This document shows, one piece after another, positions 1 through 64,000 of a stretch of 64,000 nucleotides of DNA; position 1 is the stretch's first letter; every line of letters starts with the position of its first letter. The notes under the pieces were generated by a model that made no database searches, was not told where the DNA came from, and saw only the letters and a program-made list of their open reading frames with translations. Source of the DNA: Cyclobacteriaceae bacterium (GTDB taxonomy: Bacteria; Bacteroidota; Bacteroidia; Cytophagales; Cyclobacteriaceae); the NCBI GenBank assembly GCA_016786585.1, contig JAEUUI010000024.1:1-64000 (forward strand), read 5' to 3'. The position numbers were made by a program, and so were the translations under genes.

Positions 1-102
1 TAATCTGTTTACTGATCTTAAGCTGTCTCATTCAGTGGTTAAATTCGTTTGTGTAACAATATAGTGGTTAAAGTTAGTTCCTGTCAATTTCCTTGTTAAC
101 GG

Positions 103-2250
103 CTATTGTTTCGGAGCGGTTTCCTCTTTTGCAGGCTTTGGAATCAAAACCTTGCGTGAAAGGCGGAATTTACCGGTTTTCTTGTCGACTTCGATCAATT
201 TAACCTTCACTTCCTCACCTACTTCAAGCACGCCTTCCATCGTTTCGAGGCGTTCCCACTTAATTTCCGAGATGTGCAGCAAGCCGTCTTTGCCCGGCAT
301 GAATTCCACGAACGCGCCAAACGGCATGATCGACTTCACCTTGCCATCATAAACCTGCCCAACTTCAGGTACAGCCACGATCGCGCGGATGCGTCTGAGG
401 GCTGCTTCCATTACATCCTTATTGTTTGCAAACACATTGATAATGCCTTTGCCGTTCACTTCTTCGATAACCACGGTAGCTCCCGTAGTGTTCTGGATAT
501 CCTGAACAACTTTACCGCCTGGTCCGATCACCGCACCAATCATCTCTTTCTCGATGGTGATGGTTTCAGCACGTGGTGTTTGAGGTTTCAGGTCAGGACG
601 CGGAGCAGAGATGGTTTTCTTCATCTCGTTGAGGATATGAAGACGGCCTTCTTTTGCTTGCAACAACGCTTCACGCAGAACTTCGTAGGTTAATCCGTCA
701 ACCTTGAGGTCCATCTGGCAAGCCGTGATGCCTTTTTCAGTACCAGTAACTTTGAAGTCCATGTCGCCCAGGTGATCTTCATCACCGAGGATATCCGATA
801 AGATCACATACTTACCCGTTTTGCTGTCAGAGATCATACCCATCGCAATACCCGATACAGGTCCTGAAACCGGAACACCGGCATCCATCAGCGCAAGCGA
901 ACCTGCGCAAACCGTTGCCATGGAAGATGAGCCATTTGATTCCAGAATATCGGATACCACACGAATGGTGTAAGGGTTCTTTTCGTCAGCCGGAAGTACT
1001 TTTTTCAACGCACGGAACGCGAGGTTTCCGTGACCCACTTCACGTCTGCCCGGGCCGCGGTTAGGCTTCACCTCGCCGGTAGAGAATCCCGGGAAATTGT
1101 AGTGCAGGATGAACTTGCTTGATCCTTCGATCATCGCACCGTCAATCATCTGCTCATCAAGCTTGGTACCGAGTGTTACAGACGTCAACGACTGAGTTTC
1201 ACCACGCGTGAACAATGCTGATCCGTGAGGCATCGGAAGGTATCCTACCTCGCTCCATATCTGTCTGATTTCATTTGGTTTACGTCCATCCAGACGAACT
1301 CCTTTGTTAAGAGCCAGATCGCGTGAAGCTTTCTTCTGGATATCGTGATAATAGTGCTTTACGAGGTCTTTGTTAACGGTTGAGTCGGCTGGCAATGCAT
1401 CGATGTATTCGCTCACGATTTTCTTGAACGCATCGGAACGCTCAGACTTATTTTTGGTTAACAAACCGGCTGTTTCATATGCCTTATCGTACATCAGCTT
1501 CCAGAGCTCTTCTCTCAGATTTTCATCGTGAACTTCGTGGCTGTACGTTCTCTTGACAGTTTTGTTAGTTGCCTTGCTGAGTTCGATCTGCATTTCGCAC
1601 TGAACTTTGATTGCATCGTGCGCAACCTTCAGAGCTTCAAGCATATCGTCTTCACTTACTTCGCTCATCTCACCTTCCACCATCAGGATGTTCTCGATCG
1701 AAGCACCAACCATCAGGTCGATGTCTGCACGGTTCTTCTGTTCCATGGTCGGGTTGATCACGAACTGGCCGTCAACGCGCGCTACGCGAACTTCAGAGAT
1801 AGGTCCCTGGAAAGGGATATCGGAAACTGACAATGCAGCAGAGGCAGCAAAGGCAGCCAAGGCATCCGGAAGACCGTTCTGATCACCGGAAATGAGGTAG
1901 ATCATCACCTGAGTTTCAGCGTGATAATCACTTGGAAATAAAGGTCTTATAGCACGGTCAACCAAGCGGCTAATGAGGATCTCATAATCCGACAGTTTGC
2001 TTTCGCGCTTTAAAAATCCACCGGGAATTTTACCGGTAGAAGCAAATTTTTCCTGATAGTCGACAGACAATGGAAGGAAGTCGGCTCCTTCTTTTCCTTC
2101 CTGTGCGGATACTACGGTAGCGAGTAACATGGTGTTACCCATTTTCAATACAACAGATCCATCGGCCTGACGGGCCAGTTTACCCGTTTCGATGGTGATT
2201 TCGCGGCCATCCGGCAGCTTGCAGCTTTTTGTTATTACGTTTAATGACAT
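103..2250 (-). CDS. pnp: Polyribonucleotide nucleotidyltransferase (PNPase)
   Basis: PNPase degrades RNA 3'-to-5' by phosphorolysis and is a core part of cytoplasmic RNA turnover. The 715-residue product has the full family layout: two RNase PH-like domains (about 10-230 and 320-550), then a KH domain with the GPGGK loop (about 555-615) and a C-terminal S1 domain (about 620-690; motif FGAFVEF). The length is normal and the short tail is Lys/Pro/Thr rich. It lies directly downstream of rpsO on the same strand, the widespread rpsO-pnp order, but a strong hairpin separates the two, so pnp may have its own promoter or depend on read-through. Recognition is by family knowledge plus intact motifs. 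Confidence 0.98.
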
Positions 2251-2305
2251 ACAAATTGGTTGTTATAGCACGCATTTAATCAGGCGTACCTATAGTGTTA
2301 TAAAT

Positions 2306-2334
2306 GCAAAAAGGGAACCCTGATGAGGTTCCCT
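2306..2334 (-). terminator. Rho-independent terminator between rpsO and pnp
   Basis: A perfect 8-bp inverted repeat (AGGGAACC / GGTTCCCT, 7-base loop) is followed, on the minus strand, by five T residues. It sits just after the rpsO stop and before pnp, so it would stop or attenuate rpsO transcripts. It may also act as an RNase processing site, as known for rpsO-pnp messages in other bacteria (inference). Confidence 0.75.
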
Positions 2335-2351
2335 GATTGGCTTCGTATTTT

Positions 2352-2627
2352 TTACTTTCTTAAGTCGAGTTCGGCAAGAATGGCCCGGTATCTCGCGATA
2401 TCGGTATTCTGAAGATAATTCAGCAATCTTTTACGCTTACCTACCAGGTTCAAAAGACCGGTTTGAGTTCCAAAGTCCTTTTTGTTGCTTTTCAGGTGCT
2501 CGGTAAGGTGATTGATACGGGTTGTAAACAGGGCAATCTGAGATTCCGGTGAGCCGGTGTCTTTGTCAGATTTTTTGGCACCGTGCTTCTTAAACAATGC
2601 CTTCTTTGATTCTACGGTTAATTGCAT
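2352..2627 (-). CDS. rpsO: 30S ribosomal protein S15
   Basis: S15 is a primary 16S rRNA binding protein of the small subunit. The 91-residue product has the family length and typical features: an N-terminal helix, the segment DTGSPESQIALFT, and the C-terminal GKRKRLLNYL region that contacts rRNA. It precedes pnp in the common order. A terminator-like hairpin follows its stop codon. The call is secure from sequence and context. Confidence 0.98.
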   Translation of the reverse strand: MQLTVESKKALFKKHGAKKSDKDTGSPESQIALFTTRINHLTEHLKSNKKDFGTQTGLLNLVGKRKRLLNYLQNTDIARYRAILAELDLRK

Positions 2628-2713
2628 CTCTAAAAAATGTTATTCCTCTTATTTCAGCCGGCAAATAACGGCAAATTCACAGTATTATCCAAATTGAAGC
2701 AGAACTTCTTCTA

Positions 2714-4480
2714 TTAACTCTGCCCGGGAATCAGTCCCTTTTGGGAAAGCCATTTTTTGGCCTTTTCAATCTGGATCAGGTAGTAGTCGGCTTCAAAGAA
2801 GCGGGCATCCAGGCGCGCCTGACGCAGGAAATACAACCCGATAAAAAACAGGATCACATCGGCAGCCCACACCCCGACCGGAACGGGAACCACGCCCTGT
2901 TTTGCCCATTTTTCACCGATCATGGTAAGCAGGTAGTAAATGATGAAGAACAGGATCGACACCAGGAACGGCACTCCAAGCCCCCCTTTTTTAATGATAG
3001 CGCCCAGCGGAGCACCAATCAGGAACATGGCAATACACGCCAGCGAGCTGGCGATGATCTTGTGCCATTGGATTTGAAATACACGCCTGTCGGTATCGTA
3101 GGATTTTATTTCCGATGCCGTACCTGCAATCTGGCTCTTGGAACTTCGTGCTTTGTTGGCAGCATTCTCGAACATTTCAGGCTTCGCCTCCATGGCGAAA
3201 ATACTATCGATCTTCGTTGACAGCTGTGCAGGTGTTAAGACTACCTTCCGGGCGGCCTGTGCGCGTTCAGCCAGCACTTCGGCTGGTTCAATCTTCTTGG
3301 CGCGTTGCACCTCTCGCAATCGGCCCTTCGCCTCTTTCCTCTCCTGCTGTGCTTTGAGTGGCCGCGGCTGCTCCCGGTCTTTAACAGGAGTCGAATCCGC
3401 TTTGGTTACTTTTTGGGGTTTTCGACTTGTGTCGGTAGCAATTGGTATTGGTATTGGCTTTACGGATACACCATCCGGAGTAAGGCCTGCCTGACTGAAG
3501 CCCGGCTTACGGTTGGCTTTATACTCCCGTAGCTCTTGCGGGAGCGCAATCGTGTCTGTAGTAGAAAAGTATGCGAAAAGGTTTCTGCGGAATTCGTAGT
3601 GCTTAAGGCGTGCTTCCAGAATCTCGCGGTCAACCGAATCCATGTCTGACTGCAGCTCACTGATGTTTCGCATCAGGCGGTTGCCTTGGAAAAGTTTGGG
3701 ATCGGTTGTTTCCAACTGAAACGATGAGAGATCGAATACCACCTGGGTTTTGGCAAACTGGCTCCGGCTGAAGGTTTCACCGCTGCTGGTCCGCTTCTTC
3801 CCGGAAAGGTCTTGTTGGGAGCTTGCTCCCTCCGTGTAGTTATATCCTTTAAAGAGTTCAAGCTTAAGATATCGCTCCTGCATGATCGTGTACATCCGGC
3901 CGGAATCGGCAATCGTCACATCGCGGTTCCCGTCATGCTTCCGGTGATCGTAGATCAATACATCTTTAATGGTGATTCCGTCCGGGAATTTCTTGTTCAC
4001 CTTAATGCTCATATCCGGAATACCGTTGTAGAAAGCACCTTCGCGAAGATCGAGTGCGGGTTTTTTCTGTTTGATATCATAGAGCAGACTGTAAGCCTCC
4101 AGTGCAGCCTTTGGAACGAGGTTATTGTTAACAAAGAATGCCACTACGGTAAGCACCGCCACGAAGAAGAAAATCGGCAACAGCGTACGGGTAAGCGAAA
4201 TACCGGCACTTTTAACGGCTGTCAGTTCAAAATGCTCGCCCAGGTTTCCATAGGCGATAAGTGATGAAAGTAACACTGCCAGCGGCATTGCAACGGGAGT
4301 CATGAAGACTGCAAAGTAAAACAGCAACCTGCCGATCACATCCATCCCCAGGCCTTTGCCGATAATATCATCGAAGTACTTGAGCATGTGCTGCGTGAGC
4401 AGAATAAACACGACCACGAGAAACGTGATGATGAACGGTCCGATGAACGAAGAAAGGATAAGCTTGTCTAGTTTCTTCAT
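2714..4480 (-). CDS. LptF/LptG (YjgP/YjgQ) family permease
   Basis: This is an inner-membrane permease of the LptF/LptG family, which together with LptB drives lipopolysaccharide export to the outer membrane. The 588-residue product shows three or so membrane segments near the N-terminus (about 12-35, 55-80, 100-120), a soluble periplasmic part, and three more membrane helices at the C-terminus (about 475-570), as in the family. Unusually, a long charged, Lys/Arg/Pro/Gln-rich stretch (roughly residues 320-450) lies between the periplasmic domain and the last helices, making the protein clearly longer than typical members. I cannot say whether it is the F or the G paralogue. It follows rpsO's upstream region and has no obvious operon partner. 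Confidence 0.88.
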   Translation of the reverse strand: MKKLDKLILSSFIGPFIITFLVVVFILLTQHMLKYFDDIIGKGLGMDVIGRLLFYFAVFMTPVAMPLAVLLSSLIAYGNLGEHFELTAVKSAGISLTRTLLPIFFFVAVLTVVAFFVNNNLVPKAALEAYSLLYDIKQKKPALDLREGAFYNGIPDMSIKVNKKFPDGITIKDVLIYDHRKHDGNRDVTIADSGRMYTIMQERYLKLELFKGYNYTEGASSQQDLSGKKRTSSGETFSRSQFAKTQVVFDLSSFQLETTDPKLFQGNRLMRNISELQSDMDSVDREILEARLKHYEFRRNLFAYFSTTDTIALPQELREYKANRKPGFSQAGLTPDGVSVKPIPIPIATDTSRKPQKVTKADSTPVKDREQPRPLKAQQERKEAKGRLREVQRAKKIEPAEVLAERAQAARKVVLTPAQLSTKIDSIFAMEAKPEMFENAANKARSSKSQIAGTASEIKSYDTDRRVFQIQWHKIIASSLACIAMFLIGAPLGAIIKKGGLGVPFLVSILFFIIYYLLTMIGEKWAKQGVVPVPVGVWAADVILFFIGLYFLRQARLDARFFEADYYLIQIEKAKKWLSQKGLIPGQS

Positions 4481-4557
4481 GGGGCGAAAAGCCGGGAAAA
4501 ATCAAATATCACGCCAGAGCAGCGTGCAAGATTACCAATAGGCGCGAAAATAAAAAA

Positions 4558-4959
4558 TTACCCTCCTACGGTTTTACGGAGGTTTTCGATCAGGCTGTCC
4601 CACAAGTCCTGAAGTTCGTCCATGTCATCGAAATCGGAGTAGTCGATAACCTTCAGGTAAACAGATTGAGTCATGTCGTTTGACTCAAGGCGAAGTTCGA
4701 AGTAAGAAGGATCCTGTTCGTCTGGCTGATTTTCAGGAAGGTATTCGAATCTTACAAAATGATTCGTGCGATGCGTAGCAAGCCTGGCAACACGTTCTTC
4801 ATTGTCCCAAATGAAGGTGAACGTCTTCTTAATATTGTTGATCTTCACATCGTCTGCAAACCATTCGGAAAGTCCTCCCGCTGTTTGGATGTATGGGTAC
4901 AACATCTTGACAGAAGCGTGTATCTCATAATCGGCAGTAAAGAGTTTCTTTTCAGACAT
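4558..4959 (-). CDS. START-like domain protein
   Basis: This 133-residue cytoplasmic protein resembles the small START/SRPBCC-fold proteins common in Bacteroidota. It starts with a beta strand (LFTADYEIHAS), has the GLSEWFAD segment typical of SRPBCC helix 1, and ends in a long acidic helix (SDFDDMDELQDLWDSLIENL). No catalytic motif is visible, and the ligand is unknown. The gene is 77 bp upstream of the permease gene on the same strand, so co-transcription is possible. The fold is inferred from pattern and the function is not known. Confidence 0.8.
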   Translation of the reverse strand: MSEKKLFTADYEIHASVKMLYPYIQTAGGLSEWFADDVKINNIKKTFTFIWDNEERVARLATHRTNHFVRFEYLPENQPDEQDPSYFELRLESNDMTQSVYLKVIDYSDFDDMDELQDLWDSLIENLRKTVGG

Positions 4960-5072
4960 GTTGTGAGTCGATGGTTTAATTTATAAGAATTTAACCGCTG
5001 AACAAAATTGACGCAGCATATTCACGACTAATTTTTGTCATGCGATTATTTCACACCTGTTTGAATTCCGGG

Positions 5073-5105
5073 TTTGGAAGTATCTGGTTAAACTTTGTAA
5101 GTTTG
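5073..5105 (+). promoter_or_regulatory. Bacteroidota-type promoter of tRNA-Met
   Basis: TTTG at 5073-5076 and TAAGTTTG at 5098-5105 match the Bacteroidota consensus TTTG / TAnnTTTG with a 21-bp spacer. The predicted start of transcription falls about 5112, only a few bases before the tRNA at 5115. Confidence 0.65.
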
Positions 5106-5114
5106 CAGCCTTTT

Positions 5115-5188
5115 GGCGCGGTAGCTCAGGTGGTTAGAGCGTTGGATTCATAACCCAAAGGTCGGGGGTTCAACTCCCCCCCGCGCTA
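5115..5188 (+). tRNA. tRNA-Met (anticodon CAT)
   Basis: A 74-base cloverleaf can be folded. The 7-bp acceptor stem is GGCGCGG / CCGCGCT with a G1-U72 wobble, the D-arm is GCTC/GAGC, the anticodon loop is TTCATAA, and the T-arm is five G-C pairs with loop TTCAACT. The discriminator base is A and CCA is not encoded. The anticodon stem has an A31-C39 mismatch. It lacks the three G-C pairs and unpaired 1-72 of an initiator, so elongator Met is favoured. CAT-tRNAs modified to read Ile (AUA) cannot be excluded. Confidence 0.93.
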
Positions 5189-5200
5189 CAAAACATTGAA

Positions 5201-5227
5201 AGGCAGCAAATTGACTGCCTTTTTTTT
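5201..5227 (+). terminator. Terminator after tRNA-Met
   Basis: The inverted repeat AGGCAG / CTGCCT with an 8-base loop is followed directly by seven T residues. It ends the tRNA transcript only 25 bp before the pgi start codon. Confidence 0.8.
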
Positions 5228-5252
5228 ATTATTGGCATTTTAAAATTCCATT

Positions 5253-6899
5253 ATGCTACCAACTGTAAACCCAATCGAAACCCCGGCCTGGCAAAGACTG
5301 GAAATCCATTTCCTCACGATGCAGGCCATGCACATGCGTGAACTGTTTCATGACGACCCGGACCGTTTTGAAAAGTTCAGTATTCAGTTCGGAGACATGC
5401 TGGTCGATTACTCGAAGAATATTATTACAGAAGAGACTATGCGCCTGCTCTTTGGGCTCGCACAGGAAACAGAATTAAAACCTGCCATCGCTTCGATGTT
5501 TGGTGGCGTGGCTATTAATCAGACCGAGGGCCGGGCAGTATTACACACCGCACTCCGCAATCGCGCCAACACTCCAATATTAGTTGACGGTAAAGATGTG
5601 ATGCCGGAGATTAACAAGGTGCTGGATCAAATGAAGAGTTTCAGCAACCGGTTAATCAGTGGCGAGTGGAAAGGTTTTTCCGGAAAACGAATTACGGATA
5701 TTGTCAACATTGGCATTGGTGGTTCTGATCTTGGTCCGTACATGGTAACAGAAGCGCTCAAGCCTTACTGGCAAGGCGTTACACCGCATTTCGTTTCGAA
5801 TGTTGATGGAACTCATTTGGCGGAAACCGTCAAGCACCTGAATCCGGAAACCACGTTATTCATTATTGCCTCCAAGACATTCACCACACAGGAGACAATG
5901 ACCAATGCTACAAGTGCACGTGATTGGTTCCTCTCTAAAACAAACAATGCCGGAGATGTTGCCAAACATTTCGTTGCTGTATCGACCAACCAAAAAGCGG
6001 TAACGGAATTCGGGATCGCTGCCGAGAACATGTTCGTGTTCTGGGATTGGGTTGGCGGCCGCTACTCACTTTGGTCATCCATCGGTTTGTCAATTGCGGC
6101 TACTATCGGGTACGATAATTTCGTCCAGTTGCTCGAAGGTGCTCATGCCATGGACCAGCATTTTAAAAATGAAACGTTCGAAAAAAACATCCCGGTAATT
6201 TTAGCGCTGCTTGGCATCTGGTATAATAATTTTTACGGAGCCGCGTCTGAAGCCATCCTCCCCTACGATCAATACCTGCATCGCTTTGCAGCATATTTTC
6301 AGCAAGGCAACATGGAGAGTAATGGCAAGTCGGTTGACCGTGAAGGTCACCACGTGATGTATCAAACCGGCCCGATCATCTGGGGAGAGCCTGGTACAAA
6401 CGGACAACATGCTTTTTATCAATTGATTCACCAGGGAACGAAAATGATTCCGTGTGATTTCCTCGCACCGGTGATCAGTCATAACCCGATCGGTGATCAT
6501 CATCCAAAATTATTATCAAACTTCTTTGCGCAGACCGAAGCCTTGATGATGGGCAAAACGCTACCAGAAGTTGAGGAAGAACTTGGTAAAAAAGGAATGG
6601 ATCATGATGCGATTGAGTTTCATGCTCCGTTCCGCGTATTCGAAGGAAACAAGCCGAGTAACAGCATCCTGTTCAAACAACTTACGCCTCACACGCTGGG
6701 AAGTTTGATCGCAATGTACGAGCACAAGATTTTCGCACAAGGCGTTATCTGGAATGTATTCAGTTTCGACCAGTGGGGTGTTGAACTCGGAAAGGTTTTG
6801 GCAAATAAAATCCTGCCCGAACTTACTTCATCAGGAGAAATAACTACACACGATTCATCGACCAACGGGTTAATCAACTATTTCAAACGATTGAAATAG
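5253..6899 (+). CDS. pgi: Glucose-6-phosphate isomerase
   Basis: Pgi interconverts glucose 6-phosphate and fructose 6-phosphate in the cytoplasm. The 548-residue product has the normal length of the large bacterial/eukaryal form and the signature segments [32 protein letters not shown] and the C-terminal QWGVELGK. The gene is the first of three plus-strand glycolytic genes (pgi, pfkA, ROK glucokinase) with gaps of 67 and 53 bp. This group can take the G6P and glucose that the neighbouring maltose and starch genes would produce. The start codon lies just 25 bp beyond the tRNA terminator, leaving little room for a private promoter. Confidence 0.98.
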
Positions 6900-6966
6900 C
6901 GATAATCCGCGCGATGTTGGAAAGTATTACCCAACCGTTAATTTTGATGCCGTTCTATTCGTTGGA

Positions 6967-7950
6967 ATGAAAGATTCTATTCAAAAAATAGGGGTGTTTA
7001 CTTCGGGCGGCGATGCTCCCGGAATGAATGCAGCCCTGCGTGCCGTTGTTCGTGCCGGCATTTATTACAAGAAGGAAGTATTCGGAATCATGCGTGGTTA
7101 TGAGGGCATGATCGATGGCGATATTGTTAAACTTGGCGCCCGTTCGGTTGGGAACATTCTGCAGCGTGGCGGTACGATCCTGAAATCGGCCCGGAGTATG
7201 GAATTCAAAACTCCGGAGGGAAGAAAGAAAGCATACGATAATCTTCGCAAGGAAAAGATCGATGCGCTGATCGCCATCGGCGGTGACGGCACATTCACAG
7301 GTCTTCATAAATTTTATCAGGAATTTCAGATTCCGTCCATCTGTATCCCGGGAACGATCGACAATGACATTGCGGGAACGGATTACACAATCGGATATGA
7401 TACGGCAACCAACACATGCGTGGAAGCGATCGACCGGATTCGCGATACAGCATTGTCGCACAGCCGATTGTTTTTCATTGAAGTGATGGGCCGTAACTCA
7501 GGTTATATCGCGCTGCACAGCGGGATTGCCGGTGGTGCCGGAAGTATTATCATTCCCGAAGAAGATACTACGTTCGAGCAACTGTATCAAAAGCTGATGG
7601 CGGGCGAAGGAACTTCGAAGAAATCAAACCTGGTGGTTGTTGCAGAAGGTTCCAAGATCGGTGGCGTGAGCGAACTCGCGAAGAAGGTTGCTGAGCGTAC
7701 CTCCTACTTCGATATCAAGGTTACCATTCTCGGACACTTGCAGCGTGGCGGAGCGCCATCGTATTTCGACCGCGTACTCGCAAGCAAAATGGGTGTGGCA
7801 GCGGTTGAAGGATTGCTGGATTCCAAGAACGATGCCATGGTGGGCATCCGCGATAACAAAATTGTATTTAATTCATTCGACACAATCATGACCCAGCATC
7901 ACGAGATTGATGCCGAGGCACTGCGGATCGCGAAGATTTTAACGATCTGA
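6967..7950 (+). CDS. pfkA: ATP-dependent 6-phosphofructokinase
   Basis: PfkA phosphorylates fructose 6-phosphate to fructose 1,6-bisphosphate. The 327-residue product has the usual length of bacterial PfkA. It shows the N-terminal nucleotide site TSGGDAPGMNAA, the GGDGT loop (Gly rather than Asp at the ATP/PPi-deciding position, which favours ATP), the catalytic PGTIDNDI motif with its Asp residues, and the MGRNSGYIA substrate segment. It lies between pgi and a ROK glucokinase in a likely operon. Confidence 0.97.
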   Translation: MKDSIQKIGVFTSGGDAPGMNAALRAVVRAGIYYKKEVFGIMRGYEGMIDGDIVKLGARSVGNILQRGGTILKSARSMEFKTPEGRKKAYDNLRKEKIDALIAIGGDGTFTGLHKFYQEFQIPSICIPGTIDNDIAGTDYTIGYDTATNTCVEAIDRIRDTALSHSRLFFIEVMGRNSGYIALHSGIAGGAGSIIIPEEDTTFEQLYQKLMAGEGTSKKSNLVVVAEGSKIGGVSELAKKVAERTSYFDIKVTILGHLQRGGAPSYFDRVLASKMGVAAVEGLLDSKNDAMVGIRDNKIVFNSFDTIMTQHHEIDAEALRIAKILTI

Positions 7951-8003
7951 TATTTTATTTGTCTAACTATTAATCCTGACCGTAATCAGGCGTAGTCATT
8001 GAA

Positions 8004-8981
8004 ATGAAAGAAGTTACTGTAGGTGTAGATATTGGAGGCACCAATACGAAGTTTGGAATTGTAGATCGTGAGGGCAATGTTCTGTTCCAGGACAGTATTT
8101 CAACTCAGGGCTATGAAGAATTCAGCGATTACCTCAAAGGATTAGCGGAAGCATTGCGTAAGGGATTACATGCACCGGGTGCAGAGTATAAATTGCTGGG
8201 GATTGGTGTGGGTGCTGCAAATGGCAATTATTACAAAGGCACAATTGAGCATGCCACCAACCTGAAATGGAAAGGTATCATTCCGCTGGCAGAAATGCTC
8301 CGGGAGGAGTTTAATGTACCGGCACTTGTTACCAACGATGCAAATGCAGCAGCGGTAGGCGAAATGGTGTACGGTGCCGCGAAAGGTCTTAAGGATTTCA
8401 TCGTGATAACATTGGGCACCGGACTGGGCAGCGGCTTAGTGTCAAACGGTCAGCTCATCAATGGCAAGCACGGAATCGCCGGCGAACTCGGGCATACTAC
8501 AGTGAACTATGCGGGCCGCTATTGCAACTGCGGTAAAAGAGGCTGCCTGGAAACATATGTTTCCGCTACCGGGATCAAGCGCAGTGTTTATAAACTCTTG
8601 GCCGATCATCTGGAGCCGAGCGAATTAAGGGGCATCAGCTTTGATAACCTGAATACGAAGATGATTACTGATGCTGCAAGGCGCGGTGACATTGTCGCGC
8701 AGGAAGCTTTTGAATACACAGGCCGCATTCTTGGAACCAAGCTTGCCGAAACCGTTGTCCATACCGATCCGGAAACCATCTTTTTGTTTGGCGGCTTATC
8801 GCTTGCAGGGGATTTGATCTTCAAGCCAACCATCAAACACATGGAAGCTAACCTGATGCCGGTGTTTCGTGGAAAAGTGAAGGTGCTTCCATCCGGTTTA
8901 CAAAATCAGGCGGCCCCGATTTTAGGCGCCAGCAGTCTGGTTTGGAATTACCTTGAGGAAAAAGGAAAGGTGCTTGCCTGA
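8004..8981 (+). CDS. ROK-family glucokinase
   Basis: This 325-residue cytoplasmic sugar kinase most likely phosphorylates glucose to G6P. It has the ATP-binding VGVDIGGTNTKFG motif at residue 6, the catalytic NDANAAAVGE segment (general base Asp), the LGTGLGSG loop, the ROK signature GELGHTTV and the zinc-binding CNCGKRGCLE cluster. The genome context (third gene after pgi and pfkA, next to maltose and starch genes) supports glucose as substrate, although ROK kinases also act on other hexoses. Its stop is one base away from the stop of the convergent GH57 gene. Confidence 0.92.
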   Translation: MKEVTVGVDIGGTNTKFGIVDREGNVLFQDSISTQGYEEFSDYLKGLAEALRKGLHAPGAEYKLLGIGVGAANGNYYKGTIEHATNLKWKGIIPLAEMLREEFNVPALVTNDANAAAVGEMVYGAAKGLKDFIVITLGTGLGSGLVSNGQLINGKHGIAGELGHTTVNYAGRYCNCGKRGCLETYVSATGIKRSVYKLLADHLEPSELRGISFDNLNTKMITDAARRGDIVAQEAFEYTGRILGTKLAETVVHTDPETIFLFGGLSLAGDLIFKPTIKHMEANLMPVFRGKVKVLPSGLQNQAAPILGASSLVWNYLEEKGKVLA

Positions 8982-8982
8982 G

Positions 8983-11379
8983 TTAATTTACTTTAACTCC
9001 CAGGTTCTCACCCAACAGTCTGAATTGCTTGATCCAGTCTTTTTTGCTGCTGAGTGCTTCGATATCTTCTTCGCGGGAGATTTCGAAGTATAAGTTCTGA
9101 CTTTTATACAGAATCGGTTCAAGTCTGAATTCCTTTAACAACGGAAAGACCCGGTTGAGACGTTCGATACGCTTTGTATTGCTCCGCTCTGCGCTGATGC
9201 GCTTAAGTTCCTTGAAGATGCTCTCTCCTGCCATACGCGAAATCTTGCCGGGGTCTTCAATTTTCAGGTCCCACTTCAGAAGCTCGTGCATGACGCGTTC
9301 CATTTCCTTGATGTTGATCTTCTCTCCGCTGAAACAGTTTTGAAGATCGGCATTCAGGATGTATTCAAACGAGGTGATGTATGCTTTTGGTGTCGGGATA
9401 TCGTTGTTGGCCAACGCGTTAACCAACGGATAGTCGTGGTTATAAACCCTGCGCAACGATTCTTCCAGTTCGCGCATGCTCTGCTGCGTGATCATATCAA
9501 GAACTTTGCGCTTTTCATCCTTAAACAACTGCCATAGCGTGTAATTCACCGGACCGAAATAGGTTTGCATTAGTCCGATCACATCTCCCAGCCTTCCCTC
9601 TTCAAACGCAGTTAGAATACGCATCTGCATGCTAGCAAACTTATCCGGTTCCATATCAAGCGAGATGTTACCCATAATGTTATGCTTACCCATGTGCATC
9701 ACGGCAAACGTAAAGCGTTTTTCCGAGCGCGTTACATTAGACTTTACCTTTGTTATTCCCAACGCCAGTTTCTGCTCGCCCGCTTCCCTGCGAACAAAGA
9801 ATTCATTGGTAGCGGAATAGTTAAATAACGGAGAGTTTTCAGGATCCTCTTCAAACAATGATGCTACCGCATAGTGCATTCCTACGCGCGCCAGGTTCGT
9901 CTTCGAGGGAACAACATACTTCTGGTAAATATTCGCTCCGTTCTCCAGTGCAGGAATATTGCTTGGAGCTGCCTCAAGTCGTTTTACGAATTCATCTTCC
10001 AGGTCTGCACCACCCGACTGGCTGATCAACTGGATCGCGCGACATGCATATTGCATGATTTGCGTTGTTTCAATTCCGGAAATTTCATCGAAGAACCAAC
10101 CACAGCTGGTATACATCAACAATGCATTTCGCTGCATCTCCATTAACCGGAGAACACGGTTCTGCTCAACATCCTTTGAACAATGATCCCGCAGAAACCT
10201 GCGAACCGTATCATCGTCACGTCTCAAAATTACGTTGATATACTCATTACGAGCAGCCCACGGATCACGTAAAATCTGCGATGCTTCGCGCTCATATACT
10301 TCATTTAATTGATCACGAAGCCAGTCGAGTGAATCCCGGAGTGGTTTACGCCACTTCTGGTTCCAGCCTTCCCGCCCCCCACTGTTACAGCCGCAGTCGT
10401 TACGCCAGCGCTCCACACCATGCACACAACTCCATGAACTGTTTTCATGGATCTGAATCTCGTATTCAACTTTTACTTTCGAAATGAATTCAGCATAGTT
10501 GGTTATGTTGGCATGTTGCTGCTGGTCAATGTAATCCAGGCAAAACGCCAGCGCCATATCACCATGCTTATGATGATGACCATAAGTTTCACCGTCCGTT
10601 GCAATGTGAACAAGTTGTGTTTCCTGCGAATGCGAATCGAACGAATTAAGCAATGCATGCGCAAATTTCTGACCATCATTTAACAAACCGTTAAATGCAA
10701 CGCCTTGCGCGATATCGCCATTGTAAAAGAATAGAACAATTGATTTGCCGGAGGGCAGTTTGCAAACATAAGGCCTGCGTGTATCTACACCGCTGTCGCG
10801 AAGCTCATGCCAGTGTTCATCATCAACCCTTCTGAACGCTTTCGCTTGCCGCGGAGCAAGCACGGTAAACTTGATCTCATGCTCAGCCAGTAATTCGAGC
10901 GACTCGGTATCCACCGCACTTTCAGCAAGCCACATGCCTTCCGGTTTGCGCTTGAAACGGTATTCAAAATCCCGGATGCCCCAAACGATCTGCGTAATTT
11001 TGTCGTGGCGGTTCGCCAGCGGCATGATGATGTGATTGTATACCTGCGCCATGGCTGAACCATGACCCGAAAAAAGAGTAACACTCTGACGATCAGCCTC
11101 CAAAATCGCCTCGTAGGTTTCCTGATCGTAGCTTTCCATCCACGATAATAATGTCGGCCCAAAGTTGAAACTGATGCGCGAGTAGTTGTTGATGATGTCT
11201 TTAATGACACCATGTTCCAGGATCCGTGAGGCAGAATTCGGAGCGTAACATTCTGCAGAAATGCGCTCATTCCAATCGTGATAAGGATGGGCTGAATCCT
11301 GAACTTCAATTGCCTCAAGCCAGGCGTTCTCACGGGGCGGTTGATAGAAATGCCCGTGTATGCAGATGTACTTTTCCAA
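8983..11379 (-). CDS. Glycoside hydrolase family 57 protein with DUF3536
   Basis: GH57 enzymes are retaining alpha-glucan hydrolases, branching enzymes or glucanotransferases. This 798-residue protein begins directly with the GH57 barrel (IHGHFYQPPREN). It contains the nucleophile motif GMWLAESAVD and the acid-motif region ATDGETYGHHH, so the catalytic residues look intact. The C-terminal half matches the DUF3536 layout of helical and beta segments. There is no signal peptide, so it should be cytoplasmic. It is the last gene of the amylase-GlgE-TreS/Mak-GlgB operon, 21 bp after glgB. This suggests a role in trimming or rearranging the GlgE/GlgB glucan (inference). The exact activity is not predictable. 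Confidence 0.88.
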   Translation of the reverse strand: MEKYICIHGHFYQPPRENAWLEAIEVQDSAHPYHDWNERISAECYAPNSASRILEHGVIKDIINNYSRISFNFGPTLLSWMESYDQETYEAILEADRQSVTLFSGHGSAMAQVYNHIIMPLANRHDKITQIVWGIRDFEYRFKRKPEGMWLAESAVDTESLELLAEHEIKFTVLAPRQAKAFRRVDDEHWHELRDSGVDTRRPYVCKLPSGKSIVLFFYNGDIAQGVAFNGLLNDGQKFAHALLNSFDSHSQETQLVHIATDGETYGHHHKHGDMALAFCLDYIDQQQHANITNYAEFISKVKVEYEIQIHENSSWSCVHGVERWRNDCGCNSGGREGWNQKWRKPLRDSLDWLRDQLNEVYEREASQILRDPWAARNEYINVILRRDDDTVRRFLRDHCSKDVEQNRVLRLMEMQRNALLMYTSCGWFFDEISGIETTQIMQYACRAIQLISQSGGADLEDEFVKRLEAAPSNIPALENGANIYQKYVVPSKTNLARVGMHYAVASLFEEDPENSPLFNYSATNEFFVRREAGEQKLALGITKVKSNVTRSEKRFTFAVMHMGKHNIMGNISLDMEPDKFASMQMRILTAFEEGRLGDVIGLMQTYFGPVNYTLWQLFKDEKRKVLDMITQQSMRELEESLRRVYNHDYPLVNALANNDIPTPKAYITSFEYILNADLQNCFSGEKINIKEMERVMHELLKWDLKIEDPGKISRMAGESIFKELKRISAERSNTKRIERLNRVFPLLKEFRLEPILYKSQNLYFEISREEDIEALSSKKDWIKQFRLLGENLGVKVN

Positions 11380-11400
11380 AACTCGTAAAAGATAAATGTA

Positions 11401-13368
11401 TTAAGAACCAGCCTCTAATTCAAATTCATTGTCTTCTTTATACAATTTAAGAACTGTCATCCCTAACGGTGGTAAGGTTATTGATACAGAATAGTCCTGC
11501 TGATGATACTTAATCGGTGATGTTACCAAATCGCCAATGTTAAGAACTCCGCTTCCACCGTATTTGAGGTTATCGGTGTTAAAAACTTCGCGCCACTTTC
11601 CGCGCACCGGAACCCCGATGCGGTAATGCTGACGTGCTTCCGGAGTAAAGTTGCAGACTACAATCAATAAGTCTTCCTTCTTGTCGGATTTACGCTGGTA
11701 CGCGATCACACTATTGCCGCTGTCGGAATAATCAATCCACTGGAATCCACGCTGATCGAACGAATAATGATAAAGTGCAGGTTCGGATTTATAGTGAACA
11801 TTAAGCTCCTGAATAAACGTTTTAATTCCGGCATGCGGAGCGTATTGAAGCAAATGCCAGTCAAGACTTTTATCATGACTCCATTCACCCGACTGCCCGA
11901 TCTCACCTCCCATGAACATTAATTTCGTTCCGGGATGGGTATACATATAGCCAAACAGTAATCTCAGGTTGGCAAACCGCTGCCATTCGTCACCCGGCAT
12001 GCGGCCGAGCAATGATCCCTTTCCGTGTACTACTTCATCGTGCGACAGCGGAAGCATAAAGTTTTCGGTGAAGGCATACATCACACTGAATGTGATCTCA
12101 TTCTGGTGATACTTCCGGTGAACAGGTTCCTTCTTAAAGTAATGCAATGTATCGTGCATCCAACCCATCATCCATTTCTGGCCAAAGCCGAGACCTCCTA
12201 AATACGTTGGCTTCGAAACACCCGGCCATGCCGTTGATTCTTCCGCGATCGTTACGGCATCCGGAAAATTCGCGTAAACTGTTTCGTTGAATTCTTTCAG
12301 GAAACTGATTGCTTCCAGGTTTTCATTTCCACCAAACTGGTTCGGAATCCACTCGCCTGCCTTTCTTGAATAATCGAGGTACAGCATACTGGCTACTGCA
12401 TCAACGCGCAATCCATCAATGTGATAGCGTTCTAACCAAAACAGTGCATTGCTGATCAGAAATGAGCGTACTTCATTACGGCCGTAGTTGAAGATGTAAC
12501 TTTTCCAGTCGGGATGAAAGCCCTTGCGGGGATCGGCATGTTCGTACAGATAGGTTCCGTCAAACTTATAGATACCATGTTCATCGCCCGGATAGTGCGA
12601 TGGCACCCAGTCGAGGATTACACCGATATTATTTTGGTGGAGTGTATCGACCAGCGTCATAAATTCTTCGGGCGTCCCGAAGCGACTGGTAGGCGCGAAA
12701 TACCCAGTGATCTGATATCCCCATGATCCAAAAAACGGATGCTCCATCACGGGAAGAAACTCCACGTGTGTGTAATTCATCTCCTTCAGATAGCTCACCA
12801 GTTCTTCCGCCAGTTCAAGGTACGAGAGTGACCGGTTTCCGTCTTCAATTTTTCTACGCCACGACCCGATATGAACCTCGTACACCGAGTACGGTTTGGG
12901 CATGTCGGCCATCAGCTTCCGGTTGTCAAGCCATTTCTTATCCTTCCATTTGTACTCTGCATTCCATACAACGGAAGCTGTCTTGGGTGCAACTTCCGCG
13001 AATGCGGCAAACGGATCGGCCTTTTCTAAATACTCGCCGGTATTCGAATGAATGGCATACTTGTAGACTTCACCTTTTTGCAGGCCCGGAACGAATATTT
13101 CCCAGATACCAGACTCATCCCAGCGTGGATGCATCCGCGTTTGCGTGTCGTTCCAACCGTTAAAGTTCCCAATAACTGAAACAGACTTTGCATTGGGTGC
13201 CCATACTGCGAAGTAAACACCCTTTTTGTTGCCGAAGGATGTGAGGTGTGCACCAAGCTTTTCATAGAGCTTGAAATGCTTACCGCTTCTGAACAAATGA
13301 ATGTCATAGTCGGTGAGCAGGCTTTGACTTTCGTCAGAATTACTTTTTGCTGATGTCTTCTTCGCCAT
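11401..13368 (-). CDS. glgB: 1,4-alpha-glucan branching enzyme (GH13)
   Basis: GlgB cuts alpha-1,4 chains and re-attaches them as alpha-1,6 branches. The 655-residue product carries an N-terminal CBM48 (about 35-125; GVYFAVWAPNAKSVSV, FNGWN) and the GH13 barrel with all catalytic motifs: GLRVDAV (nucleophile Asp323), IAEEST (acid/base Glu) and LSHDEVVHGKGSL. A C-terminal all-beta domain follows. It sits 18 bp downstream of treS-mak in the GlgE-type operon, where it would branch the linear chains made by GlgE. No glgA or glgC is present in the window, so this copy is tied to the maltose-1-phosphate route by context. Confidence 0.97.
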   Translation of the reverse strand: MAKKTSAKSNSDESQSLLTDYDIHLFRSGKHFKLYEKLGAHLTSFGNKKGVYFAVWAPNAKSVSVIGNFNGWNDTQTRMHPRWDESGIWEIFVPGLQKGEVYKYAIHSNTGEYLEKADPFAAFAEVAPKTASVVWNAEYKWKDKKWLDNRKLMADMPKPYSVYEVHIGSWRRKIEDGNRSLSYLELAEELVSYLKEMNYTHVEFLPVMEHPFFGSWGYQITGYFAPTSRFGTPEEFMTLVDTLHQNNIGVILDWVPSHYPGDEHGIYKFDGTYLYEHADPRKGFHPDWKSYIFNYGRNEVRSFLISNALFWLERYHIDGLRVDAVASMLYLDYSRKAGEWIPNQFGGNENLEAISFLKEFNETVYANFPDAVTIAEESTAWPGVSKPTYLGGLGFGQKWMMGWMHDTLHYFKKEPVHRKYHQNEITFSVMYAFTENFMLPLSHDEVVHGKGSLLGRMPGDEWQRFANLRLLFGYMYTHPGTKLMFMGGEIGQSGEWSHDKSLDWHLLQYAPHAGIKTFIQELNVHYKSEPALYHYSFDQRGFQWIDYSDSGNSVIAYQRKSDKKEDLLIVVCNFTPEARQHYRIGVPVRGKWREVFNTDNLKYGGSGVLNIGDLVTSPIKYHQQDYSVSITLPPLGMTVLKLYKEDNEFELEAGS

Positions 13369-13386
13369 AGTTTTATCGGTTAGGCA

Positions 13387-16300
13387 TTATGATTTCTTCT
13401 TTTTCTTATCGCTTTGCTCCTTCTCCTGCAAATAGCGACCCATATGATACAGGATGCCCCGTAACGGAATCACGGCCCAATCCGGGCGACCGTTGAGTTC
13501 ATATCCCAATTCGTAGATCGATTTCTCAATCAGGAAAATGCGGATGAGCAAATCATCTTCCGCGGGCAGGTTTCGCCCCATACCCAATCGCTCCATGTAT
13601 GCGCCCAGGTAGAAACGGCTCACGTAATGCTGCCATTGTTCCGCCCATGCTTCAAGGAATTCCATGTCGCGGTCGCGATAGTTTTCATTAAGCAGAATTT
13701 TACCGAACGCTGCATAATGGAACGAACGCATCATACCGGCAACATCCTTGAACTGGCTCTTTTTCAATCGCCTTTCATTGAATGAGAATCCCGGCTCCCC
13801 TTCAAAATCGATAATCACGAAATCCTTTCCTGTGAACAAGACCTGACCAAGGTGATAGTCGCCATGGATACGGGTTTTTACTGCATTGATTTTTATCTGG
13901 TAGATTTCGCTGAAGCATTCCAGCACCTGAGGCTCCATCTCCAGAACGCGTTTTGCCAGCACCTTGCTTGACTCATCAAGTTTTGGAAGCGAACTTTTCA
14001 ACAAATTAAACCTGTCGCGTACGAGCTTTCGGAAAGAAGAGTACAATGAACGCTGATAGTTAGGTGTAAACGGTTCAGGTGCAAATGCCGGTGACGAAGA
14101 ATCGGATGCCAGCGCTAAATGCATTTCAGCCGTACGCTGACCGAGTCGAACCACGCGCTCGTAAAATCCACGACCGATAAACTCCTGGATAATTTCAGGG
14201 GCCTCTTCGAAATGAATCGATGGTGTATTAACCAGCTTAGGAAGCTTTTCCTTTTTTGCCTTCAGGATAACGCGCTCAAAGAACCGGCCGACTGAATCAG
14301 TCGACATCACCCATGAGTCGCCCTGGTTCTCGACTTTTTCCTGGAGCAATCCAAAAACAATGGTCTGTCCTTCGTTGTCTTTGTACTCCACACTTCCCGC
14401 ATACCGTGGGGAATTGGTAAAGTTTGTGTGCTCCGAAAGGAATCTAACAAGTTCAAGATCCGGATTGATTTCCTTCTCAATCTTCCGGTAAAACTTAAAG
14501 AAATACAGGTCGTTATAAATAATTGAAGTATTGCTTTGTTCCGCCTTCAGAATCTTCGACTCAACCTTATTGTTCGGAATCCTGATCTTGTTGAACACAC
14601 TCGAGTTAAACTGCAGCACCCCGCCATCATCATCTTCGAGCTCGACCTTTTTATCCATGCTTTGCAGCAGAAAGTCACGGAAAATTCGGTCATAGCTGCT
14701 GTCGAAAATAAACCCGCTCTTGCCCTGAATCTCTGCGCGGCAAATCACGCTCTGTGCGGTGTACTCCGCGCGATCAAGAATGTAATCCGACAAGATAAAC
14801 GTCATCGGAAGGAAGTACAACTCCGGCAATCGTTGAACGTAGTGAACTTCGATTAACGACAGGTAATGTGTACCGCCATCAATTTTAAGCGGAATAACTT
14901 TATGCAGCGCAATCTTATTGATCACTTTGGCCTTACCGCCAAACCACCGGCACTTCTTCATGAACACCGGAAGAATCTTCCGTTCGAACGTGCGCTGCTC
15001 GTTGTAATTATTGAACAACTTCTCCCACGAAACATCCGTCTTTAAAACCGGAAGCTCGGTGGTACTATCCTTTTTGTCTTTCTGTTCGGCTTTGTCGATC
15101 TGGAACCAGAAATAGCCATAAGGCCCAACGGTAATCGAATACTGGCCCTCACCAACATTGATGAACCGGTTCTGACTGAATACTTCAGTTACCTCACAGT
15201 TTTTAAATTCGGAAAGATTGAGTGTCGTTGCCTGTGAAAATTGCGACAGGTTTGCAACAACGATGATGCGCTGCTTCTCGTCCGACCGCAAAAAGCAAAG
15301 CACTTTGTTATTGTCGGTATCGATAAACTTCATCTCTCCCCTTCCGAATACCTGTAACCGCTTGCGCATTGCTATTACGTTTCGCATCCAGTACATGAGT
15401 GAAGATGGACTTTCGTCCTGCGTGGCTACGTTAACAGATTCAAACCGATAAACCGGGTCGGTAATTACGGGCAGGTAAAGCTTCTGCGGATTAGCCGTGG
15501 AGAACCCAGCGTTGAGGTTCATGTTCCATTGCATGGGAGTACGAACTCCGTGACGATCGCCCAGGTAAATGTTGTCGCCCATTCCGATCTCATCGCCATA
15601 ATAAATAACAGGCGTGCCCGGAAGCGAGAACAGCAATGTATACAACAATTCAATTTTCCTTCGGTCGTTACCGAGCATCGGGGCAAGTCGTTTGCGGATA
15701 CCGGTATTAAACTTGGTCATCGCATCATCGGCATAAGCCTTGAAGAGATAATCTTTCTCTTCTTCGGTAACCATCTCAAGTCCAAGTTCATCGTGATTAC
15801 GAAGGAACAGCGCCCATTGATTACCTTCCGGTGTCTCGGGTGTTTGTTCAATGATATCAATGATCGGATAACTGTCTTCCGTACGCAAGCCAAGGAATAG
15901 CCGTGGCATGAGCGGGTAGTTGAAGTTCATGTGACATTCCTTGCCATCTCCGAAATACGCAGCAGCATCTTCCGGCCAAAGGTTCGCTTCCGCCAACAAC
16001 ACAACGTTCTTATAATGACGATCTACGTGTGTTCTGATCTTTCGCAGGAAGGCATGCGTCTGCGGCAAGTTCTCGCAGTTTGTACCTTCTTCTTCAAACA
16101 GGAAGGGAACAGATGACAATCTGAATCCATCCACCCCCAGTTTACACCAGAAGTCGATGATTTTGATCACTTCCATCTGTACTTCCGGGTTCTCATAGTT
16201 CAATTCAGGCTCGTGACGGTAAAACCGGTGCCAGTAATATGATTTCGCCTCGGTGTCCCAACTCCAGTTACTGGATTCTTCGCTTTGAATGATTACGCGT

Positions 16301-16737
16301 GCATCTTTGTATTTATCTGGCGTATCGTTCCAAACATAAAATTCCCGAAAGCGCGACCCGGGTTTAGCTTTGCGGGCACGCTGAAACCAGGCATGCTGAT
16401 CGGATGTGTGATTAAGTAAAAGCTCGGTAATCACTTTAATGCCACGGCTGTGTGCATCTTTAATAAACGCTTTGAAATCTGCCAGCGTGCCGAAATCCGG
16501 ATGAACATCGCAGTGATCGGTAACATCGTAGCCATCATCTTTTAACGGTGACGGATAGAATGGCAAAAGCCAGATGGTGTTGATACCCAGATCTTCCAGG
16601 TAATCAAGCTTTTGAATCAATCCCTGAAAATCACCCGTACCATCGCCATTACTGTCGTAAAATGCACGCACCGACAATTCGTAAATAACGGCATCTTTAT
16701 ACCACAGCGGGTCGGTATGTTTGGTTTGCTTGCTCAT
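13387..16737 (-). CDS. treS: TreS-maltokinase fusion with altered TreS nucleophile
   Basis: The 1116-residue protein joins an N-terminal GH13 trehalose synthase-like domain (about 1-550) to a C-terminal maltokinase (about 570-1105). The kinase looks intact: HGDYHLGQVL catalytic loop and IDFEGEP metal site. It should make maltose 1-phosphate for GlgE, whose gene ends 2 bp upstream. The TreS half keeps ELLLNHTSDQHAWFQ, the acid/base region LLAEANLWPED and FLRNHDELGLEM. However, the nucleophile Asp expected in GFRLDA is Ser208 (codon TCA at 16114-16116, minus strand), followed by another Ser. Trehalose-maltose isomerisation by the standard double-displacement mechanism should therefore be lost or strongly reduced. 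Fusions of this length are common, and the substitution is the odd part. Confidence 0.95.
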   Translation of the reverse strand: MSKQTKHTDPLWYKDAVIYELSVRAFYDSNGDGTGDFQGLIQKLDYLEDLGINTIWLLPFYPSPLKDDGYDVTDHCDVHPDFGTLADFKAFIKDAHSRGIKVITELLLNHTSDQHAWFQRARKAKPGSRFREFYVWNDTPDKYKDARVIIQSEESSNWSWDTEAKSYYWHRFYRHEPELNYENPEVQMEVIKIIDFWCKLGVDGFRLSSVPFLFEEEGTNCENLPQTHAFLRKIRTHVDRHYKNVVLLAEANLWPEDAAAYFGDGKECHMNFNYPLMPRLFLGLRTEDSYPIIDIIEQTPETPEGNQWALFLRNHDELGLEMVTEEEKDYLFKAYADDAMTKFNTGIRKRLAPMLGNDRRKIELLYTLLFSLPGTPVIYYGDEIGMGDNIYLGDRHGVRTPMQWNMNLNAGFSTANPQKLYLPVITDPVYRFESVNVATQDESPSSLMYWMRNVIAMRKRLQVFGRGEMKFIDTDNNKVLCFLRSDEKQRIIVVANLSQFSQATTLNLSEFKNCEVTEVFSQNRFINVGEGQYSITVGPYGYFWFQIDKAEQKDKKDSTTELPVLKTDVSWEKLFNNYNEQRTFERKILPVFMKKCRWFGGKAKVINKIALHKVIPLKIDGGTHYLSLIEVHYVQRLPELYFLPMTFILSDYILDRAEYTAQSVICRAEIQGKSGFIFDSSYDRIFRDFLLQSMDKKVELEDDDGGVLQFNSSVFNKIRIPNNKVESKILKAEQSNTSIIYNDLYFFKFYRKIEKEINPDLELVRFLSEHTNFTNSPRYAGSVEYKDNEGQTIVFGLLQEKVENQGDSWVMSTDSVGRFFERVILKAKKEKLPKLVNTPSIHFEEAPEIIQEFIGRGFYERVVRLGQRTAEMHLALASDSSSPAFAPEPFTPNYQRSLYSSFRKLVRDRFNLLKSSLPKLDESSKVLAKRVLEMEPQVLECFSEIYQIKINAVKTRIHGDYHLGQVLFTGKDFVIIDFEGEPGFSFNERRLKKSQFKDVAGMMRSFHYAAFGKILLNENYRDRDMEFLEAWAEQWQHYVSRFYLGAYMERLGMGRNLPAEDDLLIRIFLIEKSIYELGYELNGRPDWAVIPLRGILYHMGRYLQEKEQSDKKKKKS

Positions 16738-16739
16738 GC

Positions 16740-18695
16740 TTACATGTTTGATTCGTGGATGGCAACGGTAAACAAATGAAACGGAAGTTTGTATGGATTA
16801 AGCTCCACGTAATTCCACTCCTGCGCCCAGGTGTAGTGCTCATCGGTCATGATGTCGTGAAGTTTTGCATTGATCTTGTCACCAAGTTTTAACAACGTCT
16901 TGGGAAGACGTAAATAACCCGCATGCTTGTTATGCGGATCAAGATTAACAACGGTTAGAATAATATCGGAATGATCATCTGTTAGCTTGACGTAAGCAAT
17001 AAGATTTGGATCGCTTATTTCGCAGAAATGGATGTTCCAGGTTGATTGCAATGCCGGATGCTCTTTACGCGCTCTATTGATGATCGTCATGATATCCGTC
17101 ATGCGATTTGTACGCTTCCAGTCGTGCTTTTTGATCTCGTATTTTTCGGAATCGTGATATTCTTCCTTGTTCGGTACTGGAACATTGTCGTAAAATTCAT
17201 ACGCCGGGCCATACACACCGTAGTTGGAAGACAATGTGGCGGCAAGCGCCAGGCGAAGAATGAAAATATTCTCATTCTGATACTGGAGGTGATATGGAAG
17301 AATGTCGGGCGTATTCGGCCAAAAATTCGGACGGAAATAATTTCGGGAAGGTCCGTGCACAAGCTCATTCACATACGTTGTTAGTTCCTCTTTACTCACA
17401 CGCCATGTGAAATACGTATACGACTGGGTAAAGCCCGATTTACCGAGAGATGCCATGATCTTTGGCCGGGTAAACGCTTCTGAAAGGAAAATGATATCCG
17501 GATGAAGCTTATGCGTTTCCGCGATTGCCCACTCCCAGAATGGAATCGGCTTGGTATGGGGATTATCAACACGGAAGATGGTAACGCCCTGCTCAACCCA
17601 GTACAAAATCACCGAGAGCAATTCATTCCACAGTTCCTGCCAGTTATTCGTTTCAAAATTGAATGGATAGATATCCTGATATTTTTTTGGCGGATTCTCT
17701 GCGTATTGAATCGATCCGTCTGGGCGCTGCTTGAACCATTCCGGGTGTTCTTTCACATACGGATGATCAGGTGCACACTGATAGGCGAGATCAAGCGCGA
17801 TGTCGATGTTTAACTTGCGTGCTTCCGCAATCAGTTTTTTATAATCTTCGAGCGTTCCCAACTCAGGGTGAATGGCTTTATGGCCACCCTCATCGCTTCC
17901 AATCGCCCAGGGCGAACCGGGCTCACCTTGCTGCGCACGAACGTTATTGTTCTTACCCTTCCGGTGAAGTTTTCCGATCGGGTGAATGGGTGGCATGTAC
18001 AGCACATCAAATCCCATTGAAGAGATTCGTGGCAACAGGCGGATTACATCTTTAAACGTTCCGTGTTTGCCTTCCAGCGATGCCGAGCGCGGAAACAATT
18101 CATACCAGCTGCTGAACGCTGCTTTGGGAAACTCAACAATTATCTCAAGTTCCTTATGGTAGCGTGTTTCGAATTCACGTAACGGATGGCGATGAACCAA
18201 TTTTTCAAATGCAGAAGTCAACACCCACTTAACACGCTCCGCATAATCGTACTTGTTGCTGAGCTTAACACCTGCTTTGGTTATATCATGACCTTCTTCT
18301 TCGGTAATTTTCTTAAGTAACAGTTCGCCTTCCGTCAATTCAACGGTTACATCAACACCTGCATTCGCTTTCTTTTTGAATCCATCGTACCACGTATCAA
18401 GGTGATCAACCCAGGCCTGAATGGTAAATGTATACGGAACCTTCTCAGTTACGTAAAAGAATGCTTTCCAGCTATCGTTGCCGAGGTGCTCCATCTCTAT
18501 GGCATGCCACTCGGACGCACCCTTCTTTTTGTACAATACTTCTGCGCGAATATGATCGTGGCCATCGCCAAAAATATCCGCAGTAACATCTACCCGCTCG
18601 CCTACGGTTCTCTTCGCAGGATATCGCCCTCCGTCTACCTGGGGTTGAACATTTTCAATGATTACGCGTGACTGGCCTTTAAGATTAATCTTCAT
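16740..18695 (-). CDS. glgE: Alpha-1,4-glucan:maltose-1-phosphate maltosyltransferase
   Basis: GlgE (GH13_3) transfers maltosyl units from maltose 1-phosphate to the ends of alpha-1,4-glucan. I place the start at 18695 (MKINLKGQSR), giving 651 residues as in the family. The longer reading frame to 18755 would overlap the upstream amylase and has no typical sequence. Key motifs are FRVDNPHTKP (nucleophile Asp377), FLSEAFTRPK (acid/base Glu), FWPNTPDILP, and the phosphate-binding region near HPDYV-like loops. The start is 13 bp after the amylase stop and the stop is 2 bp before treS-mak, so maltokinase and GlgE are translationally close. The protein is predicted cytoplasmic. Confidence 0.97.
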   Translation of the reverse strand: MKINLKGQSRVIIENVQPQVDGGRYPAKRTVGERVDVTADIFGDGHDHIRAEVLYKKKGASEWHAIEMEHLGNDSWKAFFYVTEKVPYTFTIQAWVDHLDTWYDGFKKKANAGVDVTVELTEGELLLKKITEEEGHDITKAGVKLSNKYDYAERVKWVLTSAFEKLVHRHPLREFETRYHKELEIIVEFPKAAFSSWYELFPRSASLEGKHGTFKDVIRLLPRISSMGFDVLYMPPIHPIGKLHRKGKNNNVRAQQGEPGSPWAIGSDEGGHKAIHPELGTLEDYKKLIAEARKLNIDIALDLAYQCAPDHPYVKEHPEWFKQRPDGSIQYAENPPKKYQDIYPFNFETNNWQELWNELLSVILYWVEQGVTIFRVDNPHTKPIPFWEWAIAETHKLHPDIIFLSEAFTRPKIMASLGKSGFTQSYTYFTWRVSKEELTTYVNELVHGPSRNYFRPNFWPNTPDILPYHLQYQNENIFILRLALAATLSSNYGVYGPAYEFYDNVPVPNKEEYHDSEKYEIKKHDWKRTNRMTDIMTIINRARKEHPALQSTWNIHFCEISDPNLIAYVKLTDDHSDIILTVVNLDPHNKHAGYLRLPKTLLKLGDKINAKLHDIMTDEHYTWAQEWNYVELNPYKLPFHLFTVAIHESNM

Positions 18696-18708
18696 GAACG
18701 ATAAAAAA

Positions 18709-20256
18709 CTATGGTGTGAGAATAACAGAAGCATACGCTGGCAGCGTGAGCTCATTTTCTTTTAATGAAACACGATTTTCTGTCGCGAACCCAATGGCCC
18801 GAAACGCATTCAAATCAGTCGGCAACGTCAGCTTAACTGTACCCGAAGTGATGTTGTGGAAAACAATGAACGTTTCGTTGTCAAACGAACGTTTCAATCC
18901 GATAACGTTCGGAGGTAAATCGGCTATTGGTTCAATCGATCCGAACGTAAGCGGCTTGCTCGAATTGCGGTAGGAAATCAGTCGCTTGTAATGGTTGAGC
19001 AATGATTGTTTGTCGTCACCCTGTGCTTTTGCATCAGCCACAGAATCCAAAACGTTGAATCTTGGCGTCATCCATCGCGTAGTAATTTTTTCATCGCCCC
19101 ACAGGAACGGCTCCCGGATAAATTCATCGGGCTTAGTGCCGCGCATGCCTAACTCTTCGCCATAGTAGACGTAAGGTGTGCCGGGCAACGTGAGCAAAAT
19201 CGAAGCCGCCACCCTCGCCTTACCCGGATCGTTACCTAACTGACTCATAATTCGACTTTGATCGTGATTCGTCAGAATCGGTGCATCCAGAAACTCAGGG
19301 TTTGAAGATTTAAAGAAGTCGATTTGTTCAGCATAGTTTGCAATCAGTTGCAGTGAATCAACTCCTGAATTAAGCGTTATGATCACCCGGCTTCCAAGAT
19401 CAAAATTGAAGAGTGCGGGCAAGCCTTTCGCAAACGGAGAAACCTCGTTCCGGTCGGTCGAGTAAACCTCTCCTACCATGTAAATGTCAGGCTTGATCTT
19501 GACGAGCTGCTCGCGGTACCAAATCCAGAATTGATGGCAGTCGTATGCGCGGTCGCTCGGATATAAATGTCGTGCAGCATCAAAGCGAAATCCGTCAACG
19601 TTCATCTCCTGAATCCAGAATCGCGCAACGTCAACCATTTCATCGCGTACTTTTTGATTGTCGAAATTGAGGTCAGGCATGTGACTGGAGAAAAATCCGT
19701 AATAATGTTCTGCTGTAGAATCATTATTCACTTCATGCCATTGACGGATGTTGTCCGAATCAACTGTGACTTTCTTTTTTGAGATCTGATCACGGATAGA
19801 ATCTTTCTTTGCCCAAATAAAGTAATCGCGGTAGGGAGAGTTCTTATCACTTGAAGCGCTTATAAACCAGGGATGATTAGTGGCCGTGTGATTCAACACC
19901 AGGTCGATGATCACCCGGATGCCACGTTTATGCGCTTCTGCAGTAAATGCTTTAAAATCACCTAGCGTGCCGTAATCGGGGTGGATGCTCTTGTAATCAG
20001 ACACATCGTATTTATGGTACGATGGCGAAGGCATAATCGGCATAAGCCAGATGCCATTAACATCCAACGACTCAACATAGTCGAGCTTACTGGTTAATCC
20101 TTTCAGATCGCCTTTGCCATCACCGTTACCATCGGCAAATGCAAGCACAAAGATTTCATACTTCACCCCTTGCGGCCACGCATTGTTAACAGCAGGCTTT
20201 TGTCCACATGAAAAGCAGATCAAAGCGAGAGCCGATAGCATAGCGTATCTTTTCAT
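18709..20256 (-). CDS. Alpha-amylase family lipoprotein (GH13)
   Basis: This 515-residue GH13 enzyme starts with a lipoprotein signal (ALALICFSCG, lipobox Cys at about residue 17), so it is expected to be anchored in a membrane and to face the periplasm or cell surface. The barrel has all catalytic residues: VLNHTATNHPWF, GFRFDAARH (nucleophile), MVGEVYSTD (acid/base) and LTNHDQSRI. A C-terminal beta domain follows. Its start codon overlaps the upstream amylase stop by 4 bp (ATGA), showing translational coupling. The likely role is cutting maltodextrins to maltose or glucose. The exact subfamily cannot be fixed by eye. Confidence 0.93.
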   Translation of the reverse strand: MKRYAMLSALALICFSCGQKPAVNNAWPQGVKYEIFVLAFADGNGDGKGDLKGLTSKLDYVESLDVNGIWLMPIMPSPSYHKYDVSDYKSIHPDYGTLGDFKAFTAEAHKRGIRVIIDLVLNHTATNHPWFISASSDKNSPYRDYFIWAKKDSIRDQISKKKVTVDSDNIRQWHEVNNDSTAEHYYGFFSSHMPDLNFDNQKVRDEMVDVARFWIQEMNVDGFRFDAARHLYPSDRAYDCHQFWIWYREQLVKIKPDIYMVGEVYSTDRNEVSPFAKGLPALFNFDLGSRVIITLNSGVDSLQLIANYAEQIDFFKSSNPEFLDAPILTNHDQSRIMSQLGNDPGKARVAASILLTLPGTPYVYYGEELGMRGTKPDEFIREPFLWGDEKITTRWMTPRFNVLDSVADAKAQGDDKQSLLNHYKRLISYRNSSKPLTFGSIEPIADLPPNVIGLKRSFDNETFIVFHNITSGTVKLTLPTDLNAFRAIGFATENRVSLKENELTLPAYASVILTP

Positions 20257-22028
20257 TCTTCGATCTTAAAGATATAAGCACTATAAGCCGGCAGGTTCAT
20301 CGAAAGTGTACGGGCTGTTAATTTCTGATCGGAGTTTTTCCACAATAGGTCGCGAAGCTGATAGGTTTTATCGGCTTTCAGCGAAAGGGATGTGGCAAGC
20401 TCAGCTGGTATCGTAACACTAACGGGCTTTACTTTTGCCCCGAAGTTTGAAACGATCAATAGTTTTTCTGACCCTGAGTTTCTGACGAACGCGTGAATAT
20501 CATCAGACACGGTAAGATCAGCATAAGCGCCAGAGACAATCGCAGGATTTGTTTGCGCGAGATTAAGCAGCGTTCCGTAGAACTGACGTAAACTCTTTTG
20601 CGGTTCGCTCAGCAGCCCGCCATCGAACGCTCCTCCGTTCATCCACTTTTGATGTTCCGGTACGCCCCAATAATCAAAAATGGTTGTGCGACCATCTTTA
20701 CCGCCAAAACCTTCAGCACCGGCACCCGGCTCGCCTACTTCCTGACCGAAATAAATCATTACCGGTCCCTGGTCGATGGTAGCGCTCACAACCATGGCTG
20801 GAACAATTTTCCAGCCACTGCCGGCAAAATCAGGTGAGGCTATCCGCTGCTCGTCATGGTTCTCAAGAAAATGCAGCATGTTTCCATTGATGCCTTCCAG
20901 GCTTTTTTGAATTACGTCAATGTCTTTCGCACTTCGCTTATTGTTAATTAATCCGCGGAGCGTATCGTAGAGCTGAACCTTGTCGTACAGGTAGTCGAAC
21001 TTACCTGTCTTGATGTAATTGTGATACTGGGCAGGGTTGTAAATTTCTGCCACAAATATTATTTCCGGATTAACCGCCTTCACTTGCGGAATTGCCCAGT
21101 TCCAGAATTCAACCGGCACCATTTCGGCCATATCGCACCGAAAGCCATCCACATGTTTGTTTGCCCAGAAGACGAGAATGTCTTTCATCTTGATCCACGT
21201 ATCGGGAATCGGCTCGAAGTAAGGCTTGTTATTATCCTGAATATCAACCCCGTAATTGAGCTTAACGGTTTCAAACCATTCATTCACTCCCGGACTTGCC
21301 GTAAACTGATTGTTGCCGGTAACCTTTGCCGGAGTTTCATTGAACTTTCCATCAGCAGCAGGGTAAAGTGTATCGGGCGGAATAGATTTAAAATCCTTTG
21401 GCACAACAAACGACTCTCCCGGCAGGTAATAGAAATTGTTGTTAGCGGAAAATTTCACCGTCTTATCATCGGTTTCTCCGAGGTCTTTTACACCCGCTGG
21501 TTTCGTGTCAGATTTATAGGCGCGCGCTACGTGGTTCGGAACAAAATCGATCAACACTTTCAATCCATTAGCATGCGTCCGTTCCACCAGTTGCTCGAAC
21601 TCTTTCATACGATCAGGCACATTAACGGCCAGATCAGGATTAACATCGTAGTAATCTTTAATCGCATAAGGCGAGCCCGCCCTTCCTTTCACGACATCTG
21701 CATCATCAAGCGCGATTCCATACCGGGAATAATCCGTTAATACTGCGTGTTCAATTATGCCTGTGAACCAAACATGCGTTACACCGAGGTCCTTAATTGA
21801 CCCCAAAGCAACTCCGTTAATGTCGTTGAATTTCCCAACACCATTTTCAGCAAGGGTTCCGTAAGGCTTATTAACAGCAGTTTTATTCCCGAACAGCCGG
21901 GTCATCATCTGGTATACAACCATTTTAGTCGGCTTATTTTCCATAGCAGGCACGGGCGGGATTTTTTCAACTTGCCGGGCACATCCACACAGGAGAATAC
22001 ACAGCAAAACGGGGGCAATTCTGACCAT
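20253..22028 (-). CDS. Alpha-amylase family lipoprotein (GH13)
   Basis: This is the second exported GH13 amylase and the first gene of the six-gene alpha-glucan operon. I choose the start at 22028 (MVRIAPVLLC), which gives a compact lipoprotein signal ending in LLCGC; an in-frame ATG at 22055 is also possible. The product has about 591 residues. The catalytic motifs FVPNHVARAY, GFRCDMAEM (nucleophile), FVAEIYNPA (acid/base) and FLENHDEQR are all present. An insertion of about 80 residues after the first motif carries Tyr, Asn and Gly-rich segments, as in cyclomaltodextrinase-like or SusA/G-like periplasmic enzymes. A LacI-type dyad lies just upstream (22085-22098). Confidence 0.93.
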   Translation of the reverse strand: MVRIAPVLLCILLCGCARQVEKIPPVPAMENKPTKMVVYQMMTRLFGNKTAVNKPYGTLAENGVGKFNDINGVALGSIKDLGVTHVWFTGIIEHAVLTDYSRYGIALDDADVVKGRAGSPYAIKDYYDVNPDLAVNVPDRMKEFEQLVERTHANGLKVLIDFVPNHVARAYKSDTKPAGVKDLGETDDKTVKFSANNNFYYLPGESFVVPKDFKSIPPDTLYPAADGKFNETPAKVTGNNQFTASPGVNEWFETVKLNYGVDIQDNNKPYFEPIPDTWIKMKDILVFWANKHVDGFRCDMAEMVPVEFWNWAIPQVKAVNPEIIFVAEIYNPAQYHNYIKTGKFDYLYDKVQLYDTLRGLINNKRSAKDIDVIQKSLEGINGNMLHFLENHDEQRIASPDFAGSGWKIVPAMVVSATIDQGPVMIYFGQEVGEPGAGAEGFGGKDGRTTIFDYWGVPEHQKWMNGGAFDGGLLSEPQKSLRQFYGTLLNLAQTNPAIVSGAYADLTVSDDIHAFVRNSGSEKLLIVSNFGAKVKPVSVTIPAELATSLSLKADKTYQLRDLLWKNSDQKLTARTLSMNLPAYSAYIFKIEE

Positions 22029-22084
22029 CGTTAAAGATATACCAATGGCAGACAAGGGTCGGTAAAACCGAAGGATAAAATTTA

Positions 22085-22098
22085 CGCAAACGGTTGCA
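22085..22098. promoter_or_regulatory. Candidate LacI-family operator before the amylase-GlgE operon
   Basis: CGCAAACGGTTGCA matches 12 of 14 bases of the perfect palindrome found upstream of susC and keeps the GCAA-N4-TTGC form. It lies 57 bp before the chosen amylase start and directly abuts the stop codon of the upstream TMEM220-like gene, so it sits in the only free promoter space of this operon. Confidence 0.6.
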
Positions 22099-22470
22099 CT
22101 AGGCAGCTTTCTGTCGAAATGCTCTAAAAATGCACACTGCTAACACCAGTTGGTTGATCAGAAGTCCCAGAAATTCACGCGACTCTTCGATGTACGGGAA
22201 CTCCATTTTCATTACGTCATCAAACAGTACGCTCTTGTCGTCCTGCCGCAGCCACTCCGACAATCCCGGAAACAGGATAATCATGTAAATCAGGTAAAGC
22301 ACGGCAAGTCCGACCAATAACCATCGGTTGTAATAGTTAAACATCGCCATTACCGAAACGACAGCCATCACGCCATAAATAAGTATCCACAAAATCGGAT
22401 CCGGATCGTTTACCTGTAATGCGGCAAATGCCAGAAACATAAGAGCGAAGAAGGCAAACAGGAATTTCAT
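22099..22470 (-). CDS. TMEM220-like small membrane protein
   Basis: This predicted inner-membrane protein of 123 residues starts at 22470 (MKFLFAFFALMFL); the longer frame to 22563 adds 31 residues without signal features. It has four hydrophobic segments and the motif AALQVNDPDPILWILIYG near the N-terminus, characteristic of the TMEM220 family found in bacteria and animals. The molecular function of the family is not known. It is followed directly by the operator of the amylase operon and is probably a separate transcription unit. Confidence 0.85.
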   Translation of the reverse strand: MKFLFAFFALMFLAFAALQVNDPDPILWILIYGVMAVVSVMAMFNYYNRWLLVGLAVLYLIYMIILFPGLSEWLRQDDKSVLFDDVMKMEFPYIEESREFLGLLINQLVLAVCIFRAFRQKAA

Positions 22471-22630
22471 AGTGATTTTTCTTAGCGCCTGAGTTTTCGT
22501 GAAAATTACAGACCAGATTTGACTGTTAAAAGTATTCTTTATAAACCGATTTTGAAAATGCAAGTGATTCCGTGACGGTTACTCATCGGAAGCAACATGT
22601 ATCAACCGACAACCTAACCTACCCCCACAT

Positions 22631-24142
22631 ATGGTCAGACTTTACATCCTTTGCAGCTTGGTTGTGGTTTCCCGGTCTCTTTTGTGTCAGGCAATCTACG
22701 TTACACAAACCGGTAACGGCACGATGAACGGTTCAAGCTGGTCGAATGCATATTCAGGCGACATGCTGCAGCAGGCCATCGATGAAGCTTCATCGGAAGT
22801 GTGGGTTGCTTCGGGTACGTATCGCACTACCACGGGTACCGACCGGATAATTTCATTTCACATGCGTAACGGAATTACGATTTACGGAAGCTTTGTCGGC
22901 ACGGAAACTTCGGTACTACAGCGCAACTTATCGAACGGGTTAACCAGCGTACTTACCGGAGAGATTGGTGCAGCCGGCAACTCCGACAACAGTTACCATA
23001 CCATTCACAATACCTCATTGAACAACTCCGCTATCGTTGACGGTTTTATTATCACAGGCGCGAATGATAACCGTGTGGCGACTGAAACAGAGGGGCTTGG
23101 TGGTGGCATTTACAATGCCGGTAATGGTGGAATATGCAGTCCGACCATTCGCAACTGTGTAATCGTTAACAATCGGGCCGTTTTTGGAGCAGGAATTTTC
23201 AATAGCGGCTACCTGGGCGGCAATGCCAATCCGGTTATTAGTAATTGCGTGATCGCATTTAACACAGCAACAACGGGTGGCGGTGGCATCGATAACTTCG
23301 GACTCGCCGGGAATGCAAGTCCAAGTATAACGAACACGATTTTTTATGAGAACACAGCCGCTGAACGCGCAGGCGCCATGTATTGCTGGGGTGGAAATAC
23401 AGGAAACGCAAATCCTACCATTATCAATTCTGTCTTTGTTAACAATCATGCTGCCGATGGCGGAGCCATCGTGTCGGACCGATTAAATTCATCCACCGGA
23501 AGTTCCGGGAACAGTAACCCTTCGTTTACAAATTGCATCTTTCTGAATAATTCGGTAACCGGAACAGGTCCGCAGTTTCTACTACTGGGTGGAGCTACTT
23601 TTAACATCACATTTTCTGCAATCGACTTAACCGGTCAGAGTAGCCCGAATGTTATTACAGGCGGTACGGGCAATATCAATAGCAACCCACTTTTCATAAA
23701 CGCATCTGCGGCGGCTGGAGTTGACGGTGCCTGGCTGACGGCCGATGACGGCCTGCGCTTACAGCCACTCTCTCCTTGTATAAACTCAGGCAACAACACT
23801 GGCACAACTTCAACTGACATTCTTGCAAATCCCAGAATTATTGATGTAACCATTGACATGGGTGCTTACGAATACAATGGCTTAGTGACGGGTTTTGAAG
23901 AGTTATCGCATGACCGAATTCGTTTCTATCCTAATCCTGCTTCGGATAAGGTTTATTTTTCCGGGATTCAATCGGGAGATCAAATTCATCTTCTAAATGC
24001 CCAGGGACTGGTCGCTCACCCTTCCGGTAGGTCGGATAAAGCAAACGAGATGGATATTCGTCAGCTGCCGGCAGGTATATATCTGATCGTAATCGACTCT
24101 GGGAAACATAAAACGACCAAAAAGCTATTGATCAGTCGCTAA
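22631..24142 (+). CDS. Secreted parallel beta-helix protein with T9SS sorting domain
   Basis: This 503-residue exported protein has an N-terminal signal peptide (about 1-21) and a long Asn/Gly/Thr-rich region. In that region a unit of about 35 residues repeats several times (GGGIYN, GAGIFN, GGGGIDN, AGAMYC, each followed by NPxI-N-xIFxNN). This pattern is typical of right-handed beta-helix (PbH1) proteins such as surface polysaccharide lyases or adhesins. The last 75 residues form a type A T9SS C-terminal domain (RFYPNPASDKVYF, LPAGIYLI), so it should be exported through the type IX system. No catalytic residues can be named. Its stop overlaps the convergent receptor gene by 4 bp. Confidence 0.88.
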   Translation: MVRLYILCSLVVVSRSLLCQAIYVTQTGNGTMNGSSWSNAYSGDMLQQAIDEASSEVWVASGTYRTTTGTDRIISFHMRNGITIYGSFVGTETSVLQRNLSNGLTSVLTGEIGAAGNSDNSYHTIHNTSLNNSAIVDGFIITGANDNRVATETEGLGGGIYNAGNGGICSPTIRNCVIVNNRAVFGAGIFNSGYLGGNANPVISNCVIAFNTATTGGGGIDNFGLAGNASPSITNTIFYENTAAERAGAMYCWGGNTGNANPTIINSVFVNNHAADGGAIVSDRLNSSTGSSGNSNPSFTNCIFLNNSVTGTGPQFLLLGGATFNITFSAIDLTGQSSPNVITGGTGNINSNPLFINASAAAGVDGAWLTADDGLRLQPLSPCINSGNNTGTTSTDILANPRIIDVTIDMGAYEYNGLVTGFEELSHDRIRFYPNPASDKVYFSGIQSGDQIHLLNAQGLVAHPSGRSDKANEMDIRQLPAGIYLIVIDSGKHKTTKKLLISR

Positions 24143-26442
24143 AAATCAATACGATACACTAACACCGGAATCAAGCCCAACTGGTACTGTGTGTTAATCG
24201 CACGTTTCACATGATCGTAGTAATGATAGGCTTCGTTTTGCGTGTTTAGCAGATTCTGGATATCGATTGCAATCGTGCGGGTATAGTGCTTTTTATTCTT
24301 TCGCCAGTTAAGCCTCAAATCGAAACGAACGTAGTCCTTAAGCTTGTTTTCAAAAACGGCTGAGGTGGGACTATATACAGTTCCCGGTGAATCCTGATCC
24401 TGAACGATCCGCATTTCACGCAATCCCCCCAGAAGAAGAATGCGTCCGCTCACACCAAAAGATCGTTGCGATTCCTTTTTCATTTTCGTCCACTCACGAC
24501 CGTAGGTACCGTTAACCGTATAACTTCCATTAAACCGCGTACTTCGCTCAATATTGTCTGACCCTTCGTACAGCGACTTATAGTACGATGCGCCTACAAT
24601 GAAATAACTCTTGTCAACAAACGATTTTTCTGTCCATACTTCCAAGCCATAATTGCTTCCAACACCCTTTGAAACCAAGGCAGCTGATGGATATACTTCG
24701 ATTGAATTCAATAATGAATATGATGATTTAACATCTGTTACCGGAACATCGAACAACTTCTGATAGTATGCATTCGAAGAGAATCGAAATCCATTATCTG
24801 AAAGGAAGGAGTATGCAAGATCAAGATGATGCGCTTTGGTAAGCTCGAGATTTTTGTTATCGGCAATGTACGTTGTTGTCGATTGCACCTGGCTTACCAG
24901 GTTATAGGTTAATTTAAACGAGCTATTGGAAGATGGCGAGAACTCCACCCCTACCCGCGGTTCAACTGCTCCGGTTTGATTGTATGTAAAGTAAACATAC
25001 CGCACACCGGTAAACGCGTTCCACCGGTTATCGATTAAAACCTTCCACTGAGCGTAAGGCTGGATCAAAGCGCCTTCAACCGAGCCGTAATCAATAACAT
25101 GCGCAGCATTCCCGGTTTGGTTGCCACTGCTCATAGCATCGGAAACATAATTTACCTGGACGCCCGTCTCAATCAGATAGTTATTTAGTTTTGCATTCAT
25201 TCTGCCGTACGCTGACACGAGCAGTTTATCGAAATCAAACCGGTCTTCATACACAACATCAGTTCGACCTGCTGCAATCTCCGGAGCAAGCTGGTCACGG
25301 CTTTGCTGACTTCCTGAAACGGAAACACCGGCAGATACGTTAGCAGCCCACAACGACTGGTTAAACACCAGTCCGGTTCCAAAGTTTTTTGATCGATATT
25401 CGATATCGTATTGATCCTTTTCAACTTCCCATTCGTCCTCGTCCTTATGTTCAAACGAATTCTTGCTTGCACCTGCAAAACCAAACCAGGATAGCGACCG
25501 CCCCTTCGAGAATGACGAATTCAGTGAAAACGTCAAGTCCTGAAAACGGATATCTTCATCACCAAACTTAGCACCCAACTGCGATAACAGGCCAACGGTT
25601 GAGTACCGGTAATTCGCCAAAAACGATGTCCGTTTATTTTTTCCGAGCGGGCCTTCAGCGGCAACGTCCAGACCAATTAAACTTGCCTGAGCAGTGTAAT
25701 GATAGTCTGTCGTATCGCCATTGCGAAGCTTCATATCAATCACGCCCGACAACGCGTTGCCGTAGCGCGAAGGCAATGAGCCGGTATAAAAATCAGTTTG
25801 TTGCATCAGCTGCGAACTGATGATATTTACGCCACCGCCATACCCTGCCGGCTTATCCGAAAATGTTCCGGCATTCGCCAGATGGTTGGGGTTCACCACA
25901 TCCAGTCCGTTAATCTTCCACAGTAAACCCGCCGGAGAATTTCCGCGGATTACAATCGTGTTGTTCTGATCGTTAGCCGTAATCACTCCGGGGTACGAAG
26001 TGATCACCCGGACCGGGTCAAAAAAGTTAGCCGGCAAGCGAAGTGCTTTTTCGTTGGTAATCGCATGTTCGCCGGGATCGTAGGATTGCGCCCTGCTTGA
26101 GACAACCTCAATCTCATCCAGTACATTTTGAAATTCACGCAACTGAATCGTGATCTCCGATTTACGAGCCGAAATTACCAGAAGCTCCTGCTGAACAGTT
26201 TCATAGCCAGTAAATGACACCTTAACAGTATAACGACCGGGAAAAACATTTTGAAAAACAAACACACCCGCAGCATCGGTTGTTGCTCCGATTGACGTAC
26301 TGTCTTTCAGCAGCAGCACACTCGCGCCTTGCAACGCAGCGCGAGTCGTAACATCTTCAACCTTTCCGTTAACCTGCTGACTTTGCTGTGCAAAAAGCGT
26401 GTGACCCGTTATTACAAGCAGAAGAATGGCAACTATCCGCAC
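24139..26442 (-). CDS. TonB-dependent outer-membrane receptor
   Basis: This 767-residue outer-membrane transporter has a signal peptide (about 1-18), a carboxypeptidase-regulatory-like beta domain (about 22-110; GKVEDVTTRAALQGASV), a plug domain (about 115-235; TIVIRGNSPAGL, YGNALSGVIDMKLRNG) and a C-terminal barrel ending in Phe (VYRIDF). It is not a SusC type and has no SusD partner. It is the last gene of the minus-strand operon beginning at the Gfo/Idh/MocA gene, 3 bp after the TIM-barrel gene. It may therefore import the sugar or a metal cofactor used by that pathway (inference). The substrate is unknown. Confidence 0.93.
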   Translation of the reverse strand: MRIVAILLLVITGHTLFAQQSQQVNGKVEDVTTRAALQGASVLLLKDSTSIGATTDAAGVFVFQNVFPGRYTVKVSFTGYETVQQELLVISARKSEITIQLREFQNVLDEIEVVSSRAQSYDPGEHAITNEKALRLPANFFDPVRVITSYPGVITANDQNNTIVIRGNSPAGLLWKINGLDVVNPNHLANAGTFSDKPAGYGGGVNIISSQLMQQTDFYTGSLPSRYGNALSGVIDMKLRNGDTTDYHYTAQASLIGLDVAAEGPLGKNKRTSFLANYRYSTVGLLSQLGAKFGDEDIRFQDLTFSLNSSFSKGRSLSWFGFAGASKNSFEHKDEDEWEVEKDQYDIEYRSKNFGTGLVFNQSLWAANVSAGVSVSGSQQSRDQLAPEIAAGRTDVVYEDRFDFDKLLVSAYGRMNAKLNNYLIETGVQVNYVSDAMSSGNQTGNAAHVIDYGSVEGALIQPYAQWKVLIDNRWNAFTGVRYVYFTYNQTGAVEPRVGVEFSPSSNSSFKLTYNLVSQVQSTTTYIADNKNLELTKAHHLDLAYSFLSDNGFRFSSNAYYQKLFDVPVTDVKSSYSLLNSIEVYPSAALVSKGVGSNYGLEVWTEKSFVDKSYFIVGASYYKSLYEGSDNIERSTRFNGSYTVNGTYGREWTKMKKESQRSFGVSGRILLLGGLREMRIVQDQDSPGTVYSPTSAVFENKLKDYVRFDLRLNWRKNKKHYTRTIAIDIQNLLNTQNEAYHYYDHVKRAINTQYQLGLIPVLVYRIDF

Positions 26443-26445
26443 GAC

Positions 26446-27327
26446 CTATACAATGCTTTTTAAGTAAGCATATCCGTTCGTGATGCTGGTAGCCTGTGGA
26501 CCGGTGAAATATTCCTGCTCAAGGAAGAAATGTTTCATGCCTGACTGCCCCGCAGCGGCAAAGATTGGTTTGAAGTCGATCGAACCGCTTCCTACATCGG
26601 AATTCTTAGCACGATCAACCTTGTCCATGTCCTTCACATGCCATAACTCAAATCTGCCCGGATGATTTTTAAATAATGTCAACGGATCCTGACCGCCAAA
26701 CACAATCCAGTAGAGATCCATTTCCATGGCTACCAATGAAGGATCGAGCTCTTTCAGCATTACATCATATAAAACCTCGCCTTCAACCTTCTCGAATTCG
26801 AATGCGTGATTGTGATACGCCATTCGCAGGCCGTATTGTTTCGATATCTCTCCTGCCTTGTTCATAATCTCGCATGTGCGCTTGATCGCATCAAGCGAGT
26901 TGCGCTCGTTTTCATCGAGCCAGGCGATCGTTGTATACTCCTGTCCTGCTGCCTTTGCATCAGCAACACTCTTCTCCCACTGGTTTACAGGCGTACCAAC
27001 GCGGTCGGGGCTCGATTGACCCGTTCCATAATGACCGCTCACGATCTTCATCCCGAGACGCTTTACTTCCGCAGCGAAATCGGAATACGACACACCGAAA
27101 ATCTTTCCATTGTCGTAACCGTATGCTTCAACTTCTGTGAAGCCTGTGTCTGCCACCAGCTTCAGCGTACCCATTACATCTTTTTCGAAGACTTCACGCA
27201 AGGTGTACAACTGTATACCAATTGCCTTTTTTGTCGTTGTTGCAGGTGCACTGCAAGAATATAACGAAGCGAGACTCATACCTCCTACCGCGAGCGCTGA
27301 ACGCTCAATAAAAGTTCTTCTGTTCAT
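26446..27327 (-). CDS. Exported sugar phosphate isomerase/epimerase-like TIM barrel
   Basis: This 293-residue member of the xylose isomerase-like TIM-barrel family (AP endonuclease 2 superfamily) has a twin-arginine-like start (NRRTFIERSALAVGG) followed by a Cys in LYSC, so it is probably exported, perhaps as a lipoprotein. Metal-site style motifs are visible: AYHNHAFEF, AMEMDLYW, WHVKDMD and FLEQEY. The gene lies 2 bp downstream of the large cytochrome-DUF1080 gene. In related clusters such proteins act on keto-sugars as isomerases or lyases. The precise reaction here is unknown. Confidence 0.88.
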   Translation of the reverse strand: MNRRTFIERSALAVGGMSLASLYSCSAPATTTKKAIGIQLYTLREVFEKDVMGTLKLVADTGFTEVEAYGYDNGKIFGVSYSDFAAEVKRLGMKIVSGHYGTGQSSPDRVGTPVNQWEKSVADAKAAGQEYTTIAWLDENERNSLDAIKRTCEIMNKAGEISKQYGLRMAYHNHAFEFEKVEGEVLYDVMLKELDPSLVAMEMDLYWIVFGGQDPLTLFKNHPGRFELWHVKDMDKVDRAKNSDVGSGSIDFKPIFAAAGQSGMKHFFLEQEYFTGPQATSITNGYAYLKSIV

Positions 27328-27329
27328 AA

Positions 27330-30300
27330 TTACTTGATTTCACGAATGCGAATGTTTCTGAACCAAACGTTGTCGCCATGATCCTGGAGACCGATATGAC
27401 CTTTCGTTGTCTTGCCAAAATCAGGCATGTCTTTAAACTTACTGTCGTTGATCATCTTCTTCCAGTCATCGCTGCCTACTTCAAACTCAACGATCTTGAA
27501 TCCATTCAACCAGAATTCCATTTTGCCTTTGTTCGACAGGATGCGAACATAGTTCCATTGCATGGCTGGATTAACGGCCACGAATGTTCTGGATTTAAGA
27601 TCATACAAATCTCCGGCACGGTGTTCAACATATTGTCCATCGGGATGACACGTATCATCAAGCACCTGCATCTCCGGACCCGTTTGCCACATGTAATCGT
27701 GCTTATCATCTTCAACTGAATTGAAAATAATTCCGCTGTTTCCGCAGTTTGTAATCTTCCATTCGAGACTCAGCTCATAGTTTTCATATTCCTTGTCGGA
27801 AACAATATCTCCGCCATCACCGGTCTGCCAGTCTTTTTTGTTGGATGCATCCAAATGGATTGCTCCGTCATTGATCTTCCATGCCTTACCGATTTTTCCG
27901 GGTGACTTAAATGAATGCCAGCCTGTGATTGTCTTACCATCGAACAACGATACCCAACCTGCTGCCTTCTCTGCGTCTGTAAGGGTATTGAGCGCGACTT
28001 CTTTTGCAGGAGCCTTAAAGCCCGGATCGTTAGCCGGAATGTTGTTCATCGTGTACCAAGCCTCAGTCGACCAGATTTGATTGTTCTTGTCCGTCAGGAA
28101 CACGCCTGCCAAGTGAACATACACAACATGGTTAGGCTTCACACCGTCAAGTTCCAGGAATACCTTTTTACGATCAGCCGAAATGTTAACCGACTTCACA
28201 TTCAATTTCTCCAATCCTAACTTTGGTCCGCCATAATCTTTTGTCGGCTTGTAGTACCACTGCTGGATATCGTAATCAGCTTTTGAATTACCATAACGTT
28301 CACCGATTGGTTCTGTAAACTCAATTTCAACACCATTTGATTTCGCGCGAACGGCCAGCATTTCAAATACCGACTTGCCGTTATACGTTAAGCGTTGAAT
28401 GCCGTACCACTTACCACCCGGTGTACTCCAGTTGCCCGGGTTTCCGATCATACCAACATAGATAGATCCATCAGGTCCCCAGATCGTGCGGTTAACACCG
28501 CCTTCGAGCCCCTGTGTAAAGCGGAACACCGCTCCCTGATACTCGCCATTTACTTTTTCAACGAACACACGCTTCAAACCACCATGCGTTACTTCACCAT
28601 GAATCTGCTGGCCTTTATAAGGACCAACATTCAGGTATGCCGGCTGACTTGGCGAATTACCGATTTCATCCTGCGGAAGCCACACCACCGGAAGTGTTTC
28701 CGTGCGGTTGGCAGTACCTTCGAAATCAACCGAACGTGATCCGTACCATGCACCTTCTTTTACATGAAGGATTTTACTGCTTGGCAGCCAGTCGCCCTGG
28801 TTATCGGCTACAAATATTTCACCATCAACACCAATGCCGATACCGTTTGGTGTACGTAAACCGCTGGCGATGAACTCAGCCTTTCCGGTACGCTTCGATA
28901 TTTTAACAACCTTTCCACGATCCTGAATCTGCTTAATCGCGCTTGCACCGCCAGGCTCAATTGCTGTGGCAAGTGTGGCGTAGAAGTAACCGTCTTTATA
29001 AACAAGGCCGAATGCAAATTCATGGAAGTTTGCAGAAACGTCCCATCCATCGGACACGGTTTGATAATCATCGATGATGCCATCCTTGTCGGTATCAATT
29101 AAACGTGTAAGCTCCTGCTTCTGCAAAACATAGATGGTATCATTCACAACTTTGATACCGAGCGGTTCAGCCAGACCTGTTGCGATTCGGGTTACCTTAA
29201 TCTTTTCGGGATTATTACGCGTTACGCCTTCAAGCCGGTAAACCGGACCGACAGAATCCCATGTACAAACGATCAGACTACTATCGGACATAAAATCCAT
29301 GCCCCCAACTTTCGGTTGAAACGATTCCGGGCGCGCCTGGTGTAAATCAAATGCAGGATGAACACCTACTTCGCTGATGCGGTCTCCGGGAACGTTCTTG
29401 GTAACTTCCGAGATCGGAACATACGGTGCAGTTTTCTTAAACTGTTTTTTGGTATGACTTAAAACGGTGTTCGGAATAATCGAGAATTTATTGTCGCCAT
29501 GCTTGGCCCATTGCAGCGAAAGTGTATACCCACCGCCGCCTTCGAAGTAATTAATGCGAATAGGGTGCTTACCTTTTTTCAGGATTACTTCACCATCGCG
29601 CGGACGTGCACCGTGGTAACCATCGTTATCAATGATTTGTTTGTTGTCGATGTACAAGAAACCTCCATCGTCACTGATCAACCGGAAAACGTAGTTCCCT
29701 TCCTGCTCAATGTTAATGAACCCATTAAACTGAAGGTACACCATTTCAGTCAGACCGGCCTGTGTAAATATTCCTTCTCTGAAATGCACAGCGGGTGCCA
29801 CGCCTGTCAGGATTGGTTTGGATTTCTCCGGAGTATCATGAATCGGCATGTTCGGATCAATCTTGAAGAGCATCACCGAAAGGCCGGGATAGTCTTTATT
29901 ATCTTCCAGTTTTTCAAATTCATTTTTATCCGTGAGCGGGAACGTGATTGTTGGTTTATCGAGGTTTAGTTCAGCAGTACTGTTTTCAACAGCAAGCTTC
30001 TGGCCATCCAATGACATGATATATTGCACCATCTTCTCCGCATCGCCTGGCTGCAGATCAGGGTGTGCCGACATGGCTGTCTGGCCCCAATTGCCAGATC
30101 CGCCTTTAATCACTTTGTCGACAAGTGTTGCAACATTCTGTTTGGTGAAGTCATACTTCTTGGCAACGTCAATGTATGCCGGGCCAACAGTTGTTTTCCC
30201 CTCGTTGTGACACGTTTTGCAATCCGATTTTTCAATTAATGCTGCACCTTCTTCCAGAATGCTTTGCGCTGATTTAACTGCCTCTTTTGGGATTTCAAAT

Positions 30301-31001
30301 CCTTTGTGGTAGTAAACCTTCAGGTCGGTTGCGCCATCGCTTTTCAATTCAAGCGTAACAGGAACTGACAAAGTCTTTCCATTCGGATACGTATTTGTTA
30401 CGGCCGATTCTGCGGTAATCTTTCCGTCTGTTTCGTAATCATTTTCTTTTTCAAGATTGGTGAGCGAAGTCTTCAGCACAATCGTTGTGTTTGCCGAAGC
30501 ATTCTTCACCACGAAATGACGGTGAAGACCATTCTTGCCCGACTTGCTGATGTACTCAGGAGTTTCCTCAACATCGGCCTGATGACCAGCTTCATCATCA
30601 AGATGAAACCGGAACGTAACCTGCCCATCTTTAAAATAGTGACCTTTGAAATGTGCTTTCGGAGTTGTCTCCTTACCATCAGCAACCAATCGCCACGCGG
30701 GCTCCTGCAAGCGCTGTTCGAAGTATGCGTATCCATCTGATGTTGGTTGCGGACCATGGTTAGTGGTGTAAACCGGCCCGTCAAGAATAACCTTGCCTTT
30801 CCAGGCTTTGTACAATCCACAGTAGCGGGCATCGTATGCTACAAACATTTCGTTGTTCAACGTTGCCGTGATAATTCTCGGTTGCTTGTCGAGCACCGAG
30901 CGGAATACCCACGGATCGCGCGGACGTTTATAATCTTTGTTTGAATCGCAGGCCTGCAACAACGCAACAACTGCAAAAAAAAGAATGAGTTTCTTCATCA
31001 T
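27330..31001 (-). CDS. Multidomain lipoprotein: cytochrome c, PA14, beta-propeller, DUF1080
   Basis: This very large exported lipoprotein (1223 residues from the start at 31001, MMKKLILFF; the longer frame overlaps the upstream gene) has its lipid-anchor Cys in LLQACDS. The order is: an N-terminal beta-rich part with a globin-like heme-protein companion fold (about 25-235); a cytochrome c domain with CKTCH (Cys261) and an axial-type Met later; a PA14 carbohydrate-binding domain (about 400-545; ISDDGGFLYIDN); a sorbosone-dehydrogenase/NHL-like beta-propeller (about 570-960); and a C-terminal DUF1080/3-keto-disaccharide hydrolase domain (about 1025-1223; SLFDGKTITGWHS). Binding, redox and hydrolysis are thus joined in one chain. 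Neighbours suggest keto-glycoside metabolism. Confidence 0.88.
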   Translation of the reverse strand: MMKKLILFFAVVALLQACDSNKDYKRPRDPWVFRSVLDKQPRIITATLNNEMFVAYDARYCGLYKAWKGKVILDGPVYTTNHGPQPTSDGYAYFEQRLQEPAWRLVADGKETTPKAHFKGHYFKDGQVTFRFHLDDEAGHQADVEETPEYISKSGKNGLHRHFVVKNASANTTIVLKTSLTNLEKENDYETDGKITAESAVTNTYPNGKTLSVPVTLELKSDGATDLKVYYHKGFEIPKEAVKSAQSILEEGAALIEKSDCKTCHNEGKTTVGPAYIDVAKKYDFTKQNVATLVDKVIKGGSGNWGQTAMSAHPDLQPGDAEKMVQYIMSLDGQKLAVENSTAELNLDKPTITFPLTDKNEFEKLEDNKDYPGLSVMLFKIDPNMPIHDTPEKSKPILTGVAPAVHFREGIFTQAGLTEMVYLQFNGFINIEQEGNYVFRLISDDGGFLYIDNKQIIDNDGYHGARPRDGEVILKKGKHPIRINYFEGGGGYTLSLQWAKHGDNKFSIIPNTVLSHTKKQFKKTAPYVPISEVTKNVPGDRISEVGVHPAFDLHQARPESFQPKVGGMDFMSDSSLIVCTWDSVGPVYRLEGVTRNNPEKIKVTRIATGLAEPLGIKVVNDTIYVLQKQELTRLIDTDKDGIIDDYQTVSDGWDVSANFHEFAFGLVYKDGYFYATLATAIEPGGASAIKQIQDRGKVVKISKRTGKAEFIASGLRTPNGIGIGVDGEIFVADNQGDWLPSSKILHVKEGAWYGSRSVDFEGTANRTETLPVVWLPQDEIGNSPSQPAYLNVGPYKGQQIHGEVTHGGLKRVFVEKVNGEYQGAVFRFTQGLEGGVNRTIWGPDGSIYVGMIGNPGNWSTPGGKWYGIQRLTYNGKSVFEMLAVRAKSNGVEIEFTEPIGERYGNSKADYDIQQWYYKPTKDYGGPKLGLEKLNVKSVNISADRKKVFLELDGVKPNHVVYVHLAGVFLTDKNNQIWSTEAWYTMNNIPANDPGFKAPAKEVALNTLTDAEKAAGWVSLFDGKTITGWHSFKSPGKIGKAWKINDGAIHLDASNKKDWQTGDGGDIVSDKEYENYELSLEWKITNCGNSGIIFNSVEDDKHDYMWQTGPEMQVLDDTCHPDGQYVEHRAGDLYDLKSRTFVAVNPAMQWNYVRILSNKGKMEFWLNGFKIVEFEVGSDDWKKMINDSKFKDMPDFGKTTKGHIGLQDHGDNVWFRNIRIREIK

Positions 31002-31017
31002 GAAAAGGGAATAGGTA

Positions 31018-31365
31018 TTATTTAGGTTGCTCTCCATCGAGGGATAAAACATATCGGGCAATTTTCTCGGCATCTTCCTGCTTCAAATCAGGATGCGGGT
31101 TCATGGCCATTTCACCCCATGTGCCGCTTCCACCTTTTATAATTTTTTCAGCCAGCATCTTCACATTGGCATCGGTGTATTCATATTTTTCAGCAACAGT
31201 TTTGTGAGCCGGGCCGATGTTCTTGTTTGTTGGGTGATGGCACGTTTTACAGTCGTTCGATTCAACCAGCACCCTTCCTTCTTCAACAAGCCGGGCATTA
31301 TCGGGTTTGCCGCATGAAGTATACGCCATCAGGCAGACAATAAAAATGATCAGTTGTGTTCGCAT
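31018..31365 (-). CDS. Small c-type cytochrome
   Basis: This 115-residue exported cytochrome c has a signal peptide ending in a lipobox-like TSCG (possible lipoprotein), one heme motif (CKTCH) and a Met in the WGEMAMNPHPDL segment that can serve as the sixth ligand. Its sequence parallels the cytochrome domain inside the large downstream protein over the whole domain (KIIKGGSGTWG versus KVIKGGSGNWG). This points to a duplication, with one copy free and one fused. Its start overlaps the stop of the upstream TIM-barrel gene by one base. It probably carries electrons from a sugar dehydrogenase (inference). Confidence 0.92.
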   Translation of the reverse strand: MRTQLIIFIVCLMAYTSCGKPDNARLVEEGRVLVESNDCKTCHHPTNKNIGPAHKTVAEKYEYTDANVKMLAEKIIKGGSGTWGEMAMNPHPDLKQEDAEKIARYVLSLDGEQPK

Positions 31366-32417
31366 TACAGTCCTAAAAGTTTACGGTTTCGTTTGGTATT
31401 AATTCCTGAGGCAGCAAAATCATCAAAAGCCTTGTCGGTTACACGGATGATGTGATCGGCAATGAACGTTGCCCCTTCTTTCGCACCTTGTTCCGGATGT
31501 TTGATGCAGCACTCCCACTCCAGCACAGCCCAGCCGTCATAATTGTATTGAGCGAGCTTTGAAAATATGGCTTTGAAGTTTACCTGTCCGTCTCCCAACG
31601 AGCGGAACCTTCCGGGCCGGTCGATCCATTCCTGATAACCGCCATACACTCCACTGCGTCCGTTTGGGTTGTATTCGGCATCCTTCACATGGAACATCTT
31701 AATGAACTCATGATAGTTGTCGATCAACTGAAGATAATCGAGCTGCTGAAGAACAAAGTGGCTCGGATCGAACAGCATCTTCAGGCGATCATGTTTTCCG
31801 CATGCTTCGTAAAATCGTTCGAACGTTGCCCCGTCATGAACATCCTCGCCCGCATGGATTTCATAGCACAAATCAACCCCCGCTTTATCGTATGCATTCA
31901 AAATCGGAACCCATCGCTTCGCAAGTTCTTTGAAACCTTCTTGCACCAAACCGGCAGGACGTTGCGGCCACGGGTAAACCAAATGCCACATCAAAGCTCC
32001 TGAAAAGGTTACGCTCGCCTTGAGTCCGAGATTCCTGCTGGCCTTTGCTGCAAGCTTCAACTGATCAATTGCCCACGCAGTACGCGCCTTCGGATTACCC
32101 CGTACACTTTTCGGCGCAAAGCCATCGAACAATGAATCGTATGCCGGATGACAGGCAACCAGCTGTCCTTGTAAATGCGTACTCAACTCGCTGATCTCCA
32201 GTCCAAATGAATTGATTTTACCTTTCAGCTCCTGCGCATAGTCTTTACTCTCCGCGGCCAGTTTAAGATCAATTAATCGCGTTTCAACGGTCGGTATCTG
32301 AACTCCTTTAAACCCAAGATCAGCCGCCCACTTGCAAATTGTTTCAAGCTTATTAAATGGAGCTTTGTCTCCCATGAACTGGGCCAGGAAAACTGCAGGT
32401 CCTTTGATCGTCTTCAT
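31365..32417 (-). CDS. Sugar phosphate isomerase/epimerase family TIM barrel
   Basis: This 350-residue cytoplasmic TIM-barrel protein has no signal peptide. Its motifs fit the metal-dependent isomerase/epimerase family: GFKGVQIPT, CYEIHAGEDVHDG, MLFDPSHFVLQ and FHVKDAEYN, which hold the Glu, Asp and His residues usually binding the metal. It lies 7 bp after the Gfo/Idh/MocA gene and overlaps the cytochrome gene (TAATG). Pairing with a Gfo/Idh/MocA enzyme is common in inositol and keto-sugar catabolism. The substrate cannot be read from sequence. Confidence 0.9.
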   Translation of the reverse strand: MKTIKGPAVFLAQFMGDKAPFNKLETICKWAADLGFKGVQIPTVETRLIDLKLAAESKDYAQELKGKINSFGLEISELSTHLQGQLVACHPAYDSLFDGFAPKSVRGNPKARTAWAIDQLKLAAKASRNLGLKASVTFSGALMWHLVYPWPQRPAGLVQEGFKELAKRWVPILNAYDKAGVDLCYEIHAGEDVHDGATFERFYEACGKHDRLKMLFDPSHFVLQQLDYLQLIDNYHEFIKMFHVKDAEYNPNGRSGVYGGYQEWIDRPGRFRSLGDGQVNFKAIFSKLAQYNYDGWAVLEWECCIKHPEQGAKEGATFIADHIIRVTDKAFDDFAASGINTKRNRKLLGL

Positions 32418-32424
32418 TGCTTTA

Positions 32425-33579
32425 TCAGATCGAGATTTTAGTCCATTTTTGATTTGACTTCGATGACTTCACCATCGCTTCAACGAACGCCATTCCGCGA
32501 ACACCATCTTCCACATCCGGAAAATCATATTTTGCTGCGTTGATTTTCTTTCCGGGTTTGTAGTCCCGCACGGCAGCTGCAAACGCCTGATACACATTCG
32601 CAAATGCTTCGAGGTATCCTTCCGGGTGTCCTGACGGAACTCGTGCAGCCTTCTTTGCCGCTTCGCTCAAGTATCCCATGCCTGCGCGATAAATTTCTTT
32701 CGGCTTATCCAGCGAGCGAACAACCAGCGTATTCGGTTCTTCCTGTCGCCATTCAAGTCCGCCCTTGTCGCCATAAACTTTTATCGACAGATTATTCTCC
32801 TGTCCGGATGCAACCTGTGTTGCCACAAGTACTCCTGTAGCCTCATTATCGAATTTCAAAAATGCCGCAGCATCGTCATCCAGCAAGCGGCCTTTCACAA
32901 CACTGTTTAATGAAGAGCACAACTCGGTAATGTTGCTGCCGGTAATATATTCCGCAAGATTGGCAGCATGTGTTCCGATGTCTCCTGTTGCGCCACCAAG
33001 ACCGGCACGTTTCGGATCGACCCGCCAAGCAGCCTGTTTGTTATTGGTTTTCTCTTCAGGCTGTGAAAGCCATCCCTGCGGATATTCAACAAACACCTTC
33101 CTGATTTTACCAAGCTTTCCGGCAGCAACGAGTTGACGTGCTTCTTTAACCATCGGATAACCGGTATAGGCATGCGTTACCGCTAACACAAGCCCGGTCT
33201 TATCAACCACCTTCTTCAGTTGCTTTGCTTCCGCAAGCGTGAGCGTGAGCGGCTTATCAATAATTACATGAAATCCATTTTCGAGCGCGAGTTTGGCCGG
33301 TTCAAAATGTATGTGATTGGGTGTAACAATGGAAACGAAGTCCATGCGCTCACCTTCCGGCAGCCTGCGTTCCTGTTCAATCATCTCCGAATAACTGCTG
33401 TAACTTCGGTTCCGGTTGAGGTACAGGCTCTTACCCATAACCTTCGACTTTTCGGCCTGGCTGCTGAATGCTCCGCATACCAATTCAATCTGTCCATCGA
33501 GGTTAGCTGCTATTCTGTGCACGGCCCCGATGAAAGCATCCGGGCCGCCACCGATCATACCCATTCTTAGTTTACGCAT
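32425..33579 (-). CDS. Gfo/Idh/MocA family NAD(P)-dependent oxidoreductase
   Basis: This sugar dehydrogenase-type enzyme has about 384 residues with the start at 33579 (MRKLRMGMIGGG); the longer frame to 33651 adds 24 residues ahead of the Rossmann strand and is unlikely. The N-terminal Rossmann fold (MGMIGGGPDAFIG), the IDKPLTLTL segment with the conserved Lys, and GGATGDIGTHAA fit the family. It heads the minus-strand six-gene operon and is divergent from the permease gene. With the DUF1080 and TIM-barrel partners it fits C3 oxidation of glycosides or reduction of keto-sugars (family knowledge). The exact sugar is unknown. Confidence 0.92.
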   Translation of the reverse strand: MRKLRMGMIGGGPDAFIGAVHRIAANLDGQIELVCGAFSSQAEKSKVMGKSLYLNRNRSYSSYSEMIEQERRLPEGERMDFVSIVTPNHIHFEPAKLALENGFHVIIDKPLTLTLAEAKQLKKVVDKTGLVLAVTHAYTGYPMVKEARQLVAAGKLGKIRKVFVEYPQGWLSQPEEKTNNKQAAWRVDPKRAGLGGATGDIGTHAANLAEYITGSNITELCSSLNSVVKGRLLDDDAAAFLKFDNEATGVLVATQVASGQENNLSIKVYGDKGGLEWRQEEPNTLVVRSLDKPKEIYRAGMGYLSEAAKKAARVPSGHPEGYLEAFANVYQAFAAAVRDYKPGKKINAAKYDFPDVEDGVRGMAFVEAMVKSSKSNQKWTKISI

Positions 33580-33683
33580 TGACGTTGTCAGGTTTTCAGG
33601 TGACCGGCAATATATCCAAAAGATGTAAACAGTAGAATATAATTCTGACAAACGTTATATTGACAAACTTTTACTAAACCGCT

Positions 33684-34904
33684 ATGAGTACAACGAATAA
33701 CCCCGGTCTGTTTGTCCGTTTGAGTGTGATGATGTTCCTCCAGTTCTTTATCTGGGGTGCATGGTTCGTAACGATGGGAACATATTTAAGCCGAACCATC
33801 GGAGCTTCTGACGTTCAAAACGGAATGGCCTATGGCACACAGTCGTTAGGCGCCATCATCGCTCCTTTTATTATTGGTTTGATTGCCGACCGGTTTTTCT
33901 CCGCTCAAAAAATTCTCGGTGTTATTCATCTTGCCGGAGCGGGACTTCTCTATTTCGTTGCACAGCAAGCCGACTTCTCCGGATTTTATCCGCTCATTCT
34001 TAGCTACATGATTCTGTACATGCCAACGCTCGCGTTGGTAAACACGGTAGCCTTCCGCCAGCTTACCGATCCTGAAAAACAATTTTCACTGTTACGCGTG
34101 TGGGGAACCGTGGGCTGGATTGTAGCCGGTTTAACAATTGGGTGGTTCGCATGGGAATCGAGCAACTCGTTGGCAAACACATTTTTAATGGCTGCTGCTG
34201 CCTCGGCCATATTGGGTCTTTTTAGTTTCACGCTGCCAAGTACACCTCCGGTTTCGTCAGACAAAAAGATAACCTTTGCAGATATTGTTGGATGGGATGC
34301 ACTCAAGCTTCTCAAGGACAGAAGCTTTCTCGTATTCTTCATTTCTTCGATGCTGATCTGTATTCCGCTTGCCTTTTATTACCAGGAGGCAAATAAATTT
34401 TTAAATGAGGTCGGGCTTGCAAATGCGGCAAGCAAAATGACGATCGGCCAAATTTCTGAAACTGCATTCATGCTGGCGATACCCTTGTTCTTTAGAAGGT
34501 TCGGTATCAAAATGATGTTGTTGATCGGTATGGGGGCATGGGTCGCGCGTTACCTGTTCTTCAGCTTTGGCGATGCCGGAGATCTCGTTTCATTCCTCTA
34601 CATCGGTATTGCGCTTCATGGAATCTGTTACGACTTTTTCTTTGTAACAGGACAAATCTATACCGAGAAACGTGCGGGTGAAGGTGCAAAGTCCGCTGCA
34701 CAGGGAATGATTACACTGGCAACGTACGGAGCGGGGATGTTTATTGGCTTCTGGGTTGCCGGTCAGATTACCGAATACTACAAAACCGCTGAAGGCCACA
34801 ACTGGCCACAAATCTGGTTGGTACCCGCTGGTTTTGCATTTTTGATATTGATAATCTTCGCGATATTCTTTAAAGACACCGTGCGCGTTGATCAAAAAAA
34901 GTAA
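33684..34904 (+). CDS. Nucleoside:H+ symporter-like MFS transporter
   Basis: This 406-residue inner-membrane protein has about 12 hydrophobic helices. It begins with LSVMMFLQFFIWGAWFVT and contains RVWGTVGWIVAG and the C-terminal GHNWPQIWLVPAG segment, all typical of the NupG/XapB nucleoside symporter family as it occurs in Bacteroidota. In this phylum such genes often sit in sugar gene clusters beside Gfo/Idh/MocA enzymes, so the cargo may be a sugar or keto-sugar rather than a nucleoside (inference). It is divergent from that oxidoreductase, and two TGACAAAC repeats lie between them. Confidence 0.88.
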   Translation: MSTTNNPGLFVRLSVMMFLQFFIWGAWFVTMGTYLSRTIGASDVQNGMAYGTQSLGAIIAPFIIGLIADRFFSAQKILGVIHLAGAGLLYFVAQQADFSGFYPLILSYMILYMPTLALVNTVAFRQLTDPEKQFSLLRVWGTVGWIVAGLTIGWFAWESSNSLANTFLMAAAASAILGLFSFTLPSTPPVSSDKKITFADIVGWDALKLLKDRSFLVFFISSMLICIPLAFYYQEANKFLNEVGLANAASKMTIGQISETAFMLAIPLFFRRFGIKMMLLIGMGAWVARYLFFSFGDAGDLVSFLYIGIALHGICYDFFFVTGQIYTEKRAGEGAKSAAQGMITLATYGAGMFIGFWVAGQITEYYKTAEGHNWPQIWLVPAGFAFLILIIFAIFFKDTVRVDQKK

Positions 34905-34913
34905 CGCGGCTCG

Positions 34914-35891
34914 TTATACGAAACCTCGCTTCATAATCTCCTGCGTATCGCTTAGCGAACGAAAAACATCAAATGTTTTTCCCTGTGTACGAAGTGCACC
35001 AAGTGCGTTGCCGTAGTGTGCCGCACCAACATAGTCTTTTGGTTTTTGAAGAAGTCCGAAGCCAAGACCTCCGGCAAATGAATCTCCACACCCGGTCGTA
35101 TCAACAACCTGCTTTACTTTAACAGCGGGAACAAGCTCTTCCACGAGTTTGCCTTTCTTCTTGAAATAAACCAGGCAGCCGCGTGAGTCAACTGTTATGT
35201 AAACGCACTTAACTCCTTTTCCGAGACAGTGCAGTGCAAACTTTCTCAGATCGTCACGATCGACTTCCTCGCTTTGTGCTTCAGTGAAGTCTCGACTTTC
35301 GTATTCTTTTTTAAACCAGGAGGCATGTGCCTCTTCCAGGTTCATTTTCAACACATCGATATAGGGCAACCACACATCGCGGTCCAGCCAGAACTTGCGC
35401 ATCCGCTCACCGTTAATCAGGCACGCTGTTGTTGAACCATGCGCATCAAAAATGATTGTGCCTTTGCTTTTCGCTTTAAGATATTTCAGCGTTTCAAGCG
35501 AAATCTGGTAATCGCTAATCGGAATAAAAACAAAAACGTTACACATCAAAAGCTTCTTAACGTCCTGAGGCACAATGGGATCCATGTATCCAGTTTGCCG
35601 CTCCAGTCGGTTGTTAACATCCGTAAATCGAAGGCTGATAATATCGCCCTGATCATTTTGTGAAGTAACATGTTTCAGGTTGATGCCGCGATATCCCTTG
35701 AAGACCTCAACAACGTTGTCCTTATCCACATTTCTCACATGTGAAACAGGAATGATTTCAATCTTCTCTCCTGCCAGGACCGAAAGCGCGATAGTCGGAT
35801 GCGTAACGCAACCCCACTTTTGAATTAATTCGCGATTGTGCGTAACAATATGATCGCGGGGAATCGGTCCAAGGATGGCAATCTTCTTCAT
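34914..35891 (-). CDS. PfkB-family carbohydrate kinase
   Basis: This 325-residue cytoplasmic kinase of the ribokinase/PfkB family has the C-terminal signature VVDTTGCGDSFAGG, with the catalytic Asp and anion-hole glycines. The N-terminal signature is less typical (MKKIAILGPIPRDHI), and the family's usual GG motif near residue 40 is not clear. It is the last gene of the sus operon, only 2 bp after the GH65 phosphorylase. No other fructose or ribose genes are near, so its substrate in a starch locus is uncertain. Phosphorylation of the released hexose is the simplest guess. Confidence 0.88.
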   Translation of the reverse strand: MKKIAILGPIPRDHIVTHNRELIQKWGCVTHPTIALSVLAGEKIEIIPVSHVRNVDKDNVVEVFKGYRGINLKHVTSQNDQGDIISLRFTDVNNRLERQTGYMDPIVPQDVKKLLMCNVFVFIPISDYQISLETLKYLKAKSKGTIIFDAHGSTTACLINGERMRKFWLDRDVWLPYIDVLKMNLEEAHASWFKKEYESRDFTEAQSEEVDRDDLRKFALHCLGKGVKCVYITVDSRGCLVYFKKKGKLVEELVPAVKVKQVVDTTGCGDSFAGGLGFGLLQKPKDYVGAAHYGNALGALRTQGKTFDVFRSLSDTQEIMKRGFV

Positions 35892-35893
35892 GA

Positions 35894-38203
35894 TCAGGCG
35901 AGAACTTTTTCAAATGTTTTATTATGACTAAGCGCTACCGCCTCGTTGTTTATTCTGATCTCAAACGGTTCACCGGAAACCAAAGTCGTTTCGATGCGCT
36001 GATTGCTGACTTTTACTTTTATCACGCGTCCGCGGAACTCGATTCTGAACGAATATGACTTCCACTTCTTAGGAATAAACGGAGTAAAGTGAAGCGTATC
36101 ATTTTTGATACGCATTCCGCCAAAACCTTTGATCACCGAAAGCCACGTTCCGGCCATACTGGTGATATGACAGCCGTCTTCTGTATCGTTGTTATAATCA
36201 TCCAGGTCAAGACGCGAGGTACGCAAATACATTTCGTATGCTTTCTCTTCATACCCAAGCTTCGAAGCCAGGATCACGTGCACGCAAGGCGACAAGGAAG
36301 ATTCATGAACCGTCATCGGCTCATAAAAATCGAAATTGCGCTTGATGGTTTCCGTATCAAAGTCATCTTCAAAGAAATACAAACCCTGCAACACATCAGC
36401 CTGCTTAATGAAGCACGAGCGCAGTATGCGGTCCCACGACCACTTTTGATTCAGCGGGCGGTCTTCCTTTGGAAGCTGAGACACCGTCATGATGTCCTTA
36501 TCCAGGAAACCATCCTGCTGCAGAATCACCCCACGGGTCTTATCTTCCGGCAGGTACATGTTGTCGGCAATTTTACTCCACAACGAAGTCTCATCATCTT
36601 TCAGATTAAGATTACCAATAATGCGGCTATAATCTGAAACATTTGACGATTTAACTTTATTGAGCGACTCGAGCGTGTAGCGCAATGTCCAGCGGGCGAT
36701 GTAGTTCGTGTACCAGTTGTTGTTAACGTTGTTCTCGTACTCATTCGGGCCGGTTACACCCAGCATCACGTATTTGTTTTTTTCTTTCGAGAAGTTTACG
36801 CGTTGTGCCCAGAACCTTGAGATTCCAACGAGTACATCAAGGCCGTGACTTGCCAGGTAGCTTTCGTCACCAGTATACCGGATGTAATCGTAAATCGCGT
36901 ATGCAATAGCACCATTACGATGGATTTCTTCAAACGTGATCTCCCACTCGTTATGACACTCCTCACCGTTCATGGTCACCATCGGGTACAATGCTGCTCC
37001 GTTCTTAAAGCCCAGCTTGCCCGCATTCTCAATCGCGCGCTGCAAGTGCTTATGACGATAGATCAACAGATTCTTCGCAACCTGCTGCTCTGCAGTTCCC
37101 AGATAAAACGGGAGGCAATAAGCTTCAGTATCCCAATATGTACTTCCACCATATTTCTCCCCTGTGAATCCTTTCGGACCGATATTTAATCTTTCATCTT
37201 CTCCGGTATAGGTTTGGGTGAGTTGAAAAATATTGAAACGAATTCCCTGTTGTGCGGCAATGTCACCTTCAATGGTGATGTCACATTCGTCCCACTTGTG
37301 CTTCCACACAGCGGCATGCCCTTCAAATAACGTATCGAAACCCTTTTCAGCTGCTTTATTAAGAACATCCTGACAGTGAGCGACCAGTTTATCTTTTAAG
37401 TGATTCTCCGAAGAAAGTATCGCGCCATACTTGTAGATCACGATCTCCTTACCCTGGCTTAGTTCAATCTGCACGATGTTGCCGGCATACTTATCGCGTT
37501 CTTCATAGTTGATACGCTTTGAAGCCTCCGCCCCTTCCTGCAAAATTGAATACCGCATCCCTGTAGCAACGTGGAATTTTGTCTTCTTCGTTTGCGCTAC
37601 AACAATAGCTTGATGATCCTCTGCCTTTTTATAAACTTCTTCCCAGAATTTCTCATCGTAGTTCGAATCCTTGTTAACGACATCCGCATCGACAGCAATC
37701 GAAATAGTTGCCTTTGCCGAGAAGTTCACCGGAGTAAGTGCATAGCGAATTGCTCCGATCTCACCGTTCGCCATGCTGCAGAAACGCTTTGCTTCTACAT
37801 TAACCTGCTTGCCGTCCGGGAGGATTGCAGAAAACTTACGGGTTAGTAAACCCGTTTTCATATCCAGCGTTCTTACAAAATTGATCACTTTGCATTTTGC
37901 CAGATCAAGCTTGTGATTATCAATGGAAATGTGAATTCCAATCCAGCTTGGAGCATTCAGAACCTTTGCAAAATATTCGGGATAACCATTCTTCCACCAA
38001 CCCACGCGCGTCTTGTCCGGATAATAAACTCCCGCTACATAGCTTCCCGGAAGTGTGTCGCCACTGTATTCCTCTTCGAAGTTTGCACGCTGGCCCATCC
38101 GGCCATTCCCGATGCTGAATATGCTTTCGGAAATTTTGTTGTAGTGCGCGTCAAATCCTTCTTCAATTATCTGCCATTCGTGGTGTTTTAAGTACTCCTT
38201 CAT
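35894..38203 (-). CDS. GH65 phosphorylase, probably maltose phosphorylase
   Basis: GH65 inverting phosphorylases split alpha-glucosides with phosphate to give beta-glucose 1-phosphate. The 769-residue product has the family length, an N-terminal beta-sandwich, the (alpha/alpha)6 barrel with the catalytic-acid segment GEECHNEWEITFEEIHRNG, the sugar-binding YWDTEAYCLPFY, and phosphate-site residues near QLPKEDRPLNQKW. The following C-terminal beta domains are complete. It lies 21 bp after pgmB, whose enzyme uses beta-G1P, and inside a maltose/starch locus. Maltose is therefore the most likely substrate, although kojibiose or trehalose phosphorylases look similar. Confidence 0.93.
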   Translation of the reverse strand: MKEYLKHHEWQIIEEGFDAHYNKISESIFSIGNGRMGQRANFEEEYSGDTLPGSYVAGVYYPDKTRVGWWKNGYPEYFAKVLNAPSWIGIHISIDNHKLDLAKCKVINFVRTLDMKTGLLTRKFSAILPDGKQVNVEAKRFCSMANGEIGAIRYALTPVNFSAKATISIAVDADVVNKDSNYDEKFWEEVYKKAEDHQAIVVAQTKKTKFHVATGMRYSILQEGAEASKRINYEERDKYAGNIVQIELSQGKEIVIYKYGAILSSENHLKDKLVAHCQDVLNKAAEKGFDTLFEGHAAVWKHKWDECDITIEGDIAAQQGIRFNIFQLTQTYTGEDERLNIGPKGFTGEKYGGSTYWDTEAYCLPFYLGTAEQQVAKNLLIYRHKHLQRAIENAGKLGFKNGAALYPMVTMNGEECHNEWEITFEEIHRNGAIAYAIYDYIRYTGDESYLASHGLDVLVGISRFWAQRVNFSKEKNKYVMLGVTGPNEYENNVNNNWYTNYIARWTLRYTLESLNKVKSSNVSDYSRIIGNLNLKDDETSLWSKIADNMYLPEDKTRGVILQQDGFLDKDIMTVSQLPKEDRPLNQKWSWDRILRSCFIKQADVLQGLYFFEDDFDTETIKRNFDFYEPMTVHESSLSPCVHVILASKLGYEEKAYEMYLRTSRLDLDDYNNDTEDGCHITSMAGTWLSVIKGFGGMRIKNDTLHFTPFIPKKWKSYSFRIEFRGRVIKVKVSNQRIETTLVSGEPFEIRINNEAVALSHNKTFEKVLA

Positions 38204-38224
38204 ATCGGTGAGGTAAAATCAAGG

Positions 38225-38869
38225 TTATAGTTTTTGCAGATCGTGGTAGTTAAAATTCTGGATGGAATCGACTACACGATTTGCACGTTTTAGTTTAGTA
38301 AAATTACCAACTCCAACGCATTTCATACCGGCAGCCAGCGCTGCCTCAACTCCTGCTTCTGCATCTTCAAAGACTAAACAATCGGCCGGATCAATTCCAA
38401 GTCTTTTTGCAGCCAATAAAAAAATCTCCGGGTCAGGTTTGCTGTGTACGATCATAGTACCATCCACCACAGTTTCAAATTCATGTTGAATCCCCAGTAT
38501 CTCAATAATCGTTTTAGCGTTCTTACTGCTCGATGCGAGGCCGATTTTAATATTGTCTTTGCGTAACCGGCTGAACAATTCACGGACACCCGGAAATAAC
38601 TCATCCGGATTCATATTATGCACATATTCCGTAAACCAGCCATTCTTTCGATCGGCTAAAAGTTCTTTTTTCTGATTCTCAAGTGAAACATTGGCGTGCT
38701 GCAGCACGATCTCCAACGACTTCATCCGGCTAACGCCCTTGAGCTCTTCGTTTATTTCTTCGGTAAGTTCGTAGTCAAACTCTTTTGCCAGGCGCTTCCA
38801 CGCAAGGAAATGGTAATGAGCTGTATCAACTAAAACTCCGTCAAGGTCGAAAATACAAGCTTTAATCAA
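38225..38869 (-). CDS. pgmB: Beta-phosphoglucomutase
   Basis: This HAD-superfamily mutase converts beta-glucose 1-phosphate to glucose 6-phosphate. The 214-residue product has the nucleophile motif FDLDGVLVDTAHYHFLAWK, the cap-domain segment with LKGVSRMKSLEIVL typical of beta-PGM, LASSSKNAKTI (motif II), and FEDAEAGVEAALAAGM (motif IV). It lies 11 bp after the T9SS amylase gene and 21 bp before the GH65 gene. The phosphorylase-mutase pair is a classic unit that turns maltose and phosphate into glucose plus G6P. Confidence 0.96.
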   Translation of the reverse strand: MIKACIFDLDGVLVDTAHYHFLAWKRLAKEFDYELTEEINEELKGVSRMKSLEIVLQHANVSLENQKKELLADRKNGWFTEYVHNMNPDELFPGVRELFSRLRKDNIKIGLASSSKNAKTIIEILGIQHEFETVVDGTMIVHSKPDPEIFLLAAKRLGIDPADCLVFEDAEAGVEAALAAGMKCVGVGNFTKLKRANRVVDSIQNFNYHDLQKL

Positions 38870-38880
38870 CGCGAAATCTT

Positions 38881-41712
38881 TTAATCGTTTTGTTTAATCA
38901 CTTTAACTTTCACTTTCCCACTTCGGGTCTCAACATCTGCGATGTAAAGTCCCGGGGCAAGTTGACTGATGTCCCAGCTTTCGTCTGAAATACGAACCGG
39001 TTTGATTCTAACACCCTGCATGGTCGTCAGGCTTACTGAGAGCACGGGTGACTCAGAAGCAATTGTCAATGTGCGCTTTGCCGGATTGGGATAAATTGAA
39101 AGCGACACCTCATTTTGTTCCACCCCTGTGATGATCTGCGGACTTCCGATCGCAACATCCGTGTACAGTTTGTATTCGCCCGGTTGTAATGATACTCCCA
39201 GCGAAGCGCCAGAAACTGTTATCTCGGCCCCCTTCCCGTAGTAATCATACCAGGTTCCCGTGTGCGGGAAATTAACCGTAGTCGTTTTACTCGCAACGTC
39301 AAAATTAACGACAACAACGGCATTCATCTCATCTGTATTTGCAGGCGTTGCAGTATATGGGCTATTTTTTAAAACAACCTGCTTTTCAAGTGAAGTCGAG
39401 CCAACCGAAAGCGTTGCCGTGCCGGAGGTAAACACATCGTATGAATTTCTAATCCGTAATAAATCAGCGATGTGAGATTTTAAGCCGGCCCGTTTATCAT
39501 TTTGCAAGTAATCCCAGACCACAGGTTTCGGATAGGTGCGACAACCATCGCTGATGGTTCCGTCTTCGCAATAGTTAATACTGTAATCATAGCCGAGTTC
39601 GCCGAATTGCCACAACATCTTCGGGCCAGGAATGGTATAGAAAATCGTTGCAGCAGCGCGTGACCGTTTGAGTGCGGTTGCAATATCTTTTACCGAATAC
39701 GTACCCGATATGTTTCCGAAGGAAAGGTTTTTATACATCATCCGCTCTTCATCGTGGCTCTCCATGTAACTCACCAGCCGAGGAGCCGACCATGTTCGGT
39801 TACCGTAATACACACCACTGAAATCTGAATCGGTAGCATAACCCATGGCACTTTGCAGATACGCATTATTGAGGTTACCCCAAAGCATCATACCCTTCCC
39901 TTCCCCTGAGCGGTACTCCGCTAATTCTTTTTCCTCTGAGTTAACAGCAAGGTGCTCCAGAATTACATACGCGTCCGGGAAGTTAGCCCAGATTTTATCT
40001 GCCATACGTTTAAGAATTGCAATGCGCGATGCATCGTAAGCAGACCACGCACCAACGTTGTTCGGATTGTTTACCTGGGTGAATCCCTTTGATAAATCAA
40101 ACCGGTAACCATCAATTTTATACTCGTGCAGCCAATAGTAATTGATTGTATCCAAATATTTCTTGGTGTATGCGCTCTCATGATTCATGTCGTAAAAAAC
40201 ACTGAACGGATGAGTAGCATCTACATTGAAAAACTTATTGGTAGGGTTTGGCTTAAAGGTGTTGTAGTTAAAATCGAGTAGCAAATAGGGATTCGGAGTG
40301 TCCTGATGATTCATAGCAATATCAAAGATCACCGCGATACCGTTCTGATGACACACATCAATAAATTCCTTTAGCTTATTTTTCGTACCATAAGCTTTGT
40401 CGGGCGCGAACATAAACTGTGGATTATAACCCCAGCTGTTGTTGCCGCCGAACTCCATGATGGGCATTAACTCAATAGCATTAATACCGAGATTCTTAAA
40501 ATAGCTGATTGTGTCGATGAGTGACTGATAGTTATTCTCACCGTCTTCAAAAAAATCGCGCACAAGCAGCTCATACACAACTAACTTTTCTTTAGCGGGT
40601 TTGGTGAAATTTGTGACTTGCCAATTGTAAGGAGTTTGTCCTGTTTGAAACACACTTAAGCGATTCCAGTACCATTGATTTCTGAGCGCTACTGTTGGAA
40701 ATTCTTTTAAGTTGGGATAGGTATTGTCAGGGATGTACTGATCATCCGGGTCGAGAATTTTATCAGCATACGGATCAGCAATCCAAATCGTTTCATCAAC
40801 TAAATACTGAAAGGCATATTCTGTTCCGGACGTCAAACCGGAAAGTTCAATCCAAAAATACTCACCGTCACGCTTCATCAGATTTTCCGGGAGAATATCC
40901 CAATCACTGAAGTCACCGCGTACATAGGCAGATGTTTTACCTGGCGCCAGTACACACAATGTAACTTTTGAGTTGTCACCCGGATGATAGTTAATACCAG
41001 ATATAATTCCCGCCGGACGAGCCTGCACAGGACTGTTCGCAGAAATGATGTATTGAAATGAGACTTCATCGCTGCCAGATGGTGATGTGGCTGTCAAGCG
41101 AACAGAAGCAGCACCGGACGTTTCAGTAACGGTGTGATTATGAGAATAACTTGTTACCCCGGATTGCGTGTGAACCGATACATTATTAACAAACAACTCA
41201 AAGGTTGAAGCCACAGGTGTGGAAGCCTGAATGCTAAGTTGCTGCCCGTTATCAACAAACACGGGACGAACAGATGGTTGGATCAGTGTTAGCGCAAAGC
41301 CAAAGTTGGCAATGTAATCCGTTGTTTGCCCCCCACCCCAGTCGGGAGCTTTGAGCAGAATACCCATACTGGTTTTTGAACTGATGTCCTGAACAAAAAA
41401 ATCAGAAGGTTTGAACGTGAGACTGAACGTTGTTACCCCTCCCGCTACGTTTTTGGTAAATTTAGCAGGAGCATCAGCTGCCGTGGCAGGATTGTGATTG
41501 TACTTCGCATCAATGGCTGCTGCATCCGGAATCCAAACCCACGCGTAGGCTTCTGATAAGTTTGCCAATGAAGTTCCTGTAACGTTGTAGGTTACTGTTA
41601 TCGTAGTACTACTTTGAAACAACGCAGGCGTTATCGTGGGGTTGAGCGTAACCTTTTGAGCAAAGCAAAAACCCGGTAAACTTAAGACAATCAATAGTAA
41701 AAATCTCCTCAT
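38881..41712 (-). CDS. Secreted alpha-amylase (GH13) with T9SS sorting domain
   Basis: This exported amylase has about 943 residues with the start at 41712 (MRRFLLLIVLSLPGFCFAQ, a clear signal peptide). N-terminal beta-sandwich domains (about 20-320) include a CBM48-like part (APGKTSAYVRGDFSDWD). The GH13 barrel has FDIAMNHQDTP, GYRFDLSKG (nucleophile), VILEHLAVN (acid/base) and MESHDEERM. The last 80 residues are a type A T9SS C-terminal domain (SLSIYPNPAKRTL, LAPGLYIADV), so it is probably released or anchored at the cell surface. It is the fourth gene of the sus operon, after a hairpin, and is the likely first cutter of extracellular starch. Confidence 0.95.
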   Translation of the reverse strand: MRRFLLLIVLSLPGFCFAQKVTLNPTITPALFQSSTTITVTYNVTGTSLANLSEAYAWVWIPDAAAIDAKYNHNPATAADAPAKFTKNVAGGVTTFSLTFKPSDFFVQDISSKTSMGILLKAPDWGGGQTTDYIANFGFALTLIQPSVRPVFVDNGQQLSIQASTPVASTFELFVNNVSVHTQSGVTSYSHNHTVTETSGAASVRLTATSPSGSDEVSFQYIISANSPVQARPAGIISGINYHPGDNSKVTLCVLAPGKTSAYVRGDFSDWDILPENLMKRDGEYFWIELSGLTSGTEYAFQYLVDETIWIADPYADKILDPDDQYIPDNTYPNLKEFPTVALRNQWYWNRLSVFQTGQTPYNWQVTNFTKPAKEKLVVYELLVRDFFEDGENNYQSLIDTISYFKNLGINAIELMPIMEFGGNNSWGYNPQFMFAPDKAYGTKNKLKEFIDVCHQNGIAVIFDIAMNHQDTPNPYLLLDFNYNTFKPNPTNKFFNVDATHPFSVFYDMNHESAYTKKYLDTINYYWLHEYKIDGYRFDLSKGFTQVNNPNNVGAWSAYDASRIAILKRMADKIWANFPDAYVILEHLAVNSEEKELAEYRSGEGKGMMLWGNLNNAYLQSAMGYATDSDFSGVYYGNRTWSAPRLVSYMESHDEERMMYKNLSFGNISGTYSVKDIATALKRSRAAATIFYTIPGPKMLWQFGELGYDYSINYCEDGTISDGCRTYPKPVVWDYLQNDKRAGLKSHIADLLRIRNSYDVFTSGTATLSVGSTSLEKQVVLKNSPYTATPANTDEMNAVVVVNFDVASKTTTVNFPHTGTWYDYYGKGAEITVSGASLGVSLQPGEYKLYTDVAIGSPQIITGVEQNEVSLSIYPNPAKRTLTIASESPVLSVSLTTMQGVRIKPVRISDESWDISQLAPGLYIADVETRSGKVKVKVIKQND

Positions 41713-41756
41713 CACATTCCGGTTAAAATTCAAAAAAAGCATCGATTTGTAAATAA

Positions 41757-41785
41757 ACAGAGGCTGCTTTTTACACAGCCTCTGT
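41757..41785 (-). terminator. Intra-operon hairpin between susE-like and amylase genes
   Basis: A perfect 10-bp stem (ACAGAGGCTG / CAGCCTCTGT, 9-base loop) is followed on the minus strand by a T-rich but broken run (TTATTTAC). It probably acts as a partial terminator or mRNA-stabilising 3' end that lets susCDE be expressed more than the downstream enzymes (inference). Confidence 0.65.
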
Positions 41786-41824
41786 TGTCATTAAATATTC
41801 AATATAAAATGCTGTGTGCGATCG

Positions 41825-42916
41825 TTAATTAAGCACAACTGATTTTACTCCATCATTAATATTTACCGTAACGTGCTTAGAACCTGAAGCACCGAGCACC
41901 CGGAAGTTCTTATCGCCATCGTTGGCGTTTTCAAATTTAGCATCAACCGTGGTGAAGTATGGGAAATTATATGAAGTTGGACCCCAATCCGCCTGTGCGA
42001 AGAAGCGCCACGTTTCACCAGAAACAAAGTTTGCATCTGCTTCAAATACGCCAGGTTTGATATACGTCATCTTGATACTTGCACCGGTGCCTGGCTGATC
42101 CCATCCCCCGATACCCGCACCAGTCATATACATAATCGGCTCACTAACAGCTTCAGCCGTTACCGTCTTTGCAGCAAGATCCACAGCAACACGATACCAC
42201 CCTGTAGCACCAGCTACTTTCAAATTAGAGTCGCCATCATTAGCATTTACAAAAACTGAACTAACAGATGTAAAGAATGGATAATTATAAGAAGTAGGAC
42301 CCCAATCATGCTGAGCGAACCAACGGAACGCTTCTCCGCTTGTAAAGTGTGCTATCGTTTCGTACTTCTTGAACTGAGAACTTTGCCACTCTACTTCATT
42401 AGTTGGCCAAGGGCCCCAGCCTTTAAGAGCGGCACCCATTCCAAAGATTGGAGGGAAACTTGTGGCATAAGGAGTCGCTGATGCAGACTTAACAGTTGAA
42501 TACACTGGATCTACAACGCTCCCTATTGTGGAAACAACACGAAACTCGACGTCAGCCGCCTCTTCCGGGGTTAACTCTAACGCGAGCAATCCTTCATTCA
42601 TTTTACTAACCTTTACATCAGCTTCTGTACTTTGAGTTGAAGCCAATTCAAATGGAGTAGCAAAATCATTTCCTGCCTTGTCCATTTCGAGCCTATAGGT
42701 GATTGAAGCCGGGAACCCGAAATCAGTTGCAGTCCATTCAAAGTGCTCTACATCATCTTTATTCTCGAACGTCAAAACGAAACTTGCCGATGATGTCGAC
42801 AGGTCGTTACTCGCGATGGTAGATTTTACTTTCGCCTGATCTCCATCCTCTTCGCAACCCACGAAGATGAGCATGGCAAGCGCGAAAATTCCGATTAAAT
42901 AATTTTTCATTTTCAT
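41825..42916 (-). CDS. SusE/SusF-like outer-membrane starch-binding lipoprotein
   Basis: This 363-residue surface lipoprotein has lipobox MLIFVGCEED, an N-terminal Ig-like SusE domain (about 30-140), and two tandem carbohydrate-binding repeats of about 95 residues (about 150-260 and 265-363). Each repeat carries the nearly identical Trp-rich motif FAQxDWGPTSYN and NANDGDxNxxVxGA. Aromatic residues of this kind form starch-binding platforms in SusE/SusF. It follows SusD by 29 bp and ends at a hairpin. In the classic Sus system it would hold malto-oligosaccharides at the surface. The two-repeat architecture resembles SusE more than the longer SusF. Confidence 0.92.
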   Translation of the reverse strand: MKMKNYLIGIFALAMLIFVGCEEDGDQAKVKSTIASNDLSTSSASFVLTFENKDDVEHFEWTATDFGFPASITYRLEMDKAGNDFATPFELASTQSTEADVKVSKMNEGLLALELTPEEAADVEFRVVSTIGSVVDPVYSTVKSASATPYATSFPPIFGMGAALKGWGPWPTNEVEWQSSQFKKYETIAHFTSGEAFRWFAQHDWGPTSYNYPFFTSVSSVFVNANDGDSNLKVAGATGWYRVAVDLAAKTVTAEAVSEPIMYMTGAGIGGWDQPGTGASIKMTYIKPGVFEADANFVSGETWRFFAQADWGPTSYNFPYFTTVDAKFENANDGDKNFRVLGASGSKHVTVNINDGVKSVVLN

Positions 42917-42945
42917 GATTATTAAATGTTAATCAACTGTCATTC

Positions 42946-44511
42946 TTAATATCCGTCATTCTGATCCAACTTTGGATTAGCCCCACGGTCAGCAGCAGGG
43001 ATTGGAAACAAATCGCGATATGACTCCGTAGCGGTTCCAGCAGCTACATTCCCTTTCCATGGCCAGAGGTAAGCGCCTCCTGTGAATTTGCCGAAACGGA
43101 TAAGGTCAGTTCTGCGGTGTCCCTCCCAGTATAATTCGCGTGCACGCTCATCTAAAATGAAATCAAGGGTAAGTTGAGCGTCAACAATATTTCCGGAAGC
43201 ATCTCCGAAAGCACGCTCACGAATGTCATTCACCAGGTCAAGTGCGTTTGCAGTTCCACCTGTACCACCACGCTCAACAGCTTCAGCATACATCAGGTAA
43301 GCATCCGCCAATCGGAACATCGGATAATCGGTGTTTACAAAATCACCAGGCGCATTGCCTGTTGCTTGTGAGCCGTCCAGCTTTCTGTTTCTGAATTTCG
43401 CAATTGAGTAGCCATCCGTGAATGTACCAATGTCGGCAATTTCAAGACTTTGACCATCTTCCCAAAAAAGTGCTCTGGCATCAGTATCTTCGTCCGGAAC
43501 AGGAAACTTGTTAACAAGTGCCTTTGTGGTTCTGATACCACCCCATCCACCGTTTACACCGAACAAACTGGTTGCCGGCATAGATCCACCAACAGGCGCG
43601 TGGATCAAGTACACCATTCCACCATACGATTGCGTATTAACTTCATCGTAGTTGATTGAGAAAATTAACTCAGGGCTTGTGTTATTATCTGCTACGAAAT
43701 TGTGCAGGTAGTTTGTTGCCAGGCTATATGGTGCAGCAATTACCTTGTTAAGCGCAGTTATCGCTTCGGTATACTTCGCTTCACCGATGTAAACTTCTGC
43801 ATTCAGGTATAGTTTTGCCTGAAGCATCCATAAAGCAGCCTGATCGGCACGGCCGTACTCAAATTTAGGTGCTCCTAAATCATCTTCGATATCAATCAAT
43901 TCAGATTCGATGTAAGCAAATAAAGATGCTCGGTCGATCTGATCCGGAAAGCTTGAGCCGGGGGCGTCATCTTCCGTAATGAAGGGGGGATTTCCAAAAA
44001 GATCAATTGCATGATAATATGCGAGAGCGCGTAAAAAGCGCGCTTCTGCACGCATCCTTGTCACTTCTGCATCATTACTTTTCTTGCTGGCTCTGATAAA
44101 CTCGTTAGAAAGCGCAACCGTGTACATGATGCGTGAGTAAACCGCACCAATAAATACATCATTCGGAGTCCAGGTATGGTAATGAAAGTCCTTAATTGTC
44201 GCATCATTCCACGCAATCACCGCCTCATCGGTAGTAAGTTCCTGGCAATTCCAATATTGACGTAAGTAGTTACCAAAACCCTCATCAATTCCTGCAATGT
44301 CCGGATTTCCGGAAGGACCCTGCTGTCCGCTAAGCGCGAATGTTGCGTATAGCTTTGCGAGGCCACGCTTATAATCATCTGGCGTTTTATATATCTTATC
44401 AGCTGTCGATAAGTTTGGATCAATAGGTGTAACATCAAGATCTCCCACGCATGCCGTAAGAAGCGATACTACGCCTACGATCACTCCAAGTGTATAACTA
44501 TATCTTTTCAT
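42946..44511 (-). CDS. susD: SusD/RagB-family starch-binding lipoprotein
   Basis: SusD caps the SusC transporter and binds the incoming glycan. The 521-residue product has a lipoprotein signal (LLTACVGDLD), the TPR-rich helical core (SRIMYTVALSNEFI, RAEARFLRALAYYHAIDLFG, the family hallmark) and a C-terminal part with MYAEAVERGGTGG and ELYWEGHRRTDLIRFGKF. It starts 13 bp after the susC stop and precedes the SusE-like gene. The neighbours (amylase, GH65, GH31, maltose transporter) make alpha-glucans the expected ligand. Confidence 0.96.
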   Translation of the reverse strand: MKRYSYTLGVIVGVVSLLTACVGDLDVTPIDPNLSTADKIYKTPDDYKRGLAKLYATFALSGQQGPSGNPDIAGIDEGFGNYLRQYWNCQELTTDEAVIAWNDATIKDFHYHTWTPNDVFIGAVYSRIMYTVALSNEFIRASKKSNDAEVTRMRAEARFLRALAYYHAIDLFGNPPFITEDDAPGSSFPDQIDRASLFAYIESELIDIEDDLGAPKFEYGRADQAALWMLQAKLYLNAEVYIGEAKYTEAITALNKVIAAPYSLATNYLHNFVADNNTSPELIFSINYDEVNTQSYGGMVYLIHAPVGGSMPATSLFGVNGGWGGIRTTKALVNKFPVPDEDTDARALFWEDGQSLEIADIGTFTDGYSIAKFRNRKLDGSQATGNAPGDFVNTDYPMFRLADAYLMYAEAVERGGTGGTANALDLVNDIRERAFGDASGNIVDAQLTLDFILDERARELYWEGHRRTDLIRFGKFTGGAYLWPWKGNVAAGTATESYRDLFPIPAADRGANPKLDQNDGY

Positions 44512-44524
44512 ATTTCTGTTCTGA

Positions 44525-47500
44525 TTAATAAGTTAAGTTGAGTCCTACGAGGAAGGTACGTGGACGGGGATAAAAGTTATTATCGATACCGTTCGCTACT
44601 TCAGGATCCAGACCGCTGTACTTTGTGATAAAGAACGCGTTTTGAACAGTGAAGCTGACTCTTGCCTTCAACTTTTCTGTAAAGAGCTGGGTGAAATTAT
44701 ACCCAAGACTGATGTTATCCATCTTAAAGAACGAAGCATTCTCCACGTAGTAGTCTGAGAAATACTGTGGGTTTGCAAACTTCGTATCATTTACAGCAGT
44801 CGGGAGGTTGTTGAAAAATCCTGACTGGTTATACAATGAAGAGTAGAGCGCCCTGTTTGATGACACGTTGTTGTATACATAGTTTCCGATGCTGATACGG
44901 CCTGCCATGAATAAATCCAATTTTTTATAGCGAAGAGTGGTGTTCAAGCCGATTAAATGATTAGCAGCCGGGCTCTTATAACGGTATCTATTCTTAAGGT
45001 TTGCAGTTACGTTTCCACCTTCTCCGGAACGATCTACATAAACACCTTCAATCGGATTTCCTTTAGAGTCATAAACCTGCTGGAATACAAAAAACGAGTT
45101 TATTGGATATCCCACCTGTTGATTTTGGACTGTATTCCCGACACCGCCAGCAATACCACCAGCAGCAACACCTGGATAATCTGGATCATCAAGCAATGTC
45201 AACTTTGTAATCTTATTCTTATTGTGCGCTAGGTTGACACCAAAATTCCACTCGAAGTTTTCTGTTTTTACAGGAGCAGTATTAAGCGTGATCTCAACAC
45301 CATTATTTTCCATGCTTCCAACGTTTGTTGTCAGGAAGTTTGAGAAGTTACTACCTGCCGCAATCGGTACGAAGTTGAGCAAATCGTCTGTAACGCGCTT
45401 GTAAACTTCAATCGATCCAGTGATAAGATTATTTAAAACTCCGAAATCAAGACCTACGTTGTAGGTCGTAGTTTCCTCCCATTTTATATTCTTGTCATAC
45501 GGGTTTGGTCTCAAAGTACCATAGAACTGATTTCCAAATTGATAAGAGGCTCCCAGCGTGCTTTGCTGATAAATTGCAAGATATGGGTAATAGCCTCCGA
45601 TATCTTGTTGCCCTGTAATACCATAGCCTGCACGTAACTTAAGATTTGAAATTGCCTTTACGTCTGTGAGGAATGATTCCTGCGAAAGATTCCAGGCTAA
45701 CGCCAAAGCCGGGAAATATCCCCATCTGTTTTCTTTCGAAAAGCGGGAAGAACCATCTGCACGGAAACTTACTGTAGCCAAATATTTTTCTTTCAATGAA
45801 TAGTTAGCACGACCAAAGAACGACACGAGGAAGTTCTCGTTTTTATACTGAGTGTCGTTGGATACCAATGTGCCGTCCGTGTTGCGGGTATAATTTGATC
45901 CTTCGCGCTGAAAATGCTGCCATGAATAACCACCCGTAACATCAAGTTTATGATCACCAAATGTCTTGCGATAGTTCAAATACATGTCAAGTAATTCCGA
46001 CTTATTCGTTGCATCGTAGTTAGTAAGGCGATTTTGCGGTGCAGCTAAAAAGCCTGCGTCTTCATCGATATTATTGTGACCATCTCCTACCTGACGGTCG
46101 AAGCCCGCGTTCACTGTTGCCATCACATCAGTAAAGAATGGCAAGCGGTAGTCGACCTTAATGTTACCAAGAGTACGATTAACATTCGATCTGTTGTTAG
46201 TTTGATTAATAAGAGCAACCGGGTTAGCAACCCCAATCGGGTTTCTGTCACCTTCAGGATTGTTCGATCCATCAGGCAAAGCCTGGTTTAATGCTGTCCA
46301 GGTAAAATATCCACCCCAACGTTCGTTACCGTTCTTCACGGGTTGTGTAGGGTCAAAAGCCACCGCAGAACCCACAGCGCCTTCATTACCAAAATTATGT
46401 TTGGCATATGATGTCTTTAAGTTTGCGCTAATGTTAAGCGCATTATTGAAGAAAGATGGGTTAAGCTTAAGGTCTAATGAATTTCTGGACATGTCCGTAT
46501 TCTTGAGGATACCTTCCTGATTGGTGTGACCAAGCGATATTCTGTAAGGGATATTCTTAACTGATCCGGAAATTCCAACGTTATGGTCTGTAGAAATTGC
46601 CGTTCTGAAAATCTCTTTTTGCCAGTCGGTGTTTTCAGTGCCGAGACGCGCAAGAGCAGCGGCATCCAATCCGGAGAAACCATCAGCTTCGAGCTGAGTA
46701 GCAAGTGCCCGAACCTGGTCACCGGTCATTACGTCTACAAATTTCATCGCCTTACTTACGCCTACCGTTCCGTTGTAGAAGATTTGCATCTTGTCCTGAG
46801 AGCCCTTCTTCGTTGTAATGATAATAACGCCGTTTGATGCACGTGAACCGTATATCGCAGTTGCTGATGCATCTTTCAATACGGTGAATGTTTCAATGTC
46901 ATTTGGGTTAATTGTCGAAAGGATGTTTGGACTACCCGAAACTCCGCCATTATCTACCGGAAATCCATCGATCACAATAAGCGGATCATTGCTGGCAGTT
47001 AATGAAGAACCACCTCGGATTCGAATTGTTGAAGAAGCACCAGGCGCGCCACCTGAACTAACTACGGATACACCGGCAATCTTTCCTAAAAGAAGGTCTT
47101 GCGGTGAACCCATTACGCCTTTATTAAAATTTTTGCTGTTCAACGTTACAACAGCACCCGTAACATCTTTCCGTTCAACCGTTCCATAACCTACCACAAC
47201 AACTTCCGATAGTTGAGTGACATCGGATTGCATGGACACAGAAACGTTGGTTTGGTTTCCGACAGTGATTTCCTGCGAAACCATGCCTACAAACGAGAAT
47301 ACGAGGATTGCGTTCGGGCCAACCGAGATGGTATAATTACCCTCTGCATCAGAAATCACGCCATTGCTGGTGCCCTTTTCAGCAATGCTAACTCCCGGCA
47401 TACCAGATCCATCGTCTGCCGAAGTTACTTTTCCACTAACAGTTCTGCTCTGGGCCGAGGCAACCGCGGCTGTGAAGATGAGTAGAACCGTGAGATACCT

Positions 47501-47527
47501 GCTTAGTAACAGATAAAATTTTGTCAT
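44525..47527 (-). CDS. susC: SusC/RagA-family TonB-dependent transporter
   Basis: This 1000-residue outer-membrane importer of oligosaccharides has a signal peptide (about 1-25), a carboxypeptidase-like beta domain (about 28-105; GKVTSADDGSGMPGVSI), a SusC-type TonB box region (LSEVVVVGYGT), a plug (about 115-235; IRIRGGSSLTASNDPLIVID, NGVIIITTKKG), and a long barrel ending in FLVGLNLTY. It heads the seven-gene minus-strand sus operon. A 437-bp region with a perfect LacI-type palindrome separates it from the divergent regulator. Specificity for maltodextrin or starch is inferred from the operon. Confidence 0.96.
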   Translation of the reverse strand: MTKFYLLLSRYLTVLLIFTAAVASAQSRTVSGKVTSADDGSGMPGVSIAEKGTSNGVISDAEGNYTISVGPNAILVFSFVGMVSQEITVGNQTNVSVSMQSDVTQLSEVVVVGYGTVERKDVTGAVVTLNSKNFNKGVMGSPQDLLLGKIAGVSVVSSGGAPGASSTIRIRGGSSLTASNDPLIVIDGFPVDNGGVSGSPNILSTINPNDIETFTVLKDASATAIYGSRASNGVIIITTKKGSQDKMQIFYNGTVGVSKAMKFVDVMTGDQVRALATQLEADGFSGLDAAALARLGTENTDWQKEIFRTAISTDHNVGISGSVKNIPYRISLGHTNQEGILKNTDMSRNSLDLKLNPSFFNNALNISANLKTSYAKHNFGNEGAVGSAVAFDPTQPVKNGNERWGGYFTWTALNQALPDGSNNPEGDRNPIGVANPVALINQTNNRSNVNRTLGNIKVDYRLPFFTDVMATVNAGFDRQVGDGHNNIDEDAGFLAAPQNRLTNYDATNKSELLDMYLNYRKTFGDHKLDVTGGYSWQHFQREGSNYTRNTDGTLVSNDTQYKNENFLVSFFGRANYSLKEKYLATVSFRADGSSRFSKENRWGYFPALALAWNLSQESFLTDVKAISNLKLRAGYGITGQQDIGGYYPYLAIYQQSTLGASYQFGNQFYGTLRPNPYDKNIKWEETTTYNVGLDFGVLNNLITGSIEVYKRVTDDLLNFVPIAAGSNFSNFLTTNVGSMENNGVEITLNTAPVKTENFEWNFGVNLAHNKNKITKLTLLDDPDYPGVAAGGIAGGVGNTVQNQQVGYPINSFFVFQQVYDSKGNPIEGVYVDRSGEGGNVTANLKNRYRYKSPAANHLIGLNTTLRYKKLDLFMAGRISIGNYVYNNVSSNRALYSSLYNQSGFFNNLPTAVNDTKFANPQYFSDYYVENASFFKMDNISLGYNFTQLFTEKLKARVSFTVQNAFFITKYSGLDPEVANGIDNNFYPRPRTFLVGLNLTY

Positions 47528-47677
47528 ACGGTTTTAGGTTAGAGTGTAGAGTTATGTTTAAAGCCAAAAAATGTATTGAACCGGTTAGGAGAGCAAGGCA
47601 TTTTTTACGGCATTCAATTTTGCTCGTTAATCAATCATTCACAACAAAATCCTTGGAATAAATGCAGGAAACGTATC

Positions 47678-47691
47678 CGCAAACGTTTGCG
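47678..47691. promoter_or_regulatory. Perfect LacI-family operator palindrome upstream of susC
   Basis: CGCAAACGTTTGCG is a perfect 14-bp palindrome with the central CG step typical of LacI-family operators. It lies 151 bp before the susC start and 274 bp before the regulator gene. The likely ligand is the regulator encoded at 47965-49002 (inference). Confidence 0.72.
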
Positions 47692-47927
47692 AAAAAACTG
47701 ACTTAAACAAAACCGCAACACGCGTTTGAGGCTTTACTGAGATACACACAGCATCCGATTATCCATGAATTAAAAATCCATTTCATTCATCATCTCAATT
47801 AGGGGTCGGCATCTTGATCTACAACGCTTACGTAACGACTTCGACTTGTTGGTAAGGCGAATGACTATAGCTCGTCTCGGTGATCAGATTCAAAACAGGA
47901 AAACCGCAACCTTTTTCAATCGGTTGT

Positions 47928-47939
47928 GCAACAAGTTGC
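47928..47939. promoter_or_regulatory. Possible autoregulatory operator before lacI
   Basis: GCAACAAGTTGC shares the GCAA-N4-TTGC form of the other two sites and lies 26 bp before the regulator start codon, a fitting place for autoregulation. It lacks the central CG, so it is weaker evidence. Confidence 0.4.
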
Positions 47940-47964
47940 GGTGCAATTGCAGTATATTTGTTTT

Positions 47965-49002
47965 ATGAGATATATTCAGGTAACGATCAAAGACATAGCA
48001 CGGGAATTAGGGATCTCCCCCTCTACCGTTTCCAGAGCACTCAAAGATCATCCGGATATCAGTCCGGAAACTAAAAAAGCAGTCAATGCCCTGGCTGAAA
48101 AACTTAACTATCAGCCTAACATTGTGGCACTTAGCCTCCGCCAAAGCAAAACAAACACCATTGGCGTTATCATCCCGGAGATTGTGCATTTCTTCTTTTC
48201 AACAGTGATCAGCGGCATTGAAGATGTTGCGTACAGTGCTGGCTACAACGTTATCCTGGCTCAGTCAAACGAATCCCTGCAGCGCGAAAAAACGGACATC
48301 AAAGCACTTTTTAACAGCCGTGTAGACGGAATGTTAATGTCGATTTCCCGTGAAACAACGAATTTTGACCACATTGAGGCCATTTTGTCTAAGGGTGTTC
48401 CGATCGTTTTCTTCGACCGGGTTCATAACAGTCCCCAGTCAAGCAAAGTGATTGTTGACGACTTCGAGGGGGCAAAAGAGGCCACCCTCCATTTAATTGA
48501 ACAAGGCTGCAAACGCATTGCGCACCTGGAAGGCCCGCCAAACCTGGCAATCAGCAAACAGCGACTGGAAGGCTACAAAACAGCCCTAAATCAGCATAAA
48601 ATGCCCATTTACCCGGAACTAATCGTGTCGTGCCCGTCGGGTACGATCGAAGAAGGTAAAGAGGCCACCGAGAAATTGATGGCGCTGAAAAATCCGCCAG
48701 ACGGCATTTTCTCTACCAACGACCCGGCAGCTATGGGCGCCATGCAGGCGATCAAAGAAAAAGGCCTGAAAATCCCGAAAGACATTGCAGTAGCAGGTTT
48801 TAGTAACTGGTTCTTCAGCTCTCTGATGGATCCACCTTTGACCACGGTCGACCAGCCCGGTTTTGAAATGGGCCAGGAAGCCGCCCGCCTGCTCATCCGC
48901 CATATCGAAATGAAGGATAAGGATAACGCCGAACTCAAATCCGAAACCAAGGTGTTGAAGACCCGGCTTATCGTTCGGGCATCATCGCTTAAGAAGAAGT
49001 AA
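47965..49002 (+). CDS. LacI-family transcriptional regulator
   Basis: This 345-residue DNA-binding regulator starts at 47965 (MRYIQVTIKDIARELG); the frame from 47926 would add 13 residues ahead of the helix-turn-helix. The HTH (TIKDIARELGISPSTVSRAL) and hinge helix (NIVALSLRQSKTNTIG) are complete. The periplasmic-binding-protein-like effector domain includes DGMLMSISRET, VFFDRV and GFSNWFFSS. It is divergent from susC and precedes GH31, SLC45-MFS and esterase genes. It likely senses maltose or a maltodextrin and binds the GCAA-N4-TTGC dyads here and before the GlgE operon (inference). Confidence 0.94.
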   Translation: MRYIQVTIKDIARELGISPSTVSRALKDHPDISPETKKAVNALAEKLNYQPNIVALSLRQSKTNTIGVIIPEIVHFFFSTVISGIEDVAYSAGYNVILAQSNESLQREKTDIKALFNSRVDGMLMSISRETTNFDHIEAILSKGVPIVFFDRVHNSPQSSKVIVDDFEGAKEATLHLIEQGCKRIAHLEGPPNLAISKQRLEGYKTALNQHKMPIYPELIVSCPSGTIEEGKEATEKLMALKNPPDGIFSTNDPAAMGAMQAIKEKGLKIPKDIAVAGFSNWFFSSLMDPPLTTVDQPGFEMGQEAARLLIRHIEMKDKDNAELKSETKVLKTRLIVRASSLKKK

Positions 49003-49123
49003 TCGTAATAGCGAATCTCGCAGTCGCTACTTTATTCAGATTTACTTATCCGCTCCGATATTGAAAATCCGCAATCGTTTTCGGAATTTCCTGTAATCAC
49101 CTGCATGGTTAACCGGCCTAATT

Positions 49124-49150
49124 GCACTTACTTTAGGTGAAATTAAGTGC
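49124..49150 (+). promoter_or_regulatory. Hairpin just before the GH31 start codon
   Basis: GCACTTA / TAAGTGC forms a 7-bp stem with a 13-base loop, ending three bases before the ATG at 49154. It has no T-run, so a terminator is unlikely. It could modulate ribosome access or be an operator-like dyad. Confidence 0.35.
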
Positions 49151-49153
49151 TTC

Positions 49154-51556
49154 ATGCCCTCAAACTCCTTAAGCCTGCCAACAGGCGCCCTTGCATCCTG
49201 GTCAAAATCACCTGCCGGAATCTCAGGAAAAACTTCCAACGGTTTTTTTAAGATCGAATTCTATTCCGAATCTGTCGTGCGGATTGTAAACAGCCGGAAT
49301 GAATCCTTCAATGATTTTTCATATGCCGTAGTTGCCACCCCGCAACCGATCAGGTTTGACATCAACGAAAATGAAACTTCAGTGGAGCTGCATACCGCAT
49401 CCCTAAAAATTGCCATCAATAAATCGGCCTTTTCAATCAGCTTCAGAACTGTTACCGATGAACTGATTAATGAAGACGATGCCTTAGGCACCCGTTGGAA
49501 CAGCGGCCAGGTAGCCACCTATAAAAAACTTCAGGAGGGCGAACGCTTTATCGGCCTTGGTGAAAAGAACGGACCGCTCGATCGTAAAGGCCGGGGCTAT
49601 GTTAACTGGAACACCGACAACTTTGGCTACAGTCCGGATGCCGATCCGTTGTACAGTTCGGTTCCCTTCTACATCGGTATTCATCATAAAGTTGTTTACG
49701 GAATTTATCTCGACAACAGTTCACGAACACAATTCAACTTCGGGGCATCCAACGATCGGTTTGCAAGCTTTTCTGCCGATGCGGGTGAAATGAACTATTA
49801 CTTCATCGGTGGAAACTCCGTAAGCGACATCATTACTTCATACACTGCCCTAACCGGGCGCATGCCATTGCCTCCGCTTTGGAGTATCGGATATCAGCAA
49901 TGCCGTTACAGTTACTACCCTGATCGCGAAGTCATCAGCATTGCTGAGAATTTCCGTGAACGCGACTTTCCGGGAGATGCCATTGTGCTCGACATTCATT
50001 ACATGGATGCATACAAGATCTTTACGTGGGATCCAAAAACTTTCCCGGACCCCAAGTCGATGATCAAAAAATTAAAAGAGCATGGATTTGAAGTGGTTGT
50101 AATGTGTGATCCGGGAATTAAGATCGAAGAAGGTTACGAACCGTATGAATCCGGAAAGCAGGAAGGAATCTTCATCAAGTACCCTGATGGCAAAGAATAT
50201 TCAGGCCAGGTTTGGCCGGGTTGGTGTCACTTCCCTGACTTTACAAATGCAAAAACCCGCGCGTGGTGGGGCGAACATTTCAAAGATTATGTTGAACTCG
50301 GAGTTGAAGGTTTCTGGAACGACATGAACGAGATCGCTACGTGGGGAAACATGCTGCCTGACGTGATTGAATTTGAAATGGATGGAAGAAAAGGTACCGC
50401 GCTTGAAGGCCGTAACTTGTTTGGCTTCCAGATGTCGCGCAGCACCTACGAAGGCACTAAAAAGTTATTAAAGAATAAAAGACCTTTCAACCTGACACGT
50501 TCCGCTTTCGCGGGAGCGCAACGTTACACGGCTGTCTGGACCGGTGATAACGTGGCATATGATGCACACATGCTTGCAGGTGTGCGCCTGGTAAACAGTA
50601 TGGGTTTGTCAGGACTGGCATTTACGGGTTATGATATTGGCGGATTTGTTGGCAATGCCGATGAAAAACTCTTTGCACGGTGGATGGCCATTGGAGCCTT
50701 CTCTCCTTTCTTTCGTGGACATTCAATGATTAACAGTCGCGATTCAGAGCCGTGGTCGTACGGAGAAAAAGTGGAAGAGATTTCACGCAACTTCATGAAG
50801 CTTCGGTACCGGCTTCTTCCTTATCTGTATTCTTTATTTTATGAAGCAAGTCAAACCGGTTTGCCGATTAACCGAAGTCTCGCAATTGACTTTACCTTCG
50901 ATGACCTCGTGTACGATCACCGGTATCACAATCAATATTTATTCGGGCCGGCATTGATGGTAGCTCCCGTTGAAAGTTCAAAAGATCTTGTCAAGGTTTA
51001 TCTGCCCGAAGGCGAATGGTACGATTTGTTTACCGATCAGCACCATGCAGGAAGCCGTGAGATTGTAGCGGATTGTCCGATGGAACAGCTTCCGGTTTTT
51101 GTAAGAGGTTCTTCGATAATCCCGATGCGCGAGCGTGCCGGAATCAATACCCGTGATTACGGAGATACACTGGAAGTTCACTTGTATAAAGGAACGCATA
51201 TCAACACATTTACCTTGTATGACGATGACGGATCTTCGTTCGACCATGAGAATGGCAGCTTTGCCAGACGACACATTTCATACAACCCGATTCAGGCTTC
51301 TTTAACCTTATCGGCAACGGAAGGAAATTACCAGGCACCGTATAAAAAGCTTAAGATTTGTTTCCATGGTTTTGCAGAGCTGGATTCTGTGAAAGTTAAC
51401 TCCGGAGAAACGAATCTTGAATTTGGTGAATATCGATTTGTTCAGCCCATATCAAATTACGATCCGGTCGGGACAATGCCGGAAGGATTGAAGATCAATT
51501 CGTTAAAGTATATTGTTACTAACTATTCTCCTGACCAGCTTGAGATAAGCTGGTAG
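49154..51556 (+). CDS. Alpha-glucosidase, glycoside hydrolase family 31
   Basis: This 800-residue GH31 enzyme releases glucose from the non-reducing ends of alpha-glucans. It has an N-terminal beta-sandwich (about 1-235), the barrel with FWNDMNEIATW (nucleophile Asp) and WTGDNVAYDAHM (acid/base Asp), GYDIGGFVGNADEKLFARW, and C-terminal beta domains (GEWYDLFT). There is no clear signal peptide, so it may act in the cytoplasm or be exported by another route. It lies between the LacI regulator and the SLC45 transporter, 151 bp and 19 bp away. The expected substrates are maltose and maltodextrins. Confidence 0.95.
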   Translation: MPSNSLSLPTGALASWSKSPAGISGKTSNGFFKIEFYSESVVRIVNSRNESFNDFSYAVVATPQPIRFDINENETSVELHTASLKIAINKSAFSISFRTVTDELINEDDALGTRWNSGQVATYKKLQEGERFIGLGEKNGPLDRKGRGYVNWNTDNFGYSPDADPLYSSVPFYIGIHHKVVYGIYLDNSSRTQFNFGASNDRFASFSADAGEMNYYFIGGNSVSDIITSYTALTGRMPLPPLWSIGYQQCRYSYYPDREVISIAENFRERDFPGDAIVLDIHYMDAYKIFTWDPKTFPDPKSMIKKLKEHGFEVVVMCDPGIKIEEGYEPYESGKQEGIFIKYPDGKEYSGQVWPGWCHFPDFTNAKTRAWWGEHFKDYVELGVEGFWNDMNEIATWGNMLPDVIEFEMDGRKGTALEGRNLFGFQMSRSTYEGTKKLLKNKRPFNLTRSAFAGAQRYTAVWTGDNVAYDAHMLAGVRLVNSMGLSGLAFTGYDIGGFVGNADEKLFARWMAIGAFSPFFRGHSMINSRDSEPWSYGEKVEEISRNFMKLRYRLLPYLYSLFYEASQTGLPINRSLAIDFTFDDLVYDHRYHNQYLFGPALMVAPVESSKDLVKVYLPEGEWYDLFTDQHHAGSREIVADCPMEQLPVFVRGSSIIPMRERAGINTRDYGDTLEVHLYKGTHINTFTLYDDDGSSFDHENGSFARRHISYNPIQASLTLSATEGNYQAPYKKLKICFHGFAELDSVKVNSGETNLEFGEYRFVQPISNYDPVGTMPEGLKINSLKYIVTNYSPDQLEISW

Positions 51557-51575
51557 GTTTCTAACCTAAACATCT

Positions 51576-53324
51576 ATGTCATCCATCTCCAGTACTAACA
51601 AACCCCGCCTGAGCTTCTGGCAAATCTGGAACATGAGTTTCGGGTTCCTTGGAATTCAATTCGGATTTGCGCTTCAAAACGCCAATACCAGCCGGATTTT
51701 CGAAACCCTTGGCGCTGACACAGACAATCTTGCTGTTTATTGGCTCGCTGCTCCCATCACCGGACTAATTGTGCAACCGATCATCGGGTTCTACAGCGAT
51801 CGCACCTGGCACAAGACCTGGGGGCGCAGACGTCCCTATTTTACAGTAGGTGCAATTTTGGCTTCGATCGCGCTTTGCCTGATGCCGAATTCTTCGCTGC
51901 TGTGGATGGCCGTTGGCGTGTTATGGATCATGGACGCATCAATAAACATTAGCATGGAACCGTTCCGCGCGTTTGTCGGAGATATGCTTCCTCCCTCACA
52001 GCGCACCGGGGGATTTGCGATGCAAAGTTTTTTTATTGGCCTCGGAGCAGTTGTCGCGTCTGCTTTACCATGGATGTTCTCCAATTGGTTTGGAATCAAT
52101 GACAATTCAACCGGCATTACGTCTGCTGTTAAATACTCGTTCTATATCGGGGCGTTCATGTTACTGGCGTGTGTTCTTTGGACAGTATTCACAACAAAAG
52201 AATACCCTCCATCGGAAGAATCGGAAGCGAACTTAACAAAACGCGAAAAGCGCAAAATTGATAACGAACCTAAGTACAGAAAGAAGTTCTTCGACATTGG
52301 TCTCATTCTTCTGCTGATTAGTGTCGCATTTGGGACGCTGGTCTATTTCTTCAAGCTGGAGAAAGAGTTATACGTCTTAGCTTTTGGCTTTGCGCTCTTT
52401 GGAATCGTACACATGCTTTCATCCATTTACATAAGCCAGGGCCGTTCGTATTTGGGTATTGTCAGCATCGTCAAGGATTTTAATACCATGCCAAAAACCA
52501 TGGTCCAGCTTGCCTCTGTGCAGTTCTTTTCGTGGTTTGCGTTGTTCGCGATGTGGATTTACACAACGTCTGCCACAACAAGTCATATGTATGACATGAA
52601 GCTAACCAATCAACAGGTTGGTTATTTATACGAACAAACCGAGCATGTGCCGCCAGCTATTTACGACAGTTTAAAAACTACGAAAGAAGCTATGCAGCTC
52701 GAGTTCAAAAAACTTGAGAATTTCCGCAGTGAAAACGAAACTCAAATAAATATCAAGGTGGCTGGATTCTTTCTCGACAAAAAAATTGCTCCGACTCTAG
52801 AAACGCCTGTTGTTGATCGTCTGAAATACGTAAAGTCACAATATGACAGAGGTGGCGACTGGGTTGGATTTTTATTCGCGATTTATAACGGAATAGCAGC
52901 GCTTGCAGCGATTTGTCTGCCGTTTTTAGCAAAAGTTACCAGCAGACGAATAACCCACCTGATTGCCCTTACCTGTGGTGCTCTTGGGTTGATTTCGTTT
53001 TACTTCATCACGGATCCGGATAGCCTCTGGATGTCGATGATCGGTGTTGGCATTGCATGGGCAAGCATACTTTCCATTCCATACGCGATGCTCTCAGGAT
53101 CTTTGCCGGCAGAAAAAATGGGCTATTATATGGGCGTATTCAATTTTTTCATCGTGATCCCACAAATTGTAGCTGGAACTTTGCTTGGTTTCATGCTGAA
53201 CAATCTCTTTCATTACCATTCGATTTATATCCTGGTTGCGGGTGGTGTTTCCATGCTGATTGCTGGCTTGCTTTGCCTGCGCGTACGTGATGAAGATGAA
53301 GTAGTGATAAAACAAAAGGTATGA
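51576..53324 (+). CDS. SLC45-type MFS sugar transporter (maltose/glucoside)
   Basis: This 582-residue inner-membrane transporter has about 12 helices and matches the SLC45/GPH-like MFS proteins that carry sucrose or maltose. Diagnostic segments are MSFGFLGIQFGFALQNANTS, PIIGFYSDRTWHKTWGRRRPYF and the C-terminal SIPYAMLSGSLPAEKMG. A soluble insertion of some 65-80 residues with Lys/Glu-rich helices (about 335-410) sits between two helices in the middle of the protein and is not usual in the family. It starts 19 bp after GH31 and overlaps the esterase start by 4 bp. It most likely moves maltose into the cytoplasm, where GH65 and maltokinase act. Confidence 0.93.
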   Translation: MSSISSTNKPRLSFWQIWNMSFGFLGIQFGFALQNANTSRIFETLGADTDNLAVYWLAAPITGLIVQPIIGFYSDRTWHKTWGRRRPYFTVGAILASIALCLMPNSSLLWMAVGVLWIMDASINISMEPFRAFVGDMLPPSQRTGGFAMQSFFIGLGAVVASALPWMFSNWFGINDNSTGITSAVKYSFYIGAFMLLACVLWTVFTTKEYPPSEESEANLTKREKRKIDNEPKYRKKFFDIGLILLLISVAFGTLVYFFKLEKELYVLAFGFALFGIVHMLSSIYISQGRSYLGIVSIVKDFNTMPKTMVQLASVQFFSWFALFAMWIYTTSATTSHMYDMKLTNQQVGYLYEQTEHVPPAIYDSLKTTKEAMQLEFKKLENFRSENETQINIKVAGFFLDKKIAPTLETPVVDRLKYVKSQYDRGGDWVGFLFAIYNGIAALAAICLPFLAKVTSRRITHLIALTCGALGLISFYFITDPDSLWMSMIGVGIAWASILSIPYAMLSGSLPAEKMGYYMGVFNFFIVIPQIVAGTLLGFMLNNLFHYHSIYILVAGGVSMLIAGLLCLRVRDEDEVVIKQKV

Positions 53325-54490
53325 AATATATAACCCCTCTGCTTGTTTTAGCTTGTGTGACCTTTGCAAAAGCGCAAAACTTTACTGCAACCATTCAAAA
53401 GCTCTACTCCTCACCCGAGCAAACCTGGAATGAGCTAAAAACATCTGGTTCTATTCCCTACACGGTAGAAGATTCCGTGGCGTTCCTGTACAAAGGCAAC
53501 GCAACTTCTGTTACGTGGATGGGCGATTTCAACGGATGGGGTTACGACAAGAAATTCAAAAACGCAGGGACACGCATTCCAAACAGTGATATCTGGATTC
53601 TTCGTGCCTCACTACCAAAAGATGCACGGCTCGATTACAAGATCATGCTTAATGGTAACGACTGGATTCTCGATCCGAACAACCAACATCAGCAGTGGTC
53701 AGGCGTAGGTGGCGGAAGTCCGAATTCGGAATTACGCATGCCTTCCTGGAAACAAGACCCCGCTTCCATCGAACGCGAAGGTATTGCGAAAGGAAAAGTT
53801 CAGCGCGATATTTTGTACAACAGTCCATCGTTAGGATACCAGGTTATGTACAGTGTTTATCTTCCATCAGGGTACAATACAAATCAAAAGTACCCAGTGA
53901 TTTACGTGACCGATGGCTACGAATATCTTCACGAACGCATGGGCAACATGGCCATTGTGCTTGATAACCTGATTGCCGATAAAAAAATACAGCCTGTGGT
54001 TGCCGTGTTTGTCGATCACCGTGAACCTGTAAATCGCGCGAATAACAGGAGAATGACCGAACTCGCGATGAACGCGAAGTACCTGACATTCTTTTCTGAT
54101 GAATTTGTTCCGTTCATGGAATCGAATTACTCAGTTTCAAATGACCCGAAGCAACGCGCAATTCTTGGAACATCCATGGGCGGACTAACATCAGCTTATT
54201 TTGCGTTTACCAAGCCGGGTGTTTTCGGAATGGCGGGAATTCAATCTCCAGCCTTTTGGTATAAAACGGAAATCTATCAGGTGTGCGATAATCCCGAAAA
54301 TCCGCCCGTGAAGATTTTCCTTACCACGGGCGTTGTTAATGACGCCCAGGATGGTGCCCGGAAAATGCGTGACATCCTGGAGAAGAACACGTGTGCCTAT
54401 CAATATTCGGAAACGAATCAGGGCCATTCGTGGGGTAACTGGCGCGATACAGTGGACGATATTCTGATTTACTTCTTTGCGGCCAAGTAA
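53321..54490 (+). CDS. Exported CBM48-linked esterase (esterase D/enterochelin esterase-like)
   Basis: This 389-residue exported protein has a signal peptide (about 1-18), a CBM48/E-set glycan-binding domain (about 45-130; VTWMGDFNGWGYDKKF) and an alpha/beta-hydrolase of the esterase D family (about 145-389). The nucleophile elbow is GTSMGGLTS, an Asp follows in the TTGVVND region, and the His lies in NQGHSWGNW, so the triad appears complete. It overlaps the MFS stop (ATGA) and belongs to the lacI-GH31-MFS unit. It may remove acyl groups from decorated alpha-glucans, but the natural ester is unknown. Confidence 0.88.
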   Translation: MKYITPLLVLACVTFAKAQNFTATIQKLYSSPEQTWNELKTSGSIPYTVEDSVAFLYKGNATSVTWMGDFNGWGYDKKFKNAGTRIPNSDIWILRASLPKDARLDYKIMLNGNDWILDPNNQHQQWSGVGGGSPNSELRMPSWKQDPASIEREGIAKGKVQRDILYNSPSLGYQVMYSVYLPSGYNTNQKYPVIYVTDGYEYLHERMGNMAIVLDNLIADKKIQPVVAVFVDHREPVNRANNRRMTELAMNAKYLTFFSDEFVPFMESNYSVSNDPKQRAILGTSMGGLTSAYFAFTKPGVFGMAGIQSPAFWYKTEIYQVCDNPENPPVKIFLTTGVVNDAQDGARKMRDILEKNTCAYQYSETNQGHSWGNWRDTVDDILIYFFAAK

Positions 54491-54527
54491 CTATCTTTAC
54501 GACCACATTTTAAGTATAACTCAACCT

Positions 54528-55673
54528 ATGATCAAGAATTACGGACGACTGCTCGCGGTGCTCGTTGTTGCCATCCTTTCTGCCTGTGCATCCGGTAAAA
54601 AACTTTATGAACGCGGGGCTTATTACGAAGCTGTAATGACTTCCGTGCAAAAACTCCGTCAGAATCCCGATCATAAGAAATCTATCGAGGCGTTGAAAAA
54701 TGCTTACCCGATGGCGCTTGAATTCCTCCAGACGGATGCGCAAAATCAAATTGCCTCTAACTCACCAAATAAGTGGCGTAATGCAATTGCATCGTACGAC
54801 AAAATCAACCAGATGTACGAGTCGATCCGGCAGTCGCCAAAAGCGCTGAAAATCATTAAAGATCCGAAAAACTTTTACAGCGAAATCGGTCCCTTGAAAG
54901 AGAAAGCAGCCGAAGAAAGTTACAATGCCGGTATTGATGCGCTGATGAAGGGCAATCGCGATGACGCCAAAAGAGCGTATTACAATTTTGCTGATGCGCA
55001 GAACTTCTCACCCGGCTACAAGGATGTAGTCGAATACCTTGATAAATCTAAAGATGAAGCCACGCTGAAAGTTATTGTTGAGCAGGTTGCCGTACCGGCC
55101 CGTTATAGCCTCTCGGGCGATTTCTTCCAGGATAAAGTTGAAGAGTTTCTGCACCAGAATTACCCGGATCGCGGGTTCATCAAGTTCTTCACACCCGAAG
55201 AAGCTCAGCGGATTAAGCTTGCACGAATCGATCAGTATCTTAAAATTCAGTTTGACGATTTCAGCGTGGGCAATACCAACGTTACCGAGCGGATCGAAAC
55301 AATGAAGAAGGACAGCGTTAAGGTTGGCGAAGCCAAAATTAATGGTAAGATGGTCCCGGTTTACAACACGGTCACCGCCAAGGTTACCACAGTTCGGAAA
55401 GAAGTTATTTCACGCGGCTTGCTAAGCATGATCGTTCTGGACGGGAAATCGAATGGTGTACTTACGCACAAAAAATTCTCTGGCGAGTATACATGGTTCA
55501 GCACGTGGGGACGCTTTAATGGCGATGAACGTGCGCTGACTGACCAGCAAATCCAGCTCATGAAAAAGAAAGAACTGCAGCCTCCGCCTGCGCAAGACTT
55601 GTTCCTCGCTTTCGCAGATCCAATCTACAGTCAGCTTACCAGCGGCCTGCAGAGTTTTTACAGAAGCTATTAA
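54528..55673 (+). CDS. Lipoprotein of unknown function
   Basis: I do not recognise a characterised family. The start at 54528 (MIKNYGRLLAVLVVAIL) gives 381 residues and a clear lipoprotein signal with lipobox LSACASG. The longer frame from 54477 overlaps the esterase end. The first 190 residues look like helical repeats of the TPR type (YYEAVMTSVQKLRQNP, SYNAGIDALMKGNRDDAKRAYYN). The second half is mixed alpha/beta, ending FYRSY. It is probably a periplasmic or outer-membrane anchored protein. A terminator follows at 55700. A link to the starch genes upstream is uncertain. Confidence 0.8.
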   Translation: MIKNYGRLLAVLVVAILSACASGKKLYERGAYYEAVMTSVQKLRQNPDHKKSIEALKNAYPMALEFLQTDAQNQIASNSPNKWRNAIASYDKINQMYESIRQSPKALKIIKDPKNFYSEIGPLKEKAAEESYNAGIDALMKGNRDDAKRAYYNFADAQNFSPGYKDVVEYLDKSKDEATLKVIVEQVAVPARYSLSGDFFQDKVEEFLHQNYPDRGFIKFFTPEEAQRIKLARIDQYLKIQFDDFSVGNTNVTERIETMKKDSVKVGEAKINGKMVPVYNTVTAKVTTVRKEVISRGLLSMIVLDGKSNGVLTHKKFSGEYTWFSTWGRFNGDERALTDQQIQLMKKKELQPPPAQDLFLAFADPIYSQLTSGLQSFYRSY

Positions 55674-55699
55674 GTCTGTCGCCCGCGCGACAATAAAAC

Positions 55700-55732
55700 C
55701 GCACCCTTGGAAAACCATTTGGGTGCGTTTTT
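55700..55732 (+). terminator. Terminator after the lipoprotein gene
   Basis: CGCACCC / GGGTGCG forms a 7-bp stem, with additional GG/CC pairing inside the loop, and is followed by five T residues. It closes the plus-strand unit that ends at 55673 and lies 23 bp before msrA. Confidence 0.75.
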
Positions 55733-55755
55733 GCGTTAGTACAATAAATTAAAAC

Positions 55756-56403
55756 ATGAGATCAGGAATCTTCATTTCGGTGATGGTGCTGCTCGCGGGA
55801 GTTTCGTGCGGACAGCGGCCAACGGCTGATGCAAACAATGCTATGACTACAGAAAATAAAACAAACGGTTTACAGGTAGCAACTTTCGGAAACGGGTGCT
55901 TTTGGTGTACGGAAGCGATTTTCCAACGACTGAATGGCGTGGAAAAGGTGGTGTCCGGGTACTCCGGTGGAAAAGTAAAGAACCCTACGTATAAAGAGGT
56001 TTGCAGTGGTTTGACCGGCCATGCCGAGGTGATTCAAATCACCTACGATCCGAAAAGAATCAGCTTCGATGAACTTTTGGAAGTGTTCTGGAAAACCCAT
56101 GACCCGACAACGCTGAACCGTCAGGGTGCTGACGAAGGCACGCAATACCGTTCCGCGGTCTTCTATCATACTGACGAGCAAAAACGGTTAGCGGAGGAAT
56201 ACAAAAAGAAACTGGATGCTTCAGGCGCGTTTGACAATCCGATTGTTACGGAGATCACGCCTTTCACAGCATTTTATGCTGCGGAAGACTATCATCAGAA
56301 TTATTTTAATCTGAACGGAACGCAACCTTACTGTTCTTTCGTGATTCAGCCGAAAGTAGAGAAGTTCGAGAAAGTGTTTAAAAGTAAACTCAAAGTTCAA
56401 TAA
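55756..56403 (+). CDS. msrA: Peptide-methionine (S)-S-oxide reductase
   Basis: MsrA repairs oxidised methionine (S-sulfoxide). The 215-residue product carries an N-terminal export signal ending in GVSCG, probably a lipoprotein form, so it may protect envelope proteins. The catalytic motif GNGCFWCTEAIFQ holds the nucleophile Cys, and GYSGG, THDPTTLNRQGADEGTQYRS and AEDYHQNY complete the family pattern. It appears to be a single-gene unit with a terminator before it and one about 115 bp after. Confidence 0.96.
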   Translation: MRSGIFISVMVLLAGVSCGQRPTADANNAMTTENKTNGLQVATFGNGCFWCTEAIFQRLNGVEKVVSGYSGGKVKNPTYKEVCSGLTGHAEVIQITYDPKRISFDELLEVFWKTHDPTTLNRQGADEGTQYRSAVFYHTDEQKRLAEEYKKKLDASGAFDNPIVTEITPFTAFYAAEDYHQNYFNLNGTQPYCSFVIQPKVEKFEKVFKSKLKVQ

Positions 56404-56819
56404 TACCTTTGAAAGGAAAATTTTCACCTTTTGTCTGCATTCGTGCAACCTGGACCGATGTTTGTCGTTAATCCATTCGAGTAGAGTAAATCTTCTCATA
56501 GGTTTAGGTTTAGGTAAAACAAGAAGGCTCCGGGACGCGGGGCCTTCTTGCTTTTTATGCCTTTCTGAATTTCTATATTGAATTCTGATTATCAGGCAGT
56601 TATACGCAATACGAAAGCTCCTCTTCAAACATGCCGGAATGCATAGTTATTCCGAAATCGATTGCGAACAAGTCTGCCGTAAACGTCATCGTGGGGAAAA
56701 GCGTCTCATGTGTGACGACATGCTTCCCCGAATATTAACCTTATTTAACTTTTTTATTCCGGTAAACCGGGCGTTAACGATTACTATTTTATGTCGTAGT
56801 TTCGCATAAAATTCCGACC
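56404..56819. other. Intergenic region between msrA and lhgO
   Basis: This 416-bp stretch has a tandem GGTTTA repeat at about 56501-56513 and a strong terminator at 56520-56556. The second half (56557-56819) shows no gene; a weak hairpin with GGGGAA / TTCCCC arms lies near 56695-56735. A TAGTTTCG element at 56798-56805 could be a degenerate promoter box for lhgO, but I am not sure. Confidence 0.5.
56520..56556 (+). terminator. Strong terminator downstream of msrA
   Basis: CAAGAAGGCTCC / GGGGCCTTCTTG forms a 12-bp stem with one G-U pair and a 7-base loop, followed by C and five T residues. It lies 116 bp after the msrA stop, leaving a rather long untranslated 3' end. Confidence 0.8.
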
Positions 56820-58016
56820 GTGCAACAAGATGTTATCATTATCGGAGGTGGTATTGTTGGCCTCGCCTCTGCCCTGCAGCTCAAGCAGAAAAATCCTGCG
56901 CTCAAAGTTACCCTGATCGAAAAAGAGAAAACGCTGGCGCGTCACCAGACCGGAAATAACAGCGGGGTCATTCACTCGGGAATCTACTATAAGCCCGGCA
57001 GTCTGAAGGCCACAAATTGTATTCGCGGGTACAACATGCTCATCGACTTCTGTCGTGAAAATGATGTGCCGTTCGATTTATGCGGAAAGATTATAGTCGC
57101 CACAGAAGAAAAAGAAATACCGCTTCTTCAAAACCTGTTTACGCGTGGTCAGCAGAACGGTCTGCAAAACCTGAAAATGTTAAATGCTTCCGAACTCAGG
57201 GAGTATGAACCTCACGTGACCGGAATTGCGGGCATTGCTGTGCCGCAGACTGGCATTGTTGACTATACCCAGGTCGCCAACAAGTATGCAGATCGTGTGA
57301 AAGCCCTCGGTGGCGAGATTATCTTGGGCGAACAGGTAATTGATATACAAGCGGATGGCGAGCGTTCGGTTATCGCAACGCAAAAAACAAACTACTACGC
57401 AAAACTCGTGATCAACTGCGCGGGGCTTTATTCCGACAAAATAGCACGTTTGACAAGCGATCACGTTAACGTTAAAATTATCCCATTCCGGGGCGAGTAT
57501 TATAAACTCAAAAAGGAAAAAGAGTATCTGGTGAAGAACCTGATCTATCCGGTGCCCGATCCAAACTTTCCTTTCCTGGGGGTGCACTTTACCCGAATGA
57601 TGAAAGGTGGCGTGGAGGCAGGCCCGAATGCCGTGCTTGCTTTCAGCCGCGAGGGGTATAAAAAGTCAAACATCAATTTTTCTGAGCTGGCCGAGTCACT
57701 CGCATGGCCAGGTTTCCAGAAAGTTGCCATGAAATACTGGAAGACAGGTGTTGGGGAAATGTATCGTTCATTCTCAAAAGCCGCCTTTACCAAAGCACTT
57801 CAAAAACTGATTCCGGAAGTTCAGCAAAACGATTTGGAGGATGGTGGCGCGGGAGTTCGCGCGCAGGCATGTGATCGTACCGGAGGTTTGCTGGATGACT
57901 TTATGGTCCTGGAGGAAAAGCACGTGATCAACGTTTGCAATGCACCCTCACCGGCTGCGACTTCTTCCCTGTCGATCGGTGAAACCGTATCCGGACTTGC
58001 TTTAAAGCGCTTTTAA
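56820..58016 (+). CDS. lhgO: L-2-hydroxyglutarate oxidase
   Basis: LhgO is an FAD enzyme that oxidises L-2-hydroxyglutarate to 2-oxoglutarate and passes electrons to the respiratory chain. The 398-residue product begins with the dinucleotide-binding motif DVIIIGGGIVGLASAL and contains RHQTGNNSGVIHSGIYYKPGS, INCAGLYSDKIA, IIPFRGEYYKL and the C-terminal GAGVRAQACDRTGGLLDDF segment. The start codon is GTG at 56820; an ATG 30 bases upstream is followed at once by a stop. The stop overlaps the convergent gene by 4 bp. Confidence 0.94.
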   Translation: MQQDVIIIGGGIVGLASALQLKQKNPALKVTLIEKEKTLARHQTGNNSGVIHSGIYYKPGSLKATNCIRGYNMLIDFCRENDVPFDLCGKIIVATEEKEIPLLQNLFTRGQQNGLQNLKMLNASELREYEPHVTGIAGIAVPQTGIVDYTQVANKYADRVKALGGEIILGEQVIDIQADGERSVIATQKTNYYAKLVINCAGLYSDKIARLTSDHVNVKIIPFRGEYYKLKKEKEYLVKNLIYPVPDPNFPFLGVHFTRMMKGGVEAGPNAVLAFSREGYKKSNINFSELAESLAWPGFQKVAMKYWKTGVGEMYRSFSKAAFTKALQKLIPEVQQNDLEDGGAGVRAQACDRTGGLLDDFMVLEEKHVINVCNAPSPAATSSLSIGETVSGLALKRF

Positions 58017-58753
58017 AAGAAACGAAATACAAGTCCGGTTTCTACACCCCAAACGTTAATGCTGTTATAGTAGCGTTGGTACAAACCACCTATGGTAACA
58101 TATCCGTGCAAAGCAGAAGCGTGGAAAATCTGGTGCTGGTACTGAACATTCAACTCGCGCCTCGGGTTAACGCCCGTATCCCAATCCTTCGCAAACCGGA
58201 ATTCGAAACCCAGTGTTTTACTTTGATCGGGCGCATGAATGTTAAGCATCACAGCCGATTCACTGAAGTACCGGTAACTTTCAAATGCTTCCTGCATAAA
58301 ACCTGTACCCACCCGGAATGTAAAAAACCGGTTTGTAATCAGGTTCAACTGCAATACTTGCCAGTCGTTGGTTCGAATATGTTTGAAGCCTTCCACGTCA
58401 TCTTCGATCAAATAGTTCATCCGGAAATCCGTTGAGAACAAACCCCAGGTTCCGCGAATGCGGGGCTGAAGCACATAGTAGCTGGAAGGTTTAATCGCTC
58501 CCTGGAAAGCAACATCAAGAGAAACTGCCGAAGGATAATTGTCGCGATTTTGAAGTTTACTGGTGTGCAGCGATCCAAGACCGTCAAACAAAAAAAAGAA
58601 TACGTCCAGCCCAACTCCTCCGCTGTCATCCGAGTCGCTGCTGTGACCGGATTTTTTAGAATTGTTTTTTGAGGCGCCTTTTATTTCATCAACCTGAGCA
58701 TGCGAAACGCCCAAGCCAAAAAGCAGCGTGCAGACAAGCAAAAACGGTTTCAC
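58013..58753 (-). CDS. Exported outer-membrane beta-barrel-like protein
   Basis: I do not recognise a named family. The 246-residue product uses a GTG start (58751-58753) and has a signal peptide (about 1-20, GVSHAQ). A short Lys/Ser/Asp-rich linker follows (about 24-45; SSDSDDSGG). The rest has alternating hydrophobic and polar strands and ends in Phe-Phe (VFRFF), as outer-membrane barrels do. Aromatic-rich strands such as FFTFRVGTGFMQ support an 8- to 10-strand barrel (inference). No function can be assigned. It shares its 3' end with lhgO (4-bp overlap) and stands alone. Confidence 0.75.
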   Translation of the reverse strand: MKPFLLVCTLLFGLGVSHAQVDEIKGASKNNSKKSGHSSDSDDSGGVGLDVFFFLFDGLGSLHTSKLQNRDNYPSAVSLDVAFQGAIKPSSYYVLQPRIRGTWGLFSTDFRMNYLIEDDVEGFKHIRTNDWQVLQLNLITNRFFTFRVGTGFMQEAFESYRYFSESAVMLNIHAPDQSKTLGFEFRFAKDWDTGVNPRRELNVQYQHQIFHASALHGYVTIGGLYQRYYNSINVWGVETGLVFRFF

Positions 58754-58863
58754 TGGGAGGTGGGTTTTGCGTGTAAATGCAATTTTAAAGCCAAGGTAAC
58801 AAAGTTTAAAATCTCGTGTATTATTACCAATTTAGCACTTCAACAACCGCAAACCTGTAGTAT

Positions 58864-59181
58864 ATGAAAGAAGTAACCGTTCAGGAATTAAAATCAATGA
58901 TCGACTCGAAAGCCGATTTTCAATTGATTGATGTACGCGAACCGCATGAGTTCGATATCTGCAACCTGGAAGGCGAGCTCATTCCAATGGCCGAAATTCC
59001 GCATAACGTTGATAAAATCAATCGTGATAAAAAAGTCGTTATCCATTGTCGCAGCGGCAAGCGCAGCGGAAATATGATTGCCTGGCTGGAGCAAAATCAC
59101 GGATTTGAAAATCTCTATAATCTGAAAGGTGGAATACTGGAGTGGGCGAAAGAAATCGACCCCACCATGCCCAGTTACTAG
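58864..59181 (+). CDS. Rhodanese-like domain protein
   Basis: This 105-residue single-domain rhodanese transfers sulfur or senses persulfide in the cytoplasm. It has the start motif DVREPHEFDICNLEG and the active-site loop HCRSGKRSG with the catalytic Cys. The six-residue loop fits sulfurtransferases rather than phosphatases. No signal peptide is present. It is 30 bp upstream of the DUF2339 gene and could be co-transcribed, but a functional link is unclear. Confidence 0.92.
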   Translation: MKEVTVQELKSMIDSKADFQLIDVREPHEFDICNLEGELIPMAEIPHNVDKINRDKKVVIHCRSGKRSGNMIAWLEQNHGFENLYNLKGGILEWAKEIDPTMPSY

Positions 59182-59211
59182 TTGAAACGTTCGTCCTAAC
59201 CGGCCTTAATC

Positions 59212-61596
59212 ATGTTCGAATTTTTAGCAATCGTACTGCTAATCGCAATACTCATTATCGTATTGGTATTGAAAAGCGATGTCCAGTCGCGATTATCGAT
59301 TCTGCATACGCGCATTGAACAATTGACCGCTGAGCTAAAACGCTTGCGTGAGTTACCCGCTAAATCCGTTGACGAGAAGAAAATACATCCGGAAGAACAG
59401 TCACAACGGGTTGTCACTCCGGAAAGCAAGCCAAAGATTTCCGAAGAGCCGAAAATTCAAATACCCGAAAAGCAGGAAGCAAAACCTCTCGTTACAGAAC
59501 AACCCATTAACCGCCCTCCTGTTCCGGCACAAAAACCTGTTCAACCGAAAAAGCCCGGATTCTTTGAACGAAATCCTGATCTCGAAAAGTTTATCGGTGA
59601 AAATCTCGCCAACAAAATCGGTATTGCCGTGCTGGTGCTGGGCATCGGGTTCTTCGTCAAATATGCGATCGATCAAAACTGGATTGGTATTTACGGCCGC
59701 GTTGCCATTGGCGTTTTGTGCGGTGGCTTGTTGCTTGGACTTGCGCACTGGCTGCGCAAATCATTCGCTGCGTTCAGTTCTGTATTGGTAGGTGGAGGTA
59801 TTGCGGTATTATATCTTACGATTGCCATAGCTTTCCACGAATACCAGATATTCAGCCAAACCGTTGCGTTTTTATTGATGGTGATCATCACGGGGTTCAC
59901 CATTTTACTGTCGATCAGCTACAACCGGGTTGAACTTGCCGTACTGGCGATACTTGGCGGATTCGGATCTCCGTTTATGGTGAGCACCGGTGGTAACAAC
60001 TACGTGGTATTATTCAGCTATGTGCTGATTCTGGATGTCGGAATACTGGTGCTGGCGTACTACAAGAAATGGAATCTCGTCAACATTGTATCGTATGCAT
60101 TTACCCTGCTGCTCTTCGGATCGTGGCTTGGTGCAAAGTTTGACAACGCTGATACCGGGATGGTTACCAGTGCATTGATTTTTGCGACTACATTCTATCT
60201 CATTTTCTTCGCGATGAATATCATCCACAATATCCGTGAAGGCACAAGTTTCAGGGGACTGGAGATTGGCATGTTGCTCAGCAATACATTCTTTTACTAC
60301 ACGGTTGGAATGGTTATCCTCTCGGGAGATTCAGGTGAATCCTTCCGGGGATTGTTTACAGCAGCAGTGGGTGTCTTCAACTTTGTATTCGCATACCTGC
60401 TTTACAAAAACAAGCAAGTCGACCGAAACCTGATCTTCATGCTGATCGGTTTAGTGCTGACGTTCATAAGTCTGGCCGCTCCTATTCAATTAGAAGGCAA
60501 TTTCATTACACTGTTCTGGGCAGCTGAAGCGGTTCTTTTACTCTGGCTTTCGCAGAAGTCGGGCATTGTTTTAATGAAAGTCGCGTCAGGAATTGTTTCG
60601 CTGTTGATGCTGATCAGTCTGATTATGGACTGGGGTGAGTTGTACGACCTGTATTCAGTTCAGGAGAGCGCGTTGCCGGTCATCATTAACAAAGGCTATA
60701 TCACAGGCATTGTTGTAATTCTATCGATTGTTTTTTCTGTACGATTACTTCGCAACGAAAAATCTTTTCTGGAATACATCGACCCCTACAAAATAGTGTT
60801 GACCATTGCAGGATTGGGAGTTCTCTATACTGTGAACTTCCTGGAATTGCAGTACCAGCTAAACCAATATTTCGGTGACAACGAAACGATCGTGATCATT
60901 ATTGGAACCTACAACATGCTGTATGTCACAGGATTGCTTCTGTCGTTATCACGACTGGCAGGGAAGCAAATTCCGGAACTTGCGGCATTTTTGGGTGTCA
61001 TTTGCATTTTTTCATTCCTCGTATTTTATCACCATCAGTTTGTAAGCGCGCGTGATGGATTCGCGATCTATAAAACCATCCCGGCAACGGGCTTTATCTT
61101 CCATTACATCTACCTCGCGCTGCTGGTGCTTATCGCAGTGTTATCGCTTCGCAATGCGCAGAAACTTGAAGAGTTTAATTCGAAGTCATACAACATCTAT
61201 TCATGGTTTTTTGTGTTCTTTTTCGTGTTCGTTGCCAGCGCAGAGCTTGACCATGCGGTTGTGTTGGTTGCGTCAGCGGACATCGATTCACTGGATCACG
61301 TTTTAACTCAAAATCACAAGATTGGATTCCCGATACTATGGGGTATTGCTTCGTTCATTCTTATCGCGGTGGGATTGAAAGCCAAGAAAAAACATCTGCG
61401 TGTTATTTCCCTCACATTGCTGCTGGTTACGTTAATCAAGTTGTTCGCTGTCGATATCCGGGGAATATCGGAAGGCGGTAAGATTGCCGCATTCATTTCA
61501 CTGGGCATACTTTTGCTGGTTGTATCGTTTATGTACCAGCGCCTGAAAAAGCTCTTGCTGGAAGATGATCAGGCGACAGTAAAAAAAAACAGATGA
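59212..61596 (+). CDS. DUF2339 multi-pass membrane protein
   Basis: This 794-residue integral membrane protein has an N-terminal membrane anchor (about 1-20), a coiled-coil stretch (about 22-48) and a Lys/Pro/Glu-rich linker to about residue 120. The motif NPDLEKFIGENLANKIGIAVLVLGIGFFVKYAI, here read as two shorter blocks, starts the DUF2339 core. Some 20 or more hydrophobic helices follow. The biochemical role of the family is not established. It is followed after 6 bp by a DUF3999 gene, its usual partner, which suggests a two-component envelope complex (family co-occurrence plus inference). Confidence 0.88.
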   Translation: MFEFLAIVLLIAILIIVLVLKSDVQSRLSILHTRIEQLTAELKRLRELPAKSVDEKKIHPEEQSQRVVTPESKPKISEEPKIQIPEKQEAKPLVTEQPINRPPVPAQKPVQPKKPGFFERNPDLEKFIGENLANKIGIAVLVLGIGFFVKYAIDQNWIGIYGRVAIGVLCGGLLLGLAHWLRKSFAAFSSVLVGGGIAVLYLTIAIAFHEYQIFSQTVAFLLMVIITGFTILLSISYNRVELAVLAILGGFGSPFMVSTGGNNYVVLFSYVLILDVGILVLAYYKKWNLVNIVSYAFTLLLFGSWLGAKFDNADTGMVTSALIFATTFYLIFFAMNIIHNIREGTSFRGLEIGMLLSNTFFYYTVGMVILSGDSGESFRGLFTAAVGVFNFVFAYLLYKNKQVDRNLIFMLIGLVLTFISLAAPIQLEGNFITLFWAAEAVLLLWLSQKSGIVLMKVASGIVSLLMLISLIMDWGELYDLYSVQESALPVIINKGYITGIVVILSIVFSVRLLRNEKSFLEYIDPYKIVLTIAGLGVLYTVNFLELQYQLNQYFGDNETIVIIIGTYNMLYVTGLLLSLSRLAGKQIPELAAFLGVICIFSFLVFYHHQFVSARDGFAIYKTIPATGFIFHYIYLALLVLIAVLSLRNAQKLEEFNSKSYNIYSWFFVFFFVFVASAELDHAVVLVASADIDSLDHVLTQNHKIGFPILWGIASFILIAVGLKAKKKHLRVISLTLLLVTLIKLFAVDIRGISEGGKIAAFISLGILLLVVSFMYQRLKKLLLEDDQATVKKNR

Positions 61597-61602
61597 CGTC
61601 CC

Positions 61603-62841
61603 ATGAAAAAGCTCATTACTTTTTTGCTTTTAATTCTGTGCACTTACGCAAATGCCCAGAACGTTAAAGCTTCCGGAACGCTGGAGAAAGTTGAGCGTGA
61701 CGGTTTCTACAAGATCCTGCTTTCACCGCAACACGCTCCTTTTATCAGCGCTGACTTTGCCAACATCCGGATTATTAATTCTGCAAAAGCAGAAGTGCCC
61801 TACATCCTGAAAGAGGAAGAACCTGTTTACGTGCAGCAGCAATTCAAGGAATATGAAATGCTGGAAAAGAAACAGATAAAAAAAGCCTATACTTCAATCA
61901 AGCTCCTGAACCCCTCACAGGCTGCGATCGATAACATAAGCCTGTTGATCAAAAATGCGGAAGTTGCCAAAACCGCACGCCTTTCAGGAAGCGATGACGG
62001 AAACCAATGGTTTGCCGTGAAAGAATACTTCGCACTGAATTATATCAGCAACCCGCAATCCGTGAACGAACTCCGGGCAATCGAGTTCCCGTTAACCAAC
62101 TACAAATACTACCTGCTTGAGATTTCCGACTCAACCTCATCGCCTATCAACATTCTGAAAGCAGGTTACTATGATGCCGCTGCAACGCATGGTTTGTACT
62201 CAGAAATTACAGACTCCTACACCATCAAAACAGAAACAAAAGATCAGCAGACTTTAATTAAGCTATCGTTTAGCAACCCGCAACTGGTAGACAAGCTCGA
62301 ACTATCCATGAAAGGTACAACGCTTTTTCAACGCGATGGAAGCATCCTGACAACAGAAACGAGACGATTTAAAAAAAGAACCGAACGTTACGACATTGGT
62401 TTAGAGAATTTTACCGTCCGATCCGGTCAAACTACGGTAATCAGTCTGAACGCAATTAAAACCAATAACCTTACGTTGCGCATCGACAATGGTGACAATC
62501 CGGTGCTTTCCGTTAACGAGTTAAAGTTGTATCAACTTAACCGGTATCTGATTGCCTGGCTGGAGAAAGACGAGACGTATTCAGTGGCCTTTGGTCCGGA
62601 AAATCAAAGAAGTCCCGACTATGATCTGGCGTATTTCCGCGACAGCATTCCCGAAAACCCACAGGTTCTGACGGTCAATAATCTAAAATCGGTAGAAACG
62701 CCTGCAGTTGCTGCCAATTCAGGATTTTTCAATAATAAGACCATCACGTGGATTGTCATCGCTGCAGTAATTGTGTTACTCGGGGTAATGTCGATCCGGC
62801 TGGTTCGCGAAACGAACGCTTCAAAAAAGAACGAGGTTTAG
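61603..62841 (+). CDS. DUF3999-like exported protein
   Basis: This 412-residue exported protein has a signal peptide (about 1-18; CTYANAQ), several beta-sandwich segments that look like discoidin/F5-8 or glycan-binding folds (about 60-330), and one C-terminal membrane helix (about 375-398; WIVIAAVIVLLGV), leaving most of it in the periplasm. Layout and position right after DUF2339 match the DUF3999 family. The function is unknown. The stop overlaps that of convergent metZ by 4 bp. Confidence 0.8.
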   Translation: MKKLITFLLLILCTYANAQNVKASGTLEKVERDGFYKILLSPQHAPFISADFANIRIINSAKAEVPYILKEEEPVYVQQQFKEYEMLEKKQIKKAYTSIKLLNPSQAAIDNISLLIKNAEVAKTARLSGSDDGNQWFAVKEYFALNYISNPQSVNELRAIEFPLTNYKYYLLEISDSTSSPINILKAGYYDAAATHGLYSEITDSYTIKTETKDQQTLIKLSFSNPQLVDKLELSMKGTTLFQRDGSILTTETRRFKKRTERYDIGLENFTVRSGQTTVISLNAIKTNNLTLRIDNGDNPVLSVNELKLYQLNRYLIAWLEKDETYSVAFGPENQRSPDYDLAYFRDSIPENPQVLTVNNLKSVETPAVAANSGFFNNKTITWIVIAAVIVLLGVMSIRLVRETNASKKNEV

Positions 62842-64000
62842 ATCTTCGAAGCTGCCATCGCCTGATCGATATCGCGAATAACATCGTTCACATCCTCAAG
62901 TCCCGCTGAAATCCGGATCAATCCCGGAGTAATACCCACAGCTGCGCGTTCTGCATCGGTTAACTTCGAATGCGTTGTAGAAGCCGAGTGCGTGGCAATG
63001 GTTCGAGTATCGCCCAGGTTTGCAGTATGTGAGATCATCTTCAGCGAATTCAGAAACTTACGGCCGCCTTCAATCCCACCGGCATGTTCGAACGTTACGA
63101 TGCCGCCACCATGACGCATTTGCTTTTTGGCCAATGCCTGCTGCGGATGTGACGCGAGGAACGGATACTTAACTTTCAGAACACCCGGATGCTTCTCGAG
63201 GTGGTGTGCAAGCGTTAACGCGTTTTGACAGTGACGCTCCATCCGCACCGCAAGTGTTTCAAGACTTTTAGAAAGAATCCACGCATTAAAAGGCGACATT
63301 GACGGACCCGTATGACGCGCAAAAAAGCGAACTTCTTTTATTAACTCTTTCTTCCCGACAATTGCACCGCCTATCACCCTGCCCTGTCCATCCATCCATT
63401 TCGTTGCAGAATGCGTCACGATATGTGCACCCCACTTTGCAGGGTTTTGCAAATACGGTGTCGCGAAGCAGTTATCGACATTTAAAATGAGGTTGTGTTT
63501 TGCAGCAAGCTTACCAAGCCATTCCAGATCGATGATGTCCAGCGCAGGATTGGAAGGCGTTTCCACAAAAATCATTTTCGTGTTCGGCTGGATTTTGCTT
63601 TCCCATGATGCGAGATCGGTGATATCCGCATAGGTATGGGAAATGTTAACACGCGGAAACAGCTGTGTTAATATCTGATGCGTTGAACCAAAAAGCGATC
63701 GTGACGCGAGGACATGATCGCCAGATTTAAGCAGCGCAGCCATGCTGCAATACATCGCGGCCATGCCGGATGCAGTCGCAATGCCGTCATCCGCGCCCTC
63801 CATCAGACAAAGTTTCTGAATAAACTCGGTGTTATTTGGATTTGAAAAACGTGTATAAATGTTGCCGGAAATTTCATCCGCAAAAAGAGCCCGTGCATGC
63901 TCGGCATTATCGAACACGAAACTTGACGTCAGGTAAAGCGGAACGGAATGTTCGCGAAAATTGGTGCGTTCACTTTGACCGCGAATCGGGCCAGTTTCCG
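62838..64000 (-). CDS. metZ: O-succinylhomoserine sulfhydrylase, 5' end outside the window
   Basis: This PLP enzyme of the Cys/Met metabolism family makes homocysteine from an activated homoserine and sulfide. The open frame continues to the right edge: upstream of the in-frame GTG at 63915-63917 the codons read GPIRGQSERTNFREHSVPLY, typical for the true N-terminus of this family, so the gene is cut by the window and not by mutation. Motifs include YTRFSNPN, the PLP lysine in SATKWMDGQGR, and VETPSNPALDIID. Cystathionine gamma-synthase is the main alternative, but DGQGRVIGGAI favours MetZ. Confidence 0.92.
   Translation of the reverse strand, partial: ETGPIRGQSERTNFREHSVPLYLTSSFVFDNAEHARALFADEISGNIYTRFSNPNNTEFIQKLCLMEGADDGIATASGMAAMYCSMAALLKSGDHVLASRSLFGSTHQILTQLFPRVNISHTYADITDLASWESKIQPNTKMIFVETPSNPALDIIDLEWLGKLAAKHNLILNVDNCFATPYLQNPAKWGAHIVTHSATKWMDGQGRVIGGAIVGKKELIKEVRFFARHTGPSMSPFNAWILSKSLETLAVRMERHCQNALTLAHHLEKHPGVLKVKYPFLASHPQQALAKKQMRHGGGIVTFEHAGGIEGGRKFLNSLKMISHTANLGDTRTIATHSASTTHSKLTDAERAAVGITPGLIRISAGLEDVNDVIRDIDQAMAASKI

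Follow-up and report, generated by a model that had tools for sequence, protein, structure and literature searches.

The GlgE route is usually described as leading from trehalose to maltose and from maltose to maltose 1-phosphate. Trehalose synthase (TreS) and maltokinase occur as one fused protein (TreS-Mak, or TreS-Pep2) in Estrella lausannensis, where both halves are reported to be active (PMC7935935), and in Pseudomonas aeruginosa, where a review likewise reports activity of both (PMC11046441). In mycobacteria the two proteins are separate chains, and an active TreS serves as the platform of the maltokinase in the solved TreS:Pep2 complex (5jy7). Binding of TreS is reported to raise the maltokinase rate modestly in M. 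tuberculosis and essentially not in M. smegmatis, and some elements are common to the interface and the ATP site (PMC6509496). An engineered, inactive M. tuberculosis TreS with the nucleophile changed to Ala (TreS-D238A; 8uqv) is reported to bind an analogue of trehalose and to move its loop (PMC11019547). GH13 pseudoenzymes are already known: plant ISA2, the non-catalytic partner of ISA1, has substituted catalytic residues and is described as required for the stability, and possibly the regulation, of a polysaccharide enzyme (PMC4919380).

The protein analyzed here is encoded in a 64,000-nucleotide stretch of a Cyclobacteriaceae genome (the window). It resembles the Estrella and Pseudomonas fusions in domain order, in its operon partners GlgE and GlgB and in its kinase motifs. 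However, the window fusion lacks the TreS nucleophile, and trehalose genes are mostly absent from genomes that have only the class of its close relatives (class A, below). The Ala made by hand in TreS-D238A is the natural state of 24 of the 76 class A sequences, and replacement of the nucleophile is fixed in this natural clade. As in mycobacteria, we propose TreS as a platform for the maltokinase. The likeness to ISA2 is that of a GH13 protein with a substituted catalytic residue, but the partner of ISA2 is an unfused GH13 debranching enzyme, while the window barrel is fused to a kinase. A search of the open literature, with most subscription papers outside it, found neither a nucleophile-less or pseudoenzyme TreS nor a maltokinase in Cytophagales.

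Region II of the fusion protein and its relatives

The 1116-aa open reading frame on the minus strand of the window is a TreS-maltokinase fusion gene (Table 1). Its product exceeds the equivalog threshold set by NCBIfam for maltose alpha-D-glucosyltransferase, and would probably receive the label of an active TreS. A phmmer search with the TreS half matched TreS structures including 5x7u, 3zo9 and 4lxf, and the half is 51-52% identical to the mycobacterial TreS of the TreS:Pep2 complex. The top Foldseek matches of a modest model of the TreS half (pLDDT 65.4) were TreS structures, with TM of about 0.74-0.78, and the full-length AlphaFold model was poor in the barrel (pLDDT below 50 for most of residues 263-451). 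The models confirm the TreS fold only, and neither entered pocket geometry. The rBAT and 4F2hc heavy chains (SLC3) have GH13-like domains that serve another protein, as ancillary subunits of transporters, and rBAT was among the PDB matches of the TreS half in the phmmer search.

Table 1. Positions in the window of the fusion gene, its catalytic and pocket residues, and the genes of its cluster.
Feature	Coordinates	Strand	Basis
treS-mak fusion, 1116 aa	13387..16737	minus	TIGR02456 831 bits (cut-off 678); TIGR02457 439 bits (cut-off 375)
Pseudo-trehalose-synthase half, residues 1-550: GH13 barrel and C-terminal beta domain	15088..16737	minus	PF00128 24-464; PF16657 467-544
Maltokinase half, residues about 576-1116	13390..15012	minus	TIGR02457 566-1096; PF18085 Mak_N_cap 592-683
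His110, region I, 76/76 class A	16408..16410	minus	Alignment
Arg206, region II, 76/76 class A	16120..16122	minus	Alignment
Codon 208, TCA, Ser replacing nucleophile Asp	16114..16116	minus	Translation; alignments to relatives and solved TreS
Codon 209, TCT, Ser replacing Ala; almost constant in the nucleophile-less clade	16111..16113	minus	Alignments
Glu250, acid/base position, 74/76 class A (2 Asp)	15988..15990	minus	Alignment
Asp316, substrate-coordinating Asp (Mtb D350), 76/76 class A	15790..15792	minus	Alignment
Asp960, maltokinase catalytic base (HGD), 76/76 class A	13858..13860	minus	Role as reported in PMC4306142
Gln965, maltokinase Mg ligand, 75/76 class A	13843..13845	minus	Role as reported in PMC4306142
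Asp977, maltokinase Mg ligand (DFE), 76/76 class A	13807..13809	minus	Role as reported in PMC4306142
GH57-DUF3536, candidate 4-alpha-glucanotransferase	8983..11379	minus	PF12055, PF03065; downstream in 20/20 class A neighbourhoods
glgB, branching enzyme	11401..13368	minus	NF003811 978 bits; downstream in 20/20 class A neighbourhoods
glgE, 671 aa	16740..18755	minus	PF11896, PF21702; 2 bases upstream of the fusion gene
GH13 SusG-like protein	18709..20256	minus	PF00128, PF23915; in 5/20 class A neighbourhoods
GH13, 600 aa, lipoprotein-like start, first cluster gene	20253..22055	minus	PF00128; upstream in 20/20 class A neighbourhoods

The initial annotation had read Ser208 in place of the invariant region II Asp and a second Ser in place of the Ala that follows it, and both readings held. 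The minus-strand codons TTG TCA TCT (plus strand 16111-16119, AGA TGA CAA) encode Leu207, Ser208 and Ser209. Region II of the protein is GVDGFRLSSVPF, with GFRLSSVP where active trehalose synthases have GFRLDAVP. In phmmer alignments to solved TreS, of which five were printed, Ser208 pairs with the nucleophile and region II has no gap; the paired residue is Asp in four and Ala in one (the engineered 8uqv). The GFRLDAVPY of M. tuberculosis TreS aligns to the window region II in the same gap-free way, and these alignments leave no different Asp at the nucleophile position. The other features first noted were also found: the frame is open for 1116 residues, the acid/base Glu and the NHDE region are intact (E250, H315, D316), and the maltokinase loop is present (HGDYHLGQ and DFEGEP).

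We compared 126 distinct sequences; each was aligned over 1040 columns or more, and duplicates were removed. Class A comprised the 76 distinct sequences at least 65% identical to the window protein, its own included. Class S comprised 11 sequences at 51-55% identity, from Saprospiraceae, Phaeodactylibacter and related MAGs, and class B, defined by having the Asp, comprised 39 at 48-54%. At site 208 class A had P in 32 sequences, A in 24, S in 15, G in 5 and D in none; site 209 was the more constant mark (S in 64, N in 11, A in 1). Class S had T in 10 and S in 1 at site 208 with S at site 209 throughout, and all class B sequences had D followed by A. No Asp-bearing sequence of the set was more than 55% identical to the window protein. 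Class A fragments outside the count (e.g. L024, L173 and L158) lacked the Asp too, and the orthologue was present, without the Asp, in all 17 genomes of the genus searched (the window's included). The initial annotation asked whether Asp-to-Ser is conserved in a clade: the loss of the Asp is clade-wide, but the Ser alternates with P, A and G in class A.

Class A corresponds to a Chryseolinea/Ohtaekwangia/Chryseotalea group, and its named organisms include Chryseolinea serpens, Chryseolinea lacunae, Ohtaekwangia koreensis, Chryseosolibacter indicus, Chryseosolibacter histidini, Chryseotalea sanaruensis and Pseudochryseolinea flava. Among the genome samples searched, class A (by identity or score) was confined to the window's family; we read region II in the fetched loci, and the other genome-sample matches were placed by identity or score alone. 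Region II reads LAAVP in one genome (L023/L159); the cluster with LAAVP is also the GlgE-less class A cluster (L095, genome G012) and has Asp at the acid/base site.

A sequencing or assembly error, or a misaligned motif, has practically no chance of accounting for the missing Asp. The nearest two relatives (G004 and G009; 97% identical) also read SS, no relative at least 65% identical has the Asp, and the loss is repeated in independent assemblies, named strains among them (L117, L129, L131, L135, L145, L153, L160). This agreement between independent genomes led us to reject sequencing error, and the gap-free printed alignments to TreS structures argue against misalignment.

With sites 208-209 masked, classes A and S formed one clade apart from class B, with support of 100 for the full-length protein (LG+G4) and 99 for the TreS half (mixture model). 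Both trees came from quick searches, the first with 22 and the second with 9 of the 76 class A rows, and the root was placed on sequences from another class of the phylum. On these trees the loss of the nucleophile in classes A and S appears as one old event. Within class A, a quick tree of all 76 sequences required at least 17 changes at site 208; in this tree one long branch of unsure position (L102, genome G060) meets class S. Site 208 is the 24th most variable of the 451 barrel sites in class A. Its codons are all NCN or GGN, and 18 of the 76 are one base away from an Asp codon, with Asp in none. The site behaves like one freed from catalysis. Because at least 17 changes have occurred among P, A, S and G, no single residue replaces the nucleophile, and Ser as the nucleophile was rejected for the same variation.

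The initial annotation had also raised an enzyme that is still active by a changed mechanism, with a relocated or external nucleophile or with a new reaction that uses E250 and D316. In its favor, the sugar pocket is preserved along with E250 and D316, and site 208 always holds a small residue. However, the substitute shifts repeatedly among P, A, S and G in class A and between T and S in class S, so that none of these residues is a conserved nucleophile. A scan found no new invariant carboxylate near region II, and a relocated nucleophile was rejected on this result. D77, D81, E216, D441 and E442 are new carboxylates that reach at least 90% in class A, but none of them is invariant in class A or class S. 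E48 and D358 are new and strictly invariant but lie elsewhere; the modest model places one in a helix and the other in a turn, and does not settle their distance to the pocket. In addition, the acid/base position is Asp in 3 of 87 sequences (two class A, one class S). We consider a changed mechanism improbable.

Conservation of the barrel and of the kinase

Mean identity within class A is 81% for the barrel, 78% for the kinase C-lobe, 67% for the kinase N-cap and 48% for the linker; no other part of the fusion protein is as well conserved as the barrel. Two pairs had unsaturated dS, and their barrel dN/dS is about 0.01 (0.004/0.372 and 0.007/0.504); the other six of eight pairs were left out, with TreS-part dS of about 0.85 or more, or undefined. 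Of the 451 barrel sites, 172 are invariant in class A. The TreS half lacks the nucleophile yet, by these values, is under strong purifying selection. With a catalytic residue lost and the fold so maintained, it would count as a GH13 pseudoenzyme. Neutral decay of a TreS half that is unneeded and still present would agree with the absence of trehalose-making genes from most genomes with class A only. However, barrel identity, the invariant sites and dN/dS (two pairs only) indicate strong purifying selection after the loss; we rejected neutral decay on conservation and dN/dS, and it is very improbable.

In the kinase half, the maltose-site residues K1072, Y1075 and Y1079 (roles as reported in PMC4306142) are present in the window protein and in 74, 73 and 74 of the 76 class A sequences, the exceptions being two gaps at each and one Asn at 1075. 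The kinase sites are intact in all 39 aligned class B sequences too. Judged by its intact motifs, the C-terminal maltokinase should remain active. Clade-wide loss of the Asp, the interchangeable replacements and the intact kinase motifs strongly favor the reading first proposed, a catalytically dead TreS half attached to a live maltokinase.

The opposite state was found among the class S genomes, 7 of 11 of which have a second TreS with intact GFRLDA. Four of these seven second copies are fusions with a degenerate kinase (L228-L231): all four have Lys for the Mg-ligand Gln and an altered P-loop, and three have Asn for the DFE Asp. The corresponding Asp-to-Asn change is reported to abolish M. 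tuberculosis maltokinase (PMC4306142). In the other three (L232-L234) a complete kinase is missing from the open frame, possibly an effect of draft contigs. A degenerate kinase beside intact TreS also occurs in other families (L255-L257). Set against the nucleophile-less class A and S fusions, the degenerate-kinase fusions show that each half has been lost somewhere in this phylum.

The gene cluster and the proposed supply of maltose

The cluster order in the window is GH13-GlgE-TreS-Mak-GlgB-GH57, so that GlgE, maltokinase and GlgB are encoded together, with 2 bases between the GlgE and fusion genes, 18 between the fusion gene and that for GlgB, and 21 between those for GlgB and GH57. A promoter and terminator scan gave signal no greater than chance. 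We read 20 class A neighbourhoods, out of 33 class A genomes. The glgE gene was directly upstream of the fusion gene in 19 of the 20 (the exception is G012). Among the nine class S loci that exceed 10 kb, seven showed no GlgE next to the class S fusion. A scan of 18 class B loci, of which some are short, did not find the gene for the 600-aa GH13 protein, a possible maltose supplier. Elsewhere in the window, at 35894-41742, a GH65 gene (PRK13807 family), a beta-phosphoglucomutase-like gene (read from sequence) and a T9SS-tailed GH13 gene are consecutive, and perhaps form a second maltose-type utilization cluster near the GlgE operon.

We searched 50 genomes for OtsA, TreY, TreS and MalQ. Twenty-three genomes had class A only (3 of them below 90% completeness), 10 had classes A and B, and 17 had class B only. 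Fisher tests on these counts are descriptive only, the genomes being related. TreY was found in 0/23, 10/10 and 17/17 of the three groups, respectively, OtsA in 5/23, 7/10 and 17/17, and GH77 MalQ over its cut-off in 0/23, 9/10 and 17/17. None of the 23 class A-only genomes had a second TreS over the TIGR02456 cut-off, and 18 of them had none of OtsA, TreY and intact TreS. With the nucleophile lost, and OtsA and TreY missing from these 18, a trehalose feed through this operon's TreS does not appear to fit the gene content. The absence of TreY, and for the most part of OtsA, from searched genomes with no other TreS also backs the dead-TreS reading. In a GlgA-family search of the same genomes, the best match in 49 of the 50 was a short GT5-domain frame of about 260-340 aa (G000:C5:445709-446386 in the window's genome).

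Both classes occur in O. koreensis, and the ten genomes with both include that of the window. The second TreS-Mak of the window's genome (L242, G000:C9:208000-226000) is intact in both halves and adjoins, on a separate contig, a 1474-aa TreY-MalQ fusion and a 615-aa TreZ-like protein. In the genomes with both classes the nucleophile-less copy adjoins GlgE in all six loci read (the window, L089, L098, L103, L104, L106), and none of the nine loci of the intact copy that were read (L235-L243; L238 only 6 kb) has GlgE beside it. Among nine other class B loci (L184, L185, L244-L250), GlgE adjoins the intact copy in seven, all except L246 and L247. Two observations count against a trehalose-free reading: OtsA is kept in 5 of the 23 class A-only genomes, and the window's own genome has the intact TreS-Mak and TreY.

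In P. aeruginosa, maltose 1-phosphate is reported to persist in treY and treZ mutants and to be formed from maltohexaose by MalQ with TreS/Pep2 (PMC8084333). MalQ was rejected as the maltose source here on its absence from all 23 class A-only genomes. A Pontibacter GH57-DUF3536 protein of a GlgE-type cluster is reported to act as a 4-alpha-glucanotransferase, with hydrolytic activity too (PMC11206854). A relative occurs in all of the class A neighbourhoods we read, and we propose the GH57 and GH13 proteins of the cluster as putative maltose suppliers. This source is proposed by analogy with the Pontibacter protein; the sequence comparison covered two other Pontibacter (L184 and L185), whose GH57 shares 45-47% identity with that of the window.

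The role of the nucleophile-less barrel

From the comparisons above we infer the loss of TreS catalysis, the kinase activity, the maltose source and the role of the barrel as follows. The TreS half without its GH13 nucleophile would be a conserved pseudoenzyme, in which trehalose isomerization should fail. The C-terminal maltokinase would make maltose 1-phosphate, which the neighboring GlgE and GlgB would turn into glycogen. The kinase would obtain its maltose in a different way; alpha-glucan or starch, processed by the GH57 and GH13 amylases of the cluster, is the most likely origin. The dead barrel would be kept because the kinase needs physical support (docking, stabilization of the N-lobe, oligomerization), and the preserved sugar pocket perhaps still binds a sugar that sets kinase activity. 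We regard it as probable, on gene and sequence evidence, that the GlgE pathway here takes in maltose and not trehalose, and that in it the pseudo-TreS serves to stabilize or regulate a live maltokinase. The G012 cluster without GlgE, and the lack of GlgE beside the fusion in seven of the nine longer class S loci, count against this explanation.

The word scaffold, used in the initial annotation for the TreS half, may be too weak, in that the barrel is conserved beyond the kinase and the rest of the sugar pocket is kept. D68, D71, H110, R206, H315, D316 and R399 are 100% conserved in class A, and E250 97%. Most equivalents of the residues reported to hold the mobile loop of Mtb TreS (Leu352) in its ligand-bound position (PMC11019547) are kept, with M277, P278, L312, L320, Y335 and I347 present in all 76 sequences. 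A sugar-sensing regulator, in which the dead pocket binds maltose, trehalose or a related sugar, the loop moves and the kinase is switched, would make use of these residues, and the nucleophile-to-Ala TreS made in the laboratory is reported to bind ligand and to move that loop (PMC11019547). However, the same residues belong to the barrel core, and the fold alone could explain their retention. The acid/base exceptions given above, the Leu in class A at the equivalent of Mtb M365, and the further changes in class S, which has lost R147 and E321, also weigh against a sensor. Class A has also lost positions, D396 and R408 among them, that vary little or not at all in class B. TreS in the solved TreS:Pep2 complex is described as having the apo shape (PMC11019547), and the complex is reported to have no channel between the sites (PMC6509496). 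We consider the sensor a rather doubtful form of the explanation.

A purely structural scaffold would instead use the barrel as a surface for folding or oligomerization of the kinase, with conservation of the pocket incidental. The mycobacterial complex, in which TreS is reported as the platform of Pep2 and the kinase N-lobe as flexible (PMC6509496), and the conservation of the barrel beyond that of linker and kinase agree with it. In contrast, the active-site residues are invariant while site 208 varies, and a pure scaffold might not need them; the two interface salt-bridge residues of mycobacterial TreS:Pep2 have no confident mapping onto the window protein. This form is tentative, short of an even chance, and somewhat more plausible to us than the sensor. 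A still more specific picture combines a trehalose-independent GlgE pathway, an ancient nucleophile-less TreS acting as a fused sugar sensor that switches the maltokinase, and reciprocal half-dead fusions (kinase-only and isomerase-only) in some Saprospiraceae-type genomes; taken as a whole we think it unlikely.

For annotators the protein is a warning, as it passes an equivalog cut-off despite the missing nucleophile. The pseudo-TreS offers a natural form that is expected to be catalytically inert with its pocket otherwise kept, and it would allow the contribution of TreS to the maltokinase beyond maltose to be tested. For the organisms of this group, the sequences point to a conserved GlgE cluster in which the trehalose step appears to be disabled at its catalytic residue, in host genomes that, where they have no other TreS, mostly lack both of the trehalose-making routes tested, OtsA and TreY.
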